From positions 496,001-560,000 of the forward strand of contig NZ_JAPYRE010000002.1 of assembly GCF_029936995.1 (NCBI RefSeq): 64,000 nt of DNA, in the 5' to 3' direction. Source of the stretch: Henriciella sp. GTDB lineage: Bacteria; Pseudomonadota; Alphaproteobacteria; Caulobacterales; Hyphomonadaceae. Below are positions 1 to 64,000 of the stretch, one piece after another; the stretch's first letter is position 1, and every line of letters begins with the position of its first letter. The notes under the pieces are model-generated. The model worked only from the letters and a program-made list of their open reading frames with translations. It was not told where the DNA came from and did no database searches. The position numbers and the translations under genes are program-made.

Positions 1-283
1 GACCCGAGGCACAAAAGCGGTCGATCTGAACGCCAGCGGTCGTCTCGGCATACTCTGCGTTCAGCACTGCGATACGGGCAATGTCGCCGCCCTGTTCGCC
101 AACCGGCGAGACGCAGCCAAGAACGACATCGTCGACATATTTGGTGTCTAGCTCATTGCGCTCACGCACTGCCGAAAGCGCCTGCGAGGCGAGCGACAGG
201 GACGTGATTTCATGCAGCGAACCGGTTTTCTTGCCTTTGCCGCGCGGGGTACGCACGGCGTCGTAAACATAGGCTTCGGTCAT
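1..283 (-). CDS. Acetyl-CoA C-acyltransferase (thiolase), N-terminal part, cut by window edge
   Basis: The visible 94 residues begin MTEAYVYDAVRTPRGKGKK, the standard thiolase N-terminus (AVRTPRG), and run to RFCASG, which holds the nucleophilic cysteine of the family. The rest lies beyond position 1. Thiolases cleave 3-ketoacyl-CoA to acetyl-CoA and a shortened acyl-CoA in beta-oxidation. An AAAGGAG ribosome site lies about 7 bases upstream of the ATG. It is the last visible gene of a minus-strand run MerR - acyl-CoA dehydrogenase - acyl-CoA dehydrogenase - thiolase, which supports a catabolic role. Chain-length specificity cannot be read from this fragment. Confidence 0.9.
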   Translation of the reverse strand, partial: MTEAYVYDAVRTPRGKGKKTGSLHEITSLSLASQALSAVRERNELDTKYVDDVVLGCVSPVGEQGGDIARIAVLNAEYAETTAGVQIDRFCASG

Positions 284-329
284 TTCGGGAGCTCCTTTCA
301 GGATAACTTCAAGTCTTGGGATTCTGGGA

Positions 330-1493
330 TTACATCGTCCGTGCGATCAGCATCTTCATCACCTCGTTGGCGCCGCCATAGATGCGCTGGACGCGGGCGT
401 CGGCATACATCTGGCCGATCGGGTACTCGTCCATGTATCCGTAGCCGCCATGCAGCTGCAGGCACTCGTCGATGATCTTGCACTGAAGGTCGGAGATCCA
501 GTATTTCGACATCGACGCGGTGGCCGCATCGAGCTTGCCCTGGATCAGCAGTTCCGTGCAGTGATCCGCGAAGACCTTGGCGACGGTCGCTTCTGTCTTG
601 CATTCGGCGAGCTTGAACTGCGTGTTCTGGAAATCCCAGATCGTGCCGCCAAACGCCTTGCGCTGCTTGACGTACTCGACTGTCTCATTGATGGCGCGCT
701 CGATCATCGCCACGCCTTGTAGCCCGATGATGTGACGCTCCTGCGGCAGCTTCTGCATCAGCTGCACGAAGCCCTGGCCTTCTTCCGCGCCGAGGAGGTT
801 CGAGGTTGGCACGCGCACATCATTGAAGAACAGCTCGGATGTGTCGGCGGCTTTCTGGCCGATCTTCTCAAGGTTGCGGCCACGCTCGAAGCCCTCGACC
901 TCGTCGGTTTCGACGCAGACGAGCGAAATGCCTTTCGCGCCCTGGCTCGGGTCGGTCTTGGTGACGACAACGATGAAGTTCGCGGTCTGGCCATTGGAGA
1001 TGAAGGTTTTCTGGCCGTTGATGACGTAGTGATTGCCATCCTTCTTGGCGGAGGTCTTCACCGCCTGGAGGTCAGAGCCGGTGCCCGGCTCGGTCATCGC
1101 GATGGCAGCAATCAGCTCACCGGAGGCGAGCTTCGGCAGCCACTTCTTCTTCTGTTCCTCGGAGCCGAAAGCCTCGATATAGGGCGCGATGATGCCATTG
1201 TGCAGCGTGATGCCAAAGCCGTCGATGCCCTTCCACTGCTGCTGTTCGATGATGACGGCCTCGTGGCGGAAGTCACCGCCGGCCCCGCCATACTCTTCCG
1301 GCATGGAGGCGCAGAGGATGCCAGCCTCACCGGCCTTCTTCCACATCTCCTGCGGGACGTAGCCCTGCTTGCGCCATTCATCGACATGCGGGGCGCATTC
1401 GCGCTCAAAGAACTGTCCGACGGCGTCGGAAAAGATCGAGATTTCTTCATCCTGGCGCCATTTGGCTGGCGGTACATCAAGGACGTTTTGCAT
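330..1493 (-). CDS. Acyl-CoA dehydrogenase (about 387 aa)
   Basis: This is an FAD-dependent enzyme for the first step of acyl-CoA beta-oxidation, passing electrons to ETF. The family blocks are clear: AMTEPGTGSDLQ near residue 135 (flavin/substrate signature) and LHGGYGYMDEYP near the C-terminus, followed by RIYGGANEVM where the catalytic base region lies. Length is normal for a single-domain acyl-CoA dehydrogenase. Two in-frame ATGs exist, at 1502 and 1493. The AAGGGAG ribosome site abuts the first ATG and is correctly spaced for the second, so 1493 is preferred. A LiuR-type palindrome lies 42 bases upstream. Confidence 0.92.
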   Translation of the reverse strand: MQNVLDVPPAKWRQDEEISIFSDAVGQFFERECAPHVDEWRKQGYVPQEMWKKAGEAGILCASMPEEYGGAGGDFRHEAVIIEQQQWKGIDGFGITLHNGIIAPYIEAFGSEEQKKKWLPKLASGELIAAIAMTEPGTGSDLQAVKTSAKKDGNHYVINGQKTFISNGQTANFIVVVTKTDPSQGAKGISLVCVETDEVEGFERGRNLEKIGQKAADTSELFFNDVRVPTSNLLGAEEGQGFVQLMQKLPQERHIIGLQGVAMIERAINETVEYVKQRKAFGGTIWDFQNTQFKLAECKTEATVAKVFADHCTELLIQGKLDAATASMSKYWISDLQCKIIDECLQLHGGYGYMDEYPIGQMYADARVQRIYGGANEVMKMLIARTM

Positions 1494-1534
1494 AGGGTCC
1501 ATCTCCCTTGGCGTGGCTTGACGACAGGTTGTCG

Positions 1535-1550
1535 TTTACGTTCACGTCAA
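1535..1550. promoter_or_regulatory. LiuR-type MerR operator, perfect match
   Basis: TTTACGTTCACGTCAA fits the palindrome TT-n-ACGT-nn-ACGT-n-AA at every fixed position. That pattern is the one described for LiuR-like MerR regulators of acyl-CoA catabolism. It sits just upstream of the acyl-CoA dehydrogenase ending at 330. A related site precedes the MerR gene in the same run, so the local MerR protein is the likely ligand. Binding is inferred. Confidence 0.6.
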
Positions 1551-1615
1551 CATATACGGCTCGGCGTCTTGTGGCGCGAGTCCTCACGCAACGTCATCTT
1601 GCAGCATTTAGCAGA

Positions 1616-1635
1616 CCCCGCTTTCCGGAGCGGGG
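1616..1635 (-). terminator. Hairpin downstream of an acyl-CoA dehydrogenase, possible attenuating terminator
   Basis: CCCCGCT and AGCGGGG form a 7-bp perfect stem with a 6-base loop, 20 bases after the stop codon at 1655 on the minus strand. No T-run follows, so at best it is a weak terminator or an mRNA 3' end stabiliser between the two dehydrogenase genes. Confidence 0.3.
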
Positions 1636-1654
1636 CTGGCTGGTATTTTGCCGC

Positions 1655-3436
1655 CTAGAAGCGTTCTGCATCCAGCGCCATCACCGGGTCTGCGCCCGTC
1701 TTGAGCTTGGCGAGATGTGCGCCGGTTTCCGGCAGGATGCGACTGATATAATAGCGTCCTGTGACGAGCTTGTCGTCATAATACGGGTCGCTCCCGCGTT
1801 TCTCGAGCGCGGTTTTCGCCATCTTCGCCCACATATAGGCGAGCGCGGTCAGGCCGAAAAGGTTGAGATAGTCGGTCGAAGCCGCCCCGGCATTGTTGAA
1901 GTCGCTCATGCCGTTCTGCATCAACCAGGTCGTGCCGTCCTGAAGCTGCGCCTTGGCGTCGGACAGGGCGGCAATAAAGGGTTCGAGGTCGGTATTGTCC
2001 TGGTTCTCACCGATGAAGTCATCAACTTCGGAGAAGAAGGTGAAGACTGCACGCCCGCCATTTGCGGCGAGTTTCCGGCCGACAAGGTCAAGCGCCTGGA
2101 TGCCGTTCGTGCCTTCATAGATGAGCGTGATGCGCACATCGCGTACGAACTGTTCGACGCCCTGCTCAGTGGTGAAGCCGGTCCCGCCATGCAGCTGGAG
2201 AGCGTCGTTACACGCTTTCAGGCCACGATCTGTCAGGAAGGCTTTCACGACAGGCGTCAGCAGCGCCATGTAGTCGCCGGCCTTCTCGCGCACTTGTTCA
2301 TCGGGGGAGCGGTGCAGGAGGTCGCCATGCAGTGCCGTCCAGTAGGTGAACATGCGCGCACCTTCGATGAAGGCCTTGCAGTCCATCAGCATGCGCCGGA
2401 CATCGGGATGGACGATGATCGGGTCGGCGGGTTTCTCAGCCACCTTTGGCCCGGTTAGCGAACGGCCCTGAAGCCGCTCACGCGCGAAGTCTGCGGCATT
2501 CTGGTAGGCGGCTTCGGCCTGGCTGAGCCCCTGGAGGCCAACGCCGAGGCGGGCTTCGTTCATCATGATGAACATGGTGCGCATGCCCTTGTGTTCATCG
2601 CCGACCAGCCAGCCGGTCGCATCGTCATAATTCATGACGCAGGTGGCATTGCCGTGAATGCCCATCTTTTCTTCAAGACCGCCGCAGGAGACGGCGTTAC
2701 GCTCTCCCGGCGTGCCGTCCTCATTCACGATGTATTTCGGCACGACGAAAAGCGAGATGCCTTTGATGCCTTCTGGGGCACCCTCGATGCGGGCCAGCAC
2801 GAGATGGATGATATTGTCTGTCAGGTCCTGCTCGCCGCCGGAAATCCAGATTTTTTGCCCGGTCAGCTTGTAGGAGCCATCCTCTTGCGGAATGGCCTTG
2901 GTCTTGATGAGGCCCAGGTCGGTGCCGCATTGGGGCTCAGTCAGATTCATCGTCCCGGCCCATTCGCCGGAGGCCATCTTCGGCCCATACTTGGCTTTTT
3001 GCTCATCGGAGCCGCCAGCCATGAGGGCCTCGTATGCCCCCGATGTCAGCCCGGGATACATGCCGAATGCCATGTTGGCGGAGGACACCATTTCACTCAG
3101 TGCCGTGGCGAGGATACGGGGTAGCCCCTGTCCGCCATGGTCAGGCGATTTCGCAAGAAGCGGCCAGCCATTCTCGACAAACTGTTTATAGGCGTCGGGA
3201 AATCCGTCCGGTGTCTTGACCGAAGCGTCGTCGCCGCGCACGCAGCCCTGCTGGTCCCCGACCCGGTTCAGTGGAAGCAGGACGTCGCGGGCAAACTTGC
3301 CGCCTTCCTCCAGGATCTGGTCCACGATATCGGCTGATGCCTCGGAGAACCCTTCGAGGTTGGAGTAGTTCTGCAATGTCAGGACATCATGGAAAATGAA
3401 CTGCATGTCGCGAACAGGTGCTTCATAGCGCGGCAT
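1655..3436 (-). CDS. Long-type acyl-CoA dehydrogenase (593 aa)
   Basis: This is a large acyl-CoA dehydrogenase with a C-terminal extension, the form common in Proteobacteria for fatty acyl substrates. It starts MPRYEAPVRDMQFIFHDVL, the usual opening of this subfamily. NLTEPQCGTDLG (near residue 160) and LHGGTGFTTEQGVEQ followed by LIYEGTNGIQALDL are the canonical dehydrogenase signatures; the glutamate of YEGTNGIQ is the expected catalytic base. The start at 3436 has GAGGG upstream; a longer reading would need a TTG at 3451. It lies between the MerR gene and the second dehydrogenase on the same strand, consistent with one regulon. Confidence 0.93.
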   Translation of the reverse strand: MPRYEAPVRDMQFIFHDVLTLQNYSNLEGFSEASADIVDQILEEGGKFARDVLLPLNRVGDQQGCVRGDDASVKTPDGFPDAYKQFVENGWPLLAKSPDHGGQGLPRILATALSEMVSSANMAFGMYPGLTSGAYEALMAGGSDEQKAKYGPKMASGEWAGTMNLTEPQCGTDLGLIKTKAIPQEDGSYKLTGQKIWISGGEQDLTDNIIHLVLARIEGAPEGIKGISLFVVPKYIVNEDGTPGERNAVSCGGLEEKMGIHGNATCVMNYDDATGWLVGDEHKGMRTMFIMMNEARLGVGLQGLSQAEAAYQNAADFARERLQGRSLTGPKVAEKPADPIIVHPDVRRMLMDCKAFIEGARMFTYWTALHGDLLHRSPDEQVREKAGDYMALLTPVVKAFLTDRGLKACNDALQLHGGTGFTTEQGVEQFVRDVRITLIYEGTNGIQALDLVGRKLAANGGRAVFTFFSEVDDFIGENQDNTDLEPFIAALSDAKAQLQDGTTWLMQNGMSDFNNAGAASTDYLNLFGLTALAYMWAKMAKTALEKRGSDPYYDDKLVTGRYYISRILPETGAHLAKLKTGADPVMALDAERF

Positions 3437-3527
3437 GTATAATTCCCTCAATAAAACAACGCGGCGTTTGCCATAGCAGGCATGACGCCGCGCTGTCAGC
3501 CCCGGTGATCAGGCCGTGTGCGGATGA

Positions 3528-4004
3528 TCAGGCATCGTCGAGCTGTTTACGCGCAACAGCATCATAAGCTGCAGCACGTTCAGCATTTTCCGGCGAGGGG
3601 CCGACCTTGGCGAGGTCGTTCTCCAGCCATTCAATACCCTTGCCCAGTTCAATCAGCGCGACGTCGATGTCTTCGCGCTGGTTCTGGAATTCCGCGACCT
3701 GGTTGCGGAATTTCTCGAGGGTCTTGCGCTTCTGGGCGCGCTCATTGTCACCCAGCCCATAAAGGTCGAGGATTTCGCGAATATCGGCGAGGGGCAGACC
3801 AAGCCGCTTCATGCGGACGATGATGGTCACGCGGGCGCGGTCGCGATGAGAATAGACGCGGGTCATGCCGTCACGCGCGGGGTGGAGCATGTCCTTGTCT
3901 TCATAGAAACGCAGGGCGCGCGGCGTGATGCCAAATTCGCGGGCGAGTTCCGAGATCGTGTAGGTGCGAGACTCGGCGATGGAGAGTGAAGCTGTATCAG
4001 GCAT
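3528..4004 (-). CDS. MerR-family regulator, LiuR-like (158 aa)
   Basis: The N-terminal winged helix-turn-helix is plain: YTISELAREFGITPRALRFY (residues 15-34), then YSHRDRARVTIIVRMKRLGL. A C-terminal coiled coil for dimerisation follows. No metal-binding cysteines are present, so it is not a metal sensor. Its place at the head of a run with two acyl-CoA dehydrogenases and a thiolase, and the LiuR-type palindromes at 1535 and 4025, point to control of acyl-CoA degradation. A site just upstream of its own start suggests autoregulation. The inducing acyl-CoA is unknown. Confidence 0.85.
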   Translation of the reverse strand: MPDTASLSIAESRTYTISELAREFGITPRALRFYEDKDMLHPARDGMTRVYSHRDRARVTIIVRMKRLGLPLADIREILDLYGLGDNERAQKRKTLEKFRNQVAEFQNQREDIDVALIELGKGIEWLENDLAKVGPSPENAERAAAYDAVARKQLDDA

Positions 4005-4024
4005 AATTGTGAATATTACTCAGC

Positions 4025-4040
4025 CTTACGCGAACGTCAA
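4025..4040. promoter_or_regulatory. LiuR-type operator upstream of the MerR gene, imperfect
   Basis: CTTACGCGAACGTCAA matches the TT-n-ACGT-nn-ACGT-n-AA palindrome at all but two of its fixed positions and lies 20 bases before the MerR start. It is the same motif as at 1535, which supports autoregulation. Confidence 0.5.
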
Positions 4041-4126
4041 CGTCATCTTTCCGTTTCCGTTAAAGTAAAGGCGATTTTTCGGCCTCGGCGATAATATGAA
4101 GAATTTATCGCTTTGTGTTTACCTTT

Positions 4127-4141
4127 TTAACCGGGCTTTAA
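4127..4141. promoter_or_regulatory. CtrA box (TTAA-N7-TTAA) upstream of podJ
   Basis: The stretch reads TTAA, seven bases, TTAA, the full recognition site of the cell-cycle regulator CtrA, 88 bases before the podJ start. In Caulobacter podJ expression is cell-cycle controlled with CtrA among its regulators. The match is direct; occupancy is inferred. Confidence 0.6.
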
Positions 4142-4228
4142 GACGAAGCTTACCATCCAAGTCATGTTTAATGGCTAATGGCGCGCCACCAGAGGGGGCT
4201 GACGTCACGGTTTACTGGAGCGGCCAAG

Positions 4229-7200
4229 ATGACAAAACAGGGTCCATGGAGCGTCAAGGGAATTGACCACCGAGCCCGGGAAGCCGCGCGTGAAGCTGCC
4301 CGCGAGGAAGGCCTTACAATCGGGGAATATATTAACCGGATGCTTCTGGAAGAGGATGACAGCTCGTCGATGAGTCAATACAGGCACGGGCGCTACACAA
4401 ATGCGATGGAAGACATGCCGCAGGCTTCGCGCGCACGCAGCGGCGGGGCTTTCGACCAGTTGATCGAGCGGCTGGAGGCGGTTGAAGCACGCTCCACACT
4501 TGCCCTGACCGGGATAGACCAGTCGATTGTCGGCCTGGTTTCGCGTCTCAACAAGACAGATGTGAAGTCCGACCGTGTGGCCGGGAATGTCGAGGCCCTC
4601 ATGGATGATCTCCGCGACACGCGTGAAAAACTCCAGAGCAAGATGCGCGCGCTAGAGGAAGATGAGAGTGGCCATCGCAACCTCGAATCACTCAGGTCGC
4701 TCGAGCAGGCTGTTAGCCAGCTCTCTCAGCGTATGTATGACGAAAACTCCCGTCATCGGGATGATACGGCATCGGTGCGCAAAAAGGTCGAGTCCGATCT
4801 CGAGGATATGGGAGCTCGTGTGGAAGGCATTGAAGGGCGTGTCGATGCCAGGCTTTCCGAGATGGAGAAGTTCAGTGAACGGGTAAACGCCGTCGAGGAT
4901 GACGTCGCAGGGGCGCTCTCGTCGATCGAGGCCGTCATGAACCGTATGCACGAACGATTGCACGCAGCGGAGTCGTCAACCAACGCAGCCCTTGAGGGGC
5001 TGGAAAAGACATTTCACCGGCTGGATGAACGCATTGATGCTATTGCCGAAGCCGCTTCGCCTGAAGCGGCTGCCAAACTCAGAGCTCAGTTCGAGGACAG
5101 GTTTGAGGGGCTCACAGCCGAACTGCGCCACTCAATTGAATCCTCGCGCGTAGAGCTGGCGCGTGAGATCGAAGAGGCCGTACAGGCTGCTCCGGAAGCG
5201 CTTGAAGGCCTGGAGAAATCTGTCGCGGGCCTGCAGCAGCGTATGTCCGCGAATGAAGCGCGTTCAGGCCAGGCGCTTGAAAACATGACCGGGCAGGTTC
5301 GGAAGATATCGTCGGCTCTCGACCGGCGGCTGCGTGAGGTCGAGGCACGCGATCCCGGTGAGGCGGTGGAGGGCGTTCGCAACGACATGCAGCGTCTTTC
5401 GCAGGATGTCAGCCAGCGTTTTGACAGCTTTAGCGCCCAGAGTGACGAGGTTATCGACAAGGTCACCGCACAGATGAATGCGATGGCCGACGAATTCGAT
5501 TCCCGTGTTGGAGAGAGTGAGCGGCGCAGTGCTGATGCGATTGAGCAGGTCGGCGAGCAGGTTGCGAATGTGGCCCAGCGTCTCCAGGCACGCCAGGAGC
5601 GTGCTTTCACCGAGATCAGGGATGAGGTGGACCAGGCGCGCAAGCAACAGAATATGCGCCTTTCCGATGCGCTCTCCGGTGTCTCCGAGCGACTGGACAA
5701 GATGCATCAGAAGCAGGAAGATTCCCTGTCACCCGTCCAGAAGGCCATCTCATCACTGGCAACACGGCTTGAGGCGGTCGAAGACTTTACCGTGCCACCG
5801 CACGCGGAAACCGAGCCCTATGATGCGCCGGAGTTCGCTGCTCCGGCCTTGGATCATTTCGGCGATGTCACGGCCTCGGCAGAAATGCTTGATAAGGACG
5901 AGCAGGGCAAGCCGGACGACCGTCCGCCAGCCTATCTGGTCGAGGGTGACGAGGCGTCCGATGAATCCCTCTTTGCGCCGGGCTTCGAGGAGTTCGCGTC
6001 CGACGAAGAGGCCCTTGAGGCAGACGAAGAGTTCCAGGCCGGCGTGCCGGACCTTGCCGAGCTTGAGGAAGAATTCAAGCTGGAAGACACGCCCGCGGCT
6101 GGTGATGAAGCCGTCTCAGACGAGTTCGAGCTGGCAAGTGTGTCTGAAGATGAGGTGCCCGAATACGAAACCGAACTGATGGGCCTTTCCGATACAGAAA
6201 TCGGTGACCCACTGTCTGAACTTTCCGGCTGGGATGATGGCCGTGAAGAGACGCGCGAGAGCGATATTTTCGGCGAAGATGGGGATAGCCCGGCAAAGGA
6301 TGAGTTTGTCGCGCCTGAGTGGGTCGATGATAGTGTCGGCCATGATGTGCAGGACTTCATGGGCGAGACCGATAATACCGAAGAATTGTCTTCCTCATCC
6401 GAAGAGGCTCCAGACGATCAAGACGGCGTCGAGGCGATGGATTATCTTTCCCGCGCCCGCCGGGCCGCACTTGCAGCAACGAATGATACGGGCGCGCGCC
6501 ATGTTTATGAAGCGCAAGGGGGGCGGCGCTCGAAAGTGCCCCTGGTCGCGGCCGTTTCGATCATGGCGCTCGCTGCTGCAGCCGCAGGAACGTTTGTAAC
6601 CTTGCGCGGCTTTCAGGGTGATCCGGGCCGGGCCAGCCTTCAGACGGGCACGACGAATTCATCCGGGCCTGGCTCAGCTTTGGCTGCGAAGGGCGAGCTG
6701 ACGTCGGTGGCCAGCCTCGCCATGGCGGTTCCCACGGAGGAAATGCAGCAGGATGGCAGCCTGTCCGATGATGACGCGGTTTTAGCCGAACCCGCCGACA
6801 TAGAGCCCCTGCAGCCAGAAGAGCTTGCCGGACTGAGCGAGAGCGAGGTGGCTGAGGTCGAGGAAGAACTGTTTGATGAAGAAAGCCCCGATGGGGCAGC
6901 TGAGTCTGAAGCTCCTGCGGATACCGGGCAAACAACAGAAGTCGATTTCGTCAGCCTGCCAACTGTACCTGAAAAGCCGACGCTGGAGGAATCTGCGGCC
7001 AGCGGCAATTCGGTCGCGCAGCTGTTGCTGGGCGAGCAGAAGATTGATGAAGGTGATTATACAAACGGGCCGAGCCTTGTGCGCAAGGCCGCCGAAGGCG
7101 GAGAGCCGGCGGCGCAATATCGGCTGGCCAAACTGCATGAGCGCGGACTTGGTGTCCCGAAGGACCTCGAAGCAGCGCGTGACTGGACCCAGCGTGCTGC

Positions 7201-7789
7201 CGAAGGCGGGAACGTCAAGGCGATGCATGACCTGGCAGTCTATTTCGCAGAGGGCGAAGGCGGCCAGAAGAGTTATGCCGCTGCCGTTGAATGGTTCCGC
7301 AAGGCGGCTGGCTATGGCCTGACCGACAGCCAGTACAATCTCGCCGTGCTGTATGAATCCGGCCTGGGCATCACCCAGAGCCAGACGGAAGCCCTCTACT
7401 GGTATGAGATTGCTCACATGCAGGGCGATGATGGCGCCATGGGCCGGATCGAGGAGCTGCGCGACAGTCTTTCAACCGACGCGGTCCAGCAGGTGGAAAG
7501 CCGGGTTGCTTCATGGGCAGCCTCCCAGCGCCCGCTCTCGCCGAATGGCAATTTCAGCAAACAGCCCTGGCAGGACGGCGGCTCCAATGAGCAGGTTGCC
7601 GCGATCCAGACAGTGCTTGGCGCGCTCGGCTATCAGGCCGGACCAGCCGACGGCATACTGGGCGAAGGGACGATATCCGCCATACAGGCCTATCAGTACG
7701 ATACCGGGCTCCAGCCGACCGGCGAGATCACTCCGGCGCTCGTGAAGAGCCTGAACCAGACGGTCGACGTCACCGTCCGTACAGGCTGA
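4229..7789 (+). CDS. podJ: PodJ-type polarity factor (1186 aa)
   Basis: PodJ is a bitopic membrane scaffold that marks the new cell pole and recruits signalling proteins. The start GPWSVKGIDHRAREAAREAA, then GLTIGEYINRML, is the conserved PodJ opening. A long charged coiled coil covers roughly residues 60-530, an acidic Glu/Asp-rich stretch follows to about 740, and a single membrane segment sits near 770-792. The periplasmic part carries Sel1-like repeats (about 925-1070; AAEGGEPAAQYRLAKLHERG is typical) and a C-terminal peptidoglycan-binding domain (about 1120-1180). The start at 4229 is chosen over 4178 because conservation begins there and GGAG lies upstream. A CtrA box precedes it. Confidence 0.88.
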   Translation: MTKQGPWSVKGIDHRAREAAREAAREEGLTIGEYINRMLLEEDDSSSMSQYRHGRYTNAMEDMPQASRARSGGAFDQLIERLEAVEARSTLALTGIDQSIVGLVSRLNKTDVKSDRVAGNVEALMDDLRDTREKLQSKMRALEEDESGHRNLESLRSLEQAVSQLSQRMYDENSRHRDDTASVRKKVESDLEDMGARVEGIEGRVDARLSEMEKFSERVNAVEDDVAGALSSIEAVMNRMHERLHAAESSTNAALEGLEKTFHRLDERIDAIAEAASPEAAAKLRAQFEDRFEGLTAELRHSIESSRVELAREIEEAVQAAPEALEGLEKSVAGLQQRMSANEARSGQALENMTGQVRKISSALDRRLREVEARDPGEAVEGVRNDMQRLSQDVSQRFDSFSAQSDEVIDKVTAQMNAMADEFDSRVGESERRSADAIEQVGEQVANVAQRLQARQERAFTEIRDEVDQARKQQNMRLSDALSGVSERLDKMHQKQEDSLSPVQKAISSLATRLEAVEDFTVPPHAETEPYDAPEFAAPALDHFGDVTASAEMLDKDEQGKPDDRPPAYLVEGDEASDESLFAPGFEEFASDEEALEADEEFQAGVPDLAELEEEFKLEDTPAAGDEAVSDEFELASVSEDEVPEYETELMGLSDTEIGDPLSELSGWDDGREETRESDIFGEDGDSPAKDEFVAPEWVDDSVGHDVQDFMGETDNTEELSSSSEEAPDDQDGVEAMDYLSRARRAALAATNDTGARHVYEAQGGRRSKVPLVAAVSIMALAAAAAGTFVTLRGFQGDPGRASLQTGTTNSSGPGSALAAKGELTSVASLAMAVPTEEMQQDGSLSDDDAVLAEPADIEPLQPEELAGLSESEVAEVEEELFDEESPDGAAESEAPADTGQTTEVDFVSLPTVPEKPTLEESAASGNSVAQLLLGEQKIDEGDYTNGPSLVRKAAEGGEPAAQYRLAKLHERGLGVPKDLEAARDWTQRAAEGGNVKAMHDLAVYFAEGEGGQKSYAAAVEWFRKAAGYGLTDSQYNLAVLYESGLGITQSQTEALYWYEIAHMQGDDGAMGRIEELRDSLSTDAVQQVESRVASWAASQRPLSPNGNFSKQPWQDGGSNEQVAAIQTVLGALGYQAGPADGILGEGTISAIQAYQYDTGLQPTGEITPALVKSLNQTVDVTVRTG

Positions 7790-7807
7790 GCCATACTGGC
7801 GTTGTGT

Positions 7808-8566
7808 CTACTCGAAAGCCGGCCGGGCGCCATGTGTGAGCCGGTGCCAGAGCAGGTATAGTCCGGCCAGTACTGTCACGATGGCAAGACCATGTGTGCC
7901 GAGGCGAATCCAGTTGTTGATTGCGATCCCGGCAAGTCCCCAGCCGAGGGCTGTAAAATAGAATAGGCCGCGGCTCACCCATCGCGTATAGAGCCATGTC
8001 AGTATTGCTGCCGGGATGAGGCAGAAGCATAAAGAGACCCAGACCTGGTCGGTCGGCTCCAGGTCACGCAGGATGCGCATCAACCGTGGGAGAGAGATTG
8101 AAACCGCCACCACAGCCCAGCCTGACAGCAGGCCTGTGAGCGCTGCGGCCAGCAGGCGCCGTGCTGTGCCATCCCAGCCGCCCATCCTGTGCAGCCTGAA
8201 GGAGCTCTCCCAGGCAAAGATTAGCAGCGGTATCAGGACCACGAAATTAAGCCATTCATTGCCCATTAGCTGTGCGGCAAGCATCCAGCCGATACTTGCC
8301 AGGCCCGCGAGGATCAGGGGCGGCGCAAGACGGCGCTCAAGGTGCCCCGGCTTCATGATGGCCAGTACGGCAAAACCGAGGTAAAGCGCGAAGATCACGC
8401 TCCAGATAGAGAAGAAAGGGCCGGGCGGCAGCTCGGGCGGTATGCCGCCATCGCGGGCCTGCGCGCCTATAGTCTGGCCCAGGCCCAGGAAGGGCAGCAG
8501 GGGTGCAGTCCACTGGCCAATGGCAATCGCCAGCAGCAGGATGCCTGAACGGGGTTTCATTGTCAT
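7808..8566 (-). CDS. Polytopic membrane protein, possibly TspO/MBR-like (252 aa)
   Basis: It has about seven hydrophobic segments and many tryptophans. PPGPFFSIWSVIFALYLGF resembles the P-x-G-x-F-x-x-W segment of tryptophan-rich sensory (TspO/MBR) proteins, but the protein is longer and the rest is too diverged for a firm call. Its 3' end meets podJ convergently, 18 bases apart. The substrate or ligand is unknown. Confidence 0.6.
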   Translation of the reverse strand: MTMKPRSGILLLAIAIGQWTAPLLPFLGLGQTIGAQARDGGIPPELPPGPFFSIWSVIFALYLGFAVLAIMKPGHLERRLAPPLILAGLASIGWMLAAQLMGNEWLNFVVLIPLLIFAWESSFRLHRMGGWDGTARRLLAAALTGLLSGWAVVAVSISLPRLMRILRDLEPTDQVWVSLCFCLIPAAILTWLYTRWVSRGLFYFTALGWGLAGIAINNWIRLGTHGLAIVTVLAGLYLLWHRLTHGARPAFE

Positions 8567-8609
8567 TGTATGTGGCAGACCTCTTTGCCGGATACCAGGG
8601 ACAGTACGT

Positions 8610-10250
8610 TCAGCCTTCCGTGAGCGGATCAGCCGGCAGCAGCTTTTGAAGTGTTTCCAGGCGGTCGGCTTCCCCGGCGGGCTTGTCCCAGCGGATGCGA
8701 TTGATACGTGGAAAGCGCATGGCGAGGCCGGACTTGTGACGCGGGCTGCGTTGCAGACCCTCGAAGGCGATCTCGAGCACCAGCCCCTTATCCGCTGTGG
8801 CGGTCACGGCCCTGACGGGTCCGAACCGGTCGATCGTGTTTTCACGGACGAATTTGTCGAGTTGTTTCAGCTCCTCGTCGGTGAACCCGAAATAGGCCTT
8901 GCCGACAGGTGTCAGCTCATCGCTCTCTTCGCCCGCGCGCCAGACCCCGAAAGTGAAATCCGAGTGGAAACTCGACCTGCGCCCATGCCCGCGCTGAGCG
9001 TAAAGCAGCACCGCGTCGACCAGAAACGGATCCTGCTTCCACTTGTACCATGGGCCTGTCGGTCGACCGGCCTGATAGACGCTGTCCCAGCGTTTCAGCA
9101 TCAGCCCTTCGATTTCAGGTGCTGGCGGCCTGTTGCGGGCTTCCTCAAGCGCTTCAAGCGTTGTGATGGGCACCAGCGGCGACAGGTCTATTCGCTCGCT
9201 GGCGAGACGTCCGACAAAACCTTCAAGCCGCCTGCGCCGTTCGCGGAAAGGCAGCGGGCGCAGGTCTTCATCGCCTTCCACCAGAAGGTCATAGGCGCGG
9301 ATGAAAGCCGGACGGGTCTCCATCTGTTTCTTCGTGACCGTCTTGCGATTGAGACGTTGCTGGAGCTCATTGAAAGGAGCGACCTCGCCATTCGGCGCGC
9401 GGATCAGGAGCTCGCCATCGATGGCGGCCTCGAAATCCATGCCTGCCAGAACATCGGGGAAGGTATGGGAGATGTCGTCGCCGGTTCGGGTATAGATACG
9501 ACGCGTACCTTTCTCTGAGACCGCCTGAACGCGGATGCCGTCATACTTCCATTCCGCTGCAAAGACAGCCGGGTCGATCATGGCAGGATCAATCGCATCC
9601 GGATCATCCCGCTTGTCCTTTGTCACCAGTGGATGTGCCAGCATGACGGGCCTGTACGGTGCGGCAATGTCAGGGGATGGCTTGTCCGCCTTGCCTTCAA
9701 GCCAGTCGAAGAGGCTCTCATAGGGCGCTTCCAGCCCGTGCCAGATTTCCTCGATTTCTGCAGGCGCGATGCCTCCCATCTCGGCAAGGGCCACTTTCGT
9801 CAGACGGGCAGACACGCCGATCCGCAGGCCGCCAGTGACCATCTTGATCAGCGCCCAGCGGCCTTTCGGATCGAGCTGGTCGAGCCATCCGGCCACCAGC
9901 TTCTCGCCTTCTGCGCGGGTGGCGCCAAGCAGTGTCTCGACGACATCCTCTATGGGCGGGGTCCGGTTGGCGCCATGCGACCCCGGCCAGATCAGGCTGG
10001 CAGTTTCTGCGAGGTCCCCGACATAATCATAGGAGAGACGGAACAGTTCATGATCAGTGCGCGCCTCGACCAGCTTGCGGATCGTGCCGGCTTTCACGGC
10101 TGGCAGGTCCAGCTCTCCCGTCAGAACTGCGAGCGCCCATCCGCGCGCAGGTGTGTCCTGGGTCGAGAAATAGTTCACCAGAAGCGCGATCTTGCCATTG
10201 CGTGACGGGGTCAGTATCAGCCGCTCAAGAAGGTCGGAGAAAGCCTGCAT
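8610..10250 (-). CDS. ATP-dependent DNA ligase of the Lhr/Exo/Lig repair set (546 aa)
   Basis: Motif I, EWKYDGIRVQ, holds the lysine that takes up AMP, in the middle of the protein near residue 230. EGLMLKRWDS (motif IV) and WYKWKQDP (motif V) follow, then an OB-fold. The N-terminal 200 residues are the helical DNA-binding domain of the larger ligases. Start and upstream exonuclease stop overlap as TGATG, so the two are translationally coupled. In other bacteria this ligase is clustered with an MBL exonuclease and an Lhr-Core helicase and linked to DNA damage response; both partners are nearby here. Confidence 0.93.
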   Translation of the reverse strand: MQAFSDLLERLILTPSRNGKIALLVNYFSTQDTPARGWALAVLTGELDLPAVKAGTIRKLVEARTDHELFRLSYDYVGDLAETASLIWPGSHGANRTPPIEDVVETLLGATRAEGEKLVAGWLDQLDPKGRWALIKMVTGGLRIGVSARLTKVALAEMGGIAPAEIEEIWHGLEAPYESLFDWLEGKADKPSPDIAAPYRPVMLAHPLVTKDKRDDPDAIDPAMIDPAVFAAEWKYDGIRVQAVSEKGTRRIYTRTGDDISHTFPDVLAGMDFEAAIDGELLIRAPNGEVAPFNELQQRLNRKTVTKKQMETRPAFIRAYDLLVEGDEDLRPLPFRERRRRLEGFVGRLASERIDLSPLVPITTLEALEEARNRPPAPEIEGLMLKRWDSVYQAGRPTGPWYKWKQDPFLVDAVLLYAQRGHGRRSSFHSDFTFGVWRAGEESDELTPVGKAYFGFTDEELKQLDKFVRENTIDRFGPVRAVTATADKGLVLEIAFEGLQRSPRHKSGLAMRFPRINRIRWDKPAGEADRLETLQKLLPADPLTEG

Positions 10251-11278
10251 CAGGTATCTTCCTCCTCATAACCGACCAGCCGGAGCGGCCTTGCCTTGCG
10301 CCCTTCCAACTCAGCCCAGCGGACCAGCGCGTCCTCGCGGCCGTGCGTAATCCAGAGTTCTTCCGGATCGACTTCGCGCACCGTGTCAGTCAACTCGTCC
10401 CAGTCGGCATGATCGGAGATGATCAGCGGCAGCTCGACGCCGGACTGTTTGGCCCGCTGGCGTATGCGCATCCAGCCACTGGCGAAGCAGGGCAAGGGGT
10501 CCGGGAAGCGCCTACCCCACTTGTCATGGAAGGAAGATGGCGGGCCGAGCACGATCTTGCCGCGAAACCGCTCCTGTGCGCCACGTTCCGATGTCTCCAG
10601 CGTGGCGGGCGCCAGTGGCCCAAGCTCAACGCCATGATCCTCATAGAGCTCGCATAGTTTCTCAAGCGCGCCGTGGATGTAGAGGGTTTCGTCATAACCG
10701 GCTTCACGCAGATGCTTGATGACGCGCTGGGCCTTGCCGAGCGCATAGACGCCGACAAGGTGCGTTCGCTCTGGCAGCATCTCCACGCTGTCGAGTAGCT
10801 TGGCGATCTCGCCTTCAGTCTCCGGGTGCTTGAAAACCGGCAGGCCGAATGTGGCTTCCGAGATAAAAACATGCGTTTCCGGCACAGGCTCGAATGCCTG
10901 GCAGGTCGGGTCGCGCCGGCGTTTATAGTCCCCGGTGCAGACCATGCGCAGGCCTTTCCACTCAACGACGGCCTGCGCTGATCCCAGCACATGCCCGGCT
11001 GGGGAAAACCAGACGGTCACACCGTTTACCTCGACCGCTTCGCCATATTCCAGGGCCTGCGTCGTTCCGGCGAAGTCCTCGCCATAGCGGGACGCCATGA
11101 TGGCGAGCGTCTCGGGTGTGGCCAGGACATGGTCGTGGCCCGCCCGTGCATGATCTGCATGGCCATGGGTAACCACTGCCCTGTCCACTGCGCCACGGAC
11201 GGGGTCGATATAGAAGTCCCCGGGTGGGCAGTAGAGGCCCTTCGGGGTTGGTTTCAGCAGCAGGTCAGGCCGGATCAT
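10250..11278 (-). CDS. Ligase-associated MBL-fold DNA exonuclease (342 aa)
   Basis: This is a metallo-beta-lactamase/beta-CASP type nuclease. THGHADHARAGHD is the HxHxDH metal motif and GDYKRRRDPTCQAFEP gives the aspartate and the family-specific region; LIISDHADWDEL and ITHGRED supply the late histidines. It normally pairs with the ATP-dependent ligase, to which it is coupled through TGATG. The long reading frame runs to 11455 and would overlap the divergent serine hydrolase; homology begins at MIRPDLLLKPTPKGLYCPPG, so the start at 11278 is preferred although its ribosome site is weak. Confidence 0.9.
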   Translation of the reverse strand: MIRPDLLLKPTPKGLYCPPGDFYIDPVRGAVDRAVVTHGHADHARAGHDHVLATPETLAIMASRYGEDFAGTTQALEYGEAVEVNGVTVWFSPAGHVLGSAQAVVEWKGLRMVCTGDYKRRRDPTCQAFEPVPETHVFISEATFGLPVFKHPETEGEIAKLLDSVEMLPERTHLVGVYALGKAQRVIKHLREAGYDETLYIHGALEKLCELYEDHGVELGPLAPATLETSERGAQERFRGKIVLGPPSSFHDKWGRRFPDPLPCFASGWMRIRQRAKQSGVELPLIISDHADWDELTDTVREVDPEELWITHGREDALVRWAELEGRKARPLRLVGYEEEDT

Positions 11279-11397
11279 CTGTCTGATATAGGACGGCTCG
11301 TGCTTTTTCGACTGCCTTGTTTCTGCCGCTTCTGCATGTGACAGACTGATGTCTTTTACGCCGGAAACGTATCCGGGGGAAGTTAAGGGAGCTTGAT

Positions 11398-12873
11398 TTG
11401 CAACGTATTTTTGCTTGCGCACTGGCCGCAGCGCTTCTCCTGCCGACGACGGCAACCGCCCAGGAAGGCGGTGAGACCGAAATCATGAAGCGCGCGCTCG
11501 CGGCAGGTTACAAGGCGCTTTTCACCTGTTCGGCCACCTTCACGGCAGACCAGTCCCGCTCAGAGATAGAAGCCAATGAACTTGATGGCATCTACCTTGA
11601 TTACCGTGAGCCTATGCGCAGCGTCTCAGAAGCCAATATCCGGGACCGGACGCGTACGGTCGCTGTGCGTTATGCACGCGGGGAGCCACCACGGATTGCA
11701 GCCTGGCGCTCGGGATTTGGGTGTTCGCTTCTTCCCATCGGTGCGGACCCGCAATCGGCTGACCGGCTGCCGCGTTTCAGTGGTGGGGTCGAACGCAAGA
11801 CCAGCGATGCGTCGACCGCGATCGGTGCGAATGTGAGCCTGGTCGAAGCGTCGGCTTACCAGAGACGTCTGGAACCGGCTGTCAGCTTTGCCTTTGATGG
11901 CAGCACATATGGCCAGGACACCCGCACCAGCGCCGTCGTCGTGGTGAAGGACGGTCAGTTGATAACAGAGCGCTATGCGCGGGGCATTGATGCCACAACG
12001 CCCCAGCGCACATGGTCAGTCGCAAAATCCCTCTCGGCGACGATCATCGGTGCGGCCCTGGAGCAGGGCATGATGGAACTCGACTATCCGGCTCTTGTCC
12101 GTAACTGGACGATGGGGGGCGATCCGCGCCGCGAGATTACGCTCAGGGATGTCCTTCAGATGGCCAGCGGACTTGATTCCGGTGAGGCTGGTAACCGGAC
12201 GGACCGGACCTATTTTGGCGGCGCGCGTGTTACGGATACGGCCATCGTAAACCCGCTGGAGGTCAGCCCCGGCACACGGTTCAAGTATGCCAACTACGAC
12301 ACCCTGTCAGCCATGCGTGGTCTTCGGGAGGCGATGGATGATGACCGTCTCTACTGGCGCTTTCCCTATGAGGCCGTTCTCTGGAAGATCGGCGCCCTGA
12401 ACACGACGCTGGAGACCGACTGGGCCGGGGACTTTGTCTCGTCGAGCCAGGTCTGGATGACCGCGCGCGACATGGCCCGGCTTGGCCAGCTCTATATCCA
12501 GGACGGCATGTGGGGAGATGAGCGCATCCTTCAGAAAGGCTGGGTCGACTTCGTGTCAACGCCGGGGCCAGCCCAACCGGACCGGAGTGATCCGGACTCT
12601 TTTGGGTATGGTGGAAGCTTCTGGCTGCTCGACCGGTTTGACGGTATCCCCAGTGATACTTTTGCCGGGATCGGCAATCGTGGACAGTATCTCGTCATCG
12701 TCCCGTCGCGGGGGCTCGTCATCGTGCGGCGCGGCTATGATACCGCTGAAGGTGGACGCTTCGACATTGTCTCGTTCACACGCGATGTGATCTCGGCAAT
12801 AGATTTTGGCGATACCGACCGTCTGGACGCCCAGATGCGCGCCTCCGAAGCCGAGGCTGAGTATAACGACTAG
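11398..12873 (+). CDS. Secreted serine hydrolase, beta-lactamase/class C fold (491 aa)
   Basis: A signal peptide (MQRIFACALAAALLLP, cleavage after TATAQ) directs it to the periplasm. TWSVAKSLSATIIG carries the S-x-x-K nucleophile motif and FKYANYDT the Y-x-N motif of class C beta-lactamases and DD-peptidase-like esterases. The start is TTG at 11398, preceded by TAAGGGAG at the right distance; no better ATG is in frame. It diverges from the exonuclease and lies 42 bases before the Lhr-Core helicase, separating two genes that are normally neighbours. The substrate is unknown; esterase or peptidase are both possible. Confidence 0.85.
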   Translation: MQRIFACALAAALLLPTTATAQEGGETEIMKRALAAGYKALFTCSATFTADQSRSEIEANELDGIYLDYREPMRSVSEANIRDRTRTVAVRYARGEPPRIAAWRSGFGCSLLPIGADPQSADRLPRFSGGVERKTSDASTAIGANVSLVEASAYQRRLEPAVSFAFDGSTYGQDTRTSAVVVVKDGQLITERYARGIDATTPQRTWSVAKSLSATIIGAALEQGMMELDYPALVRNWTMGGDPRREITLRDVLQMASGLDSGEAGNRTDRTYFGGARVTDTAIVNPLEVSPGTRFKYANYDTLSAMRGLREAMDDDRLYWRFPYEAVLWKIGALNTTLETDWAGDFVSSSQVWMTARDMARLGQLYIQDGMWGDERILQKGWVDFVSTPGPAQPDRSDPDSFGYGGSFWLLDRFDGIPSDTFAGIGNRGQYLVIVPSRGLVIVRRGYDTAEGGRFDIVSFTRDVISAIDFGDTDRLDAQMRASEAEAEYND

Positions 12874-12915
12874 GCAGGCATCGCAGAGCGGCAGTGTCCG
12901 CGCTATGTAAGAGGC

Positions 12916-15549
12916 ATGCCGGATGCTGCCCCGCCTGAACAGACACTGCCGGACCGGTTCCGGGACTGGTTTGAGGGCCGTGGATGGACGCCGCGTGCCC
13001 ACCAGCTCGACCTGACGGCGACGGCCCTGCAGGGTGATAGTGCGCTACTCATCGCCCCGACGGGCGGAGGCAAGACGCTGGCAGGCTTTCTGGCAAGCCT
13101 GATCGAACTCTCCGGCGAAAATGAAACAGCAGCCCTGAGCCCAATCCATCGCGAAGGCACTCGCCGGAGCGGGGATCAAACACAGGATCACCTGAGCCCA
13201 ATCCATCGCGAAGGCACTCGCCAGAGCGGGGACCAGACGAAAAAACGCCCGGCCCTGCACACTCTCTATATCTCGCCCCTGAAAGCGCTGGCGACCGATG
13301 TTGAGCGTAACCTCAACACACCGGTCGCCGAGATGGGCCTCGATACCCGGATCGAGTCACGTACGGGGGATACGCCACAATCCAAACGGCAGCGCCAGCG
13401 CGCTAATCCGCCGGACATCATGCTCACGACACCGGAGCAACTCGCCCTCTTCATAGCCTCAGAACATGCCGCTGATTTCTTCGCAGATCTGAAATGCGTC
13501 ATTATCGACGAAATTCACGCCATAGCGGCGTCCAAGCGTGGTGACCTGCTCTCGCTCGGGCTGGCGACACTGGCTGAATGGGCACCAGCCTGTCGCTTTA
13601 TCGGCCTGTCAGCAACAGTGCGTGACCCGGCGCAGCTCGCCGGCTGGCTGCCGGAGCGGGCGGGCCGAGAAACGAAACTTCTCCGTGCCGAGGGCGGGAT
13701 AAGCGCCGATATCGGCATCATGGTCTCGCGCGAGCGAATTCCCTGGTCGGGCCATTCGGGACGTTTTGCCGTGCCGGAGGTGTACGAAGCGATCAGGGCC
13801 AGCGACATGGCGCTCGTCTTCGTAAATACGCGCAGCCAGGCCGAACTTCTCTTCCAGGAATTGTGGCGGGTGAACGAGGATGCCCTGCCCATTGCGCTTC
13901 ACCACGGCTCACTGGCGCGTGAGCAGCGCCGTAAGGTCGAGGCGGCCATGGCAAAGGGGGTGCTCAAGGGTGTAGTCTGCACCTCAACGCTCGATCTTGG
14001 TATCGACTGGGGCGGGGTCGACCTCGTGATCCAGATGGGCGCGCCCAAGGGGGCCGCGCGCCTTCTCCAGCGCATCGGGCGGGCCAATCACCGCATGGAT
14101 GAGGCAAGCCGCGCGCTTCTGGTGCCGACGAACCGGTTCGAGATTCTTGAGTGCAGGGCCGCTGAGGCGGCCGTCGAAGCCGGTGAGATTGATGGCGAGC
14201 CCATGCGTACAGGGGCGCTCGATGTGCTTGCCCAGCACATCATGGGCCGGGCCTGCGGAGAAGGGTTCGAACTGGACGCCCTCTATGACGAAATACGGCG
14301 CGCTGCGCCATATGCCGACCTTGACTGGGAAACCTATGAACGCGTCGTCGATCTCGTCGCCACCGGCGGCTATGCGCTGACCACTTATGACCGTTTCCAC
14401 CGGATTGTGAAACGCGATGGGCTCTGGCGCGTACGCACGCCACGTGATGCCCAGCAGCACAGGATGAATGTCGGCGCGATCGTTGAAGCGCAACTGATGA
14501 ATGTTCGCCTGGCGAGCTTTGCCGGAAAGAAAGGCCAGCCCGCAGGCGGCCAGGATACAGCATCGGTGCGCGGAGAGCAGCGTGCGATCCGGGCCGGACG
14601 CAAGCTGGGAGAGATCGAGGAATATTTCATTTCGACTCTCACGCCGGGCGACACATTTCTCTTCGCTGGCGAAATCCTTCGCTTCTTGGGTGTTTCGGAG
14701 CTCGATGTGCTCGTCACACGCGCGAAAACCGACAAGCCCGCCATTCCCTCCTATAATGGCGGCAAGTTTCCGCTCACCACCTTCCTTGCTGAGCGTGTGC
14801 GCCAGATGATCCACGACCCCGATGAGTGGAGCGGTCTGCCAGACCAGGTACGCGAATGGTTCGAGGTGCAGCGCGAGAAGTCGGACATTCCACCCCCGGA
14901 TCATCTGCTTGTCGAAACCTTTCCACGCGCGGACCGGCATTACCTCGTCACCTATCCTTTCGAGGGACGCCTGGCCCACCAGACGCTCGGCATGCTGCTG
15001 ACGCGGCGTCTTGAACGGGCAGGCGCCAAGCCGCTCGGTTTCGTCGCATCGGAATATGCCCTGGCCGTCTGGGCGATGGACGATCTGTCTGGCATCGACA
15101 TGGATGAACTGTTCCACCCGGACATGCTGGGCGACGACCTGGAGGCCTGGCTGGACGAGAGTCCGCTGATGAAGCGCACCTTTGCCCAGTGCGCGCAGAT
15201 CTCGGGCATGATCGCCCGACGCCTGCCCGGCAAGGAGAAGACAGGCCGTCAGGTCACATTCTCGACCGACCTCATCTATGACGTACTCAGGAGCCATGAG
15301 CCCGATCACATCCTGCTTCAGGCTGCCCGTCAGGATGCGGCCACCGGCCTGCTCGATATACGCCGCCTGTCTGACATGCTGACCCGTATACGCGGCAGGA
15401 TTGACCATCGCGCACTTGAGCGGATCAGCCCTTTTGCCGTGCCGGTCATGCTGGAGGTCGGCCGCGAACCTGTGAATTCTGAAAGCGCGGCCGAGGCGAT
15501 CATGCGGGAGGCGGAATCGGACCTGATCCGCGAGGCAATGGCGCGTTAG
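12916..15549 (+). CDS. Ligase-associated DEXH helicase, Lhr-Core type, with in-frame repeat insertion (877 aa)
   Basis: This is a 3'-5' superfamily 2 helicase of the Lhr-Core family that works with the ligase and exonuclease ending at 8610 and 10250. Motifs: IAPTGGGKTLAG (Walker A, about residue 46), YISPLKALATDVERNL, VIIDEIHAIAASKRGD (DEIH, about 197), GLSATVRDP, then QRIGRANHRM in the second RecA domain, and a winged-helix/Lhr C-terminal part. Between Walker A and YISPLKALA there are about 40 extra residues made of two copies of LSPIHREGTRRSGDQT, encoded by a tandem 57-base repeat. Relatives have only a short linker there. The frame stays open, so the protein is probably functional. Its 3' end overlaps the convergent acyl-CoA synthetase by 4 bases. 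Confidence 0.93.
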   Translation: MPDAAPPEQTLPDRFRDWFEGRGWTPRAHQLDLTATALQGDSALLIAPTGGGKTLAGFLASLIELSGENETAALSPIHREGTRRSGDQTQDHLSPIHREGTRQSGDQTKKRPALHTLYISPLKALATDVERNLNTPVAEMGLDTRIESRTGDTPQSKRQRQRANPPDIMLTTPEQLALFIASEHAADFFADLKCVIIDEIHAIAASKRGDLLSLGLATLAEWAPACRFIGLSATVRDPAQLAGWLPERAGRETKLLRAEGGISADIGIMVSRERIPWSGHSGRFAVPEVYEAIRASDMALVFVNTRSQAELLFQELWRVNEDALPIALHHGSLAREQRRKVEAAMAKGVLKGVVCTSTLDLGIDWGGVDLVIQMGAPKGAARLLQRIGRANHRMDEASRALLVPTNRFEILECRAAEAAVEAGEIDGEPMRTGALDVLAQHIMGRACGEGFELDALYDEIRRAAPYADLDWETYERVVDLVATGGYALTTYDRFHRIVKRDGLWRVRTPRDAQQHRMNVGAIVEAQLMNVRLASFAGKKGQPAGGQDTASVRGEQRAIRAGRKLGEIEEYFISTLTPGDTFLFAGEILRFLGVSELDVLVTRAKTDKPAIPSYNGGKFPLTTFLAERVRQMIHDPDEWSGLPDQVREWFEVQREKSDIPPPDHLLVETFPRADRHYLVTYPFEGRLAHQTLGMLLTRRLERAGAKPLGFVASEYALAVWAMDDLSGIDMDELFHPDMLGDDLEAWLDESPLMKRTFAQCAQISGMIARRLPGKEKTGRQVTFSTDLIYDVLRSHEPDHILLQAARQDAATGLLDIRRLSDMLTRIRGRIDHRALERISPFAVPVMLEVGREPVNSESAAEAIMREAESDLIREAMAR
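13134..13247 (+). repeat. Two tandem 57-base hairpin repeats inside the helicase gene
   Basis: Units start at 13134 and 13191, each opening CCTGAGCCCAATCCATCGCG and differing at only a few positions over the first 45 bases. The period of 57 bases is 19 codons, so the reading frame is kept. Each unit has nested complementary arms, ATCC/GGAT, CGC/GCG and GGC/GCC in the first copy. A third copy lies at 34328 outside any gene and a decayed one at 34625. Confidence 0.85.
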
Positions 15550-17342
15550 AAGTGTTTCCCGCCAGCCGTTATCTTGGTGTACTCCTCCGGTGTGAGCCGG
15601 ACATACTGACCTGTTTCCGGATCGGCATACCACACCGGGTCTTCGACTGTATCTGGATCATACCCGTCAGCCGCCAGGTCGACCTTGCGATACTTGAAAG
15701 TGCCGGTTGTGGCGGCTTCCTGCTGTTCGCGGATAAAGACCGGAATGGCATATCTCGGAAGATGCGCGGCGAGACTGTCGAGCAGGTGCTGGTAATCGAG
15801 ATAGCCGTTCGTCGTAACAGAGGCCATTCCGGCCTTTCCGTCGCTTCCCGGTACAGGCACGCCATAGACATTCGCGGTCTGCACGCCGGGCACGCGGGCC
15901 AGTGCATCGGCCACCTGATTGGTCGAGACGTTTTCGCCCTTCCAGCGGAACGTGTCACCCGCCCGGTCCACGAAATAGACATAGCCATGCTTGTCCTGGC
16001 GCATCAGGTCGCCCGTACGAAACCAGCGGTCGCCCGGTTCGAAGACATCCTTCAGGATCTTCTCTTCTGACGCTTCCTCGTCGCGATACCCCTCGAAGCG
16101 TGTGGTCGTATCGCTGCCAATGCGGCCAATGGCTTCGCCGACCTCGTTTGTCCCTGTCCGTACGCAATAGCCGTTCTCGTCACGCACGGGGGTGCCCGTG
16201 ACAGGGTCGAATTTCACGAAGGCGACGTGCTGGTACTGCTTGCGGGCGATCGGCGGAACGCGCCCGCAGGAGCCCGGCTGGCTGTCATAGTTCATGAACT
16301 TCACATTGCCTTCCGTCGAACCGTAGAACTCCACGATCCGCGACACACCGAACCGGTCGGAAAACGTGTTCCAGATATCGCTGCCGAGCCCGTTGCCGAA
16401 TGCCGCGCGGACCTTGTGCTGCCGGTCGCCGGGCTGGGCGGGCTGATTGACGAGATAGCGGCAGAGCTCGCCGATATAGGCAATTATGCTCACTTCATGA
16501 TCCCGGCAATCCTGCCAGAAGGCCGATGCAGAGAACCTGCGGCGCAGCACCACCTCACCCCCCGTCTGGAAGGCGATGCCGACAGCACACAGCCCGCCCG
16601 TGGCATGGTAAAGTGGCAGCGTCACATAGGTCCGGTCCTCGCTGGTTGCCTTGCAGGGGGCGATGAAGGTCCGTATCATTGTGCGCACCCGGGCATGAGA
16701 CATGTGTGCGGCCTTGGGCAGGCCCGTCGTCCCGGACGTGTAGATGTAGAGACAGGTCGCGTCGCTTGTCATCCGTGCCCGCGTGGACTTGGCCGGGCGC
16801 CGGTCAGGCTTCAGTTCGAGCACTTCGCCGAGTGAGTGCCCGAAGCTGCCGCCGAGACTCCAGACGGGCAGGGTGTCCAGCAGGCTTGAAGGCAGGGTCT
16901 GGACTTGTTCATCCTGTTCACTGCCCGTAATGAGAAGGCGGGCGTTCACGATACCGATGCTGTGGGCGAGGCTGTCGCCAGACAGGTTCGTGTTGACCAG
17001 CGCAGTCACGACACCGATCTTGGATAGGCCGAACCAGACAGCGATATATTCCGGGCAGTTCTCCATCAGCAGGGCGACCGTCTCGCCGCGTTTCAGGCCC
17101 TTCGAGAGGGCCCATTGCGCGATGCGGTTGGCGAAGCTGTCCAGCTCGCTATAGGTCATTTCCCGGCCTTCGAACCGGACGGCGGTTCGGTCGCTGAAGC
17201 GGTCGATGCAGGCTTCCAGGTCATCCGGCGCAAGCACATCCGGCTCGCGTGAAACCGGATCGAGCCAGCCCTTGACCCGCAACAATACATTCAGCGCGGT
17301 CCATTCGCGCCTGATCGCCTTGAACACGTCTACCACCATCAT
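15546..17342 (-). CDS. Long-chain acyl-CoA synthetase, FATP-like (598 aa)
   Basis: This is an AMP-forming adenylating enzyme that activates fatty acids to acyl-CoA. IYTSGTTGLPKAAHMSH is the P-loop signature of the family, EFYGSTEGN the adenine-site motif, and WFRTGDLMRQDKHGYVYF plus DTFRWKGENVSTNQV the hinge region. The layout and the C-terminal YKYRKVDLAADGYDP resemble the very-long-chain/FATP subgroup. It diverges from tesB across 125 bases. The neighbouring beta-oxidation genes fit a fatty-acid role. Confidence 0.9.
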   Translation of the reverse strand: MMVVDVFKAIRREWTALNVLLRVKGWLDPVSREPDVLAPDDLEACIDRFSDRTAVRFEGREMTYSELDSFANRIAQWALSKGLKRGETVALLMENCPEYIAVWFGLSKIGVVTALVNTNLSGDSLAHSIGIVNARLLITGSEQDEQVQTLPSSLLDTLPVWSLGGSFGHSLGEVLELKPDRRPAKSTRARMTSDATCLYIYTSGTTGLPKAAHMSHARVRTMIRTFIAPCKATSEDRTYVTLPLYHATGGLCAVGIAFQTGGEVVLRRRFSASAFWQDCRDHEVSIIAYIGELCRYLVNQPAQPGDRQHKVRAAFGNGLGSDIWNTFSDRFGVSRIVEFYGSTEGNVKFMNYDSQPGSCGRVPPIARKQYQHVAFVKFDPVTGTPVRDENGYCVRTGTNEVGEAIGRIGSDTTTRFEGYRDEEASEEKILKDVFEPGDRWFRTGDLMRQDKHGYVYFVDRAGDTFRWKGENVSTNQVADALARVPGVQTANVYGVPVPGSDGKAGMASVTTNGYLDYQHLLDSLAAHLPRYAIPVFIREQQEAATTGTFKYRKVDLAADGYDPDTVEDPVWYADPETGQYVRLTPEEYTKITAGGKHF

Positions 17343-17467
17343 CGTTTGACGCGGCCTGCGATGCCGGGTTTTCTGTTAGTGCCCCGTTTCACCGCATGCC
17401 TGTTTTCACTTGCAAACCGGAATGCTAAGCGCGCGTGGTTAAAATCTGATGGGAAAGCCGATCAAAC

Positions 17468-18343
17468 ATGACAGATGCCGTTTCCAACCTGTTAAGTCTT
17501 CTGGAGCTGGAGCGCCTTGAGCTCGACCTGTTTCGCGGGATCACGCCAGAGGATGAGGCCGAACGTCCGCGCGTCTATGGCGGACAGGTGATCGCACAGG
17601 CGCTGGCGGCGGCTTATCGAACGGTCGAGGATGACCGTCTCTGCCATTCCCTGCATGCCTATTTCATCCGGCCGGGTGATCCGAAGATACCGATCATCTA
17701 TGAGGTCGACCGTTCGCGTGATGGCGGCAGCTTCACGACGCGGCGGGTCGTGGCCATCCAGCACGGCCAGCAAATTCTCAATATGTCGGCATCCTTCCAT
17801 GTCGATGAGGAAAGCTGGGACCATCAGCACGCCATGCCGCAGGTCAAACAGCCCGAAGAGCTGAAATCGCGCGAGGAGTTCCGTGCGGAGATGAAGGACA
17901 GGCTGCCGGAGGAAATGCAGAAGCACTGGGACCGTCCACACCCCTTCGACATGCGCGAGATCAGTGGCATGAATCCGTTCAAGCCAAAACCGAAACCGGA
18001 CCAGAACGAACTCTGGTTCCGCACGATCCGCGAAATCGATGCGCCGCCGGCCATGCATCACTGTCTCATTGCCTGGGCAAGCGACATGAACCTGCTCGGC
18101 TCCAGCCTGCGTCCGCACGGTCTGCATTTCATGACCGATGGCGTCATGACCGCCAGTCTCGACCATGCGATGTGGTTTCATGAGCCGATCCGCGCCGATG
18201 AGTGGCTGCTCTATTCCATGGACAGCCCGAAGACGGGCAAGGGCCGTGGCTTCAATCGCGGCTCGATCTACACACGTGAAGGCACGCTCGTTGCTTCTGT
18301 TGCCCAGGAGGGCCTTGTGCGAAAGATGCGCCCGCGGAAGTAG
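17468..18343 (+). CDS. tesB: Acyl-CoA thioesterase II (291 aa)
   Basis: This is a double-hotdog hydrolase of medium and long acyl-CoA. YGGQVIAQALAAAYRTV and HSLHAYFIRPGDPKIPIIY are the typical N-terminal hotdog blocks; SLDHAMWFHEPIRADEWLLY near residue 235 is the second hotdog with the catalytic region, and GRGFNRGSIYTREGTLVASV the C-terminal block. Length matches E. coli TesB. It is divergent from an acyl-CoA synthetase, pairing activation and release of CoA esters. Confidence 0.93.
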   Translation: MTDAVSNLLSLLELERLELDLFRGITPEDEAERPRVYGGQVIAQALAAAYRTVEDDRLCHSLHAYFIRPGDPKIPIIYEVDRSRDGGSFTTRRVVAIQHGQQILNMSASFHVDEESWDHQHAMPQVKQPEELKSREEFRAEMKDRLPEEMQKHWDRPHPFDMREISGMNPFKPKPKPDQNELWFRTIREIDAPPAMHHCLIAWASDMNLLGSSLRPHGLHFMTDGVMTASLDHAMWFHEPIRADEWLLYSMDSPKTGKGRGFNRGSIYTREGTLVASVAQEGLVRKMRPRK

Positions 18344-18387
18344 TTGCGGGCTTGATGCCGTTACATTGAACGCTTAGCAGCGCCGAC

Positions 18388-20271
18388 ATGCTTTCGATCG
18401 AGAACCTGACCTATCGTATCCAGGGCCGCCTGCTGCTGGATGGTGCTTCCGCCAAGATCGCGGCGGGCTGGAAGGTCGGCCTGATCGGTCGCAACGGAAC
18501 GGGCAAGTCCACGCTGCTGCGACTTATCCGCGAGGCCGGCGAAGAAGGCGACGAGGCGATCCGCATCGGCAAGGCCGCCAAGCTCGGCTGGGTCGCCCAG
18601 GAAGTCGAGGCGAGCGACAGGACCCTGCTGGATGAAACACTTTCTGCCGATACCGAACGTGCCGAACTCATGGAGAGGGCGGAAACGGTCACCGATCCTG
18701 ATGAGCTGGCGGCCGTGCATGAGCGCCTGACGACTACGGATGCCTGGTCCGGGGAGGCGCGGGCGAGCACGATCCTGACGGGGCTCGGTTTCTCGCAGGC
18801 CGACCTGTCGCGCGCCTGCCGTGAGTTTTCTGGCGGATGGCGGATGCGCGCCGCGCTTGCAGGTGTCCTGTTCGCAGAACCTGACCTGCTGCTTCTGGAT
18901 GAGCCGACGAACTATCTCGACCTCGAAGGCGCAGCCTGGCTGGAGACCTATCTCAGGCGCTATCCGCACACTGTCCTTCTGGTCAGTCACGACCGCGAAC
19001 TGCTCAACAATGCCGTGACCCACATTCTGGCCCTCGAGCATCAGAAGCTCGGTGTCCATCCCGGCGACTACGATACTTGGCAGAGGAAGCGGGCCGAGAA
19101 GCTGGCACTCGCTGAGGCGCAGAAGTCCAAGCAAGACAAGCAGCGTGCCCACCTGCAAAGCTTTGTCGACCGCTTCCGCGCCAAGGCCACCAAGGCGCGC
19201 CAGGCCCAGTCCCGTATCAAGATGATCGAGAAGATGGGCGAGATCGTCATCCCGCTTGAGGAGCGCACGCATCCTTTCAATTTTCCCGACCCGGAAGAAC
19301 TCGCCTCGCCGCTTTTCGTGCTGGACGGGGCCGATCTTGGCTATGCACCGGGCCAGCCGGTCCTGCGGGATGTGAACCTGCGTGTCGACAATGATGACCG
19401 TATCGCCATCGTCGGGGCAAACGGGCAGGGCAAGTCGACCCTGGTCAAGGCCATCGCCGGGCGCCTGAGGCTGCTTGAAGGCAATCGCGTCGCCGCGCCC
19501 AAGGTCGAGATCGGCTATTTCAGCCAGGACCAGCTTGATGAATTGTCCGAGGGCCTGAATGCCATCGACCATGTCCGGAAACTGCGCCCCGAGGCAACCG
19601 AAGGGCAGTTACGCTCCATTGTCGCCCAGATCGGCTTCAACCGGGACAAGGCCGAGACCAAGGCTGGCAAGCTGTCTGGCGGGGAGAAAGTGCGCCTGCT
19701 GCTCGGCCTCATGGCGATGCACAAACCGCATGTCCTGATCCTGGACGAGCCGACCAGTCACCTCGATATCGATTCCCGTGAGGCGCTGATCCACGCGTTG
19801 AATGACTATCAGGGCGCAGTGCTGCTGATTACCCACGATGTCTATCTCGCCGAAGCGACTGCCGAACGCCTCTGGCTCGTGAATGAAGGCCGGGCTGCGC
19901 CTTATGACGGTGACCTTTCAGACTATCGCAAGCTCGTGCTGGCAGCTGACAAATCGCGTGAGTCACAGGCGGCGCCGATTGCTGCACCCCCACCGCCTCC
20001 GGCGCCACCGAAGCGGTCCGATTCGGAAATCCGGCGGGCTACGGCGGACATTCGAAAGCGCATCACGGCCGCGGAACGTGAAATGGAGCGGCTTCAGGCC
20101 ACGCTTTCCGACATTGACGCGAAACTCGCCGACCCGACCCTGTATGAACGTGATCCTGGCGAGGCCCAGTCGCTTGGTGAGCGGCGTGAGAAGGCGCGCA
20201 CAGCGCTGGATGATGCCGAGCAGGCCTGGCTGGAAGCGAATGAAGCCTATGAGGCGGAGGCGTCCGCCTGA
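18388..20271 (+). CDS. ABC-F ATPase, Uup/YheS type (627 aa)
   Basis: There are two ATP-binding cassettes in one soluble protein with no membrane segments. First cassette: GLIGRNGTGKSTLLRL, FSGGWRMRAALAGVLF, LLLLDEPTNYLD. Second: AIVGANGQGKSTLVKAI, KLSGGEKVRLLLGLM, HVLILDEPTSHLDI. A linker of charged helices separates them, and a C-terminal coiled coil (about residues 545-625) follows a Pro/Ala-rich stretch. ABC-F proteins act on ribosomes or, for Uup, in DNA and branch-migration contexts; the exact paralogue cannot be settled here. Confidence 0.92.
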   Translation: MLSIENLTYRIQGRLLLDGASAKIAAGWKVGLIGRNGTGKSTLLRLIREAGEEGDEAIRIGKAAKLGWVAQEVEASDRTLLDETLSADTERAELMERAETVTDPDELAAVHERLTTTDAWSGEARASTILTGLGFSQADLSRACREFSGGWRMRAALAGVLFAEPDLLLLDEPTNYLDLEGAAWLETYLRRYPHTVLLVSHDRELLNNAVTHILALEHQKLGVHPGDYDTWQRKRAEKLALAEAQKSKQDKQRAHLQSFVDRFRAKATKARQAQSRIKMIEKMGEIVIPLEERTHPFNFPDPEELASPLFVLDGADLGYAPGQPVLRDVNLRVDNDDRIAIVGANGQGKSTLVKAIAGRLRLLEGNRVAAPKVEIGYFSQDQLDELSEGLNAIDHVRKLRPEATEGQLRSIVAQIGFNRDKAETKAGKLSGGEKVRLLLGLMAMHKPHVLILDEPTSHLDIDSREALIHALNDYQGAVLLITHDVYLAEATAERLWLVNEGRAAPYDGDLSDYRKLVLAADKSRESQAAPIAAPPPPPAPPKRSDSEIRRATADIRKRITAAEREMERLQATLSDIDAKLADPTLYERDPGEAQSLGERREKARTALDDAEQAWLEANEAYEAEASA

Positions 20272-20358
20272 ACATTCAGGGTGGCTCACAGGGAGAACTG
20301 CTGATTGGCGAGACACCCCCTTCCATCCAGATACGCACGGTCGTAGATTGATGTCTTG

Positions 20359-21162
20359 ATGGGGACAGGGCCCATTCGAAAGGCGGCGGATTTGCGCAAT
20401 ACAAACCCGGGGTGGCTGGCAGCCCTCATGACCAGCCTGGTATTACTTTCGGTAGCGGCCTGTGATCCGGCGCGTGACTACGCCTCCGGGGATCATTGCC
20501 GGAAGGTTTCCCACAAGTCGAACCCTTATGTCGTGTGCCGGTTTAACGCTGACACAGACGACATCCGGCTTTTTTATGCCAATGAGCAGGGTGAACCCTA
20601 TCTGCAATTCGACGCTCTGGCCGACACGGTAGAGGCCGAGGGCAAGCAGCTCGTCTTCGCCATGAATGGCGGCATGTATCATGATGACCGCCGGCCGGTC
20701 GGTTACCTGCGCGATGCCCAGGGCGACAAGGCGAGCGTCAATACCAATGACGGGCCGGGGAATTTCCACATGAAGCCCAATGGCGTCTTCTGGGTCGAGG
20801 GTGACAGGGCCGGCATCGACGAGTCACAGGCCTATCTCGATCAGGAAATTGATCCTGAGTTCGCCACCCAGTCAGGCCCCATGCTGGTGATTGACGGGGA
20901 AATCCACCCCTCGATCAATCCAGGCGGCACGTCGCGCAAGCGCCGTAACGGCGTGGGCGTCAGCCGCAATGGCCGCACGGTCTATTTCGCGATCTCCGAT
21001 GTGCCGGTCACATTCCATGATTTCGCAAGCCTCTTCCGCGACCGGCTGGAAGCGCCCGACGCGCTGTTTCTCGACGGCCAGGTCTCCCGCCTCTATGCCC
21101 CCGCTATCGCGCGCAACGAGCCGGGCCTGGACATAGGCCCGATTGTTGGTGTGGTGGAATGA
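20359..21162 (+). CDS. Phosphodiester glycosidase-domain lipoprotein (DUF2233/NAGPA-like)
   Basis: A hydrophobic signal ends in SVAACDPARD, a lipobox with the cysteine near residue 35, so it is probably membrane-anchored. VFAMNGGMYHDDRRPVGY, PNGVFWVEG, SGPMLVIDGEIHP and RNGVGVSRNGRTVYFAIS are the repeating blocks of the NAGPA/DUF2233 fold, which in known members cleaves N-acetylglucosamine phosphodiesters. The ATG at 20359 follows a TTG at 20356; ATG is preferred. Its last codons overlap the next gene by 4 bases. Confidence 0.85.
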   Translation: MGTGPIRKAADLRNTNPGWLAALMTSLVLLSVAACDPARDYASGDHCRKVSHKSNPYVVCRFNADTDDIRLFYANEQGEPYLQFDALADTVEAEGKQLVFAMNGGMYHDDRRPVGYLRDAQGDKASVNTNDGPGNFHMKPNGVFWVEGDRAGIDESQAYLDQEIDPEFATQSGPMLVIDGEIHPSINPGGTSRKRRNGVGVSRNGRTVYFAISDVPVTFHDFASLFRDRLEAPDALFLDGQVSRLYAPAIARNEPGLDIGPIVGVVE

Positions 21163-21395
21163 AGAATGTCAGCCTCACCGATGAGCGCCGTGAGGCCCTG
21201 ATCTCACATCTACAGGCCCTGTTCTCGACGGAGTTCGATGAACCTCTCAGTGATTTCCGGGCCGGGGAAATTCTCGACCGGATGCTGAAGACGCTTGGTC
21301 CTACCGTCTACAACCAGGCCGTCGAGGATGTGCGTGCGCACTTGCAAGGCAAGCTCGATGACCTTGGTGGCGAGGTTTACATCGACGGGGAGTGA
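21159..21395 (+). CDS. DUF2164 family small protein (78 aa)
   Basis: This is a small acidic protein of helical character; LFSTEFDEPLSDFRAGEILD and YNQAVEDVRAHLQGKLDDLGGEVY match the DUF2164 family, whose function is unknown. Its ATG overlaps the stop of the lipoprotein gene (ATGA), so the two are co-translated. Confidence 0.8.
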   Translation: MKNVSLTDERREALISHLQALFSTEFDEPLSDFRAGEILDRMLKTLGPTVYNQAVEDVRAHLQGKLDDLGGEVYIDGE

Positions 21396-21420
21396 GTGCT
21401 TCAGCCCGCGCACAGGCGAT

Positions 21421-21471
21421 GTAACCTTGACGTTACATTTCTGGAGCTCTAGAAGGTAACGTGAAGGTTAC
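21421..21471. promoter_or_regulatory. Twin operators GTAAC-N6-GTTAC before the HTH/membrane-protein pair
   Basis: Two perfect inverted repeats, GTAACCTTGACGTTAC (21421-21436) and GTAACGTGAAGGTTAC (21456-21471), lie with centres 35 bases apart, just before the start at 21488. Their inner six bases are near reverse complements. A small HTH protein is the second gene downstream, so autoregulation is the simplest reading. Confidence 0.6.
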
Positions 21472-21487
21472 ATTTTGGAGGTTGGGT

Positions 21488-21922
21488 ATGGCGGACACTG
21501 AAAAACTTTCCGAACGGCGGCGCTGGTTGCTTGTCCTGCTGGGGCTAAGCTTTTTGGTCTGGCAGCTGACGGATCTGGAGATAACAGAAAGTGTGCAGAC
21601 AGCGTGGCGCGGGCCAGTGCTGGCGACAGGCCTTGTGGCATCCCTTATCTGGATTTCCGCACTCATTCTCTTGCTTCTGAATTTCCGGAAACGCGCCATG
21701 ACCAGTATCTCCCACGAAATTCTCGAGGACGAGCTGGTGCGCGCCAACCGCAGGTCTGCATTTGCGGTTGGTTATGGCATGATGATGCTCGCGGCTGCGG
21801 TATGTTTCATTGTCACGCGATATGCGGACCTGACTGCAAAGGATGCAGTGAATATCATTCTTGTCGCCGGTATTGTAATGCCCATGTTCGCGTTTGCCTG
21901 GTTGGAGGGCCGGGGTGGCTGA
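21488..21922 (+). CDS. Small membrane protein co-encoded with an HTH regulator (144 aa)
   Basis: Four hydrophobic segments are visible: WLLVLLGLSFLVW, VLATGLVASLIWISALILLL, AVGYGMMMLAAAVCFIV and NIILVAGIVMPMFAFAW. Between the second and third sits a charged cytoplasmic stretch, EILEDELVRANRRS. This layout is like the DUF2178-type proteins that sit beside small XRE regulators. The start at 21488 has GGAGG eight bases upstream; the ATG at 21461 lies inside the operator. Stop overlaps the next GTG. Function unknown; it may sequester or signal to the HTH partner. Confidence 0.75.
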   Translation: MADTEKLSERRRWLLVLLGLSFLVWQLTDLEITESVQTAWRGPVLATGLVASLIWISALILLLLNFRKRAMTSISHEILEDELVRANRRSAFAVGYGMMMLAAAVCFIVTRYADLTAKDAVNIILVAGIVMPMFAFAWLEGRGG

Positions 21923-22133
21923 ACATCCGGAGTTGGTATGCCGGCTCAAAGACTATCGTCAGAAGGCCGGTCTGACGCAGGCGCAGCTGGCAGAACAGGT
22001 CTTCGTCAGCCGCAAGACTGTGAACACGATAGAGAATGGAGTGTTCGTCCCGACAACCGTGCTTGCACTCAAACTTGCGCATGCACTCGATTGCCGGGTC
22101 GAGGACCTGTTTTCGCTTCGTGGGAGGGATTAG
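21915..22133 (+). CDS. Small XRE-type HTH regulator (72 aa)
   Basis: It is almost entirely one Cro/CI helix-turn-helix: LKDYRQKAGLTQAQLAEQVF followed by VSRKTVNTIENGVFVPTTVL, then ALDCRVEDLFSLRGRD. This is the compact YozG-like type. The GTG at 21915 overlaps the stop of the membrane protein gene (GTGGCTGA) and has GGAGGG upstream; a longer reading from 21894 would not. The paired membrane protein and the twin palindromes at 21421 suggest a self-regulated two-gene unit. Confidence 0.85.
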   Translation: MAEHPELVCRLKDYRQKAGLTQAQLAEQVFVSRKTVNTIENGVFVPTTVLALKLAHALDCRVEDLFSLRGRD

Positions 22134-22136
22134 ATC

Positions 22137-22349
22137 CTAATTGCCGTCATTAAGGTCGCGGATCGCTTCATCTGTTTCGCGTGCAACATCACCTGCGGCT
22201 TCTTCGGTTTCTTCAGCGGCTGCCCCGAGAAGGACATCCATGCGGGCTCCAGCCTCTTCGAAAGAGCCTTCCGTGAACCGGAAGAATAGCAGGATGACGA
22301 GAAAGACAATGGCGATGAGGACGATCAGTCCGGATAGGAATCTGCCCAT
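22137..22349 (-). CDS. Small single-pass membrane protein (70 aa)
   Basis: MGRFLSGLIVLIAIVFLVIL is a single membrane helix, followed by an acidic, Ala/Glu/Thr-rich helical tail (AAAEETEEAAGDVARETDEA). AGGGGGT lies ten bases before the ATG at 22349. The long reading frame to 22514 is not supported. A GGAAC-type promoter candidate lies upstream, which would fit a stress-induced envelope protein. No known family recognised. Confidence 0.6.
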   Translation of the reverse strand: MGRFLSGLIVLIAIVFLVILLFFRFTEGSFEEAGARMDVLLGAAAEETEEAAGDVARETDEAIRDLNDGN

Positions 22350-22406
22350 GGGAAATACCCCCTTTTCTGGCCGGTCGCCAGCCGCAACCGGTTCTTGGGA
22401 AATACA

Positions 22407-22431
22407 ACTCGCGACGTGGCCGGGCGTTCCG
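22407..22431 (-). promoter_or_regulatory. Weak EcfG-type promoter candidate
   Basis: On the minus strand GGAAC is followed by 16 bases and AGTT, close to the EcfG pattern GGAAC-N16/17-CGTT with one mismatch in the -10. It lies 58 bases before the start of the small membrane protein at 22349. Confidence 0.35.
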
Positions 22432-22507
22432 GCGCAGCTCGGCTTGGCATGTGGGACGAAGTGGCCAATATCACTTAGTGCGAGAACACTGGAACGGAGA
22501 CGATGCG

Positions 22508-22852
22508 ATGGCAAACCTCACTCTTTATGGCCTCAAGAACTGCGACACCTGCAAGAAGGCCATGAATGCGCTCGACAAGGATGGTCATGACGTGACGCTG
22601 GTGGATATCCGCTCAGATACGGATCTTGCGCAGAAGGTACCGCTCTGGCTCAAGGCCGTGGGTCCGGACGCGCTCGTCAACAAGCGCTCGACCACCTGGC
22701 GTAATCTGGACACCGCGGAAAAATCACAGGTCGAGCAGGGACAGGCAGCAGCGCTCCTGATCCATAATCCCACCCTGATCAAGCGGCCCGTGATCGAGAC
22801 CGGCGCAGATGTCTATGCCGGCTGGACCAAGGATGTGCAGGCAGTCTTCTGA
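22508..22852 (+). CDS. ArsC/Spx-family reductase-like protein, YffB type (114 aa)
   Basis: This thioredoxin-fold protein has the N-terminal motif LYGLKNCDTCKKAMNALDKD, the C-x-x-C form typical of YffB/ArsC-family proteins of about 115 residues. NKRSTTWRNLDT and NPTLIKRPVIETG are the two other family blocks. It is probably glutathione- or thiol-dependent; true arsenate reductase activity is not implied. The ATG at 22508 has GGAG upstream. It diverges from the small membrane protein. Confidence 0.85.
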   Translation: MANLTLYGLKNCDTCKKAMNALDKDGHDVTLVDIRSDTDLAQKVPLWLKAVGPDALVNKRSTTWRNLDTAEKSQVEQGQAAALLIHNPTLIKRPVIETGADVYAGWTKDVQAVF

Positions 22853-22869
22853 GCCTGTCACGCGCGTGA

Positions 22870-23262
22870 TCAGAAAATAACAAACCAGAAGCAGGCCAGA
22901 GCGGTTGCCAGCATGACCAGCAGTGTCAGCACGGTGCCCCACATGCGACCGAAGCTTCCGCCGCTCGAACCGCCCAGCCCGATCGCGTGGAGTATGCGGC
23001 CGAAAAAGAACAGTGCGCCGAGTGTATGGACGAGCCAGACGGGCCCGCCCAGGAAAGCAAGCGCAAAAAGCCCGATGAGCGTGATCGGGATGTCCTCCGT
23101 TGCATTGCCTTGCACGCGCTGGGCACGTTGAAGCGGCTCGCGTCCGTCATCGCCGAACATCACGCGTTCAGCCTGACGCACCCGGCCGACATTGATCTTC
23201 AACGCCAGCATCAGGACGAGACAGAGCGCAGCATAAAGCGCGGCTGCTGCAGTAGCGGTCAT
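22870..23262 (-). CDS. MAPEG-family membrane protein (130 aa)
   Basis: There are four hydrophobic segments, with RAQRVQGNATEDIPITLIGL between the first and second, the usual MAPEG signature region. Family members are glutathione-linked membrane enzymes in eicosanoid and detoxification metabolism; bacterial roles are mostly undefined. GGGAGGAAT precedes the ATG. It converges with the ArsC-like gene. Confidence 0.8.
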   Translation of the reverse strand: MTATAAAALYAALCLVLMLALKINVGRVRQAERVMFGDDGREPLQRAQRVQGNATEDIPITLIGLFALAFLGGPVWLVHTLGALFFFGRILHAIGLGGSSGGSFGRMWGTVLTLLVMLATALACFWFVIF

Positions 23263-23375
23263 GAATATTCCTCCCGGGATTTATTTTGTTTCGAAAGTGT
23301 AACGATTTTGCCGGCTTGGCAATTGGTCATGACGGGCCTGTCAGGCATCTGACCGGAAACTGATTCGAAAATCCG

Positions 23376-23401
23376 GGAACATGAGTGGCGCAAGCGCCGT
23401 T
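23376..23401 (+). promoter_or_regulatory. EcfG-type stress promoter upstream of the EF-hand gene
   Basis: GGAAC is followed by 17 bases and CGTT, an exact match to the general stress sigma factor (EcfG/SigT) promoter of Alphaproteobacteria. The start codon of the EF-hand gene is 32 bases downstream, a normal leader length. Confidence 0.6.
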
Positions 23402-23432
23402 ATTACGTCGAAGTCACAAACTGAGGAGTATC

Positions 23433-24338
23433 ATGAAACGCTTCATAACCGCACTCGCAGCAACAACAGCTCTCGCCACGATGCCGGCGATCGCTGAGAA
23501 CCATATGGAAAATACCGCCAGCGATCAGGAAGCTGAAGCCGCTGCAGAAGGCGATGTGGATGCGTCGACTGAGGTCGATGTGGACACATCAACTGACGAT
23601 GGCGATATGGACGCCTCCGCTGACATGGATACGGACACGTCAACGGATGTCGATGTTGATACTTCATCGGAGTCGGACATGGACACCAGCACGGATGTCG
23701 ATATCGATTCTTCCGACGATGACATGGACATGGATACATCCGCAGACATGGACGCATCCACGGATATGGAGAACGACACGTCGGCAGATGTTGATGTCGA
23801 CACATCGGCTGATGAAGACACGACCGTGACGACAGAAGTCGAAACCGATTCTGCAGATACGGATGCTTCGGCGTCGGCAATGTCTGAAGAAGATGCCGAA
23901 ACCACGACGTCGGTCGAGACGACTGTCGAGACCGATGGCGATGCAGCTGCTGAGACAGCGGCCGACACGGCGACAGACGCTGCAGCATCGACTTCTGCAA
24001 CCGCCGAAGATGAAGCCACGGCAGCCCTGAACAAGGCTGAAGAAGGTAAGGCAAAGGCCAAGAAGGCCAAAAAAGATGCCGAAGCCAAGGCCGAGAAAAT
24101 GAGTCAGAAAGACTGGACGAAGGACACGACACGCACCGAGATGCGCTCGGAAGTCACGGCCATGAAGGCCAGCCAGGTTTTCCTCGCCATCGATGACGAG
24201 AATGATGGTGTCGTAACCAAGAGCGAATGGACTGACTGGCAAAACCGTTCGGGCAATACCGAGCTGTTTGCCGACTTCGACATCGACGGTAACGGCAAGA
24301 TCGAGCTGAGTGAGTATCTCGACAGCTATGGTCAATAA
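23433..24338 (+). CDS. Secreted EF-hand protein with acidic Asp/Thr/Ser repeat region (301 aa)
   Basis: A signal peptide (MKRFITALAATTALATMPAI) sends it to the envelope. Residues about 35-150 are a low-complexity array of short D-x-D-T-S and D-M-D-A-S modules, almost free of positive charge. An Ala/Lys helical stretch (EEGKAKAKKAKKDAEAKAEK) follows. The C-terminus has one clear EF-hand, DFDIDGNGKIELSEY, and one weaker, DDENDGVVTKSEW. Calcium binding is likely; function unknown. GAGGAG precedes the ATG, an EcfG-type promoter lies upstream and a strong terminator follows. Confidence 0.8.
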   Translation: MKRFITALAATTALATMPAIAENHMENTASDQEAEAAAEGDVDASTEVDVDTSTDDGDMDASADMDTDTSTDVDVDTSSESDMDTSTDVDIDSSDDDMDMDTSADMDASTDMENDTSADVDVDTSADEDTTVTTEVETDSADTDASASAMSEEDAETTTSVETTVETDGDAAAETAADTATDAAASTSATAEDEATAALNKAEEGKAKAKKAKKDAEAKAEKMSQKDWTKDTTRTEMRSEVTAMKASQVFLAIDDENDGVVTKSEWTDWQNRSGNTELFADFDIDGNGKIELSEYLDSYGQ

Positions 24339-24364
24339 ATCAGACCGGTAATTCCGACGTGATT

Positions 24365-24395
24365 GAAGCCCGCCATTTTGGCGGGCTTCTTTTTT
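24365..24395 (+). terminator. Rho-independent terminator after the EF-hand gene
   Basis: GAAGCCCGCC and GGCGGGCTTC form a 10-bp perfect stem with loop ATTTT, followed by six Ts. Confidence 0.92.
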
Positions 24396-24453
24396 GCGGC
24401 GCGCTTATGGAATGCTCTTGCGCGTCAGTGCTGTCATGCCTCAAGGACGCCTA

Positions 24454-24996
24454 ATGCTGATTGCCTTCAACAAACCGCATGGCGTGCTCTGCCAGTTCAT
24501 TGACAGGGGCACGCAAGGATCGAAGCGCCCGACCCTGTCGGACTATATCGACGCGCCGGGCGTCTATCCGGCCGGGCGCCTGGACCGTGATAGCGAGGGC
24601 CTGATGCTGCTCACCGATGATGGTCGGCTACAGGCCCGCATCGCCGATCCGAAGCACCAGACAGAGAAGACTTACTGGGCGCAGGTTGAGGGCATCCCGG
24701 ATGAGGCCGCCCTGCAGGCATTCCGTGAGGGGCTTGATCTCAAGGATGGCCGCACGCGTCCGGCAAAGGTTTCGCCCATGACCCCGCCTGACACGCTGTG
24801 GGAACGTGAGCCCCCGATCCGCTATCGAAAGTCCGTGCCGGACTGCTGGCTTGAAGTTGGCTTGCGTGAAGGCAAGAACCGACAGGTCCGCCGGATGACG
24901 GCCGCGATCGGCCACCCGACCCTGCGGCTCATCCGCTGGTCGATTGGTGACTGGACACTTGAAGGCATGCGACCGGGCGAGTGGCGGGAGATTTGA
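24454..24996 (+). CDS. rluE: 23S rRNA pseudouridine synthase, RluE type (180 aa)
   Basis: This is an RsuA/RluB/E-family enzyme without an S4 domain. [11 protein letters not shown] opens it, [18 protein letters not shown] carries the catalytic aspartate ([10 protein letters not shown]), and [21 protein letters not shown] is the C-terminal family block. Size fits RluE, which modifies U2457 of 23S rRNA in E. coli. The ATG at 24454 has AAGGA upstream. Confidence 0.88.
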
Positions 24997-25061
24997 TTGG
25001 GCAAGCCGGTGTGCAAGCCTAGATGATTTGTAGAATTCACCCCAAAGCAAGGAGAGCTTCC

Positions 25062-25820
25062 ATGCGTCTTCCCATTCTCGCTTCAATGACTGCGGCTGCG
25101 GCCCTGACCTTCAGCGCCCAGGCAGGCGAAGCCATCACGTACGAGGTCGATGGTGCCGAATATGAAGGCTATCTCGCCGAAGCCACGCGCGATGCGAAGG
25201 GGCTCGTGCTCATTATCCACGACTGGGGCGGGCTCGATGACTACGAGAAAACCCGTGCGGAAATGCTCGCCGATGAGGGCTATGATGCCTTCGCGATCGA
25301 TCTCTATGGCAAGGACAACCGTCCTGACACGACCGAGGCTCGCAAGGCAGAGGTTGGCAAGCTCTACAATGACCGTGACATGATGCGCACCCGCATCCTC
25401 GCTGGTCTGGAAGAAGCCCGCAACGCCTCCGGCGAAACGCAGGCGATCATCATGGGCTACTGTTTCGGCGGCGGGGCCACGCTTGAGCTCGCCCGCTCAG
25501 GCGAAGGCGCAGACATTGCCGGCTTCGCTACCTTCCACGGCAGCCTCGATATGCCTGAGGATGCTGACTACAAGGCTGTTGGCGCGCCTGTCCTCATCCT
25601 GCATGGCGGGGCCGATAGCGGGATCCCGAATACGCTGGCCGCAAAGACGGCAGACATGCTGGAAGAGGCCGGTGCCACCTATCAGGTCGAGATCTATTCC
25701 GGCGCCCCGCACGCCTGGACGGTCTTCGGGTCGGACCGTTACCAGCAACTCGCAGATGAAAAGTCGTGGGACGCCTTCCTCGATTTCACGCAGCGCTATC
25801 TTGGCGACGACGCCAGCTAG
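25062..25820 (+). CDS. Secreted dienelactone hydrolase-family protein (252 aa)
   Basis: An alpha/beta hydrolase with the cysteine nucleophile motif IIMGYCFGGGATLEL (G-x-C-x-G), the usual aspartate (HGGADSGIPN) and histidine (GAPHAWTVFG). A signal peptide (MRLPILASMTAAAALTFSAQ) marks it as periplasmic, unlike the cytosolic dienelactone hydrolases of aromatic degradation. The ATG at 25062 has AGGAGAG upstream. The physiological substrate is not evident from context. Confidence 0.85.
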   Translation: MRLPILASMTAAAALTFSAQAGEAITYEVDGAEYEGYLAEATRDAKGLVLIIHDWGGLDDYEKTRAEMLADEGYDAFAIDLYGKDNRPDTTEARKAEVGKLYNDRDMMRTRILAGLEEARNASGETQAIIMGYCFGGGATLELARSGEGADIAGFATFHGSLDMPEDADYKAVGAPVLILHGGADSGIPNTLAAKTADMLEEAGATYQVEIYSGAPHAWTVFGSDRYQQLADEKSWDAFLDFTQRYLGDDAS

Positions 25821-25840
25821 GGTCTGAGATTATGAGCAGG

Positions 25841-25878
25841 GAGGCAGGCAGCGGCCAGTTGGACGCGCCGCCTGCCTC
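25841..25878. repeat. Hairpin between convergent genes
   Basis: GAGGCAGGC and GCCTGCCTC form a 9-bp perfect stem around a GC-rich loop, between the convergent hydrolase and SDR genes. Neither side has a T-run, so it is not a classic terminator; it may protect both 3' ends. Confidence 0.4.
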
Positions 25879-25884
25879 TCGCGC

Positions 25885-26646
25885 CTAGGCCCCGAAGTTC
25901 GGCTGTCCGTTGGAAGCCGACAGCCCGCCATCCACCGGCAGGACGACACCGTTCACGAAGGCGGCATCCGGTCCGGCGAGGAAAGCGATGACATTGGCGA
26001 CTTCTTCCGGCTCGGCTGGGCGACCCATGGGGATGCGTTCGCGGAATTTCGCGAGCAGGCTTTCATTCTCGACCACGCCCGTGGACATGTCCGTCACTGT
26101 CAGGCTTGGCGCGACGGCATTCGTGCGCACCCTGGCCTGGCCGAGATCGAGTGCCATCGCCCGCGTCATGTTGGAGACCGCGCCCTTGGCGGTATTGTAG
26201 CCGAACATCAGCCAGTCCCCGCCAATCCCGGAGACCGAGGAGACATTGACGACAGACCCCTGGCTCGCCTCAAGGTGCGGCAGGGCTTCTGTCACCATAT
26301 TGTAGACGCCCGTCACATTGACCGACATGACCGTCTCGAAATCCTCTCGTGAGAGATGTCCGGCCCGGCCCATCTTTGCCACGCCTGCATTGTTGACCAG
26401 GCAGTCGAGCCCCCGGAACCTTGAGGCGGTCTCATCCACGATCCGTTTGGCATCTGCTGGTTTCGAGACGTCGCCTTCGACCACCAGCGTATGCGCGTCC
26501 GGCAGGTCTGCGGCCACCTTGTCCAGTTTCGAGCGGGTGCGTCCGTTGAGTACGATATTCCAGCCATCGGCGGAAAACCGCCTTGCTGTTGCCGCACCAA
26601 TGCCTGAGCCTGCGCCTGTGACGATAACGGTTTTCTGGTCTGTCAT
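25885..26646 (-). CDS. Short-chain dehydrogenase/reductase (253 aa)
   Basis: NAD(P)-binding motif TGAGSGIGAATARRF (residues 11-25), NNAGVAKMG, catalytic serine in NVSSVSGIGG, and active-site YNTAKGAVSN (Y-x-x-x-K). ASN-rich C-terminus ends FGA. The substrate cannot be assigned; many such enzymes act on 3-hydroxyacyl or sugar alcohol substrates. It diverges from the DUF1801 gene over 65 bases. Confidence 0.9.
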   Translation of the reverse strand: MTDQKTVIVTGAGSGIGAATARRFSADGWNIVLNGRTRSKLDKVAADLPDAHTLVVEGDVSKPADAKRIVDETASRFRGLDCLVNNAGVAKMGRAGHLSREDFETVMSVNVTGVYNMVTEALPHLEASQGSVVNVSSVSGIGGDWLMFGYNTAKGAVSNMTRAMALDLGQARVRTNAVAPSLTVTDMSTGVVENESLLAKFRERIPMGRPAEPEEVANVIAFLAGPDAAFVNGVVLPVDGGLSASNGQPNFGA

Positions 26647-26711
26647 ATCCTAGTGTCTCCGATTGTCTGCTAAGCTGTCTCTCAACACAGAGGTATGACG
26701 GGGGCACGCCC

Positions 26712-27146
26712 ATGCCAGAGAAGAACCGGAATTTGACCTATGCGGAGGACGGGCCTGGGCTGGCCGATGATGTCAGGACTGTCTTTATGGCCGTGCCCGA
26801 GCCTGTGCGGCATGTCTGGCTGGGGCTGCGCGCGCTCATATTCGAGACCGCTGCAAGCATACCGGCTTGTGGCCCGCTCACCGAGACCCTGAAATGGGGT
26901 GAGCCTTCCTATGTCACTCGCAGCGGCACACCGGTCCGCCTCGGCTGGAAAGCGGCCATGCCGGAGACGGTCAAGCTGCTCGTCCATTGCCAGACCGATC
27001 TCGTGGACCGCTGGCGTGAGCAGTATGGCGGGACGCTAGGCTTCGAGGGCAACCGCGCGATCCTTCTCGATCTTCAGGCCACCCTGCCGCGCGAGAAACT
27101 CGCCCACTGCATCGCCATGGCGCTGACCTACAAGTTGAAGCAATAG
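26712..27146 (+). CDS. DUF1801 domain protein (144 aa)
   Basis: LRALIFETAASIP, TETLKWGEPSYVTRSGTPVRLG and YKLKQ at the end match the DUF1801/YdhG fold. The function is unknown. The gene meets a YdeI-like gene convergently with a 1-base gap; YdeI-type proteins also often carry a DUF1801 segment, so the neighbours share a fold. Confidence 0.8.
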   Translation: MPEKNRNLTYAEDGPGLADDVRTVFMAVPEPVRHVWLGLRALIFETAASIPACGPLTETLKWGEPSYVTRSGTPVRLGWKAAMPETVKLLVHCQTDLVDRWREQYGGTLGFEGNRAILLDLQATLPREKLAHCIAMALTYKLKQ

Positions 27147-27147
27147 C

Positions 27148-27723
27148 CTAGCGGTCGTGAAGGCCCTTGCCTGCGAGTATTTTCGCACGGTTCTTCTCGA
27201 TACGGCCAATACGCGTGCTGGATTGTTTGGCATTGGCGATGTGGAGTGCGTAGCCCCGCTGTCGTCCGGGCGTCAGCGCATGAAAGGCCGATGCCAGGTC
27301 CGGGTCGCTGTCCATCGCGTCGACGAGTTCATCCGGCAGGCCGATCTCTTTCGAAGGCTCGACCTTGAGGCCTTTCTTCTGCACTTCGATGGCTTCGCGG
27401 ACACATCCCCGGAGGCTGTCCGCCATACGCGTTACGTCTTCAACACTGGTAAAGACCGCGCGGTATCCCGCCCGTGAATTCGGCCCCTGCGGCGCGAGAA
27501 TGCCATCCGGGTCCTTCAGCAGTCCGCCCTTGACGAAGAGCAGGGCGAGAAAGCCTTTCATGCGTTGCATGATGGCGATGTTGGCCCCGTCTTGAGTGTA
27601 GCAGGGCTTGCCCCATTTTTTCACTTCGGTGAGTTCGCAATCGAGCAAAATGTCCCGCAGGGCCAGCGCTTCGTCATGCCAGCGCTCAGCGTCATTGAAT
27701 GTCCTGTCCAGCTCGCCGGTCAT
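27148..27723 (-). CDS. YdeI/OmpD-associated family protein (191 aa)
   Basis: An N-terminal DUF1801-like part (KKWGKPCYTQDGANIAIMQR, MKGFLALLFVKGGLLKDPDG) is joined to the C-terminal YdeI region (FHALTPGRQRGYALHIANAK, RIGRIEKNRAKILAGKGLHD). YdeI homologues have been linked to resistance to cationic peptides and bacteriocins, but the mechanism is unclear. It is followed 22 bases upstream on the same strand by the acyl-hydrolase lipoprotein gene. Confidence 0.85.
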   Translation of the reverse strand: MTGELDRTFNDAERWHDEALALRDILLDCELTEVKKWGKPCYTQDGANIAIMQRMKGFLALLFVKGGLLKDPDGILAPQGPNSRAGYRAVFTSVEDVTRMADSLRGCVREAIEVQKKGLKVEPSKEIGLPDELVDAMDSDPDLASAFHALTPGRQRGYALHIANAKQSSTRIGRIEKNRAKILAGKGLHDR

Positions 27724-27744
27724 GAGTGTGCCTCCGCCAGCCTG

Positions 27745-28722
27745 TCATAGCGTGTCTGTCAGGAAGGAAACAACCTGCGGCCAGCTCTCCCGGTTTGCGG
27801 CATAGTTTGTCCGGCGTGTTCCGCCCCAGTCGAGTGCCTCGCCGGCTGTGGCGGGGTCGAGCTTGCCAGCTGGCATTCCACCGGCCCCGTGCCCCGCATC
27901 CGGATAGGAGAGGATCGTTACATCCGGTCCGTTCCTCTCTTTTGCCCGTGCCGCAATAGTTTCAGACATCGGGCAACTCGGCCACAAGGCATCCGCGCTG
28001 CCACAGATGAGAAGGACCGGCGCTTGCGTCTTCTCGATCGCGATCACTGCTTCGGGGTGCTCCTCCACGGCTTTCAGGCCGTTGGCATAGAGGGAATAAA
28101 GACCGGTCTCGTAATCGAAGGCTCCATAGGGCAGGGCCGGATAGGGGGCACCGCCAAGGGACCATGAGGCGTCCGCCGGGCGTCCGTCGAAGGCCCAGTT
28201 GATGCCCTGCCAGGAGACGCTGGACGGCACCATGGCCACGATGGCGGCGATCTCTGTATGGCGCGTGGCCGTGATAAGGGCTGCTTCGGCTCCCTTCGAT
28301 GTGCCGTAGATCCCGATGCGGTCGGCATCGACCTCGCCGCGCGCCTTCAGCCAGTCCAGCCCCCGGTCGAATGTTTCAAGCGGAACCATTTCGAGGTTCT
28401 GTGGCTGGCCTTCGGCCCGGTAGAAGGAAAGCTGTAATACGCTGATGCCTTGGTCGCGCAGCGCCTGAGCTTCGCGGGACACGGCCGGATTGAGCCCTCC
28501 TTCGGAGCCACCTAGCATCAGCAGGCCAGGTCCGGCTTTATCACGGGCGGCTGGATAGTAGTTTGCGATCAGACCGGCCTCGCGCAGTTCGATTATTTCT
28601 GCGGCTGCTTCGTGGGTGGCCTTTGCTTCCGCTTTGACCGGTGATGTGGCCTGACAGGCTGCAAGTCCGCCAATCACGAAAAGGCAGAGAGCAAGCGTCG
28701 CTGTGTGTATCGAAAAATGCAT
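27745..28722 (-). CDS. Alpha/beta hydrolase lipoprotein, acyl-CoA thioester hydrolase/BAAT C-terminal type
   Basis: A signal peptide ends in VIGGLAACQATS, a good lipobox. GLLMLGGSEGGLNP, GIYGTSKGAEAALITA (nucleophile serine in G-T-S-K-G), LLICGSADALWPSCP and SYPDAGHGAGG give the hydrolase core of the BAAT C-terminal domain, found in bile acid-CoA N-acyltransferases and acyl-CoA thioesterases. Being a lipoprotein, it more likely acts on an envelope or exogenous ester. The start is the ATG at 28722, since homology and signal begin there. Confidence 0.82.
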   Translation of the reverse strand: MHFSIHTATLALCLFVIGGLAACQATSPVKAEAKATHEAAAEIIELREAGLIANYYPAARDKAGPGLLMLGGSEGGLNPAVSREAQALRDQGISVLQLSFYRAEGQPQNLEMVPLETFDRGLDWLKARGEVDADRIGIYGTSKGAEAALITATRHTEIAAIVAMVPSSVSWQGINWAFDGRPADASWSLGGAPYPALPYGAFDYETGLYSLYANGLKAVEEHPEAVIAIEKTQAPVLLICGSADALWPSCPMSETIAARAKERNGPDVTILSYPDAGHGAGGMPAGKLDPATAGEALDWGGTRRTNYAANRESWPQVVSFLTDTL

Positions 28723-28823
28723 GAAGTATCTCTGGGGCAAAAAATCCGGGCTATGGCGAATTCGCATGCGTGCGCCGTCTCGTCCACTTGCCGCGGCACT
28801 GTTTTGTGGATAGCGCAGGGCGC

Positions 28824-29567
28824 ATGAATGAGATCGGCACTTTTGAAATCGCGCACCGTTTTCGCGGGCCCCCGCAATCAGGCAATGGCGGCTATACCGC
28901 AGGGATGATCGCCCGGCAGATGGACGGCCCGGCGCGGGTCAAACTGCGCAAGCCGCCGCCCCTCGATGCGCCCCTGCGCCTCATGCGCGATGGCGATACA
29001 GTCAACGCCTATGCCGGAGAAACATTCGTCGCCAGTGCCGAACCTGCCAGCGTCAGCATCGAGCTGCCGCAAGTGCCCGACGCCGCTGGTCTTGAGGCCG
29101 CGCGGGAAACCTTCCTTGAAGAGGCGGCCAGCCACAGCATTCCCGGCTGCTTCGTCTGCGGGCCGAAACGCACCCCGGAAGATGCGCTCTGCCTGTTCAC
29201 CGGCCCGGTGCCTGGCAGCCCGGTCAATGCCGATGTCTGGGTCCCGGCTGAAGACTATGCCGGCGACGACGGTCTCGTCCGCCCGGAATTCGTCTGGGCT
29301 GCACTCGATTGCCCGACCGCCTTCGCCCTGCGCCACGGTGACACCAAGCTCTGCCTGCTCGGCTCTCTCGCCGTCGAGGTTCACCGCCGCCCGACCCCCG
29401 GCGAACGTCTTATCGCGATGGCCTGGAAACAGGGCGTGGACGGGCGGAAGAACTATGCCGACGGGGCGCTCGTCGATGCGGCAGGCGAGGTGGTGGCTGC
29501 CTCCAATGCCGTCTGGGTCGAACTGACAGACCCCGACATGATCGCCGCTATCCGCGCGGGAGCGTGA
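28824..29567 (+). CDS. Hotdog/thioesterase-like protein of unknown role (247 aa)
   Basis: RFRGPPQSGNGGYTAGMIAR followed by LRKPPPLDAPLRL resembles the first strand-helix unit of acyl-CoA thioesterases, and HSIPGCFVCGPKRTPEDALC with FVWAALDCPTAFAL and LAVEVHRRPTPGERLIAMAW looks like a second hotdog unit. The assignment is by pattern only. The ATG at 28824 has GCAGGG upstream; upstream residues of the longer frame look random. The gene ends 50 bases before the TPP riboswitch. Confidence 0.55.
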   Translation: MNEIGTFEIAHRFRGPPQSGNGGYTAGMIARQMDGPARVKLRKPPPLDAPLRLMRDGDTVNAYAGETFVASAEPASVSIELPQVPDAAGLEAARETFLEEAASHSIPGCFVCGPKRTPEDALCLFTGPVPGSPVNADVWVPAEDYAGDDGLVRPEFVWAALDCPTAFALRHGDTKLCLLGSLAVEVHRRPTPGERLIAMAWKQGVDGRKNYADGALVDAAGEVVAASNAVWVELTDPDMIAAIRAGA

Positions 29568-29617
29568 GCCAAAACCCCCTATGCAGCTTCCGGCACTTCC
29601 GCTAGGGTAATCCTTAT

Positions 29618-31699
<2,082 letters not shown>

Positions 31700-31813
31700 T
31701 TCCGATACCTAAATCGTAGTGCGTGCGGTAGTTATAACTATATCTTACAGATGACCCATCCTTCGTTGTCAGCACCTAATGTTTTATGGCATCGCATTTC
31801 ACCGCAAGAGACC

Positions 31814-32920
31814 ATGAAGCCCAATGAACGATGTTGGTGTGGATCGGGAGCCAAATGGAAAAAGTGTCATAAGTACCGCGAGCAGCAGCAACCGATAAAC
31901 ATTTTCGAGCATGCCGTGGCTATGCGTGAAAAGTTTGCCGAGGGGTTTTGCCTTGCGACAGTCACTCACGGTTCCTACTGTGGCGCTAACGCGATTTCGT
32001 CTCATACGATTCAGCGAAGAGGTGGGCTAGCAGCGATTTCTGAGCAGAACCACGTTCTGACAACAAAGTTTGACCTTGAAGATTTGGTCAAGAACCATGG
32101 CACGCCTGTATTGAAGAGAGTGAGCACTAAGAAGGCTTCGACGTTTCCTGGCTTTTGCGCCATTCACGATGCGGAGCTTTTTGAACCTATCGAAAGGCCT
32201 GGTGCAACAATTTCAAAAGAGACTGCTTCACTGTTGGCATACCGCGCGATCTGTATGGAGTATTTTCGAAAGAGCGCTGCGGTCGAATTAGATAAGCTGC
32301 AGCGAAAAATGGACTACGGCACCCCCTTCCCGATCCAAGCAGAAATTCAAATGAGATGTGCGGCTTCGGCTTATGGAACTCAACTTGGGATGCGGGACGC
32401 TGCTAACTGGAAGGCCTTCTATGAAACGATGATGGCTGAAAAACGATACGAAGACTTCCGTTACTATGAGGTGCGATTCTCCACTGATGTACCAATGGTG
32501 ATGTGTGGAGCTTGGCAGGTGGAAACCGATTTCGAAGGTAATTGGCTTCAAAAGTTAGGCACCACCTCTTCAGACCTCGAACATATCACAGTCAATTTAA
32601 CCAAGATTGGTGACAGTACGTCGGCCGTGTTTGGCTGGGCGGGAACTAAAAACGGTCCCGCGAGAGAATTTGTTGAGAGCTTCAAGCGCGTCCCGGACGA
32701 TCGAAAATCTAGCTTGATCGCGTCTATGGCTTTTGAGCATTCGGAGAATGTATTTATGCGTCCTAGCTGGTGGGACAACCTGACTGCGGATCAAAAGTCC
32801 GCGCTGCTCAATCGAATTCCCAATGGCACCGCAAGCCGGATGCGATCAGCGAATGCTCTTTTGGACGACGGCGCGCACACTATGCCTAGTCATGTCGAAA
32901 GCACGCTCGAAGCAATATGA
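31814..32920 (+). CDS. SEC-C zinc-motif protein, AT-rich, probably acquired (368 aa)
   Basis: The N-terminus MKPNERCWCGSGAKWKKCHK is a SEC-C motif (C-x-C-x8-C-H), the small zinc-binding element also found at the end of SecA and in many proteins of unknown role. The remaining 340 residues match nothing I recognise; they contain no membrane segment. Base composition differs from the neighbours: one sampled line (32041-32100) is 26 of 60 G+C. The frame also runs from an ATG at 31751, but homology begins at 31814. An AT-rich promoter-like stretch (TTATAACTATATC) precedes it. It sits between thiC and slyX and looks like an insertion. Confidence 0.75.
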   Translation: MKPNERCWCGSGAKWKKCHKYREQQQPINIFEHAVAMREKFAEGFCLATVTHGSYCGANAISSHTIQRRGGLAAISEQNHVLTTKFDLEDLVKNHGTPVLKRVSTKKASTFPGFCAIHDAELFEPIERPGATISKETASLLAYRAICMEYFRKSAAVELDKLQRKMDYGTPFPIQAEIQMRCAASAYGTQLGMRDAANWKAFYETMMAEKRYEDFRYYEVRFSTDVPMVMCGAWQVETDFEGNWLQKLGTTSSDLEHITVNLTKIGDSTSAVFGWAGTKNGPAREFVESFKRVPDDRKSSLIASMAFEHSENVFMRPSWWDNLTADQKSALLNRIPNGTASRMRSANALLDDGAHTMPSHVESTLEAI

Positions 32921-32931
32921 CGGAACTGCTC

Positions 32932-33153
32932 ATGTCAGACACACCCTCCACCGCCTCCCGCCTCGACGAGCTTGAAAGGCGTGTGGTCCATCAGGACCAG
33001 ACGATTGAGGACCTCAACGCGGCGATCACGGCGCAGTGGAAACTGATCGAGCGGCTGGAGCGGCAGGTGACCCGCCTCGCCGAGCGCGTCGCCGACGCCG
33101 AACAGTCCGCCGGCCAGGCCGCCCCCGTCGACCGGCCACCCCCTCACTATTAG
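32932..33153 (+). CDS. slyX: SlyX-family protein (73 aa)
   Basis: This is a short coiled-coil protein: SRLDELERRVVHQDQTIEDL, LNAAITAQWKLIERLERQV and a proline-rich end PPPHY are the SlyX signature. The function is unknown. Two starts are possible, 32917 (overlapping the SEC-C stop as ATGA) and 32932; the second gives the usual MSDTP opening and has GGA spaced eight bases upstream. Confidence 0.85.
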   Translation: MSDTPSTASRLDELERRVVHQDQTIEDLNAAITAQWKLIERLERQVTRLAERVADAEQSAGQAAPVDRPPPHY

Positions 33154-33245
33154 GGCGCACGATCAGGCCCGCACGCCCGACGCGCCTTGCCGCCGCCGCG
33201 AACGCTTATAAACTGCCCGCTCCAGAATGAGGGGGAGCACACATC

Positions 33246-33611
33246 ATGGTTCGGAAAACTCTTTTGACAGCGGCACTTATAGGCTTGGGCGCAGCGGCGC
33301 TCGCGCCAGCGGCTGAAGCCGGAACGGACGCTTATATGGGCGAGATCGTCACGGTCGGGTTCCAATTCTGCCCACGCGGAACGATGGAGGCCGATGGCCG
33401 GCTCCTGCCCATCGATAAGAACGCCGCGCTTTTCTCGCTGCTCGGCTCGACCTATGGCGGCGACGGGCGCACGACTTTCGCCCTGCCGGACCTGCGCGAG
33501 GAGGCGAACCGCAACGACCCCGGCGATACGATGGCGGGCGAGACCATACCATCCTATTACGGCGTCAGGCACTGCGTCGTGACGCAGGGGATTTACCCCT
33601 CGCGTAACTAA
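33246..33611 (+). CDS. Secreted phage-tail-collar domain protein (121 aa)
   Basis: After a signal peptide (MVRKTLLTAALIGLGAAALA, cleavage near AEAG) comes YMGEIVTVGFQFCPRGTMEA, then LFSLLGSTYGGDGRTTFALP and DLRE, the tail-collar (microcystin-dependent protein) pattern found at the tips of phage fibres. Here it is a stand-alone exported protein with two further cysteines, not part of a phage region. The role is unknown. Confidence 0.75.
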   Translation: MVRKTLLTAALIGLGAAALAPAAEAGTDAYMGEIVTVGFQFCPRGTMEADGRLLPIDKNAALFSLLGSTYGGDGRTTFALPDLREEANRNDPGDTMAGETIPSYYGVRHCVVTQGIYPSRN

Positions 33612-33727
33612 TCAGGCGGGGCGCGGCTTTCCCCCTCTCCCGGCATCAGGAGAAGGGGGCGCGCACCTTGGGATTAATCAAATCCATCCCACTCCAATCC
33701 TGAGCCATACTCCACGGCCTGCCGCAC

Positions 33728-33828
33728 GTCATCCCGGCCGACCGGAGGAAGAGCCGGGACCCAGTCGCGGCATGGTACAATCTCTGGGCCAGGTCCCGGT
33801 CTTGCGCTTGCGCGCAAACCGGGATGAC
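33728..33828. repeat. Intergenic hairpin element with GTCATCCCGG ends
   Basis: GTCATCCCGG (33728-33737) and CCGGGATGAC (33819-33828) are perfect inverted ends. Inside, GCCGGGACCCAG is partly complementary to CTGGGCCAGGTCCCGG. Elements beginning GTCATCCCGG are common intergenic repeats in Alphaproteobacteria. The direct repeat on both sides suggests insertion or local duplication. Confidence 0.65.
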
Positions 33829-34097
33829 GCCCTCGCATATCCTCGGACCAGAAAAATCCATCCCACCCCTTTACCTGCCACCCATACTCCCAGCCATCCC
33901 ATCGTCAGACAGGGCGGTCCGGACCGGCCGGGTGGCGTGTGGGGTGTGAGAGTGACCGATGCTGCGGGCAGGGATGTAACGGCCCTGCTACAAGCGGTCC
34001 GGCGCCATGTGGTTCGCTAGGGACGCCGGGGCAGCCCCCGGTGATTACTGTTTTCGGGCGGGCCGGAGAGGGACACCTTGCCGGCCAACACCTCTCA

Positions 34098-34152
34098 CGG
34101 CCTTCTCCACCTTCAATCGATCCAGTGGATCGATTGAAGGTGGAGAAGGCCG
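34098..34152. repeat. 55-base perfect palindrome
   Basis: Two 27-base arms (34098-34124 and 34126-34152) are exact reverse complements around a single G at 34125. The central part reads AATCGATCCAGTGGATCGAT. No T-run follows on either side. Confidence 0.9.
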
Positions 34153-34199
34153 CGGCAGCGGCTTATGCGCGCCTTCGCTGACGCTCAGGCCTGCTCAGG

Positions 34200-34224
34200 G
34201 AAAACGCTCCACTGGAGCGTTTTC
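34200..34224. repeat. 25-base perfect palindrome
   Basis: GAAAACGCTCCA and TGGAGCGTTTTC pair perfectly around one C at 34212. It lies 48 bases after the larger palindrome and has the same one-base-centre layout. Confidence 0.85.
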
Positions 34225-34281
34225 TGTTTCCTTCGCAGCGTTCAAACCGGACGCGCCCGGCCCTGTCATCTTCAGGGCAGA

Positions 34282-34321
34282 TACGAAAACGCCAGCGGAA
34301 ATCCGCGTGGCGGTTTTCGTA
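34282..34321. repeat. 40-base imperfect inverted repeat
   Basis: TACGAAAAC/GTTTTCGTA, then GCCA/TGGC and GCGGA/TCCGC, pair around an AA loop with two single-base bulges. CCCTGT at 34261 and ACAGGG at 34321 could extend the stem across a gap. Confidence 0.75.
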
Positions 34322-34327
34322 CAGGGG

Positions 34328-34378
34328 CAGCCCTGAGCCCGATCCATCGCGAAGTGAAGCGCAGCGGGGATCAAACCA
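34328..34378 (+). repeat. Intergenic copy of the helicase hairpin repeat
   Basis: GCAGCCCTGAGCCC is shared exactly with the first helicase copy, followed by ATCCATCGCGAAG and then AGCGGGGATCAAAC. The middle differs (TGAAGCGC in place of GCACTCGCCGG). GATCC and GGATC at its ends are complementary, with CGC/GCG inside, so the fold is kept while the loop varies. Confidence 0.8.
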
Positions 34379-34448
34379 AAATCCCGTGATGGTTTTCGCG
34401 GTGGCGCAAACCGGGTAGGACATGGACACGCTATCCAGAGGAGCCACC

Positions 34449-34895
34449 ATGCCCGCCGCCCCGTTTCATCTCGCCTTTCCCGTCCATGACCTTTCGGCCG
34501 CGCGGAAGTTCTATGGCGGACTGCTGGGCTGCCCGGAAGGGCGCTCGAGCGAGCACTGGGTGGATTTCGATTTCTATGGCCACCAGATCGTCGCGCATCT
34601 CGCGCCGGAACAGTGTCCGGATCAGGAGGCATCCCGGCGTGAAGCGGAAAGGGGATCAACCAGCCAGGTCGACGGAAAAAGCGTGCCGGTGCGCCATTTC
34701 GGTCTCGTCCTCGACATGGGTGCGTGGCAGGTGCTCGCCGAACGTCTCACCGGCCAGGTGGATTTTGTGATCGAGCCCTATATCCGTTTCCAGGGCGAGC
34801 CGGGCGAGCAGGCCACCATGTTCTTCACCGATCCGTCGGGAAATGCCATTGAGATCAAGGCGTTCGCCGACATGGATCAGCTCTTCGCGAAGTAG
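34449..34895 (+). CDS. VOC-family (glyoxalase-like) protein with a probable repeat-derived insert (148 aa)
   Basis: FHLAFPVHDLSAARKFYGGL opens a single vicinal-oxygen-chelate domain; VDFDFYGHQIVAHL, VPVRHFGLVLDMGAWQVLAE and ATMFFTDPSGNAIEIKAF complete it, with the usual metal-side histidines and glutamate. The middle segment QEASRREAERGSTSQ is longer than in typical relatives, which pass almost directly to VDG-x-x-VPVRHFG. Its DNA (34625-34662) aligns with the helicase/intergenic repeat. GAGGAG precedes the ATG at 34449. Substrate unknown. Confidence 0.85.
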   Translation: MPAAPFHLAFPVHDLSAARKFYGGLLGCPEGRSSEHWVDFDFYGHQIVAHLAPEQCPDQEASRREAERGSTSQVDGKSVPVRHFGLVLDMGAWQVLAERLTGQVDFVIEPYIRFQGEPGEQATMFFTDPSGNAIEIKAFADMDQLFAK

Positions 34896-34930
34896 GCGCA
34901 AGCTGAACGCAAGATAACGAGACGTTGTGC

Positions 34931-34956
34931 GGAACCGGCTGTCATGGCGGGCCGTT
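34931..34956 (+). promoter_or_regulatory. EcfG-type stress promoter upstream of the RcnB-like gene
   Basis: GGAAC, 17 bases, CGTT: an exact match with the same spacing as the site at 23376. The start codon of the RcnB-like gene is 41 bases downstream. Confidence 0.6.
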
Positions 34957-34996
34957 TTTCCTCCTGTACGAACGGGACATGTGAAAGGACGACGCC

Positions 34997-35407
34997 ATGA
35001 AACATCTCGTCAGGAATACCGCATTCGGTGCCATCGCTGCGGCCTTTGCTGCAACAGCCGGTGCCCCGGCTTTTGCTGATCCGCCGCACTGTCCGCCCGG
35101 CCATGCCAAGAAGGGCTGGTGTGGGAATGGCTGGAAGGCCGATGGTTATGACAGGTGGCGCGACCGTGACCGGGACCGCCGCGATGAACGCCGCGCCTAT
35201 GAAGAAGGCTATGAGGACGGCCAGCGCGATGCGATCCGTTATAATGGACGCTATTATGAGGATTATCGCGTCATCCGCGACTATGACCGTTATGGCCTCC
35301 AGCCGCCGCCGCGCGGGCAGTATTATGCCGAGGTCGATGGTCAGGTGATGATGGTCGAACTCGCCACGCAACTGGTCACCCAGCTGCTTGCGGAAGGCCG
35401 CTACTAG
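34997..35407 (+). CDS. RcnB-like periplasmic protein (136 aa)
   Basis: A signal peptide (MKHLVRNTAFGAIAAAFAAT, cleavage near AFAD) is followed by an Arg/Asp-rich stretch (DRWRDRDRDRRDERRAYEEG) and the C-terminal RcnB motif DRYGLQPPPRGQYYAEVDGQ. In E. coli RcnB affects nickel/cobalt efflux; in other bacteria the same domain appears in general stress proteins. The EcfG-type promoter upstream favours a stress role. Confidence 0.8.
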   Translation: MKHLVRNTAFGAIAAAFAATAGAPAFADPPHCPPGHAKKGWCGNGWKADGYDRWRDRDRDRRDERRAYEEGYEDGQRDAIRYNGRYYEDYRVIRDYDRYGLQPPPRGQYYAEVDGQVMMVELATQLVTQLLAEGRY

Positions 35408-35435
35408 ACCTGTCTCTGCCCTGCTGGACCGAAAG

Positions 35436-35466
35436 GCGCCCGGACCCTACATCCGGGCGCTTTTTT
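35436..35466 (+). terminator. Rho-independent terminator after the RcnB-like gene
   Basis: GCGCCCGGA and TCCGGGCGC form a 9-bp stem with a 7-base loop, followed by six Ts. Confidence 0.92.
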
Positions 35467-35481
35467 GTGGGATGGGGGCGA

Positions 35482-35952
35482 TTACTGGTTTTCCGGGAAA
35501 ACCCGGTCCTCCAGCCCGTCGCACGCAACATTGTCGAGTTTCGTGTCGAGGCCGTCGGGTGCGGCACTGTCTTCGGAAATGTTCCAGAGCATCGTGCCGG
35601 ATCGTACATCACCCTCGACGCGCGTGTTGGCGTTGAACAGGACAAGCCCGCTCTCGGTCAGCCGGCCCCCGTTCAAATCGATCTCGAACGCGCTGTAATA
35701 CCCTTCACCCTCCTGGTGGATAACGCCGTAATTCCTGCCTGAAAGGCTGCCATCGCCGCCTGCGATCAGCCGGACACCCTCTGTAACCTCGGCATCGTCG
35801 CGGAAGTAACAGTACTCACCGGTTTGCAGGACCTCTGGCACCGCGCTGCCGACAATCGTCATGTCTTCCGGGGAGGGCGGTGTCTGCGCTTCCTGGCCGT
35901 TGCAGCCTGCGAGTAGGACCATTGCGGCCGGGAGTATCATGAAAGTGCGCAT
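35482..35952 (-). CDS. Hypothetical lipoprotein (156 aa)
   Basis: The start MRTFMILPAAMVLLAGCNGQ contains a clear lipobox (LLAGC). The mature part is acidic with two cysteines (GEYCYFRDD, NVACDGLED) and blocks NYGVIHQEGEGYYSAFEIDL and GLVLFNANTRVEGD. No family recognised. The ATG at 35952 is chosen for the signal; upstream residues of the longer frame are not signal-like. Confidence 0.7.
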   Translation of the reverse strand: MRTFMILPAAMVLLAGCNGQEAQTPPSPEDMTIVGSAVPEVLQTGEYCYFRDDAEVTEGVRLIAGGDGSLSGRNYGVIHQEGEGYYSAFEIDLNGGRLTESGLVLFNANTRVEGDVRSGTMLWNISEDSAAPDGLDTKLDNVACDGLEDRVFPENQ

Positions 35953-36047
35953 TGTATGCCTCGCTTGTCCTGCCTGCCGCACGTGTCCCGAGTGTGGGCG
36001 CGGGAAAACCCGTGAGTCCATCATATGGTCCGCTTGGAACCCGAAAC

Positions 36048-36083
36048 AAAAAAGGCCCCATCAGCTTGTTTTCTGATGGGGCC
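36048..36083 (-). terminator. Rho-independent terminator of the DUF4168 gene
   Basis: On the minus strand GGCCCCATCAG and CTGATGGGGCC form an 11-bp perfect stem with an 8-base loop, followed by six Ts. It lies 38 bases after the DUF4168 stop. Confidence 0.92.
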
Positions 36084-36121
36084 GATTGCTTGGAAGACTT
36101 CAAGTCTGACAGGTGACTGAC

Positions 36122-36526
36122 CTAGCCTTGACCTTCCATTTTGCTGCGCAGCTTATTGGCAAGCTCTTCATCGGCGCGTGCCAGCTGCACGATCTCGGTG
36201 AAACGCTGCGGCGTGAGACCTTCGTCCTGGATTGCCGCCATCATTTCCTTTTGCGCTTCAGCCTGAACCTTCTGGGCTGCTGCCTTGTCCTCAGCGGCCT
36301 GAAGCTCGGCATTTGCAGACTGTGCAATAGTCGAAACTTCGTTGTTTGCCGCAACAAACTGGTCGATTTCGGCTTCTGTCACCGGCTCGATCTGAGCCTG
36401 TGGCTGGGCCTGCTGCGGAGCGGCCGGAGCCTGGCTTTGCTGTTGGGCGATGGCTGCGCCGCCGCCTGCAAGCGTGGCTGCTGCTATAGCCGCCACAGTG
36501 CGCGCGCGGAAAGTCTTGAGAGCCAT
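36122..36526 (-). CDS. DUF4168 secreted protein (134 aa)
   Basis: A signal-like N-terminus (RTVAAIAAATLAGGGAAIAQ) and a Gln/Pro-rich spacer precede the DUF4168 domain (VTEAEIDQFVAANNEVSTIA, GLTPQRFTEIVQLARADEEL). The function of the family is unknown. GAAAGGAGA precedes the ATG at 36526, so the longer frame to 36673 is not used. A GGAAC-type promoter candidate lies upstream and a strong terminator downstream. Confidence 0.8.
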   Translation of the reverse strand: MALKTFRARTVAAIAAATLAGGGAAIAQQQSQAPAAPQQAQPQAQIEPVTEAEIDQFVAANNEVSTIAQSANAELQAAEDKAAAQKVQAEAQKEMMAAIQDEGLTPQRFTEIVQLARADEELANKLRSKMEGQG

Positions 36527-36584
36527 GGGGTCTCCTTTCAAAATGGTTGCGATACCTAGCCAATCAGCCAGGCACGATGGCGAA

Positions 36585-36609
36585 AACCCCCTGTCTGCAG
36601 CCAAGTTCC
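36585..36609 (-). promoter_or_regulatory. EcfG-type promoter candidate for the DUF4168 gene
   Basis: On the minus strand GGAAC is followed by 16 bases and GGTT, one base off the CGTT -10 of the EcfG pattern. It lies 59 bases before the start at 36526. Confidence 0.4.
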
Positions 36610-36704
36610 GGTTGTGAACGCATCTTAATGCGCAGGACATCAGACGTGGACAAAAGCAATATGCCCCTACCAAAGCGCATTCTCAGTGATTACCTGTATG
36701 AGTT

Positions 36705-36866
36705 GCACAAGGGCTGAGGTGTTCGTGGACGCCAGCTGTCCGCCGACCTTACGTTCCGTCAAGGGAGCTGGCTCTGGGACTGGCCGTGGCCTATCCTAAC
36801 CGGCACCCACCTAGTTGCTAGGTCGACGGGACACGAGAGCAGAGACGGCACCACCGGTCCTTGTGC
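36705..36866 (+). ncRNA. ssrS: Structured RNA, probable 6S RNA
   Basis: GCACAAGG (36705) pairs with CCTTGTGC (36859), and the next segments GGTG and CACC extend the closing stem. CTGAGGTGTTCGT at the 5' end and GACGGCACCACC at the 3' end resemble the ends of 6S RNA (E. coli CTGAGATGTTCG and GCGGCATCTC). Inside, CTCTG/CAGAG, CGTG/CACG and an apical hairpin ACCTAG-TTG-CTAGGT are nested, and GCCAGCT/AGCTGGC forms a side hairpin. The length of 162 bases suits 6S. The rest of the 383-base gap (36527-36909) holds only the DUF4168 promoter region. The side hairpin is unusual, so another structured RNA remains possible. Confidence 0.55.
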
Positions 36867-36909
36867 GCTTGACTTTGTCTGCCGGGTAGCAGAACGCAAC
36901 GGCTGCACC

Positions 36910-37770
36910 ATGCCCGATAGCCTGCTTCCCGTTCTCCTCTGCCTGTTTTCGGCCATAACTGTCGCCACGGCCAATTTTGCCGTGAAGCGCGGCGGAGACG
37001 TGTTGAGCGCACGCATGGTCCTGTCGCTGACCTCCGCGGCCTGCGTCCTGCCTTTCGCCTTTATCGTGCCCCTGCCGGAGCGCGGCCTCTGGATGCCGAT
37101 CGCGATCGCGATTGCAGCCCACTGGGTCTATCAGTTCTTCATGATCCGGGCGCTGCACCGGGGAGACCTGTCGCTGGTTTTTCCCGTTATGCGCGGCCTT
37201 GCGCCGATGATGACGGCAATTATCGCGGTCTTTGCGCTGAACGAGTTTCCAGGCCTGTTTGGATGGATCGGCCTTTCGCTCGCCACGGCGGCCCTGTTTG
37301 TGTTTGCGTTGCCGCAGGGTGGTAGCCTGGGTGAGAAAAAGATGAACCAGTCAGCCCTGTTCTGGGCGGGGCTGACTGCGGCCGGCATCGGACTTTATTC
37401 CGTGACAGACGCCTATGGGGTGCGCATTGCCGAAAACAGGTTCACTTTCATCGTCTGGCTGTTCCTTCTCGACTGGATGGGCACGACGGCAGTTACGGTA
37501 TGGACGCGGCGTGGAGAGCTCCGTGCCCGCCTGCGCCCACAGCTGGCAGGCGGTATGGTTGGTGGTGTGGCGAGCGTGCTGTCCTATGGATCGGCGCTTC
37601 TTGCCTTCTCCATGACAAACGCAGCCACCGTGACAGCGATACGGGAAACATCGGTCGTATTCGGGGCTATTCTTGGCGCGGTTTTCCTGAAGGAAGGCTT
37701 CGGCAAACGCCGGATTATCGCTGCGGCAGTGCTGGCCGCAGGGCTCCTTCTGCTCGAGGGCGATATTTAA
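36910..37770 (+). CDS. EamA/DMT-family transporter (286 aa)
   Basis: Ten hydrophobic segments in two similar halves are seen, with RGDLSLVFPVMRGLAPMMTA and SFSMTN-ATVTAIRETSVVFG-type blocks (AATVTAIRETSVVFGAILGA) marking the EamA repeats. Such proteins export metabolites or amino acids; the substrate is unknown. It starts 43 bases after the end of the 6S-like RNA. Confidence 0.85.
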   Translation: MPDSLLPVLLCLFSAITVATANFAVKRGGDVLSARMVLSLTSAACVLPFAFIVPLPERGLWMPIAIAIAAHWVYQFFMIRALHRGDLSLVFPVMRGLAPMMTAIIAVFALNEFPGLFGWIGLSLATAALFVFALPQGGSLGEKKMNQSALFWAGLTAAGIGLYSVTDAYGVRIAENRFTFIVWLFLLDWMGTTAVTVWTRRGELRARLRPQLAGGMVGGVASVLSYGSALLAFSMTNAATVTAIRETSVVFGAILGAVFLKEGFGKRRIIAAAVLAAGLLLLEGDI

Positions 37771-37807
37771 TCCTCCCTTCGGATATCGCTGTTAGGCAGC
37801 ATCTGTC

Positions 37808-39262
37808 ATGAAGCTCACCCGTCACCTTGCCGGATACCTGCCAGCCAACCTTGCCAGCGCAATGGCGTCCTTCGGCGGAGTGTACGTCTTTACACGCCTG
37901 CTCGGGGCGGATGAGTATGGCCGCTATGCGCTGATGTTCTCTGTCCTGGCGCTTATCCACACAGCGACACTGGCTCCGGCAGAATCGGCAGCTTACCGCT
38001 ATACCGCACAAGCCAAGGTCCGCGGGGAGACAGCAGATCATTTTGCCACGGTGCGTAGCCTGCTCCTCCGTTCGCTCCTGGCTTCGGCCTTCCTGATGAT
38101 ACTCCTGACTGTGAGTGTCGCACACATGCCGCGCTATTTGCGGATCCTGCCCTGGATGGCCATGCTCCTGCCGTTGGGCACATTGCTGCAGGCAACACTG
38201 GAAGCGCATAAGGCGAACCAGCAGGTTGGCCGCTATGCAGCCATCCTGTCGGCCAAACTGCTCGGGGGCTTTGCAATCGGAGCGATCATCGCCTGGCAGA
38301 CCCATATCGGGGCGGCTGCACCGTTTATCGGCCTGTTCTGTGCTGCAGCCCTGCTGTGTATCGTGCAGCTACCCTGGCTTAACAGGATGGCGAGTGGCGG
38401 CAAGGCTGACCCATCCCGCCGGCGGGTCTATCTTTCCTATGGTTTGCCGATCGCCGCGGCGCTTGCACTGGACCTTGTCCTGTCCGCAGCTGACCGGTTC
38501 CTGATCGCCCTGTTCCTCGGTGAGGCTTCGGTTGGTGCCTACGCGGCCGGTTATGGCGTTGCAGACAAGACAATTCTCCTGCTGTGTGCCTGGGCGGCCA
38601 TGGCCGGCGCCCCGCTAATGCTTGCCGCTTTCGAAGAGCATGGCGAGGTTGCGGCCAGAAAAGAAGCAAGGGGGCTTGTTTCCACAATGCTTCTGATCGG
38701 TCTGCCAGCGGCAACCGGGCTGGCTCTGGTGGCCGAACCGCTGGCAGAGGCGCTGATCGGGGAAGATGTTCGTGCGGGAGCAACGCTCATCATCCCATGG
38801 ATCGCTTTTGCAGGGCTGATGAACGGTCTCCTGATCCATTACTACACCGAAGCCTTCCAGCTTGCCCAGAAGACGGGCGAACAGGCCTTGCTCATGCTGG
38901 TGCCGGCGGGCACCAACATCTGTGCAAACCTGGCCCTTATACCGGCGCTTGGCCTGATCGGCGCGGTCCTGGCCACCATTGGCAGTTATGCGCTGGGCAT
39001 CGCTCTGATCGCGTGGCGTGGACGGCGCTATGTTGCGCTGCCAATGCCATTCGGGCAACTGGCGCGCATCGCTGTGGCGTCATTGGCCATGTGGCCAGCT
39101 GTGGCGCTTGTGCCTGATTTTGGAAGCTGGCCTGAACTTTTCTGCAAGGCAGCGGCAGGCGCAGTGGTCTATATTGCAGCCGCCTGGGTCATCGATGCTG
39201 GCGGGACAAGGTCTTTCATGCGAGACAGATTTCGCACATCCAGAGCAGGCAGGACTTCGTAA
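37808..39262 (+). CDS. Polysaccharide flippase-like membrane protein (484 aa)
   Basis: Twelve to fourteen hydrophobic segments in the MATE-like arrangement of Wzx-type flippases. The N-terminus LPANLASAMASFGGVYVFTR with LLGADEYGRYALMFSVLAL is the usual oligosaccharide-flippase opening, and AADRFLIALFLGEASVGAYA is the central block. No glycosyltransferases are next to it, so the glycan is unknown. It ends 8 bases before the septation protein gene. Confidence 0.85.
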   Translation: MKLTRHLAGYLPANLASAMASFGGVYVFTRLLGADEYGRYALMFSVLALIHTATLAPAESAAYRYTAQAKVRGETADHFATVRSLLLRSLLASAFLMILLTVSVAHMPRYLRILPWMAMLLPLGTLLQATLEAHKANQQVGRYAAILSAKLLGGFAIGAIIAWQTHIGAAAPFIGLFCAAALLCIVQLPWLNRMASGGKADPSRRRVYLSYGLPIAAALALDLVLSAADRFLIALFLGEASVGAYAAGYGVADKTILLLCAWAAMAGAPLMLAAFEEHGEVAARKEARGLVSTMLLIGLPAATGLALVAEPLAEALIGEDVRAGATLIIPWIAFAGLMNGLLIHYYTEAFQLAQKTGEQALLMLVPAGTNICANLALIPALGLIGAVLATIGSYALGIALIAWRGRRYVALPMPFGQLARIAVASLAMWPAVALVPDFGSWPELFCKAAAGAVVYIAAAWVIDAGGTRSFMRDRFRTSRAGRTS

Positions 39263-39270
39263 CTGTTATC

Positions 39271-39993
39271 ATGAGCGAACAGAAATCAGATATCGACACC
39301 GCCGCTGACAAGGCTAACCGCATCTGGGGCGACCTCGTCCCGGTTATCGGCTTCGTGCTTGTCTATAATATCCTGCGGCTGACCAAACTCGATACCGCGT
39401 GGATCAACAAGGATACTGCGCTTTACTGGGCCACGGCGGTCCTGATCGTCCTGACGCTGGGCGTTATCGGCCAGAAGCTCATCAAGAAGCAGAAGATTCC
39501 GGCCTTCCTGGTTATCACCTCGGCGATTGTCGGCGGCTTCGGCCTTCTGGGCATCCTGCTCCAGGAAAAGTCCTTCATCTATATCAAGCCGACGATCCAG
39601 AACCTGTTCCTGGCCGCCATCATCTTTGGCAGCATGGCTGTGGGGCAGAACGTATGGCGTGTCATGTTCCGGGACGTGTTTGCCTTGCCAAATCATGCCT
39701 GGACGCAGCTTTCAATCCGCTGGGGTCTCTTCTTCGTGGCCATGGCCGTCTGGAATGAGTTCCTGTGGCGCTATTACGCTCCGGGCTTCGAGGAGCCGCT
39801 GCGCTTCGCCGGTGTCATGCTGGCCCCGGCAGGCTCGTATGAATTCCTGGGCCTGACCTTTGGCGACAGGAATGCCGAGGATGTCTGGGCGAACTGGAAG
39901 CTCGGCAATATGGTCATCACCTTCATTTTCGGCGCTGCCAATGTGCCTTACACCCTCAAACACCTTGAGGAGGAACCGGTGGCTGGCGAGTGA
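39271..39993 (+). CDS. YciB/IspZ-type inner membrane septation protein (240 aa)
   Basis: Six or so membrane segments and the family blocks PVIGFVLVYNILRL, FLVITSAIVGGFGLLGILLQ, SFIYIKPTIQNLFLAAI and WTQLSIRWGLFFVAMAVWNE. YciB/IspZ is linked to cell division and envelope synthesis. The gene lies near the ccm block, as in many Alphaproteobacteria. Its last 38 bases overlap the convergent NUDIX gene. Confidence 0.9.
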   Translation: MSEQKSDIDTAADKANRIWGDLVPVIGFVLVYNILRLTKLDTAWINKDTALYWATAVLIVLTLGVIGQKLIKKQKIPAFLVITSAIVGGFGLLGILLQEKSFIYIKPTIQNLFLAAIIFGSMAVGQNVWRVMFRDVFALPNHAWTQLSIRWGLFFVAMAVWNEFLWRYYAPGFEEPLRFAGVMLAPAGSYEFLGLTFGDRNAEDVWANWKLGNMVITFIFGAANVPYTLKHLEEEPVAGE

Positions 39994-40519
39994 TTTTCTC
40001 GGTCCCGGCCGGGTTTCCGAACGGGGCGAAATCGTCAGCCTCGCGGGTTTCGGCATAATGAGTGAGTGCCCAGACCACAGTCGGAAATGCGAGTTGCGAC
40101 CACGGGATATCTTTCCAGTCGAATAGCTCTGTCTCAAGACTCTCTGGTCCCGGACGGAAATCCGATTTCAGCTCTGCGCGAAACATGATCTGGACCTGGC
40201 CGATCCTGTGTACGGTATACATCGCCAGCACGCGGTCGATCTCGATGGTTGCGCAGGCTTCCTCGCGGGCCTCGCGCATGGCAGCTTCCTCGATTGACTC
40301 GCCAAGTTCCATATAGCCGGCCGGGAGCGTCCAGTAGCCCTTGCGCGGCTCAATGGCCCGACGGCAGAGCAGGATCCTTTCGTCCTTCGTCACCACGGAT
40401 CCAGCGACAATCCGGGGGTTCTCATAATCGATAAATCCGCAAGTATTGCAGACGCGTCTCTCGATATCGTCTCCCTCTGGTATCCGGTATTCGAAGTCTT
40501 CAGGTGCCGATTGTGTCAT
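39956..40519 (-). CDS. NUDIX hydrolase with zinc ribbon (187 aa)
   Basis: A small zinc ribbon (RRVCNTCGFIDYENP) precedes the NUDIX box GYMELGESIEEAAMREAREE, which fits G-x5-E-x7-RE-x2-EE; the glycine expected after it is replaced by cysteine (EEACA). This domain order is seen in ADP-ribose and NADH pyrophosphatase-like enzymes. The start at 40519 is preferred over 40567. It overlaps the septation gene by 38 bases at the 3' end. Confidence 0.88.
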   Translation of the reverse strand: MTQSAPEDFEYRIPEGDDIERRVCNTCGFIDYENPRIVAGSVVTKDERILLCRRAIEPRKGYWTLPAGYMELGESIEEAAMREAREEACATIEIDRVLAMYTVHRIGQVQIMFRAELKSDFRPGPESLETELFDWKDIPWSQLAFPTVVWALTHYAETREADDFAPFGNPAGTEKITRQPPVPPQGV

Positions 40520-40632
40520 GATGCTGTAATTGACTCGCTCTATTGGGTAAAAATTGTTGATCCGCACACGGTTTGTTTTTGCACGGATCGGACTATTTGA
40601 TCAGGATGGTCGCAGAGAAGGATAGGGATGTC

Positions 40633-41190
40633 ATGAGCGAGCAACAAGCGGATACGATTTTCGATCTGGCGGCGTCTCCCAGTCACCTGCTCCACCGGGC
40701 CCAGCAGGCTGCCGTCAACCTGTCCGCAGGCGCACTGACAGAGCAGGGGCTTACACTGCGCCAGTTCGCTGTTCTTGCCGCACTCGCAAAGGCAGACGGC
40801 CAGAGCCAGTCCAGCCTGGTCGAGCGTACCGGCATTGATCGCTCGACCCTCGCCGACATGGTCGGGCGGATGGAAACGGCCGGTTACATCAAACGCGTTG
40901 AATCGACCGAGGACCGCAGGGCAAAGGCCGTCTCGCTTCTTGCGAAGGGACGTCATTCCTATGAGGCGGCTGCCCCCGCCGTGGAAGCCGCCGACAAGGA
41001 AGTCCTCTCCCTGATCCGGGCCAATCGCCGGGTTGGCTTCCTCGCCTCTCTCGCCGCCATTGGCGGACCAGAGGATGAAGTCGATATTCTCGAAGAGGCG
41101 GCAGAAGATGATGGCAAGAAGTCCAAGGGCAAGAAGTCCAAGGACAAGAAGGCCGACAAGAAGAAAAAGAAGAAGAAAAAGAAGAAGTAG
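40633..41190 (+). CDS. MarR-family regulator with lysine-rich tail (185 aa)
   Basis: A winged-helix domain, LRQFAVLAALAKADGQSQSS, LVERTGIDRSTLADMVGRME, GYIKRVESTEDRRAKAVSLL, is standard MarR. After the dimer helices (about residue 150) comes an acidic segment (EDEVDILEEAAEDDG) and then a tail of mostly lysines that ends in ten consecutive lysines. MarR proteins normally end at about 150 residues. The tail could bind nucleic acid non-specifically. The preferred start is 40633; ATGs at 40573 and 40606 are possible. Confidence 0.85.
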   Translation: MSEQQADTIFDLAASPSHLLHRAQQAAVNLSAGALTEQGLTLRQFAVLAALAKADGQSQSSLVERTGIDRSTLADMVGRMETAGYIKRVESTEDRRAKAVSLLAKGRHSYEAAAPAVEAADKEVLSLIRANRRVGFLASLAAIGGPEDEVDILEEAAEDDGKKSKGKKSKDKKADKKKKKKKKKK

Positions 41191-41192
41191 GG

Positions 41193-41714
41193 CTAGCCGC
41201 CGAGCGCGGCACTGACCTCTTCACGACGATTCTCATCAAGCACGCCGCGGACATGCATGATGATCTGGCCATCGGGGCTGATTACGAAGGTTTCCGGTAC
41301 GCCCGTCAGGCCGAAGTCCAGCCCACCCTGGCCGTCACGGTCGACGCCGATCTTTTCGAAAGGGTTCCCGAGTTCCGCGAGGAATTCGCGTGTTGCTTCA
41401 GGGGCATCCTTGTAGGCAAGGCCATAGACTTGGCCTGGATGCTTCTGCGCGAGCCATGTGATGTCGCCATGCTCGGCCCTGCAGGGGCCGCACCAGCTGG
41501 CAAACAGGTTGACCATGACTGGCCTGTCGCCCGGCGGCGGCGCAAAGCTGATGGACTGCGAACTGTCTTGCAGCAGGGGGAAAACCCTGTCCGGCGCCAC
41601 GCGGTCTGCCTTGGCGGTGAAGCTTTCCTCAGCGGGGCGTATCAACTGGATGCCCCCCAGTATGCCGAGCCCGGCAAGCGCGGCCAGCGGCAGTATGGCC
41701 TGCCAGCGCTTCAT
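41193..41714 (-). CDS. ccmG: Cytochrome c maturation thiol:disulfide oxidoreductase (173 aa)
   Basis: An N-terminal membrane anchor (WQAILPLAALAGLGILGGIQ) and a periplasmic thioredoxin fold with active site ASWCGPCRAEHG (W-C-G-P-C) and the cis-proline loop GLTGVPETFVISPDG. CcmG/DsbE keeps apocytochrome c cysteines reduced for haem attachment. The ATG overlaps the ccmD stop (ATGA). Confidence 0.93.
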   Translation of the reverse strand: MKRWQAILPLAALAGLGILGGIQLIRPAEESFTAKADRVAPDRVFPLLQDSSQSISFAPPPGDRPVMVNLFASWCGPCRAEHGDITWLAQKHPGQVYGLAYKDAPEATREFLAELGNPFEKIGVDRDGQGGLDFGLTGVPETFVISPDGQIIMHVRGVLDENRREEVSAALGG

Positions 41715-41863
41715 TTCAGATCACCCTCTGTCAGGCGCGCCAGACGCCGTCTGGCAAGACGTGCCTTGAGCCCGGCATAGACGCCCAGCAGGGCCGGAAC
41801 GACAAGCCCGATTGCGAAGATCGCCCAGATGAAAGCGGCATTCTGTTCAAACTCTGGAAGCAT
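41711..41863 (-). CDS. ccmD: Haem exporter protein CcmD (50 aa)
   Basis: This small protein has one membrane helix, FIWAIFAIGLVVPALLGVYA, followed by a basic tail LKARLARRRLARLTEG, the CcmD pattern. It lies exactly between ccmC (6-base gap) and ccmG (4-base overlap), the canonical position. CcmD stabilises CcmABC-CcmE haem transfer. AGGAGG lies upstream of the ATG. Confidence 0.9.
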   Translation of the reverse strand: MLPEFEQNAAFIWAIFAIGLVVPALLGVYAGLKARLARRRLARLTEGDLK

Positions 41864-41869
41864 CCTTGA

Positions 41870-42601
41870 TCAGCCTCCTGCCAGCTTGCGTGCGAGGATC
41901 ACATCGGCCCGGCGCTGCCAGACCTCCGCGCGCATGAGTGTCAGCGTCAGGGCTGCGAAGAAGATCATGTGGCCGAGCGCGCCAATAAGGAGTGGCGTGA
42001 GATAGACAGCCGGCATGGCCGGACCATCCATCCGGATGACGCTCGCGCCCTGGTGCAGCGAAGCCCAGATGTCGACCGAGAACTTTATCAGCGGCACGTT
42101 CACCGCGCCCACCATGGCGAGGATCGCGCCGGCTTTCGCTGCTTTCTGGCGTGTGTCCATCGCGGCCCGCAGCGCCATGTAGCCGAGGAACAGGAAGAAC
42201 ATGACGAGGACTGACATCATTCGTGCATCATCCCAGAGCCACCATGTGCCCCATGTCGGCTTGCCCCAGATCGATCCGGTCGCCAGGCACATCGCGGTAT
42301 AGCCAGCGCCAAGCGGCGCAATGGACTTTGCCGCCATGTCGGCGAGTTCGTGACGCCAGATGAACCAGACAAAGCTCGCCAGTGCGAGACCGAGATAACT
42401 GCCCATGGCGAGCCAGGCCGATGGCACATGTATGAACATGGCGCGCATGATGTCCCCGCCCTGATAGTCGTCCTTCGGGACAACCCAGAGACCCTGCCAG
42501 ACGCTCCATGCAATCAGTGCCACGCCTGCAATGAGGCAGACAGGCGCCAGCCAGCGCGAAAGCGCCATGAAACGGTGAGGATTGGCGAAGATTGAAATCA
42601 T
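41870..42601 (-). CDS. ccmC: Haem exporter protein CcmC (243 aa)
   Basis: Six membrane segments and the tryptophan-rich haem-handling signature KPTWGTWWLWDDARMMSVLV (WWD-type motif), plus IMRAMFIHVPSAWLAMGSY. CcmC transfers haem to CcmE. The start at 42601 (MISIFANPHRF) is chosen by homology; the frame extends to 42742 without support. 22 bases after ccmB. Confidence 0.95.
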   Translation of the reverse strand: MISIFANPHRFMALSRWLAPVCLIAGVALIAWSVWQGLWVVPKDDYQGGDIMRAMFIHVPSAWLAMGSYLGLALASFVWFIWRHELADMAAKSIAPLGAGYTAMCLATGSIWGKPTWGTWWLWDDARMMSVLVMFFLFLGYMALRAAMDTRQKAAKAGAILAMVGAVNVPLIKFSVDIWASLHQGASVIRMDGPAMPAVYLTPLLIGALGHMIFFAALTLTLMRAEVWQRRADVILARKLAGG

Positions 42602-42623
42602 GTCGTTCCTCAATACCTGCCGG

Positions 42624-43286
42624 TCAGTCGACCGCCAAGCGCAGCGCCGCAGATGCGGCAAAAGGTGCAACGCCCAGCGCAAACAGGGTCGAGGCGGCGA
42701 GGAAAAGCAGGTTTGATGTTTCACCATCTGGCTGGGCGGCAAGCCCGCCGAAAATGGCCGTCGGGATGAACAGGGGCAGGGCGAGCAGGGCGATCAGCAG
42801 TCCGCCGCGCGGGACGCTTGCGGCCAATGCACCGGCGACCCCGCCCCAGAGGAAAAAAGCCAGTCCGCCAAGGCCATAAGCAAGCATGGCGGGCAGCAGA
42901 GCGTCGGCAGGCAGTTGCAGGGTCAGCCCGATGAGCGGTGTCAGCAGAACCAGTGGCAGGCCGGAAACCAGCCAGTGGGCGAGAATCTTGGTGGCCGCGA
43001 CAAGAAACAGCGGCGTTTCCTCCTGCGCCCAGAGGTCCAGCGTGCCGTCCTCAAGATCGGCCTGGAACAGCCGCTCCATCGAAACAAGCGAGGCCAGCGC
43101 CAGCGCGACCCAGAGCACGCCCGTGCCGATCGCGGCAAGCTGAGCGGCATCCGTGCCGACAGTAAAAGGCACAAGCATCGCCGCCCCGGCAAAGAAGCCG
43201 ATGGGCAGGAGCGCACCTGCGCCACTGGCCCAGGCTTCTGTGATTGCCTGCCGGAAGGCGGCACGGAGGGGGGCGGGAGTGTTCAC
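42624..43286 (-). CDS. ccmB: Haem exporter protein CcmB (220 aa)
   Basis: Six membrane helices with QADLEDGTLDLWAQEETPLF, the CcmB landmark loop. It is the membrane subunit of the CcmAB ABC transporter. It starts with GTG at 43286 and overlaps the ccmA stop as GTGA, showing translational coupling. Confidence 0.94.
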   Translation of the reverse strand: MNTPAPLRAAFRQAITEAWASGAGALLPIGFFAGAAMLVPFTVGTDAAQLAAIGTGVLWVALALASLVSMERLFQADLEDGTLDLWAQEETPLFLVAATKILAHWLVSGLPLVLLTPLIGLTLQLPADALLPAMLAYGLGGLAFFLWGGVAGALAASVPRGGLLIALLALPLFIPTAIFGGLAAQPDGETSNLLFLAASTLFALGVAPFAASAALRLAVD

Positions 43287-43858
43287 AGTACCATCTCCCG
43301 GTCTGCCTCGAAGGGGGCTTCGCCATGCAAGGCCGCAATGATGCCGCCGCCTGTTGCGCGATGGGTGGCCATCATCTCAGCCAGCAGGGCGCGTCCATTC
43401 GTGTCGAGGGCGGTGAACGGTTCGTCCAGCAGCCAGACCGGACGCTCTGACAGAAGCAATCTTCCCAGTGCGGTACGTCGGCGCTGTCCGGCAGAGAGCA
43501 GGCGGCCAGCGACGTCCAGTGGACGCTCAAGCCCCATGCGATTAGCGATTTCGACCGGGTCAGCGGAGCTGCCCCAGGCCCGGGCCCAGTGCTGCAGGTG
43601 CTGGCGCGGGGTTTCATGCGGCTTGATCGCATTGCGGTGGCCGATCCAGTGATGCGTGCCATCCAGGCGCACTTCGCCGACCGCAGGCTGGCTCAAGCCT
43701 GCAATGATACGAAGCAGTGTTGATTTGCCAGATCCGTTTGGCCCGCGCAGCACGATGGCTTCCCCCGGACGCACGGTCAGGTGCAGGCCGGAAAACAGGA
43801 TGCGTTCCCCGCGCACCGCGCCCAGCCCGTCGGCTTCGATCAACAATCCATCGGTCAA
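43283..43858 (-). CDS. ccmA: Haem exporter ATPase CcmA (191 aa)
   Basis: ABC ATPase: LRGPNGSGKSTLLRIIAGLS (Walker A), LSAGQRRRTALGRLLLS (signature), PVWLLDEPFTALD (Walker B). CcmA powers release of holo-CcmE. The start appears to be TTG at 43858, with GAGGGG seven bases upstream. First gene of the ccmABCD-ccmG run, divergent from acnA. Confidence 0.94.
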   Translation of the reverse strand: MTDGLLIEADGLGAVRGERILFSGLHLTVRPGEAIVLRGPNGSGKSTLLRIIAGLSQPAVGEVRLDGTHHWIGHRNAIKPHETPRQHLQHWARAWGSSADPVEIANRMGLERPLDVAGRLLSAGQRRRTALGRLLLSERPVWLLDEPFTALDTNGRALLAEMMATHRATGGGIIAALHGEAPFEADREMVL

Positions 43859-43994
43859 AGTCTGCCCCTCGTGACAAATCGCCCATGATGCTGCGATTGC
43901 ACACTTGGTGATAGGCTAGTATGACGCGGGCAACGAAGCGCCGCGCGCCTTTGCGCGCCCTGATTGCTGATACAAGAAGAGGTCATTTCAGACG

Positions 43995-46772
<2,778 letters not shown>

Positions 46773-46799
46773 TTTCAGCGGTCTTGAGGATTGTCTGTG

Positions 46800-46831
46800 G
46801 AAACCGCCCCTTTTCGGGGCGGTTTCTGTTT
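46800..46831 (+). terminator. Rho-independent terminator after acnA
   Basis: GAAACCGCCCC and GGGGCGGTTTC form an 11-bp perfect stem with loop TTTTC; the tail is a short TGTTT. Confidence 0.85.
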
Positions 46832-46885
46832 ATGAAGATGGTGATGAATTAAAACTGTCATGCATCGCCGCTAAGGGCGGATGCG

Positions 46886-47350
46886 ATGAAACATTTTCTG
46901 ATCCTGATGGCCCTCATGGCCGCCTTTGCCCCCGCAGCTTTTTCGGAGCCGCCGGCGTCTGCTGATGCGTCCGTCCAGAAAGACGGCGTACTGGTTTTGG
47001 CCTGCAAGGGGCCGGAAGCCTGCCCTGCGGTCAGGCTGGCAAGCGCCGGATCAGATACAGCAGCCCCGTCCCATACGGATAACTGGGTCGCCCGGCGCAT
47101 CCAGATCGAGCCCGTCTCCGGCGGATTTGTCGTCGACGGGATGATACCGGAACCACTGGAAGTGCATCTTGTCAGCTACCTTTCCGGCAACGCGAAGACG
47201 ACGCAGACAGTCAAGCCTGTGACAGGCTCGAAGATGCTGGGGCTCTGGACAGGTGGCCGGGTCAAGTACGCCTATGACTGCGAGACGAGCTGTGCTGTCA
47301 TTGTGCAGACGCGAGAGCAAGGCACAGTCCTGCGCGCTGCGGCGCTCTAA
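46886..47350 (+). CDS. Hypothetical secreted protein (154 aa)
   Basis: A signal peptide (MKHFLILMALMAAFAPAAFS) precedes a mature domain with two cysteine pairs, VLACKGPEACPAVRL and YAYDCETSCAVIV, likely to form disulphides in the periplasm. No family recognised. A weak GGCGGATGCG-type leader precedes the ATG. It follows the acnA terminator and converges with phaR. Confidence 0.65.
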   Translation: MKHFLILMALMAAFAPAAFSEPPASADASVQKDGVLVLACKGPEACPAVRLASAGSDTAAPSHTDNWVARRIQIEPVSGGFVVDGMIPEPLEVHLVSYLSGNAKTTQTVKPVTGSKMLGLWTGGRVKYAYDCETSCAVIVQTREQGTVLRAAAL

Positions 47351-47384
47351 CACTGCAGGCCCGGCGTACCCCGACGGGGCAGAG

Positions 47385-48017
47385 CTATTTTTTCTGTGAG
47401 AGGTTTTCCAGCTGTTCCTGCATCAGCTGCATCTGCGCCTTCAGGGCGGCAACAGTCGCATCGCGGTCCTCTTCGCCTGAAGCAGAGGGCTGGTCCGGCG
47501 CGCGGTCCTGACGCGGGGGCTTTTCCGTCTGGTTCTGGGGGCTGCCTGAAGATTTGTAGGCGCTCTTCGCGGCAGGCGGCGTGAACATCTTCATCGCCTG
47601 TTCGAACATTTCCATATTGCGCCGCGTCTGCGTCTCGAACATGGCCATCGGGTGGGCACCGCCCATGGCCTTCTTCCAGCGCTCCTGGCTTTCGGCAAAG
47701 CTGTTCATGCTCATGTCCAGCCAGGCCGGGAGCATGTTCTGCGCGCCGCCGCCATAGAAACCGATCAGCTGGCGCAGGAAGGAAAGGGGCAGGGCTCCGT
47801 CGCCCTTGGTTTCACGCTCGAAAATGATCTGCGTCAGGACGGCCCGGGTCAGATCCTCTCCGGATTTCGCATCGCGAACCTCGAAATCGACTTCGCGGCG
47901 CACAAGCTCCGCCAGGTGGTCAAGCGTGACATAGGAGGATGTCGACGTGTCATAGAGCCGGCGGTTGGCGTACTTCTTGATAATTACAGTTCCGTCTGAG
48001 CCGTTGCCCTTGGTCAT
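47385..48017 (-). CDS. phaR: Polyhydroxyalkanoate synthesis regulator PhaR (210 aa)
   Basis: PHB_acc N-terminal DNA/PHB-binding domain: TVIIKKYANRRLYDTSTSSY, VTLDHLAELVRREVDFEVRD, then LLQ-like block LTQIIFERETKGDGALPLSF and LRQLIGFYGGGAQNMLPAWL. A Gln-rich coiled coil (AALKAQMQLMQEQLENLSQK) ends it. PhaR represses PHB genes until granules titrate it. The start at 48017 is preferred to 48098. Divergent from phaB across a 171-base region with a TGC-rich palindrome. Confidence 0.93.
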   Translation of the reverse strand: MTKGNGSDGTVIIKKYANRRLYDTSTSSYVTLDHLAELVRREVDFEVRDAKSGEDLTRAVLTQIIFERETKGDGALPLSFLRQLIGFYGGGAQNMLPAWLDMSMNSFAESQERWKKAMGGAHPMAMFETQTRRNMEMFEQAMKMFTPPAAKSAYKSSGSPQNQTEKPPRQDRAPDQPSASGEEDRDATVAALKAQMQLMQEQLENLSQKK

Positions 48018-48061
48018 TTCGTGCCCCTGTCTTCGCCAGTTGCGGCGAGATTTTACCATTA

Positions 48062-48079
48062 TTGCAGCATTGGTTGCAT
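48062..48079. promoter_or_regulatory. TGC-rich stretch in the phaR-phaB intergenic region
   Basis: TTGCAGCATTGGTTGCAT contains two TTGCA repeats 12 bases apart. PhaR sites are TGC/GCA-rich, so this may be a second, weaker PhaR site close to the phaR start. Confidence 0.35.
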
Positions 48080-48147
48080 GAAAGTCTCTGACTTTCAAAA
48101 CCGCATTTCTAGCTTATACATATCATGCTTACACCGGGTTGAGCATA

Positions 48148-48168
48148 CGCAGCAAAATTTTTGCTGCG
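48148..48168. promoter_or_regulatory. Perfect palindrome upstream of phaB, candidate PhaR operator
   Basis: CGCAGCAAAA and TTTTGCTGCG pair around one T. The TGC/GCA-rich arms resemble PhaR target sites described in Paracoccus and Rhodobacter. It ends 20 bases before the phaB start, where binding would block transcription or translation initiation. Confidence 0.55.
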
Positions 48169-48188
48169 CAATAAGCCAGGAGGAACGA

Positions 48189-48914
48189 ATGGGACGTGTT
48201 GCACTCGTAACCGGAGGCACCCGGGGCATTGGCAAGGCCATCAGCGCAAGGTTGAAGGCCGATGGCTATGAGGTGGCGGCCAATTACAGTGGCAATGCCG
48301 AAGCGGCAAAGCTGTGCGAGGAAGAGCTCGCCATAAAATGTTACCGTTTCAACGTTTCCAGCTTCGAAGAAACGGGCGCAAGCCTGCAACAGATCGAACG
48401 CGACCTCGGGCCGGTTGATGTCGTTGTGAACAATGCCGGGATTACCCGCGATGCGCCCTTCCACAAGATGAGCCTCGAGCAGTGGAACGAGGTGATCGAT
48501 ACCGATCTTTCATCCGTCTTCAATGTCACCCGGCAGGTCTGGGATGGCATGCGTGAGCGCGGGTTCGGCCGGGTGATCAATATTTCGTCGATCAACGGCC
48601 AGAAGGGCCAGTTCGGCCAGGCAAATTACTCCGCCGCCAAGGCCGGCCTGATCGGTTTTACCAAGGCACTGGCCCAGGAAGGGGCAAAACGCGGGATAAC
48701 GGTCAATGCCGTCGCGCCCGGATATATCGACACGGACATGGTGCGCGCCGTGCCGGAAAAAGTGCTTGAGGGGATTGTCGCTGGTATCCCGGTCGGGCGT
48801 CTGGGCGAGGCTGGGGAAATCGCCTCGATATGTGCCTATCTCGCCTCTGAGGAGGCCGCCTTCATCACGGGTGCAACCATGACGGTCAATGGCGGGCAAT
48901 ACATCACCGGCTGA
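48189..48914 (+). CDS. phaB: Acetoacetyl-CoA reductase (241 aa)
   Basis: NADPH-dependent SDR reducing acetoacetyl-CoA to (R)-3-hydroxybutyryl-CoA for PHB. MGRVALVTGGTRGIGKAISA, NNAGITRDAPFHKM, NISSINGQKGQFGQANYSAA with the Y-x-x-x-K (YSAAK), and FTKALAQEGAKRGITVNAVA match PhaB closely. AGGAGGAACGA is an excellent ribosome site for the ATG at 48189; the longer frame is noise. The divergent phaR supports the call. Confidence 0.93.
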   Translation: MGRVALVTGGTRGIGKAISARLKADGYEVAANYSGNAEAAKLCEEELAIKCYRFNVSSFEETGASLQQIERDLGPVDVVVNNAGITRDAPFHKMSLEQWNEVIDTDLSSVFNVTRQVWDGMRERGFGRVINISSINGQKGQFGQANYSAAKAGLIGFTKALAQEGAKRGITVNAVAPGYIDTDMVRAVPEKVLEGIVAGIPVGRLGEAGEIASICAYLASEEAAFITGATMTVNGGQYITG

Positions 48915-49697
48915 TCAGCGTGTATCGAGATCCTGCAGGTGCAGGGGGTGGTCGAGCTCCATACGCTCCCCGCTCACCCAGCCCCGCAAGAGGTAGGGCT
49001 TCCCGGCCGGGGCATCACAGGCCGGACGGGCATTGAACGTCATGTCGATGATGAGATCTGATCCCTCGACCTGTCTTGAGCAGAGAATGCTGCGGCGCCG
49101 GTCCTCATCCCGCTGCGGCGCCTCAGCAGCTTCGCCAAGCCGGGCGGACACGATGGTGAACCCTCTGTGGCTGGCGTCAAGCGCTTCGGCAGGGACCGGC
49201 CTGTACGCGCTTTCATGCCAGAGCCCGCGCACCGAACTTCGGGCCACTTCTTCCGCTTCCAGGAGTGTCGCGCCGCCGCGGTCCGTATCGGGATACAGGC
49301 GCACACGCACCGCGCCACGCCGGACGAGTTCAAGATTGATCCAGTAGTCTGGTCCAGAATTGTCTGCCGTTGTGATGTGAGCAAGTGCACGGTCATAGCG
49401 GTCACGTGTGAGGCCGGGATAATAGAGACGTACCTCGCGGCCCATCACGAGATCCTCCAGCATACGGGCTGACTTCTCCGCATACGGATCAGGATCATCG
49501 TAGCGGCCATTCCGGGCCGGGGCCTCGATCCCGACAAGCCGGACGCTCTGGCCTGTATCGAGGACGAGTGCATCCCCGTCTATGACGCGCACGACGCGTC
49601 CGCGTTCTCCGGGCTGCATCCCTTCCAGCGGTGATTTTGCGCTGCAGGCCGCGCTGGCCAGCAGAAGAAGCCCGGTCATTAAACGCACTGACAGCAT
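48915..49697 (-). CDS. SNase-like thermonuclease lipoprotein (260 aa)
   Basis: A lipoprotein signal (LLLLASAACSAK) precedes a staphylococcal-nuclease fold: GRVVRVIDGDALVLDTGQSV, RLVGIEAPARNG, YAEKSARMLEDL and GLTRDRYDRALAHI, which supply the arginines and glutamate of the SNase active site. A C-terminal region (about residues 175-260) with three cysteines is extra. Probably an envelope nuclease. AAGGGGCT precedes the ATG at 49697. It converges directly with phaB. Confidence 0.85.
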   Translation of the reverse strand: MLSVRLMTGLLLLASAACSAKSPLEGMQPGERGRVVRVIDGDALVLDTGQSVRLVGIEAPARNGRYDDPDPYAEKSARMLEDLVMGREVRLYYPGLTRDRYDRALAHITTADNSGPDYWINLELVRRGAVRVRLYPDTDRGGATLLEAEEVARSSVRGLWHESAYRPVPAEALDASHRGFTIVSARLGEAAEAPQRDEDRRRSILCSRQVEGSDLIIDMTFNARPACDAPAGKPYLLRGWVSGERMELDHPLHLQDLDTR

Positions 49698-49747
49698 AAC
49701 AGCCCCTTCAACCCCACAGAAAAACAGGGTATCGCACATTTCTGGCT

Positions 49748-49824
49748 GGCCCCGTAGCTCAGCAGGATAGAGCAACAGATTCCTAATCTGTAGGTCACAG
49801 GTTCAAATCCTGTCGGGGTCGCCA
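49748..49824 (+). tRNA. tRNA-Arg (CCT anticodon)
   Basis: A full cloverleaf: GGCCCCG acceptor arm pairing with CGGGGTC, D arm GCTC/GAGC, anticodon stem ACAGA/TCTGT with loop TTCCTAA (anticodon CCT, reads AGG), T arm ACAGG-TTCAAAT-CCTGT, discriminator G and an encoded CCA. No phage attachment duplicate of its 3' end is seen nearby. Confidence 0.97.
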
Positions 49825-49830
49825 GTCCTG

Positions 49831-51060
49831 TCAGGTGACGGTGGCGCGTTTGCGGAAGGCCTCATTGTCCCAGCTGCGGGTGGTGAGAATATCTTCCAGC
49901 CCCTCCATCGCCGTCCAGATATCCTCGAAACCGAGATAGAGCGGCGACACGCCGAAGCGGATCGTGTCCGGGGCGCGGAAGTCTGCCAGTATACCGCGCG
50001 CGATGAGTGCCTGGACCACTTCATAGCCGTTCGGGTGGGTAAAGCTGACATGCCCGCCGCGCTGGCTGGCGTCGAGCGGGGAGGCCACTTCCAGCCCCAT
50101 GGCCTGTACGCGGGCTATTACGAGGTCGCCCAGCGCACGGGCCTTGTCCTCGATCAGGCCTGCATCCAGCGCTTCGAAGACTTCCAGCGCGCCGGAAAGT
50201 GCGGAAAGCGACAGAATGGGCGGTGTTCCCGAGGCCATGCGCCGGATGTCGGGAGCCGGGGTGTAGGACGGCTCGAAAGCGAAAGGCCGGGCATGCCCCA
50301 TCCAGCCGGGTAGGGGCGTGTGGAGCGTGTCGCACATCGTGTCCGAGACATAGAGAAAGGCTGGCGCGCCCGGGCCGCCATTCAGGTATTTGTATGTACA
50401 TCCCGCCGCGAGCCGTGCGCCGGCTGCTTTCAGGTCGAGCTGGATAACCCCGGTTGCGTGGCTCAGGTCCCAGATGATCACGCCACCTGTCTCTGCGGCC
50501 CGGGATTCATGGGCTGCGATGTCGCGCACTTCTGCATTGCGATAATCAATTGCGCTCATCACCAGCACGCCACCTGTCTCGGCCAGTGTGTCGGGGCCGT
50601 TTCCACGCCCTGCCCGGATGAAATCCGTGCCTGCAAGGTTTGCCAGCGCTTCAAGGATGTACTGGTCGGTTGGAAATTCGCCCTCCTCGACGATCAGGGT
50701 GGGTGATTTGGCAAGCGGGCGGGCAGCCGCAGCCAGTTTGTAGAGGTTCACCGATACGCTGTCGGCGATGATGACCTCGCTTTCGCCTGCGCCGATGAGC
50801 CGGGCAATCTGCTTGCCGATATGCACCGGCAGGTCGAACCAGCCTGCTGTGTTCCAGGCAGAGACGAGCTCTTCGCGCCATTCGAATGATCCGGCGCGCG
50901 ACAGCGCGTCGAGAGCCGTGTGCGTGGCCGGGCCAAGCGAGTGGCCGACGAGATAGATCGTGCCTTCAGGGATATCGAATGCTTCGCGGGCATGGCGCAG
51001 GATGTCGTGCTCGTCCTGGGCCTGTGCCGCTTCCCGGCTCTCCGGAATCGTATAGGTCAT
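49831..51060 (-). CDS. kynU: Kynureninase (409 aa)
   Basis: PLP enzyme of tryptophan breakdown, cleaving kynurenine to anthranilate and alanine. YLVGHSLGPATHTALDAL is the substrate-site start, IIWDLSHATGVIQLDLKAAG and AGCTYKYLNGGPGAPAFLYV hold the PLP-binding region and the Schiff-base lysine (YKYLNGGPG), and GMGHARPFAFE-like WMGHARPFAFEPSYTPAPDI is diagnostic. AGAGGAAAGG precedes the ATG. It diverges from an alpha/beta hydrolase that could be the preceding enzyme, formamidase. Confidence 0.95.
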   Translation of the reverse strand: MTYTIPESREAAQAQDEHDILRHAREAFDIPEGTIYLVGHSLGPATHTALDALSRAGSFEWREELVSAWNTAGWFDLPVHIGKQIARLIGAGESEVIIADSVSVNLYKLAAAARPLAKSPTLIVEEGEFPTDQYILEALANLAGTDFIRAGRGNGPDTLAETGGVLVMSAIDYRNAEVRDIAAHESRAAETGGVIIWDLSHATGVIQLDLKAAGARLAAGCTYKYLNGGPGAPAFLYVSDTMCDTLHTPLPGWMGHARPFAFEPSYTPAPDIRRMASGTPPILSLSALSGALEVFEALDAGLIEDKARALGDLVIARVQAMGLEVASPLDASQRGGHVSFTHPNGYEVVQALIARGILADFRAPDTIRFGVSPLYLGFEDIWTAMEGLEDILTTRSWDNEAFRKRATVT

Positions 51061-51130
51061 GGTGCCTTTCCTCTTGCACGCTGGCCGGCGGGGCGTTCAG
51101 ATGACGTGGAAACCGGTCCGGGAGCAAGGG

Positions 51131-52114
51131 ATGAAATGGTATCATGCGATCTGCGCAACAGTCATGCTTGTCCCGGCCTGCATGGCCCCACCAGAGCCGG
51201 CTGATATGGCGCGCGGGGCTGGGCCATCTGAAGTGAGCGACAAGGCGTCTGCCAGTGAAGCCCGCCTCATGGGCTGGGCCGACCTCACCGGACGCCCGCT
51301 GCCAGAACCGGACCGTGTGCTCCAGATCGGTCCCGACCCGGAAACAGATGTCGTTGATCTCTGGCTGCCCGATGAAGAGGCGCCCCACCCGACCGTGTTG
51401 ATGATCCACGGCGGCTGCTGGCAGAAGGAGATCGCTGACCGCACCCTGATGAACTATGCCGCTGCGGCGCTGCGCGAGGAGGGGATGGCTGTCTGGAATA
51501 TTGAGTATCGAGGCGTCGATGAGCCTGGTGGTGGCTATCCGGGAACGTTCGGGGATGTAGCCCGTGCGGTGGATGCACTTAGCGCACGCGGGCCTGCGCT
51601 CGGGCTGGATACGAGCCGGGTTGTCGCCTTCGGGCATTCGGCAGGCGGCCATCTGGCGCTCTGGGCGGCGGCGAGGCCAAACCTCCCGGAGACGAGCCCG
51701 TTACATCAGGATGACCCGTTCCAGCTGGCAGCAGTCGTCAATTCGGGTGGGCTGGCTGACCTGGAAGCTTCGGCGGACGTGACCCAGCCGGGATGTTTGG
51801 CTGACATCATGGGCACGCTTACAGGGGCCCCATCAGAGGCACGTCCTGACGTCTTTGCTGATACTTCTCCGGCCGAACTCCTGCCCCTGGGGGTGCGTCA
51901 GATCAATGTAAATGGAACCCGGGACCGGATTGCGCCCCCCGAGCTTGGCCGTGCCCTGACAGAAAAAGCGGAAGCGGCCGGCGATGACGCACGGTTTGTT
52001 GCCATCGATGCAACGGGCCATGTCGAGCTGGTTTCACCGGGCAGCCTGGCCTTCGACATGCAGACCGGGATGCTGAAGTCGCTTCTCGGTCTGGACATGC
52101 CGCAGGAAGACTAG
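51131..52114 (+). CDS. Alpha/beta hydrolase with carboxylesterase/KFase-like core, exported (327 aa)
   Basis: HGG oxyanion motif in VLMIHGGCWQKEIADR and nucleophile elbow AFGHSAGGHLALWA are the layout of arylformamidases and related carboxylesterases; acid and base are probably in NVNGTRDRIAPP and DATGHVEL. The N-terminus (YHAICATVMLVPACMAPP) looks like a lipoprotein signal, which argues against a cytosolic kynurenine formamidase. Location opposite kynU is suggestive. The ATG at 51131 has GGAG upstream. Confidence 0.8.
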   Translation: MKWYHAICATVMLVPACMAPPEPADMARGAGPSEVSDKASASEARLMGWADLTGRPLPEPDRVLQIGPDPETDVVDLWLPDEEAPHPTVLMIHGGCWQKEIADRTLMNYAAAALREEGMAVWNIEYRGVDEPGGGYPGTFGDVARAVDALSARGPALGLDTSRVVAFGHSAGGHLALWAAARPNLPETSPLHQDDPFQLAAVVNSGGLADLEASADVTQPGCLADIMGTLTGAPSEARPDVFADTSPAELLPLGVRQINVNGTRDRIAPPELGRALTEKAEAAGDDARFVAIDATGHVELVSPGSLAFDMQTGMLKSLLGLDMPQED

Positions 52115-53085
52115 CGCATCACGTCCGGCAGGTCTTCTGTATCTGCCGGTTCATGCTGGATGATGACCCTTGCGCCAAGTGTCCCGGCGCGGTCTTCGAA
52201 TTCCTGCATGGACTGACGTGTGGCCTCTTCGCTGGTGTTGAAGGCGGGCACGCGTTCGTTCTCGCGGCTTTCCTCCATATGCCACAAGTCCCCGGTCAGC
52301 AGGACAGGGCCTGTCTCGGGAAGGTTCACCAGCAGTGAGGAGTGTCCCGGTGTATGGCCGGGCGTCATGAAGATCACGACCGAGCCGTCGCCGAAGACAT
52401 CATGATTGTCGAGGATGATTTCATGCTCGAGCAGGTCGAATCCGGTGAAATCGTTCGCGGCCTCGCCTGAGCTTTCCGCGTCACCCTCGGTGGAAGCGGG
52501 GAACATGTGTTCATACTCGGTTTCGTTGACCAGCCATGTCGTGCCGGTCCGGTCAATCTGGTCGACCTGGCCTGTATGGTCGAAGTGGCTGTGCGAGATG
52601 GCCAGATACTCGATGTCGGAGAGGCCGAGATCCATGTCTTCCAGCTGCTCGCCAATCGTCTGCTCGAGCGAGACCGTGAAAGGGCCCTGTGTCTGTTCGC
52701 CTTCGGAGGTCAGGACACCCGGCAGGCCAAGATCCCAGAGCATGTCACCTTCCGGATGACGCACGAGCCAGCATGTATTGGCAAACGTGTCGGTCTGGCC
52801 GTCATAGTCTCCATTGGTTGAGAAGATGCCGAGGTCGGAAACGTAGATTTCACCACAATCGAGTTTGATCAGCTGAAGCGAGTCAACGCTATCGCTTGAG
52901 GCTTCATCGACGGGATCTGCTGTTTCCGCAGGCGTTTCGGCACCGTCCACGTCTGCACTTTCGGTTTCGCCGGTCTGCGCGGTTTCAGTACCGGCCTCTT
53001 CTGCAGGTGGCTCACTGTCCGGCCCGGAACAGGCGGCGAGTGCCATCACGAAGGCGCTAGTCGTTACGAGTGCAAGTTGTTTCAT
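52111..53085 (-). CDS. MBL-fold lactonase-like lipoprotein (324 aa)
   Basis: A lipobox signal (FVMALAACSGPD) is followed by an acidic linker rich in Glu, Thr and Ala, then a metallo-beta-lactamase fold with AISHSHFDHTGQVDQI (HxHxDH), TPGHTPGHSSLLVNL and LLTGDLWHMEES. The SHSHFDHTG form and the order of blocks are those of N-acyl-homoserine lactonases (AiiA/AttM type), here exported. The substrate could be an AHL or another lactone. AAGGGGC precedes the ATG at 53085; the 3' end overlaps the hydrolase gene by 4 bases. Confidence 0.82.
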   Translation of the reverse strand: MKQLALVTTSAFVMALAACSGPDSEPPAEEAGTETAQTGETESADVDGAETPAETADPVDEASSDSVDSLQLIKLDCGEIYVSDLGIFSTNGDYDGQTDTFANTCWLVRHPEGDMLWDLGLPGVLTSEGEQTQGPFTVSLEQTIGEQLEDMDLGLSDIEYLAISHSHFDHTGQVDQIDRTGTTWLVNETEYEHMFPASTEGDAESSGEAANDFTGFDLLEHEIILDNHDVFGDGSVVIFMTPGHTPGHSSLLVNLPETGPVLLTGDLWHMEESRENERVPAFNTSEEATRQSMQEFEDRAGTLGARVIIQHEPADTEDLPDVMR

Positions 53086-53128
53086 CGGTTCAGCCCCTTG
53101 ATGCTTTGGATGAATTCTAACGGATTGA

Positions 53129-53518
53129 TTATATGTAAGTAAGCGCGTGACCGGCACTTTCGATCCGACGATAGAAACAGGATGGCCGGTCTGTGTGGCA
53201 GGCAGCACCGGTCTGACGGACCTTGAGCAGGATCGCGTCCTGGTCACAATCGACCAGAATGTCAGTCACTTCCTGCGTGTGGCCGGAACTCTCGCCCTTC
53301 GTCCAGAGCGTTCCGCGTGAGCGGGACCAGTATGTGGCCCGGCCGGTCTCGATCGTTTTCCTGAGAGCTTCTTCATTCATCCAGGCCAGCATCAGGACGT
53401 CGCCACTCTCGACATCCTGCGCGATGGCAGCGATCAGACCGTCATTGTTGAAGGCGGGCCGCAAGCTCAGGGTTTCATCCTGTTTCCGGCCCTTCAGCGG
53501 GGGGTCATAAAGCGCCAT
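53129..53518 (-). CDS. hisI: Phosphoribosyl-AMP cyclohydrolase (129 aa)
   Basis: The third step of histidine synthesis. Zinc/magnesium sites lie in [17 protein letters not shown] and [16 protein letters not shown], with [17 protein letters not shown] and [20 protein letters not shown] as the strongly conserved core. It is a stand-alone HisI, as in Alphaproteobacteria. Its ATG overlaps the stop of a CoA-transferase gene (TGATG). Confidence 0.96.
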
Positions 53519-54720
53519 CAGATGATGCCTTCCTGTCTGAGACTGTCCTGCTTGCCCGCATCATAGCCGAGCCCGTCCAGTATGTCTGCGGTGTCCTCGC
53601 CTAGGGCCGGGCCGGTCTCGCGAACGTTGCCGGGCGTGGCGGAGAGCTTGGGGACGACGCCCTGCATCGGGAAATCGCCCAGCACCGGATGAGCAATCCG
53701 GATGATGGCCTCGCGTGCCTTGATATGAGCGTCTGCCAGCATGTCCTTGGCGGTATTCACCGGTCCGCAGGGGACGCTATTTTCTTCGCAGAGCGCCAGC
53801 ACCTGTGCGGTCGTATGCTGGCGGGTCCAGTCCGAAATGAGCCCATCCAGTTCAAGCTGGTTTTCCCCGCGTGCATCATGGGTGGCATAGCGCGGATCGT
53901 CGGCCCAGCCTGCCCCGCACATCGCCGACAGGCGCCGGAAAAGGCTGTCCTGATTGGCTCCGATGATGACCAGGCCGTCAGAGCACGGATAAACACCGGA
54001 CGGGGCGACGCGCGGCAGGATCGGGCCTGTGCGTTCACGTGTGTGGCCGGCGAGTGCATATTCCGGGATCAGGCTCTCCATGAAAGCCATGACGGTTTCG
54101 TAGATTGCTGCATCGACGACCTGCCCCCTGCCGGATTTTTCGCGGGCAAACAGGGCCATCATCGTCCCGAGCGCAGCGAACGTGCCGGTCATCGTGTCGC
54201 CAAGCGAGACGCCCGCACGGGCCGGCAGCCTGTCCGGCTCGCCGATCAGGTGGCGCAGGCCGCCTTTGGCTTCGCCAACACTGGCATAACCGGCCTTGGC
54301 GCTCTCCGGGCCGGTCTGGCCATAGCCGGAAATGCGGGCGATCACGAGCCGTGGGTTGATCGCGTGCAGCACCTCCGGACCGATATTCCAGCGCTCCAGC
54401 GTGCCAGGACGGAAATTCTCGATCAGGACATCGGCATTTGCCGCCAGTTCCTTCAGGATCGCCTGTCCTTTCTCCGTGCGCAGGTTCAGCGTCAGCGACT
54501 TCTTGTTGCGTGCGATAATCGGCCAGAACAGGCTTTCGCCATCCTTCTTGACGGCGCCCCAGTTGCGGGCCGGGTCTGGCGCGTCGCGGGCCTCGACCTT
54601 GATAATCTCGGCACCGAAGTCACCGAGAAGCTGGCCGCAGAAAGGCCCGGCGATAAGCTGGCCAAGCTCGATAACGCGAAGGCCGGAGAGTGGCGGGGTC
54701 TGATTGGTCATATCTTGCAT
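53518..54720 (-). CDS. CaiB/BaiF-type CoA-transferase (400 aa)
   Basis: A family III CoA-transferase: [57 protein letters not shown] and [20 protein letters not shown] are diagnostic, with the catalytic aspartate expected in [15 protein letters not shown]. Acyl acceptor and donor are unknown. Starts at 54720 or 54711 are both possible without a clear ribosome site. It is coupled to hisI and divergent from an enoyl-CoA hydratase. Confidence 0.92.
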
Positions 54721-54843
54721 GTTGGCTGTTTGGCGTTGTGCACCGTATCCCGCAAGAGCCTTGTCAGTTTTTTCGAGAGTGCCGATATAGGCGAAACAAG
54801 CCCGAAGATGGCGTAAAGCAAGACCTGGAAGGGGAGGAAATCA

Positions 54844-55662
54844 ATGAGCGACTTGAAGGAAATCCTGACGGACATCGAGAATGGTGTCCTCACCATACGG
54901 CTCAACAGGCCGGACCGGTTGAATGCCTGGACGCCGACCATGGCCAATGAAATTGCCGAGACCATCCGTTCAGCCGCCACCGACGATGCCGTGCGTGTGA
55001 TCGTCGTGACCGGTGAAGGTCGCGGCTTCTGTGCGGGGGCGGACATGTCGGGCCTTCAGGGCATACAGGCCGACGGGCAGCAACAGCCGGATGCGCACAA
55101 GCCGGACATGTCCGACCCGATCGAGCAGACTTTTCCCAGCCGGTTTGGCTACCTGTTCGCCTGTCCAAAACCGATCATCGCGGCGATCAATGGGCCATGT
55201 GCGGGCATCGGGCTTGTTTTCGCCCTGTATGCCGACCTGCGCTATGCTGCTGAAGATGCAAAGTTCACCACGGCGTTCTCCCAGCGCGGCCTGATTGCCG
55301 AACACGGCATTGCCTGGCTCTTGCCGCGCCTTGTCGGAGAGGCCAATGCGCTCGACTTGCTGTTCACGGCCCGCAAGTTCAACGGCCGTGAAGCCGCACA
55401 ACTCGGCCTCGTTAATTCAGCCCTGCCCGCAGGTGATCTCGATAGCCATGTCCGCGATGTCGCCAGCCATCTTGCGACCCAGGTTTCGCCGCGGTCCGTT
55501 GCCGTCATGAAACGGCAGGTCCGTGAATCCTATTTCCAGAGCTTCGCTGACAGTCTCGACGTTGCAGACCGGGAGATGGAAGCGAGCTTTTCCACATTTG
55601 ATTTCGAGGAAGGCGTGGCGAGTTTCGTGGAGCGCCGGGCACCGGCTTTTCAGGGCCGATAG
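54844..55662 (+). CDS. Enoyl-CoA hydratase/isomerase family protein (272 aa)
   Basis: Crotonase fold: VTGEGRGFCAGADMSGLQGI (oxyanion loop), IIAAINGPCAGIGLVFALYA, FTTAFSQRGLIAEHGIAWLL and GREAAQLGLVNSAL. Substrate range is not evident; the neighbours (HMG-CoA lyase 12 bases downstream, CoA-transferase opposite) suggest acyl-CoA catabolism such as leucine degradation. GGGGAGG precedes the ATG. Confidence 0.92.
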   Translation: MSDLKEILTDIENGVLTIRLNRPDRLNAWTPTMANEIAETIRSAATDDAVRVIVVTGEGRGFCAGADMSGLQGIQADGQQQPDAHKPDMSDPIEQTFPSRFGYLFACPKPIIAAINGPCAGIGLVFALYADLRYAAEDAKFTTAFSQRGLIAEHGIAWLLPRLVGEANALDLLFTARKFNGREAAQLGLVNSALPAGDLDSHVRDVASHLATQVSPRSVAVMKRQVRESYFQSFADSLDVADREMEASFSTFDFEEGVASFVERRAPAFQGR

Positions 55663-55674
55663 GCAGGAGAGTGA

Positions 55675-56571
55675 ATGACAAGACGTATCGATATTGTTGA
55701 GGTCGGCCCGCGTGACGGGTTGCAGAACGATCCCGGCAATCTGACGACAGAGCAGAAACTTGAATTCATCGCCCGCCTGGAAGAGTGCGGCGTCAAGCGC
55801 ATGGAGTCCGGCAGTTTCGTTTCGCCAAAAGCGGTGCCGAAAATGGCGGATTCGGCGGAAGTCTTCATGGGGCTCGACCGCACAAGGCCGACACGTCACA
55901 TTGCGTTGGCCCTGAACGAAAAAGGCGTGCGCCGGGCGATTGATGCCAAAGCCGACGAGATCAATTTCGTGCTGGTGGCCGGGGAAGGATTTGGCCGCAG
56001 GAACCAAGGCATGAGCCCCGGCGAAAGCGCAGACATGCTGGCCCAGTGTGCGCCGCTCATTCACGAAGCGGGTATCCCGCTCTCTGCGACAATATCGGTT
56101 GCTTTTGGCGACCCCTATGACGGTGAGGTCGACCCTGCCGTGGTCGCCAATCTCGCCGCCCGCGCCCAGCGCGCCGGAGTTGGTGAGCTGGCGCTTGGTG
56201 ACACGATCGGTGTGGCGTCCCCCTGGCAGGTCCGCGCGCTGACCGAACGGGTCGTCATGGAAGCCCCGGATGTCTTCTTGCGTATGCACTTCCACGACAC
56301 GCGCGGGGCTGCGCTTGCCAATGTGGCTGCTGCTATCGAGGAAGGCGTTGACGTCATAGATGCCAGCTGTGGCGGCATCGGCGGCTGCCCCTTCGCGCCC
56401 GCGGCCACAGGCAATGTCGCAACAGAAGATGTCGTATACATGCTGGAACGCTCGGGCTTCGATACGGGGCTCGATCTTTCCAGGCTCATCGAGACAGCCA
56501 AGTGGCTCGAAACGGTTCTCGGCCATGAGGTCAGCTCAAGCCTCAGCAAGGCAGGTGGCTTTCCGGCCTGA
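55675..56571 (+). CDS. mvaB: Hydroxymethylglutaryl-CoA lyase (298 aa)
   Basis: TIM-barrel lyase splitting HMG-CoA to acetoacetate and acetyl-CoA. VEVGPRDGLQNDPGNLTTEQ opens it, MHFHDTRGAALANVAAAIEE carries the metal histidines, and DASCGGIGGCPFAPAATGNV holds the catalytic cysteine loop (GGCPFAP). AGGAGAG precedes the ATG; it follows the crotonase gene in one operon. Confidence 0.93.
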   Translation: MTRRIDIVEVGPRDGLQNDPGNLTTEQKLEFIARLEECGVKRMESGSFVSPKAVPKMADSAEVFMGLDRTRPTRHIALALNEKGVRRAIDAKADEINFVLVAGEGFGRRNQGMSPGESADMLAQCAPLIHEAGIPLSATISVAFGDPYDGEVDPAVVANLAARAQRAGVGELALGDTIGVASPWQVRALTERVVMEAPDVFLRMHFHDTRGAALANVAAAIEEGVDVIDASCGGIGGCPFAPAATGNVATEDVVYMLERSGFDTGLDLSRLIETAKWLETVLGHEVSSSLSKAGGFPA

Positions 56572-56655
56572 GCGGCTCATGCCCCGGCGTCAGACTTGCC
56601 TGCCATGACCTGTCCCGCTCAAATCGGGGGCGGCACGGCAGATGGGAGGCAAGCC

Positions 56656-57450
56656 ATGAGGAAGCGTTTTGAACACAGGGTCGTCCTGATTACAGGCGCA
56701 GCAAAAGGAATTGGCCGGCAGGCGGCACTCAGCTTTGCCGCCGAAGGGGCAGAAATCGTCGCGACCGATATCGAAACCGAAGCTGGCGAAACCCTCGTTT
56801 CCGAAATCGAAGCGGCCGGCGGTACAGCGAAATTCCTGAAGCATGATGTGACGTCGGAGGAGAACTGGATCCGCGTTATCGACAGCGTCCGCCAGCGTCA
56901 GGGGCGCCTTGATGTGCTCATCAACAATGCAGGCATCGGCATGACGGGTCTTGCCCACGAGATGGAGTTCTCGCTCTGGCGTAAGATGATGTCGGTCAAT
57001 GTGGACGGGGTCTTTCTTGGAGTGAAGCATGCCCTGCCGCTGATGAAAGAGGCCGGGCAGGGCAATGTTATCAATGTCTCATCGGTTGCCGGGCTGCGTT
57101 CAACCGCCAATTTCTCCTGCTATTGCGCGACCAAGGCAGCTGTTCGCAGCTTCACCAAGTCCGTCGCGCTTGAATGCGCCGAGGCGAAAGACGGCATCCG
57201 CGTCAATTCCATCCATCCCGGTATCATCTCGACGGCAATCTGGGACACGCTGATCGGCACGGAGGAAGATGAGGCGAGTGAAATGCCGCGCGATGCGACG
57301 CTTGCGGGTATGACCGGGGAGGGCGTTCCGTTCGGGCGGACGGGCAGCATACAGGAGATCGTCAACGGGCTGCTTTTCCTTGCCTCCGACGAAAGTAGCT
57401 ACATGACCGGCGCGGAGCTCGTCCTGGATGGCGGGTTGACGGCAGGCTGA
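56656..57450 (+). CDS. Short-chain dehydrogenase/reductase (264 aa)
   Basis: VVLITGAAKGIGRQAALSFA (NAD binding), NNAGIGMTGLAHEM, NVSSVAGLRSTANFSCYCAT with Y-C-A-T-K, and a C-terminus with TGAELVLDGG: a classical SDR resembling 3-alpha/20-beta-hydroxysteroid and 3-hydroxyacyl dehydrogenases. GGGAGG precedes the ATG at 56656. Third gene of the acyl-CoA run. Confidence 0.9.
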   Translation: MRKRFEHRVVLITGAAKGIGRQAALSFAAEGAEIVATDIETEAGETLVSEIEAAGGTAKFLKHDVTSEENWIRVIDSVRQRQGRLDVLINNAGIGMTGLAHEMEFSLWRKMMSVNVDGVFLGVKHALPLMKEAGQGNVINVSSVAGLRSTANFSCYCATKAAVRSFTKSVALECAEAKDGIRVNSIHPGIISTAIWDTLIGTEEDEASEMPRDATLAGMTGEGVPFGRTGSIQEIVNGLLFLASDESSYMTGAELVLDGGLTAG

Positions 57451-57453
57451 CGG

Positions 57454-57894
57454 TCAGACCTCCGGGCGCCACCCTTCCGGCGCAAGCTCAAAGCCTGCAA
57501 AGTCGAAGCCCGGCGCGACGAAGCAGCTGACAAGTGTCCATGCGCCAAGGCTTTCAGCCGTCTGCCAGTGGCCTTTCGGTACAACATCGTGCGGGCGCTG
57601 GCCTGCGCGCAGGTCAGGGCCGAGCATCTTCGCCTCCGCGCCTTTGCCGTCGGGCGGGGAAAGCGTCAGTGAGAGCGGGCCGCCAGCATGCCAGGCCCAG
57701 ACCTCGTCAGCATCGACACGGTGCCAGGCGGAGAGTTCGTCAGCCTGAAGCAGGTAATAGATCGTCGTGCACGCGCCGCGGCCTTCGCCGGGGCTGCGAT
57801 ACATCTCCACGAAATGCCCACCCTCAGGGTGTGCGGACATACCCAGCAGGCGGATAATCTCGTTTGCGCCAAGGTCGCCGGAGATGGCCGGCAT
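57454..57894 (-). CDS. Cupin DUF985 family protein (146 aa)
   Basis: IIRLLGMSAHPEGGHFVEMY, IYYLLQADELSAWHRVDADE, VWAWHAGGPLSLTL and LVSCFVAPGFDFAGFELAPE give the cupin_5/DUF985 fold. The function is unknown. It follows gloB with a 3-base gap, so the two are probably co-transcribed. Confidence 0.88.
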   Translation of the reverse strand: MPAISGDLGANEIIRLLGMSAHPEGGHFVEMYRSPGEGRGACTTIYYLLQADELSAWHRVDADEVWAWHAGGPLSLTLSPPDGKGAEAKMLGPDLRAGQRPHDVVPKGHWQTAESLGAWTLVSCFVAPGFDFAGFELAPEGWRPEV

Positions 57895-57897
57895 CGC

Positions 57898-58659
57898 CTA
57901 GAATGTATCCTTGCGGTGGCGGATTTCCGCAAAAGTCGACACCGGGTCGCCGGGATGGCCCATTGCTTCCTGCATGGCCGGGTCATCGGCACGAAGGAAT
58001 GGATTGGCCTCCAGCTCGCGTGACATCTGCGTCGGGACAGTCCACTCCCCGTTCTGGCGGCGTGCCTTCACTTCATCGGCATAGGCGGTGAGTTTCGAAT
58101 TATCCGGATCGACGCTGAGCGCAAACTCCGCATTCTTCGCTGTGTATTCATGTGCGCAATAGATGGTGGTCTCCGGCGGCAGTGCCTTCAGCCGGGAAAG
58201 GCTCTCCCACATCATCTTCGCATCGCCCTCGAACACCTTGCCACAGCCAAGCGCAAACAGGGCATCGCCCACGAAAGCGGTCTGGGCCTCGGGCACATGA
58301 AAGGCAATGTGGCCCAGCGTGTGGCCCGGTACGTCGAGGACATGCACACCAAGATTGCCGATTTTGAACGTGTCGCCGCCGCCAAGCTGTTCATCAATAC
58401 CGGGAATTTTTCCGGCTTCGCCGACTGGCCCGCGGATCTTGCAGCCGGTGGCTTCCTTGATCTTCAGGTTGCCGCCGGCATGGTCGGGATGCCAGTGCGT
58501 GTTCCAGATTTCGTCGATGGTCCAGCCAAGCGCTTCGGCTTCGGCCAGATACTTTTCACCATCGGGCGTATCGATTGCCACGGTCGTGCCCGTTTCGCGG
58601 TCGCGGACGAGAAAACCGTAATTATCATTCAGGCAGGGGAATTGGTGTATGTCGAGCAT
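57898..58659 (-). CDS. gloB: Hydroxyacylglutathione hydrolase, glyoxalase II (253 aa)
   Basis: Metal motif NTHWHPDHAGGNLKIKE (HxHxDH), DVPGHTLGHIAFHV, FVGDALFALGCGKVFEGDAK and YCAHEYTAKNAEFALSVDPD are the canonical GloB blocks, followed by the C-terminal glutathione-site helices. It hydrolyses S-lactoylglutathione from methylglyoxal. The preferred start is 58659 (MLDIHQFPCLNDNYGF). Confidence 0.95.
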   Translation of the reverse strand: MLDIHQFPCLNDNYGFLVRDRETGTTVAIDTPDGEKYLAEAEALGWTIDEIWNTHWHPDHAGGNLKIKEATGCKIRGPVGEAGKIPGIDEQLGGGDTFKIGNLGVHVLDVPGHTLGHIAFHVPEAQTAFVGDALFALGCGKVFEGDAKMMWESLSRLKALPPETTIYCAHEYTAKNAEFALSVDPDNSKLTAYADEVKARRQNGEWTVPTQMSRELEANPFLRADDPAMQEAMGHPGDPVSTFAEIRHRKDTF

Positions 58660-58704
58660 GCCCCTATTTAACGCTAAGAAGGCGTGGTGAAACAAGGGTT
58701 ATTG

Positions 58705-59538
58705 ATGAGACTTGCCGCAAGCGATCTCGAAGACTTCTATGCCAGCCGCCTTGGCAAGGCGGTGGATTTCCTCCTGATGAAACGCATGGGAGATCTGTGG
58801 GGCGACTGCAAGAACCTCAACGTGCTCGGCATGGGCTATGCGCGCCCGCTGCTGCTCGGTTATGCCGGAACGGCTAAGGCCTGTATCGCGACAACGCCGC
58901 ATCTGGGCAGGGAGACGGCATGGTCTGCGACAGAGCGCGGAATCTCCGCCTGTCTTGCAGCCGAAGACAGGCTTCCCTTCGCTGACGGTGCGTTCGAGCG
59001 GATCATCCTGCTCCATGCCATCGAGGAGGCTGACAGTCCCCGCGCCGTGCTGCGCGAAGCCTGGCGCCTCCTGGCTCCGGAGGGGCGGATGCTCGTTGCC
59101 GTGGCGAACCGCAAGGGGCTCTGGTCCCTGTTCGAGAATACGCCCTTCGGTCATGGCCGGCCATGGACGCGCCGCCAGCTCATCGCCTATCTGAACGACC
59201 ACCTCTTCCAGGTCACGGCGAGTACGACGGCCGTTCACCTGCCGCCCGTGAAATGGGGACCGCTTGCTGCGGGCGCGGAAGGCTGGGAACGTGTCGGCGA
59301 GCTTCTGACGCCGGGTTTCGGCGGCGTGGTCATGGTCGAAGCGGTCAAGAGGCTGTATGCCAGACCGGGAGGTGGCGCGCCTGCCACGGTGAGCGATGTC
59401 GTGCCGGGGCGCAAAGGAGTGGCACCACTGCCTAGAAAAGAGGCAGAGGTGGAAAGCGTTGAAACACATCGTAATTCGCGCGTTGACCGTTCAGAAAGCG
59501 CGCGCTTTCATCAACATGTTGCAGATTTGGAGGCTTAG
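58705..59538 (+). CDS. Class I SAM-dependent methyltransferase (277 aa)
   Basis: Rossmann-type methyltransferase with NVLGMGYARPLLLGYA as an atypical motif I, then AAEDRLPFADGAFERIILLH, EAWRLLAPEGRMLVAVANRK. Methylated substrate unknown. AAGGG lies before the ATG at 58705, chosen over a GTG at 58684. Divergent from gloB, a pairing common in Alphaproteobacteria. It ends 5 bases before glnK. Confidence 0.82.
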   Translation: MRLAASDLEDFYASRLGKAVDFLLMKRMGDLWGDCKNLNVLGMGYARPLLLGYAGTAKACIATTPHLGRETAWSATERGISACLAAEDRLPFADGAFERIILLHAIEEADSPRAVLREAWRLLAPEGRMLVAVANRKGLWSLFENTPFGHGRPWTRRQLIAYLNDHLFQVTASTTAVHLPPVKWGPLAAGAEGWERVGELLTPGFGGVVMVEAVKRLYARPGGGAPATVSDVVPGRKGVAPLPRKEAEVESVETHRNSRVDRSESARFHQHVADLEA

Positions 59539-59543
59539 GGGCC

Positions 59544-59888
59544 ATGAAACTCATTACCGCCATTTTCAAGCCAAGCCGGCTTGATGCCGTTATCGATGCT
59601 CTCAGCGAGGCCGGTGTTGCCGGCCTGACCGTTTCAGAGGTGCGCGGCTATGGCCGCCAGCAGGGCAAGACGGAAGTCTATCGTGGCGCGGAATACGAGG
59701 TGCGCCTTCTTCCGAAGGTAAAAGTGGAGGTCGCTTGCGCCGCCGGTGACATCGACCGTCTGTCCGAGGCGATTATCGCGGCGGCCAATACGGGCACCAT
59801 CGGTGACGGCAAGATTTTCGTCTCGGGGCTGGATTCGGTCATCCGTATCCGCACGGGCGAGAAAGACGAGCAGGCGCTCGCCAACTAG
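59544..59888 (+). CDS. glnK: P-II nitrogen regulatory protein (114 aa)
   Basis: MKLITAIFKPSRLDAVIDAL opens a P-II protein. The T-loop carries tyrosine 51 (VYRGAEYEV), the uridylylation site, and GTGIGDGKIF-like NTGTIGDGKIFVSGLDSVIR is the B-loop/C-terminal signature with RTGE. It senses 2-oxoglutarate and ATP/ADP. No ammonium transporter gene follows, unlike the usual glnK-amtB pair, so glnK versus glnB is open. A terminator follows. Confidence 0.9.
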   Translation: MKLITAIFKPSRLDAVIDALSEAGVAGLTVSEVRGYGRQQGKTEVYRGAEYEVRLLPKVKVEVACAAGDIDRLSEAIIAAANTGTIGDGKIFVSGLDSVIRIRTGEKDEQALAN

Positions 59889-59918
59889 GCGTTTCGTCTC
59901 TCACGCATGATGCAGGAC

Positions 59919-59952
59919 AAGCCGGCTGGAGGTCAGGGCCAGCCGGCTTTTT
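59919..59952 (+). terminator. Rho-independent terminator after glnK
   Basis: AGCCGGCTGG and CCAGCCGGCT form a 10-bp perfect stem with a 9-base loop and five Ts. Confidence 0.9.
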
Positions 59953-59968
59953 CATGTCTTCAGGAATT

Positions 59969-60574
59969 TCAGGTCCGGCGCAGGTGCAGGATGACCTCGT
60001 CTGCGCCCCAGTTGAGGCGCGACAGTCCGTTCTTGCGGAACGCGCCGACCCTGTTGGCCTGCATCGGGGCCATGGCGACGGTTTCCAGCCCAAGCGCCCG
60101 GGTCAGGTCGATCATGTCGCGTGCCGTGGAAGGGTGTAGCGCGCCCTCGTCATGCCAGTCGCGGTGGCCTGGCATCCGTCCGGATGTGACAAGCGAGAAG
60201 CGCCGCTGCCAGAGGCCGAAATTGCGGAAGGAGACGATCATTTCCGGGGCAATCCGTGCCAGTTCCTCAAGCACGAAGACCGGGCGGCGCATCTGCTGGA
60301 TTGCCTTGGACAGGATGGCGACGTCGAAGCCATTGTCCGGAAAGACCCCAAGGTCGCTGTCAGCATCCCCCTGAATGACAGAAAGTCCGCGTGCAAGCGC
60401 GACACCGGCTTCTTCCGGAGACAGTTCCAGCCCCCGTGCATTGACCTGTTTCTCCTGCTTCAGGAGCGCAAGGAGGTCGCCATTGCCACAGCCCACATCG
60501 AGGACATTTGCGCCCTGCGGCACGCGGGTGACGATCGCCCGGTGGTCGGCCCGGATGGAGGTATCAAGCGCCAT
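59969..60574 (-). CDS. metW: Methionine biosynthesis protein MetW (201 aa)
   Basis: A small SAM-methyltransferase-like protein: VLDVGCGNGDLLALL (motif I), GLSVIQGDADSDLGVFPDNG, FDVAILSKAIQQMRRPVFVL and FRNFGLWQRRFSLVTSGRMP. MetW works with MetX in homoserine acetylation. Its ATG overlaps the metX stop as TGATG. Confidence 0.95.
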   Translation of the reverse strand: MALDTSIRADHRAIVTRVPQGANVLDVGCGNGDLLALLKQEKQVNARGLELSPEEAGVALARGLSVIQGDADSDLGVFPDNGFDVAILSKAIQQMRRPVFVLEELARIAPEMIVSFRNFGLWQRRFSLVTSGRMPGHRDWHDEGALHPSTARDMIDLTRALGLETVAMAPMQANRVGAFRKNGLSRLNWGADEVILHLRRT

Positions 60575-61710
60575 CAGATCCCCCGCTGGTCGGCATTGGC
60601 CGTGAGGAAGCCTTCAAGGGCGTCTTCATAGATCGGCTCTTCAAGGAGAAAAGCGTCATGGCCCTTGTCGGATTCGATCTCGAGATAGCTCACCTCTGCC
60701 CCGGCCGCTGCCAGCGCCCGCGTAATCTCGCGGCTGGCGACCGGCGGATAATGCCAGTCAGACGTAAACGAGAACAGGCAGAAGCGTACCGGCGTGCCCT
60801 TGAAGGCGTCTGCCAGACGTCCGTCATAGCGCGAGGCAAGGTCGAAATAGTCCATCGCACGGGTGACATAAAGATACGAGTTGGCATCGAACCGGTCGAC
60901 GAAGGAGTGGCCCTGATAGCGCAGGTATGACTCGACCTGGAAGTCAGCATCAAAGCTGAAGCTCGCCTGGTCCCGGTCCTGCAGTCCGCGATCGAACTTC
61001 CGTTTCAGCGCGCTTTCCGAGACATAGGTGATGTGCGCCGCCATGCGTGCAATGGCGAGCCCCCGTCCGGGGCGCTTCCCCTCGGCCAGGTAATGGCCGT
61101 CACACCATTCTGAGTCGGCCATGATGGCCTGCCGGCCAACTTCGTAGAACGCGATGTTCTGTGCTGAATGACGGGCTGCGGTTGCGATGGGAACAGCTGT
61201 ATAGACCTTTTCCGGCACTTGCACGGCCCATTCAAGCGCCTGCATCCCGCCCATCGATCCGCCCATGACAGAAAACAGGCTGTCAATCCCGAGTGCATCG
61301 ACGAATGCGCGTTGCGCGCGAACCATGTCGCCGATGGTGATGACCGGAAAGCGCGTGCCCCATGGCTTGCCGTCCGGCCCCGGTGAGGCTGGCCCTGTCG
61401 TGCCCATGCAGCCGCCAAGCACATTGGTGGCGATGACATGGTAGCGGTTGGTGTCGATCGGCTTGCCCGGCCCGATCATGCGCGGCCACCAGGCCGGTCG
61501 TCCGGTGACGACATTTTCCGACCCTGCAAACTGGTCACCTGTCAGCGCGTGACAGATCAGGATGGCATTGGTCCTGTCGGCATTCAGCTCGCCCCAGGTC
61601 TCATAGGCGATCTGCACGGTTTCGAGCCGCTCACCGCAATCGAGCGGCAGCGGGTCGGGGAGCGTCAGGTGCCTCACCTCGCTCAGGGGAGTGCGTCCAC
61701 TATCTGGCAT
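60574..61710 (-). CDS. metX: Homoserine O-acetyltransferase (378 aa)
   Basis: Alpha/beta hydrolase-fold acyltransferase. The nucleophile elbow [20 protein letters not shown], the acid ([10 protein letters not shown]) and base ([13 protein letters not shown]) are clear, and [20 protein letters not shown] is the MetX signature. The open frame reaches 62802 but that upstream part is antisense to a real hydrolase gene; the first supported start is the ATG at 61710 ([14 protein letters not shown]). Coupled to metW. Confidence 0.95.
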
Positions 61711-61742
61711 CGCGCCTGACGTGTCCGGACTGAACAGAGAAG

Positions 61743-61764
61743 TCAAGCAGTCACAAATGCTTGA
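61743..61764. promoter_or_regulatory. Inverted repeat in the metX leader
   Basis: TCAAGCA and TGCTTGA are perfect 7-base arms around eight bases, 32 bases upstream of the metX start. It could be a regulator site or leader hairpin. No SAM-II or other SAM riboswitch motif was found in this leader. Confidence 0.4.
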
Positions 61765-61842
61765 AGGAAATCTGAGGAACGTCCCGGCCTGTCTGTTCAT
61801 TCCATTTCTCAGAACAATCAGCTGACAGGAAGGACATGAAAT

Positions 61843-62664
61843 ATGCCGTATATCAAAGGCGCTAATGACACCGAAATTTATGTGAAGGATTGGGGCGATG
61901 GGCGCCCGATTGTCCTCATCCATGGCTGGCCGCTGAATGCGGACAGCTGGGAATATCAGGCCGTAAAGCTGGCTGAAGAAGGCTTTCGCGTCGTCTCCTA
62001 TGACCGCCGCGGTTTCGGGCGTTCGGCTCAGCCCTGGGGCGGCTATGACTATGACACGATGTCCGATGACCTTGCCGCCGTCATCAGTTCGCTTGGGCTG
62101 AAGGACGCGACGATTGCCGGTTTCTCGATGGCAGGGGGCGAAGTGTCGAAATACATGTCCCGCCATGATGGCAAGAACGTCAAGAAGGCTGCGCTGATCT
62201 CCTCGATCGCGCCGTATATGCTCCAGACTGATGACAATCCCGATGGCGCGCCGGGGGATGTCTTCGAGGGCATCAAGGACGGCCTGCGCAAGGACCGGCA
62301 GGATTTCCTGCGGAACTTTTTCAACGATTTCTATGGACAGGGCACGGATGCAGGCGGCGTCTCGCAGGCACAGCTCGACTGGACCTGGGGCATGGCGATG
62401 CTGGCCAGCCCGAAGGCGACGCTCGACTGTGTCGATGCCTTTGGCAGGACCGATCTTCGCCCGGACATGGAGGCGTTCGATGTGCCGACACTTGTCATCC
62501 ACGGCACCGGAGATCAGACCGTCCCAATTGATCCGACGGCGCGCAAGGCGGCCGAACTGATCAAGGATGCAACGCTGAAAGAGTATGAAGGCGCACCGCA
62601 CGGGCTGACGGCAACGCACGCCGACAAGCTGACAGGAGACCTTCTGGAGCTCCTGAAAGCATAA
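61843..62664 (+). CDS. Alpha/beta hydrolase, chloroperoxidase-like (273 aa)
   Basis: [60 protein letters not shown] (nucleophile S in G-F-S-M-A-G) and [20 protein letters not shown] are the classical non-haem chloroperoxidase/esterase pattern. Real substrate probably an ester or peracid. AAGGA lies before the ATG. Divergent from metX. Confidence 0.9.
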
Positions 62665-62761
62665 TTCCCTGAAGAGCTGTACGGCCCGGCATTCACAGGC
62701 GGTCTCTTGATTTTCGTGCGATCCTTGGCCACGAGGATCAGCCAGACAAGGAGCCAAGTGA

Positions 62762-63844
62762 ATGACCGGGCCGAAGCCGCTTTCAAATATCCTCGAAATC
62801 ACGCCCTATAAGGGTGGTCAGAAACTCGACCATGGCTGGAAGCTGTCGTCGAATGAAAACCCGCTGGGCTGTAGCGAAGCCGCGCGTGAGGCGCTGATAA
62901 AGGCTGCCCAGCATCCGGAAATCTATCCGGACGGGTCCGCCTTTGCCGTGCGTCAGGCCATCGGCAAGAAGTACGGGATTGATCCGGACAGGATCGTCTG
63001 TGGTGCCGGGTCCGACGAGATTTTCCAGCTGCTCGGCCGGGCCTATCTACAGCCGGGCGATGAGATCATCCAGTCCCAGCACGGATTCCTCGTCTACAAG
63101 CTCGTCGCCCAGCAGGCCGGGGCTGCCTGTATCAAGGCTCCCGAAAAAGAGCTGACGGCAGATGTCGATGCGATCCTGGACCGGGTCACCGACAAGACGA
63201 AAATCGTCTTCCTCGCCAACCCGAACAATCCGACCGGCACCTATATCCCGTATGACGAGGTCAAGCGCCTGCACAAGGGGCTGCGGGACGACATCCTGCT
63301 GGTGCTCGACGGGGCCTATGCCGAATATGTCCGCCAGAACGACTATGCCGCCGGCATGGAAATGGCCGGGGAAGAGCCGAACGTACTCGTCACCCGTACA
63401 TTCTCGAAAATTCACGGGCTTGCCGGCCTGCGTCTCGGCTGGGCTTACGGGCCTGAAAGCGTGATCGACGCGATCCACCGCGTGCGCGGCCCGTTCAACG
63501 TCACATCTGTGGCCCAGGCGGCTGCGATTGCGGCGCTGGATGATGACGAATTCGTCGCGGAATCGGCAGATCACAACAATTCCGAGCTGGACCGGATGAC
63601 GCCCGCGCTCGAGGAAATGGGCTTCAAGGTCTATCCCAGCGTCTGTAACTTCCTGCTGATCGAGTTCTCTGATCGCGATGGTCAGCGCGCGGAGGATGCC
63701 GACGCGTTCCTGCGTTCGCGCGGGATCGTGATCCGCGACATGGTCGCTTACGGCCTGCCGAACTGCATGCGTCTGACGATTGGCACCAGACAGGCGAATG
63801 ACGAAGTCCTGCAGGCTTTCAAAGACTTCGCAAAGGCAGGCTGA
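62762..63844 (+). CDS. hisC: Histidinol-phosphate aminotransferase (360 aa)
   Basis: PLP aminotransferase: [20 protein letters not shown] at the start, [34 protein letters not shown] and [20 protein letters not shown] with the Schiff-base lysine (FSKIHGLAG). In Alphaproteobacteria this enzyme, next to tyrC, often serves both histidine and aromatic amino-acid synthesis. AAGGAG precedes the ATG. Confidence 0.95.
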
Positions 63845-63847
63845 TCC

Positions 63848-64000
63848 ATGGCCGGGCCAGCGTTTGAAAAAATCGCCATCATGGGCGCTGGCCTCATCGG
63901 CTCATCCATTGCGCATGCCGCACGTGAAGCTGGCGCGGCACGTCACGTGGTCCTCTATGACAGCAGTGAGGATGTCCGTACCCGTGCAGCCGGCCTGGGC
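63848..64000 (+). CDS. tyrC: Prephenate/arogenate dehydrogenase, N-terminal part, cut by window edge
   Basis: The visible 51 residues, MAGPAFEKIAIMGAGLIGSS and on to YDSSEDVRTR, form the NAD-binding G-x-G-x-x-G unit of the TyrA/TyrC family. It starts 3 bases after the hisC stop, the common hisC-tyrC order. The rest is beyond the window. Confidence 0.85.
   Translation, partial: MAGPAFEKIAIMGAGLIGSSIAHAAREAGAARHVVLYDSSEDVRTRAAGLG

Follow-up and report, generated by a model that had tools for sequence, protein, structure and literature searches.

The window (the whole stretch of 64,000 nucleotides that was analyzed) belongs to a 3.40 Mb Henriciella genome and contains a DNA repair cluster with an Lhr-like helicase, in whose reading frame two copies of a short palindromic repeat, termed F1, were found. 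A third copy and a decayed fourth lie at a VOC/glyoxalase gene. R1 denotes the F1 covariance model. The features were as follows:

8610..10250, minus strand: cisplatin damage response ATP-dependent DNA ligase (TIGR04120; 780 bits, cut-off 400)
10250..11455, minus strand: ligase-associated DNA damage response exonuclease (TIGR04122; 460 bits, cut-off 325)
12916..15549, plus strand: ligase-associated DEXH-box (Lhr-like) helicase gene, 877 aa (TIGR04121; Pfam domains; 5v9x fold match)
13129..13181, plus strand: F1 copy 1, in frame (AALSPIHREGTRRSGDQT); R1 in the source genome, 64.2 bits, E 1.2e-16, the copy being one of the 38 sequences used to build R1
13186..13238, plus strand: F1 copy 2, in frame (LSPIHREGTRQSGDQT), tandem to copy 1; R1 in the source genome, 42.5 bits, E 6.7e-10, also one of those 38 sequences
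34327..34376, plus strand: F1 copy 3, between genes, upstream of the VOC gene; R1, 74.5 bits, E 8.2e-20, and found earlier by pattern and DNA search
34422..34895, plus strand: VOC/glyoxalase-fold protein gene with a decayed F1 (PF00903; 26.7 bits, cut-off 20.6)
34630..34659, plus strand: decayed F1 copy, in frame in the VOC/glyoxalase gene (SRREAERGS); local alignment to F1

The 12916-15549 reading frame scored 1093.6 bits against the TIGR04121 profile (curated cut-off 850), its Pfam domains were DEAD, Helicase_C, WH_Lhr and DEAD_assoc, and the best PDB fold match of its predicted structure was 5v9x, M. smegmatis Lhr. The TIGR04121 neighborhood, with the TIGR04120 ligase and the TIGR04122 exonuclease, was present in the window. 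Family and fold are thus common to the window helicase, TIGR04121 helicases and M. smegmatis Lhr, but a 38-codon insert of the window helicase was missing from most TIGR04121 relatives. The nearest named relatives were Henriciella species, then Hyphomonas. With three insertion sites excluded, dN/dS against five relatives was 0.037, 0.038, 0.048, 0.050 and 0.055 (rough values, as dS was near saturation); by this sequence measure, the helicase outside the insertion sites is under strong purifying selection.

The insert lies after Walker A (APTGGGKT) and before YISPLKALA, where two tandem palindromic F1 copies of ~50 bp each (13129-13238) add the 38 in-frame codons. A first-pass annotation of this DNA had described two near-identical 57-base units. 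Direct repeats were indeed found in frame at an offset of 57 nt (13134-13190 and 13191-13247), with 94% identity over the first 48 nt, but their final 9 nt were dissimilar, which makes the true unit an element of ~48-53 nt with a spacer and not 57 near-identical bases. The nested self-complementary arms ascribed to each unit were clear on single-sequence folding of unit 1 (z = -2.63, 4/200 shuffles equally good), and weak and unremarkable for unit 2 (z = -1.49, 16/200 shuffles). A motif scan of the window gave 3 sites against 0.13 expected, with three sites reached in 0/100 shuffles; this rules out a chance match of the window copies, and checks chance only, as the motif was picked from those same copies. 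An Rfam scan of 13050-13300 returned just one sub-threshold match (E 0.41; 18.8 bits, gathering score 49). A structure prediction had been proposed for the insert, and in the AlphaFold2 model of the helicase (mean pLDDT 78.9) residues 71-109 were of very low confidence. These residues and residues 538-555, two of the three insertion sites, had pLDDT < 50, and the third site (~250) was placed between a helix and a strand. The F1 insert is presumably disordered, or its low pLDDT may reflect missing homologues rather than disorder.

F1 copies are ~40-55 nt long with the consensus GCAGCCCTGAGCCCGATCCATCGCG-(variable middle)-AGCGGGGATCAAA, short forms of ~40 nt being without the middle. From 82 pattern rows, 13 were dropped as non-elements (ordinary gene sequence by reading), leaving 69 copies, and R1 was built from alignment A2 of 38 long-form copies among them, the window's included and short forms omitted. 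For the source genome, R1 gave 7 matches at E<1e-4, with 2 in the helicase and 5 between genes (placement by reading), one of the latter just before the apparent start of trpB (gene name by reading). A pattern search of the same genome found 5 F1 sites, and the reversed-pattern control was 0 here and in two further F1 pattern searches. The first-pass annotation had placed the same family outside genes at 34.3 kb; this copy is real (34327-34376, R1 E 8.2e-20), and a corresponding copy was found upstream of the VOC gene of a relative, G009. The unit would have been ordinary protein sequence had it occurred nowhere else in the genome, and further copies were present, between genes by reading. Across the genus (29 genomes, grouped as by the search tool), R1 at E<=1e-6 gave at least 98 matches in 21 genomes, ranging from 0-19 per genome with most in H. 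mobilis (G019), these counts being lower bounds as up to 150 candidates per genome were scored. When 200 genomes of the order were searched by pattern, F1 turned up in 23, all from the window's family (23/41; other families 0/159). Tandem copies occurred in H. mobilis at a spacing of 44-46 nt, mostly between genes by reading, and the helicase tandem pair resembles them.

To assess the stem, arm pairs were compared within copies. Both arms had changed together in some of them (GTTCC/GGAAC in two copies, GCTCC/GGAGC, GGCCC/GGGCC). The exact complement of a copy's own left arm was present in 42 of the 69 copies (2000 shuffles: mean 29.9, maximum 38), including only 5 of the 20 whose left arm departs from the consensus; neither window helicase copy (left arm AATCC) held an exact complement. 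Covariation was unsupported on the plain MAFFT alignment (476/500 shuffles reached the observed score), where the extra base of GGTGACC forms looks misaligned. On a model-fitted alignment of 103 matches, 34 double-change cells were counted against 7.1 in shuffled data, and 0/500 shuffles were as high. As the MAFFT alignment seems misplaced at that extra base and the model-fitted alignment leans to its own structure, the arm-complement count is the less dependent test of the stem. At the level of DNA sequence, F1 is established as a dispersed repeat with a predicted hairpin.

Of the at least 98 genus matches, 14 were intragenic and all of these were in frame: 3 in the helicase, 3 in VOC, 2 in ThiC and 6 in a hypothetical protein family. 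Frames were judged by length and by eye, using conserved flanks rather than gene calling, and 14 may be an undercount. A match to the VOC/glyoxalase protein of 34422-34895 was found in 29/29 genus genomes, with a clear insert in the same loop in the source genome, G005, G006, G012, G019 and G022, and a short insert, possibly a relic, in G009. The decayed copy of the window was not detected by R1 at E<=10 on the source genome; in local alignment to F1, 0/1000 shuffles were as good for two of three references and 42/1000 for the short form. When the helicase tree was used in place of a species tree, with five of the six genomes placed on it, the VOC inserts required a minimum of five changes, counting losses and gains. 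In the VOC gene of G012 (L254) and G006 (L259) the insert was a longer in-frame composite of an F1 tag and a second hairpin around GCGCCAANGGCGC, and similar long composite F1 forms were seen between genes in G012.

In-frame F1 was found at the same linker of ThiC in G012 and G010; both proteins score as ThiC (NCBIfam), each being ~20 residues longer than the profile stretch matched. The hypothetical family carried F1 in G018, in G019 (two paralogues, one with two tandem copies) and in G009 (two paralogues), and a Pfam search with two of its members gave no match. The 14 intragenic copies were read in an AALSPIHRE-like frame (helicase, part of the hypothetical family) or a SPEPDPSRS-like frame (VOC, ThiC and the rest), and none was seen to use a reverse open frame. 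In long forms, the forward open frames were more hydrophilic (hydropathy -0.88 to -2.39) than the reverse (-0.45 to 0.72). For the short form the AALSPIHRE frame scored -0.03 and one reverse frame -0.59, and as this breaks the pattern, hydropathy alone does not explain frame use.

Linker residues at the helicase insertion site, counted through RP, numbered 6-13 in 82 of 95 distinct orthologue rows and 16-47 in 12 rows, the remaining row being truncated. This agrees with the first-pass annotation, which had about 40 residues added between Walker A and YISPLKALA where relatives have a short linker. Had orthologues of distant genera shared these residues, they would have been ordinary protein sequence; the segment was absent from most of the 95 rows, and the H. 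aquimarina orthologue is naturally without it. The 12 long rows were the window twice (L034 is the same gene), L035, L036, L075, L100 and L125, the last five with repeat-derived DNA in their linkers, and five distant rows with long linkers, presumably for other reasons (L117, L124, L129, L131, L132). A common empty form is nine residues before RP (SERPKSNSG), and in the window SGENETA before and KK after the 38 codons likewise make nine. Henriciella mobilis had a single F1 copy at the same place as the window pair. An unrelated GC-rich hairpin, CTCCCCCG-N4-CGGGGGAG, occupied the F1 site in Henriciella sp. PW1 (L036), a Hyphomonas (L075), L100 and L125, and an exact-pattern search for it in the source genome found none. 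Further relatives had inserts at residues ~250 and ~548, either GC hairpins or a third kind of repeat (TPLPxGARG when translated). Serial GC-rich palindromes of more than one kind were observed at these two sites in L053, L054, L055, L091, L099, L100, L104 and L125, and L100 and L125 had inserts at all three sites.

A quick helicase tree was built from 61 of the 95 distinct rows with insertion columns removed; 19/58 inner branches were open. L034, being the window's own gene, was left out, as were L101 and L121 (truncated) and most of the distant outgroups. On this tree, site 71 needed at least 4 changes when scored by presence and 5 when scored by type; site 250 needed at least 6 and site 548 at least 2. 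Across 49 named loci, with the window excluded and the third repeat kind uncounted, 18 GC hairpins were inside the helicase gene (126 kb) vs. 2 in flanking DNA (371 kb). Both flanking hairpins sit just beyond the helicase gene end, and the 18 are not 18 independent events, as they come from 9 loci only. For F1, the same loci had one copy inside the helicase gene and one outside.

A profile search for Y1 (RAYT) transposase found none in the source genome (G000); across the genus, 3/29 genomes had a protein over the cut-off and 26/29 had no match. RAYT-driven REP was therefore rejected as a class for F1 in the source genome. A scan within ~1.5 kb on each side of the Y1 genes of three relatives found no F1. 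As an F1 copy in G009 lies ~1.8 kb from a Y1 gene, a RAYT link may exist somewhere in the clade. An F1 copy, a VOC gene and a Y1 transposase-like gene were observed within ~3 kb of each other in that genome (contig C81, 36765-38923). With respect to MITEs, F1 has hairpin arms, and by eye no consistent target-site duplication was seen at the helicase and VOC insertion sites; a 3-nt GAC at both insert ends was present in G005 only (by eye). From its distribution, we infer that F1 is mobile.

The sources for the Rickettsia palindromic elements (RPEs) are reportedly Ogata et al. 2000 and 2002. In the available parts of two papers (PMC2229807, PMC3767692), RPEs are palindromic repeats of 100-150 bp that occur intergenically and, within Rickettsia genes, in frame, with Wolbachia also named. 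The same excerpts describe different groups (RPE-4, RPE-6 and RPE-7) at or near the same place of one gene (PMC3767692), and a guanylate kinase that is active with an RPE insert (PMC2229807). F1 is likewise a palindrome with intergenic copies as well as in-frame copies in conserved genes, but its hosts are Henriciella relatives rather than Rickettsia or Wolbachia, and its copies are ~40-55 nt rather than ~100-150 bp, as compared by description and not by sequence. The first-pass annotation's likening of the insert to RPEs thus stands for the way it works, with intergenic and in-frame copies, and fails for membership. Nor is the phenomenon peculiar to Rickettsia: according to excerpts of Di Nocera et al. 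2013 (PMC3733652), several free-living bacteria have GTAG/CGTC REPs within their genes, often genes for replication and repair, where dimers or clusters encode 20-30 or 43-82 residues, and different REPs occupy about the same recB site in two Xanthomonas. F1 shares with these a short palindromic stem (without support from the MAFFT alignment). It differs in that neither GTAG nor CGTC is in its consensus, no cognate RAYT (Y1) is in its own genome, and its copy number is low, at 1-19 per positive genome (E<=1e-6, lower bound), whereas REPs usually exceed 100 per genome in the part of PMC2817692 available.

In the host family of F1, thousands of REPs were counted in Hyphomonas jannaschiana by an extragenic-palindrome tool (PMC12306157); the available part of that paper gives a genome-wide number only and mentions no intragenic inserts. 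Within the limited selection of literature searched, no palindromic inserts in Hyphomonas or Henriciella genes were found. Given the RPE and REP reports, in-frame palindromic inserts, also in repair genes, are a known kind. Against the literature searched, what appears to be new is the F1 family itself, the host group of its in-frame copies, its untagged, low-copy character, and the Lhr-like helicase and VOC genes as hotspots of several repeat families or forms. Protein-coding palindromes would thereby be extended to Hyphomonadaceae by a family without known REP tags. At matching positions of the repair enzyme and of the VOC protein, relatives range naturally from empty sites through one or two copies to inserts of another family. 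Two questions can thereby be tested directly: are such inserts neutral, and what makes repair genes accumulate them? Annotation and structure prediction can also be led astray by peptides inserted in this way.

The reading we prefer, with a probability of about 0.82, is that the segment is a REP-like palindromic repeat (F1, ~40-55 bp) which entered the helicase gene in this lineage or in a recent ancestor and is now a tandem pair. F1 would be a small non-autonomous palindromic element that lands widely. Gene-breaking insertions would be lost, and the intragenic copies retained would be those that keep the frame in exposed loops, where one of two stop-free forward frames would be read into Ser/Pro/Arg/Asp-rich peptides. 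It is scarcely credible that the segment is instead an ordinary variable linker that grew by codon-level slippage, its match to intergenic DNA being coincidental. Orthologues do differ in how long the linker is and in its sequence, the insert itself is a tandem repeat, and the distant rows L117, L124, L129, L131 and L132 also have long linkers. The match to intergenic copies, however, is one of DNA over ~50 nt and not of peptide alone, VOC and ThiC use another frame of the same element, and an unrelated GC hairpin occupies the same site in other relatives; the intergenic copies and the two frames in use already contradict slippage. How F1 spreads is a separate matter. Recombination or gene conversion among existing copies with tandem duplication, rather than transposition, would fit the source genome without Y1 transposase, the low copy number and the tandem H. 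mobilis copies (spacing 44-46 nt, mostly between genes by reading), but insertions in unrelated genes at sites that are empty in relatives need new integration events, and this route seems doubtful.

The first-pass annotation had left it that the host tolerates or uses the insert. Tolerance is better supported, as the frame is kept, the gene is under purifying selection and the stretch is of low model confidence, and the peptide added by F1 to the helicase is most likely neutral. Use would mean that hairpins in the lhr frame regulate the mRNA, or that the loop gained a protein function. The helicase loops were struck repeatedly (at least 4, 6 and 2 changes for sites 71, 250 and 548, by a quick tree in which many forks stayed open) and GC hairpins are more numerous inside lhr than in its flanks (18 in 126 kb vs. 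2 in 371 kb, 49 loci), but the 18 stem from 9 loci and the 2 lie just past the gene end. Moreover, sequence, family and copy number vary between species at the same site, many close relatives are without any insert, the model places the sites in loops or in stretches of low confidence, and non-repair genes also carry inserts, which together make host use improbable. The same hairpin counts (18 in lhr from 9 loci vs. 2 in threefold more flanking DNA), with the survey excerpted from PMC3733652, suggested that palindromic repeats preferentially land or persist in genes for repair enzymes such as the Lhr-like helicase, since the enzyme or its own-gene hairpins would interact with repeats. We regard this as a long shot, and the hits in VOC, ThiC and the hypothetical family count against it. 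If it were true, the helicase gene would be a sink whose inserts report on, or tune, hairpin-DNA processing.

Other repeats were observed near F1 copy 3. Two palindromes with perfect arms and a CCAGTGG/CCACTGG centre (34113-34137 and 34200-34224) lie in the same intergenic cluster, and a third, imperfect one of this kind is at 41634 of the window. A palindrome of the CCAGTGG/CCACTGG type (AAAATCGATCCAGTGAATCGATTTT) was also seen in frame in a RAYT-like ORF on the minus strand of L190 (G021), and was absent from its relative L189. The stretch before copy 3 (~34020-34095, GGCAGCCCCCGGTGATTACTG...) recurs near-unchanged by eye elsewhere in the source genome (L017, G000:C3 near 627.7 kb), where it also lies beside F1.
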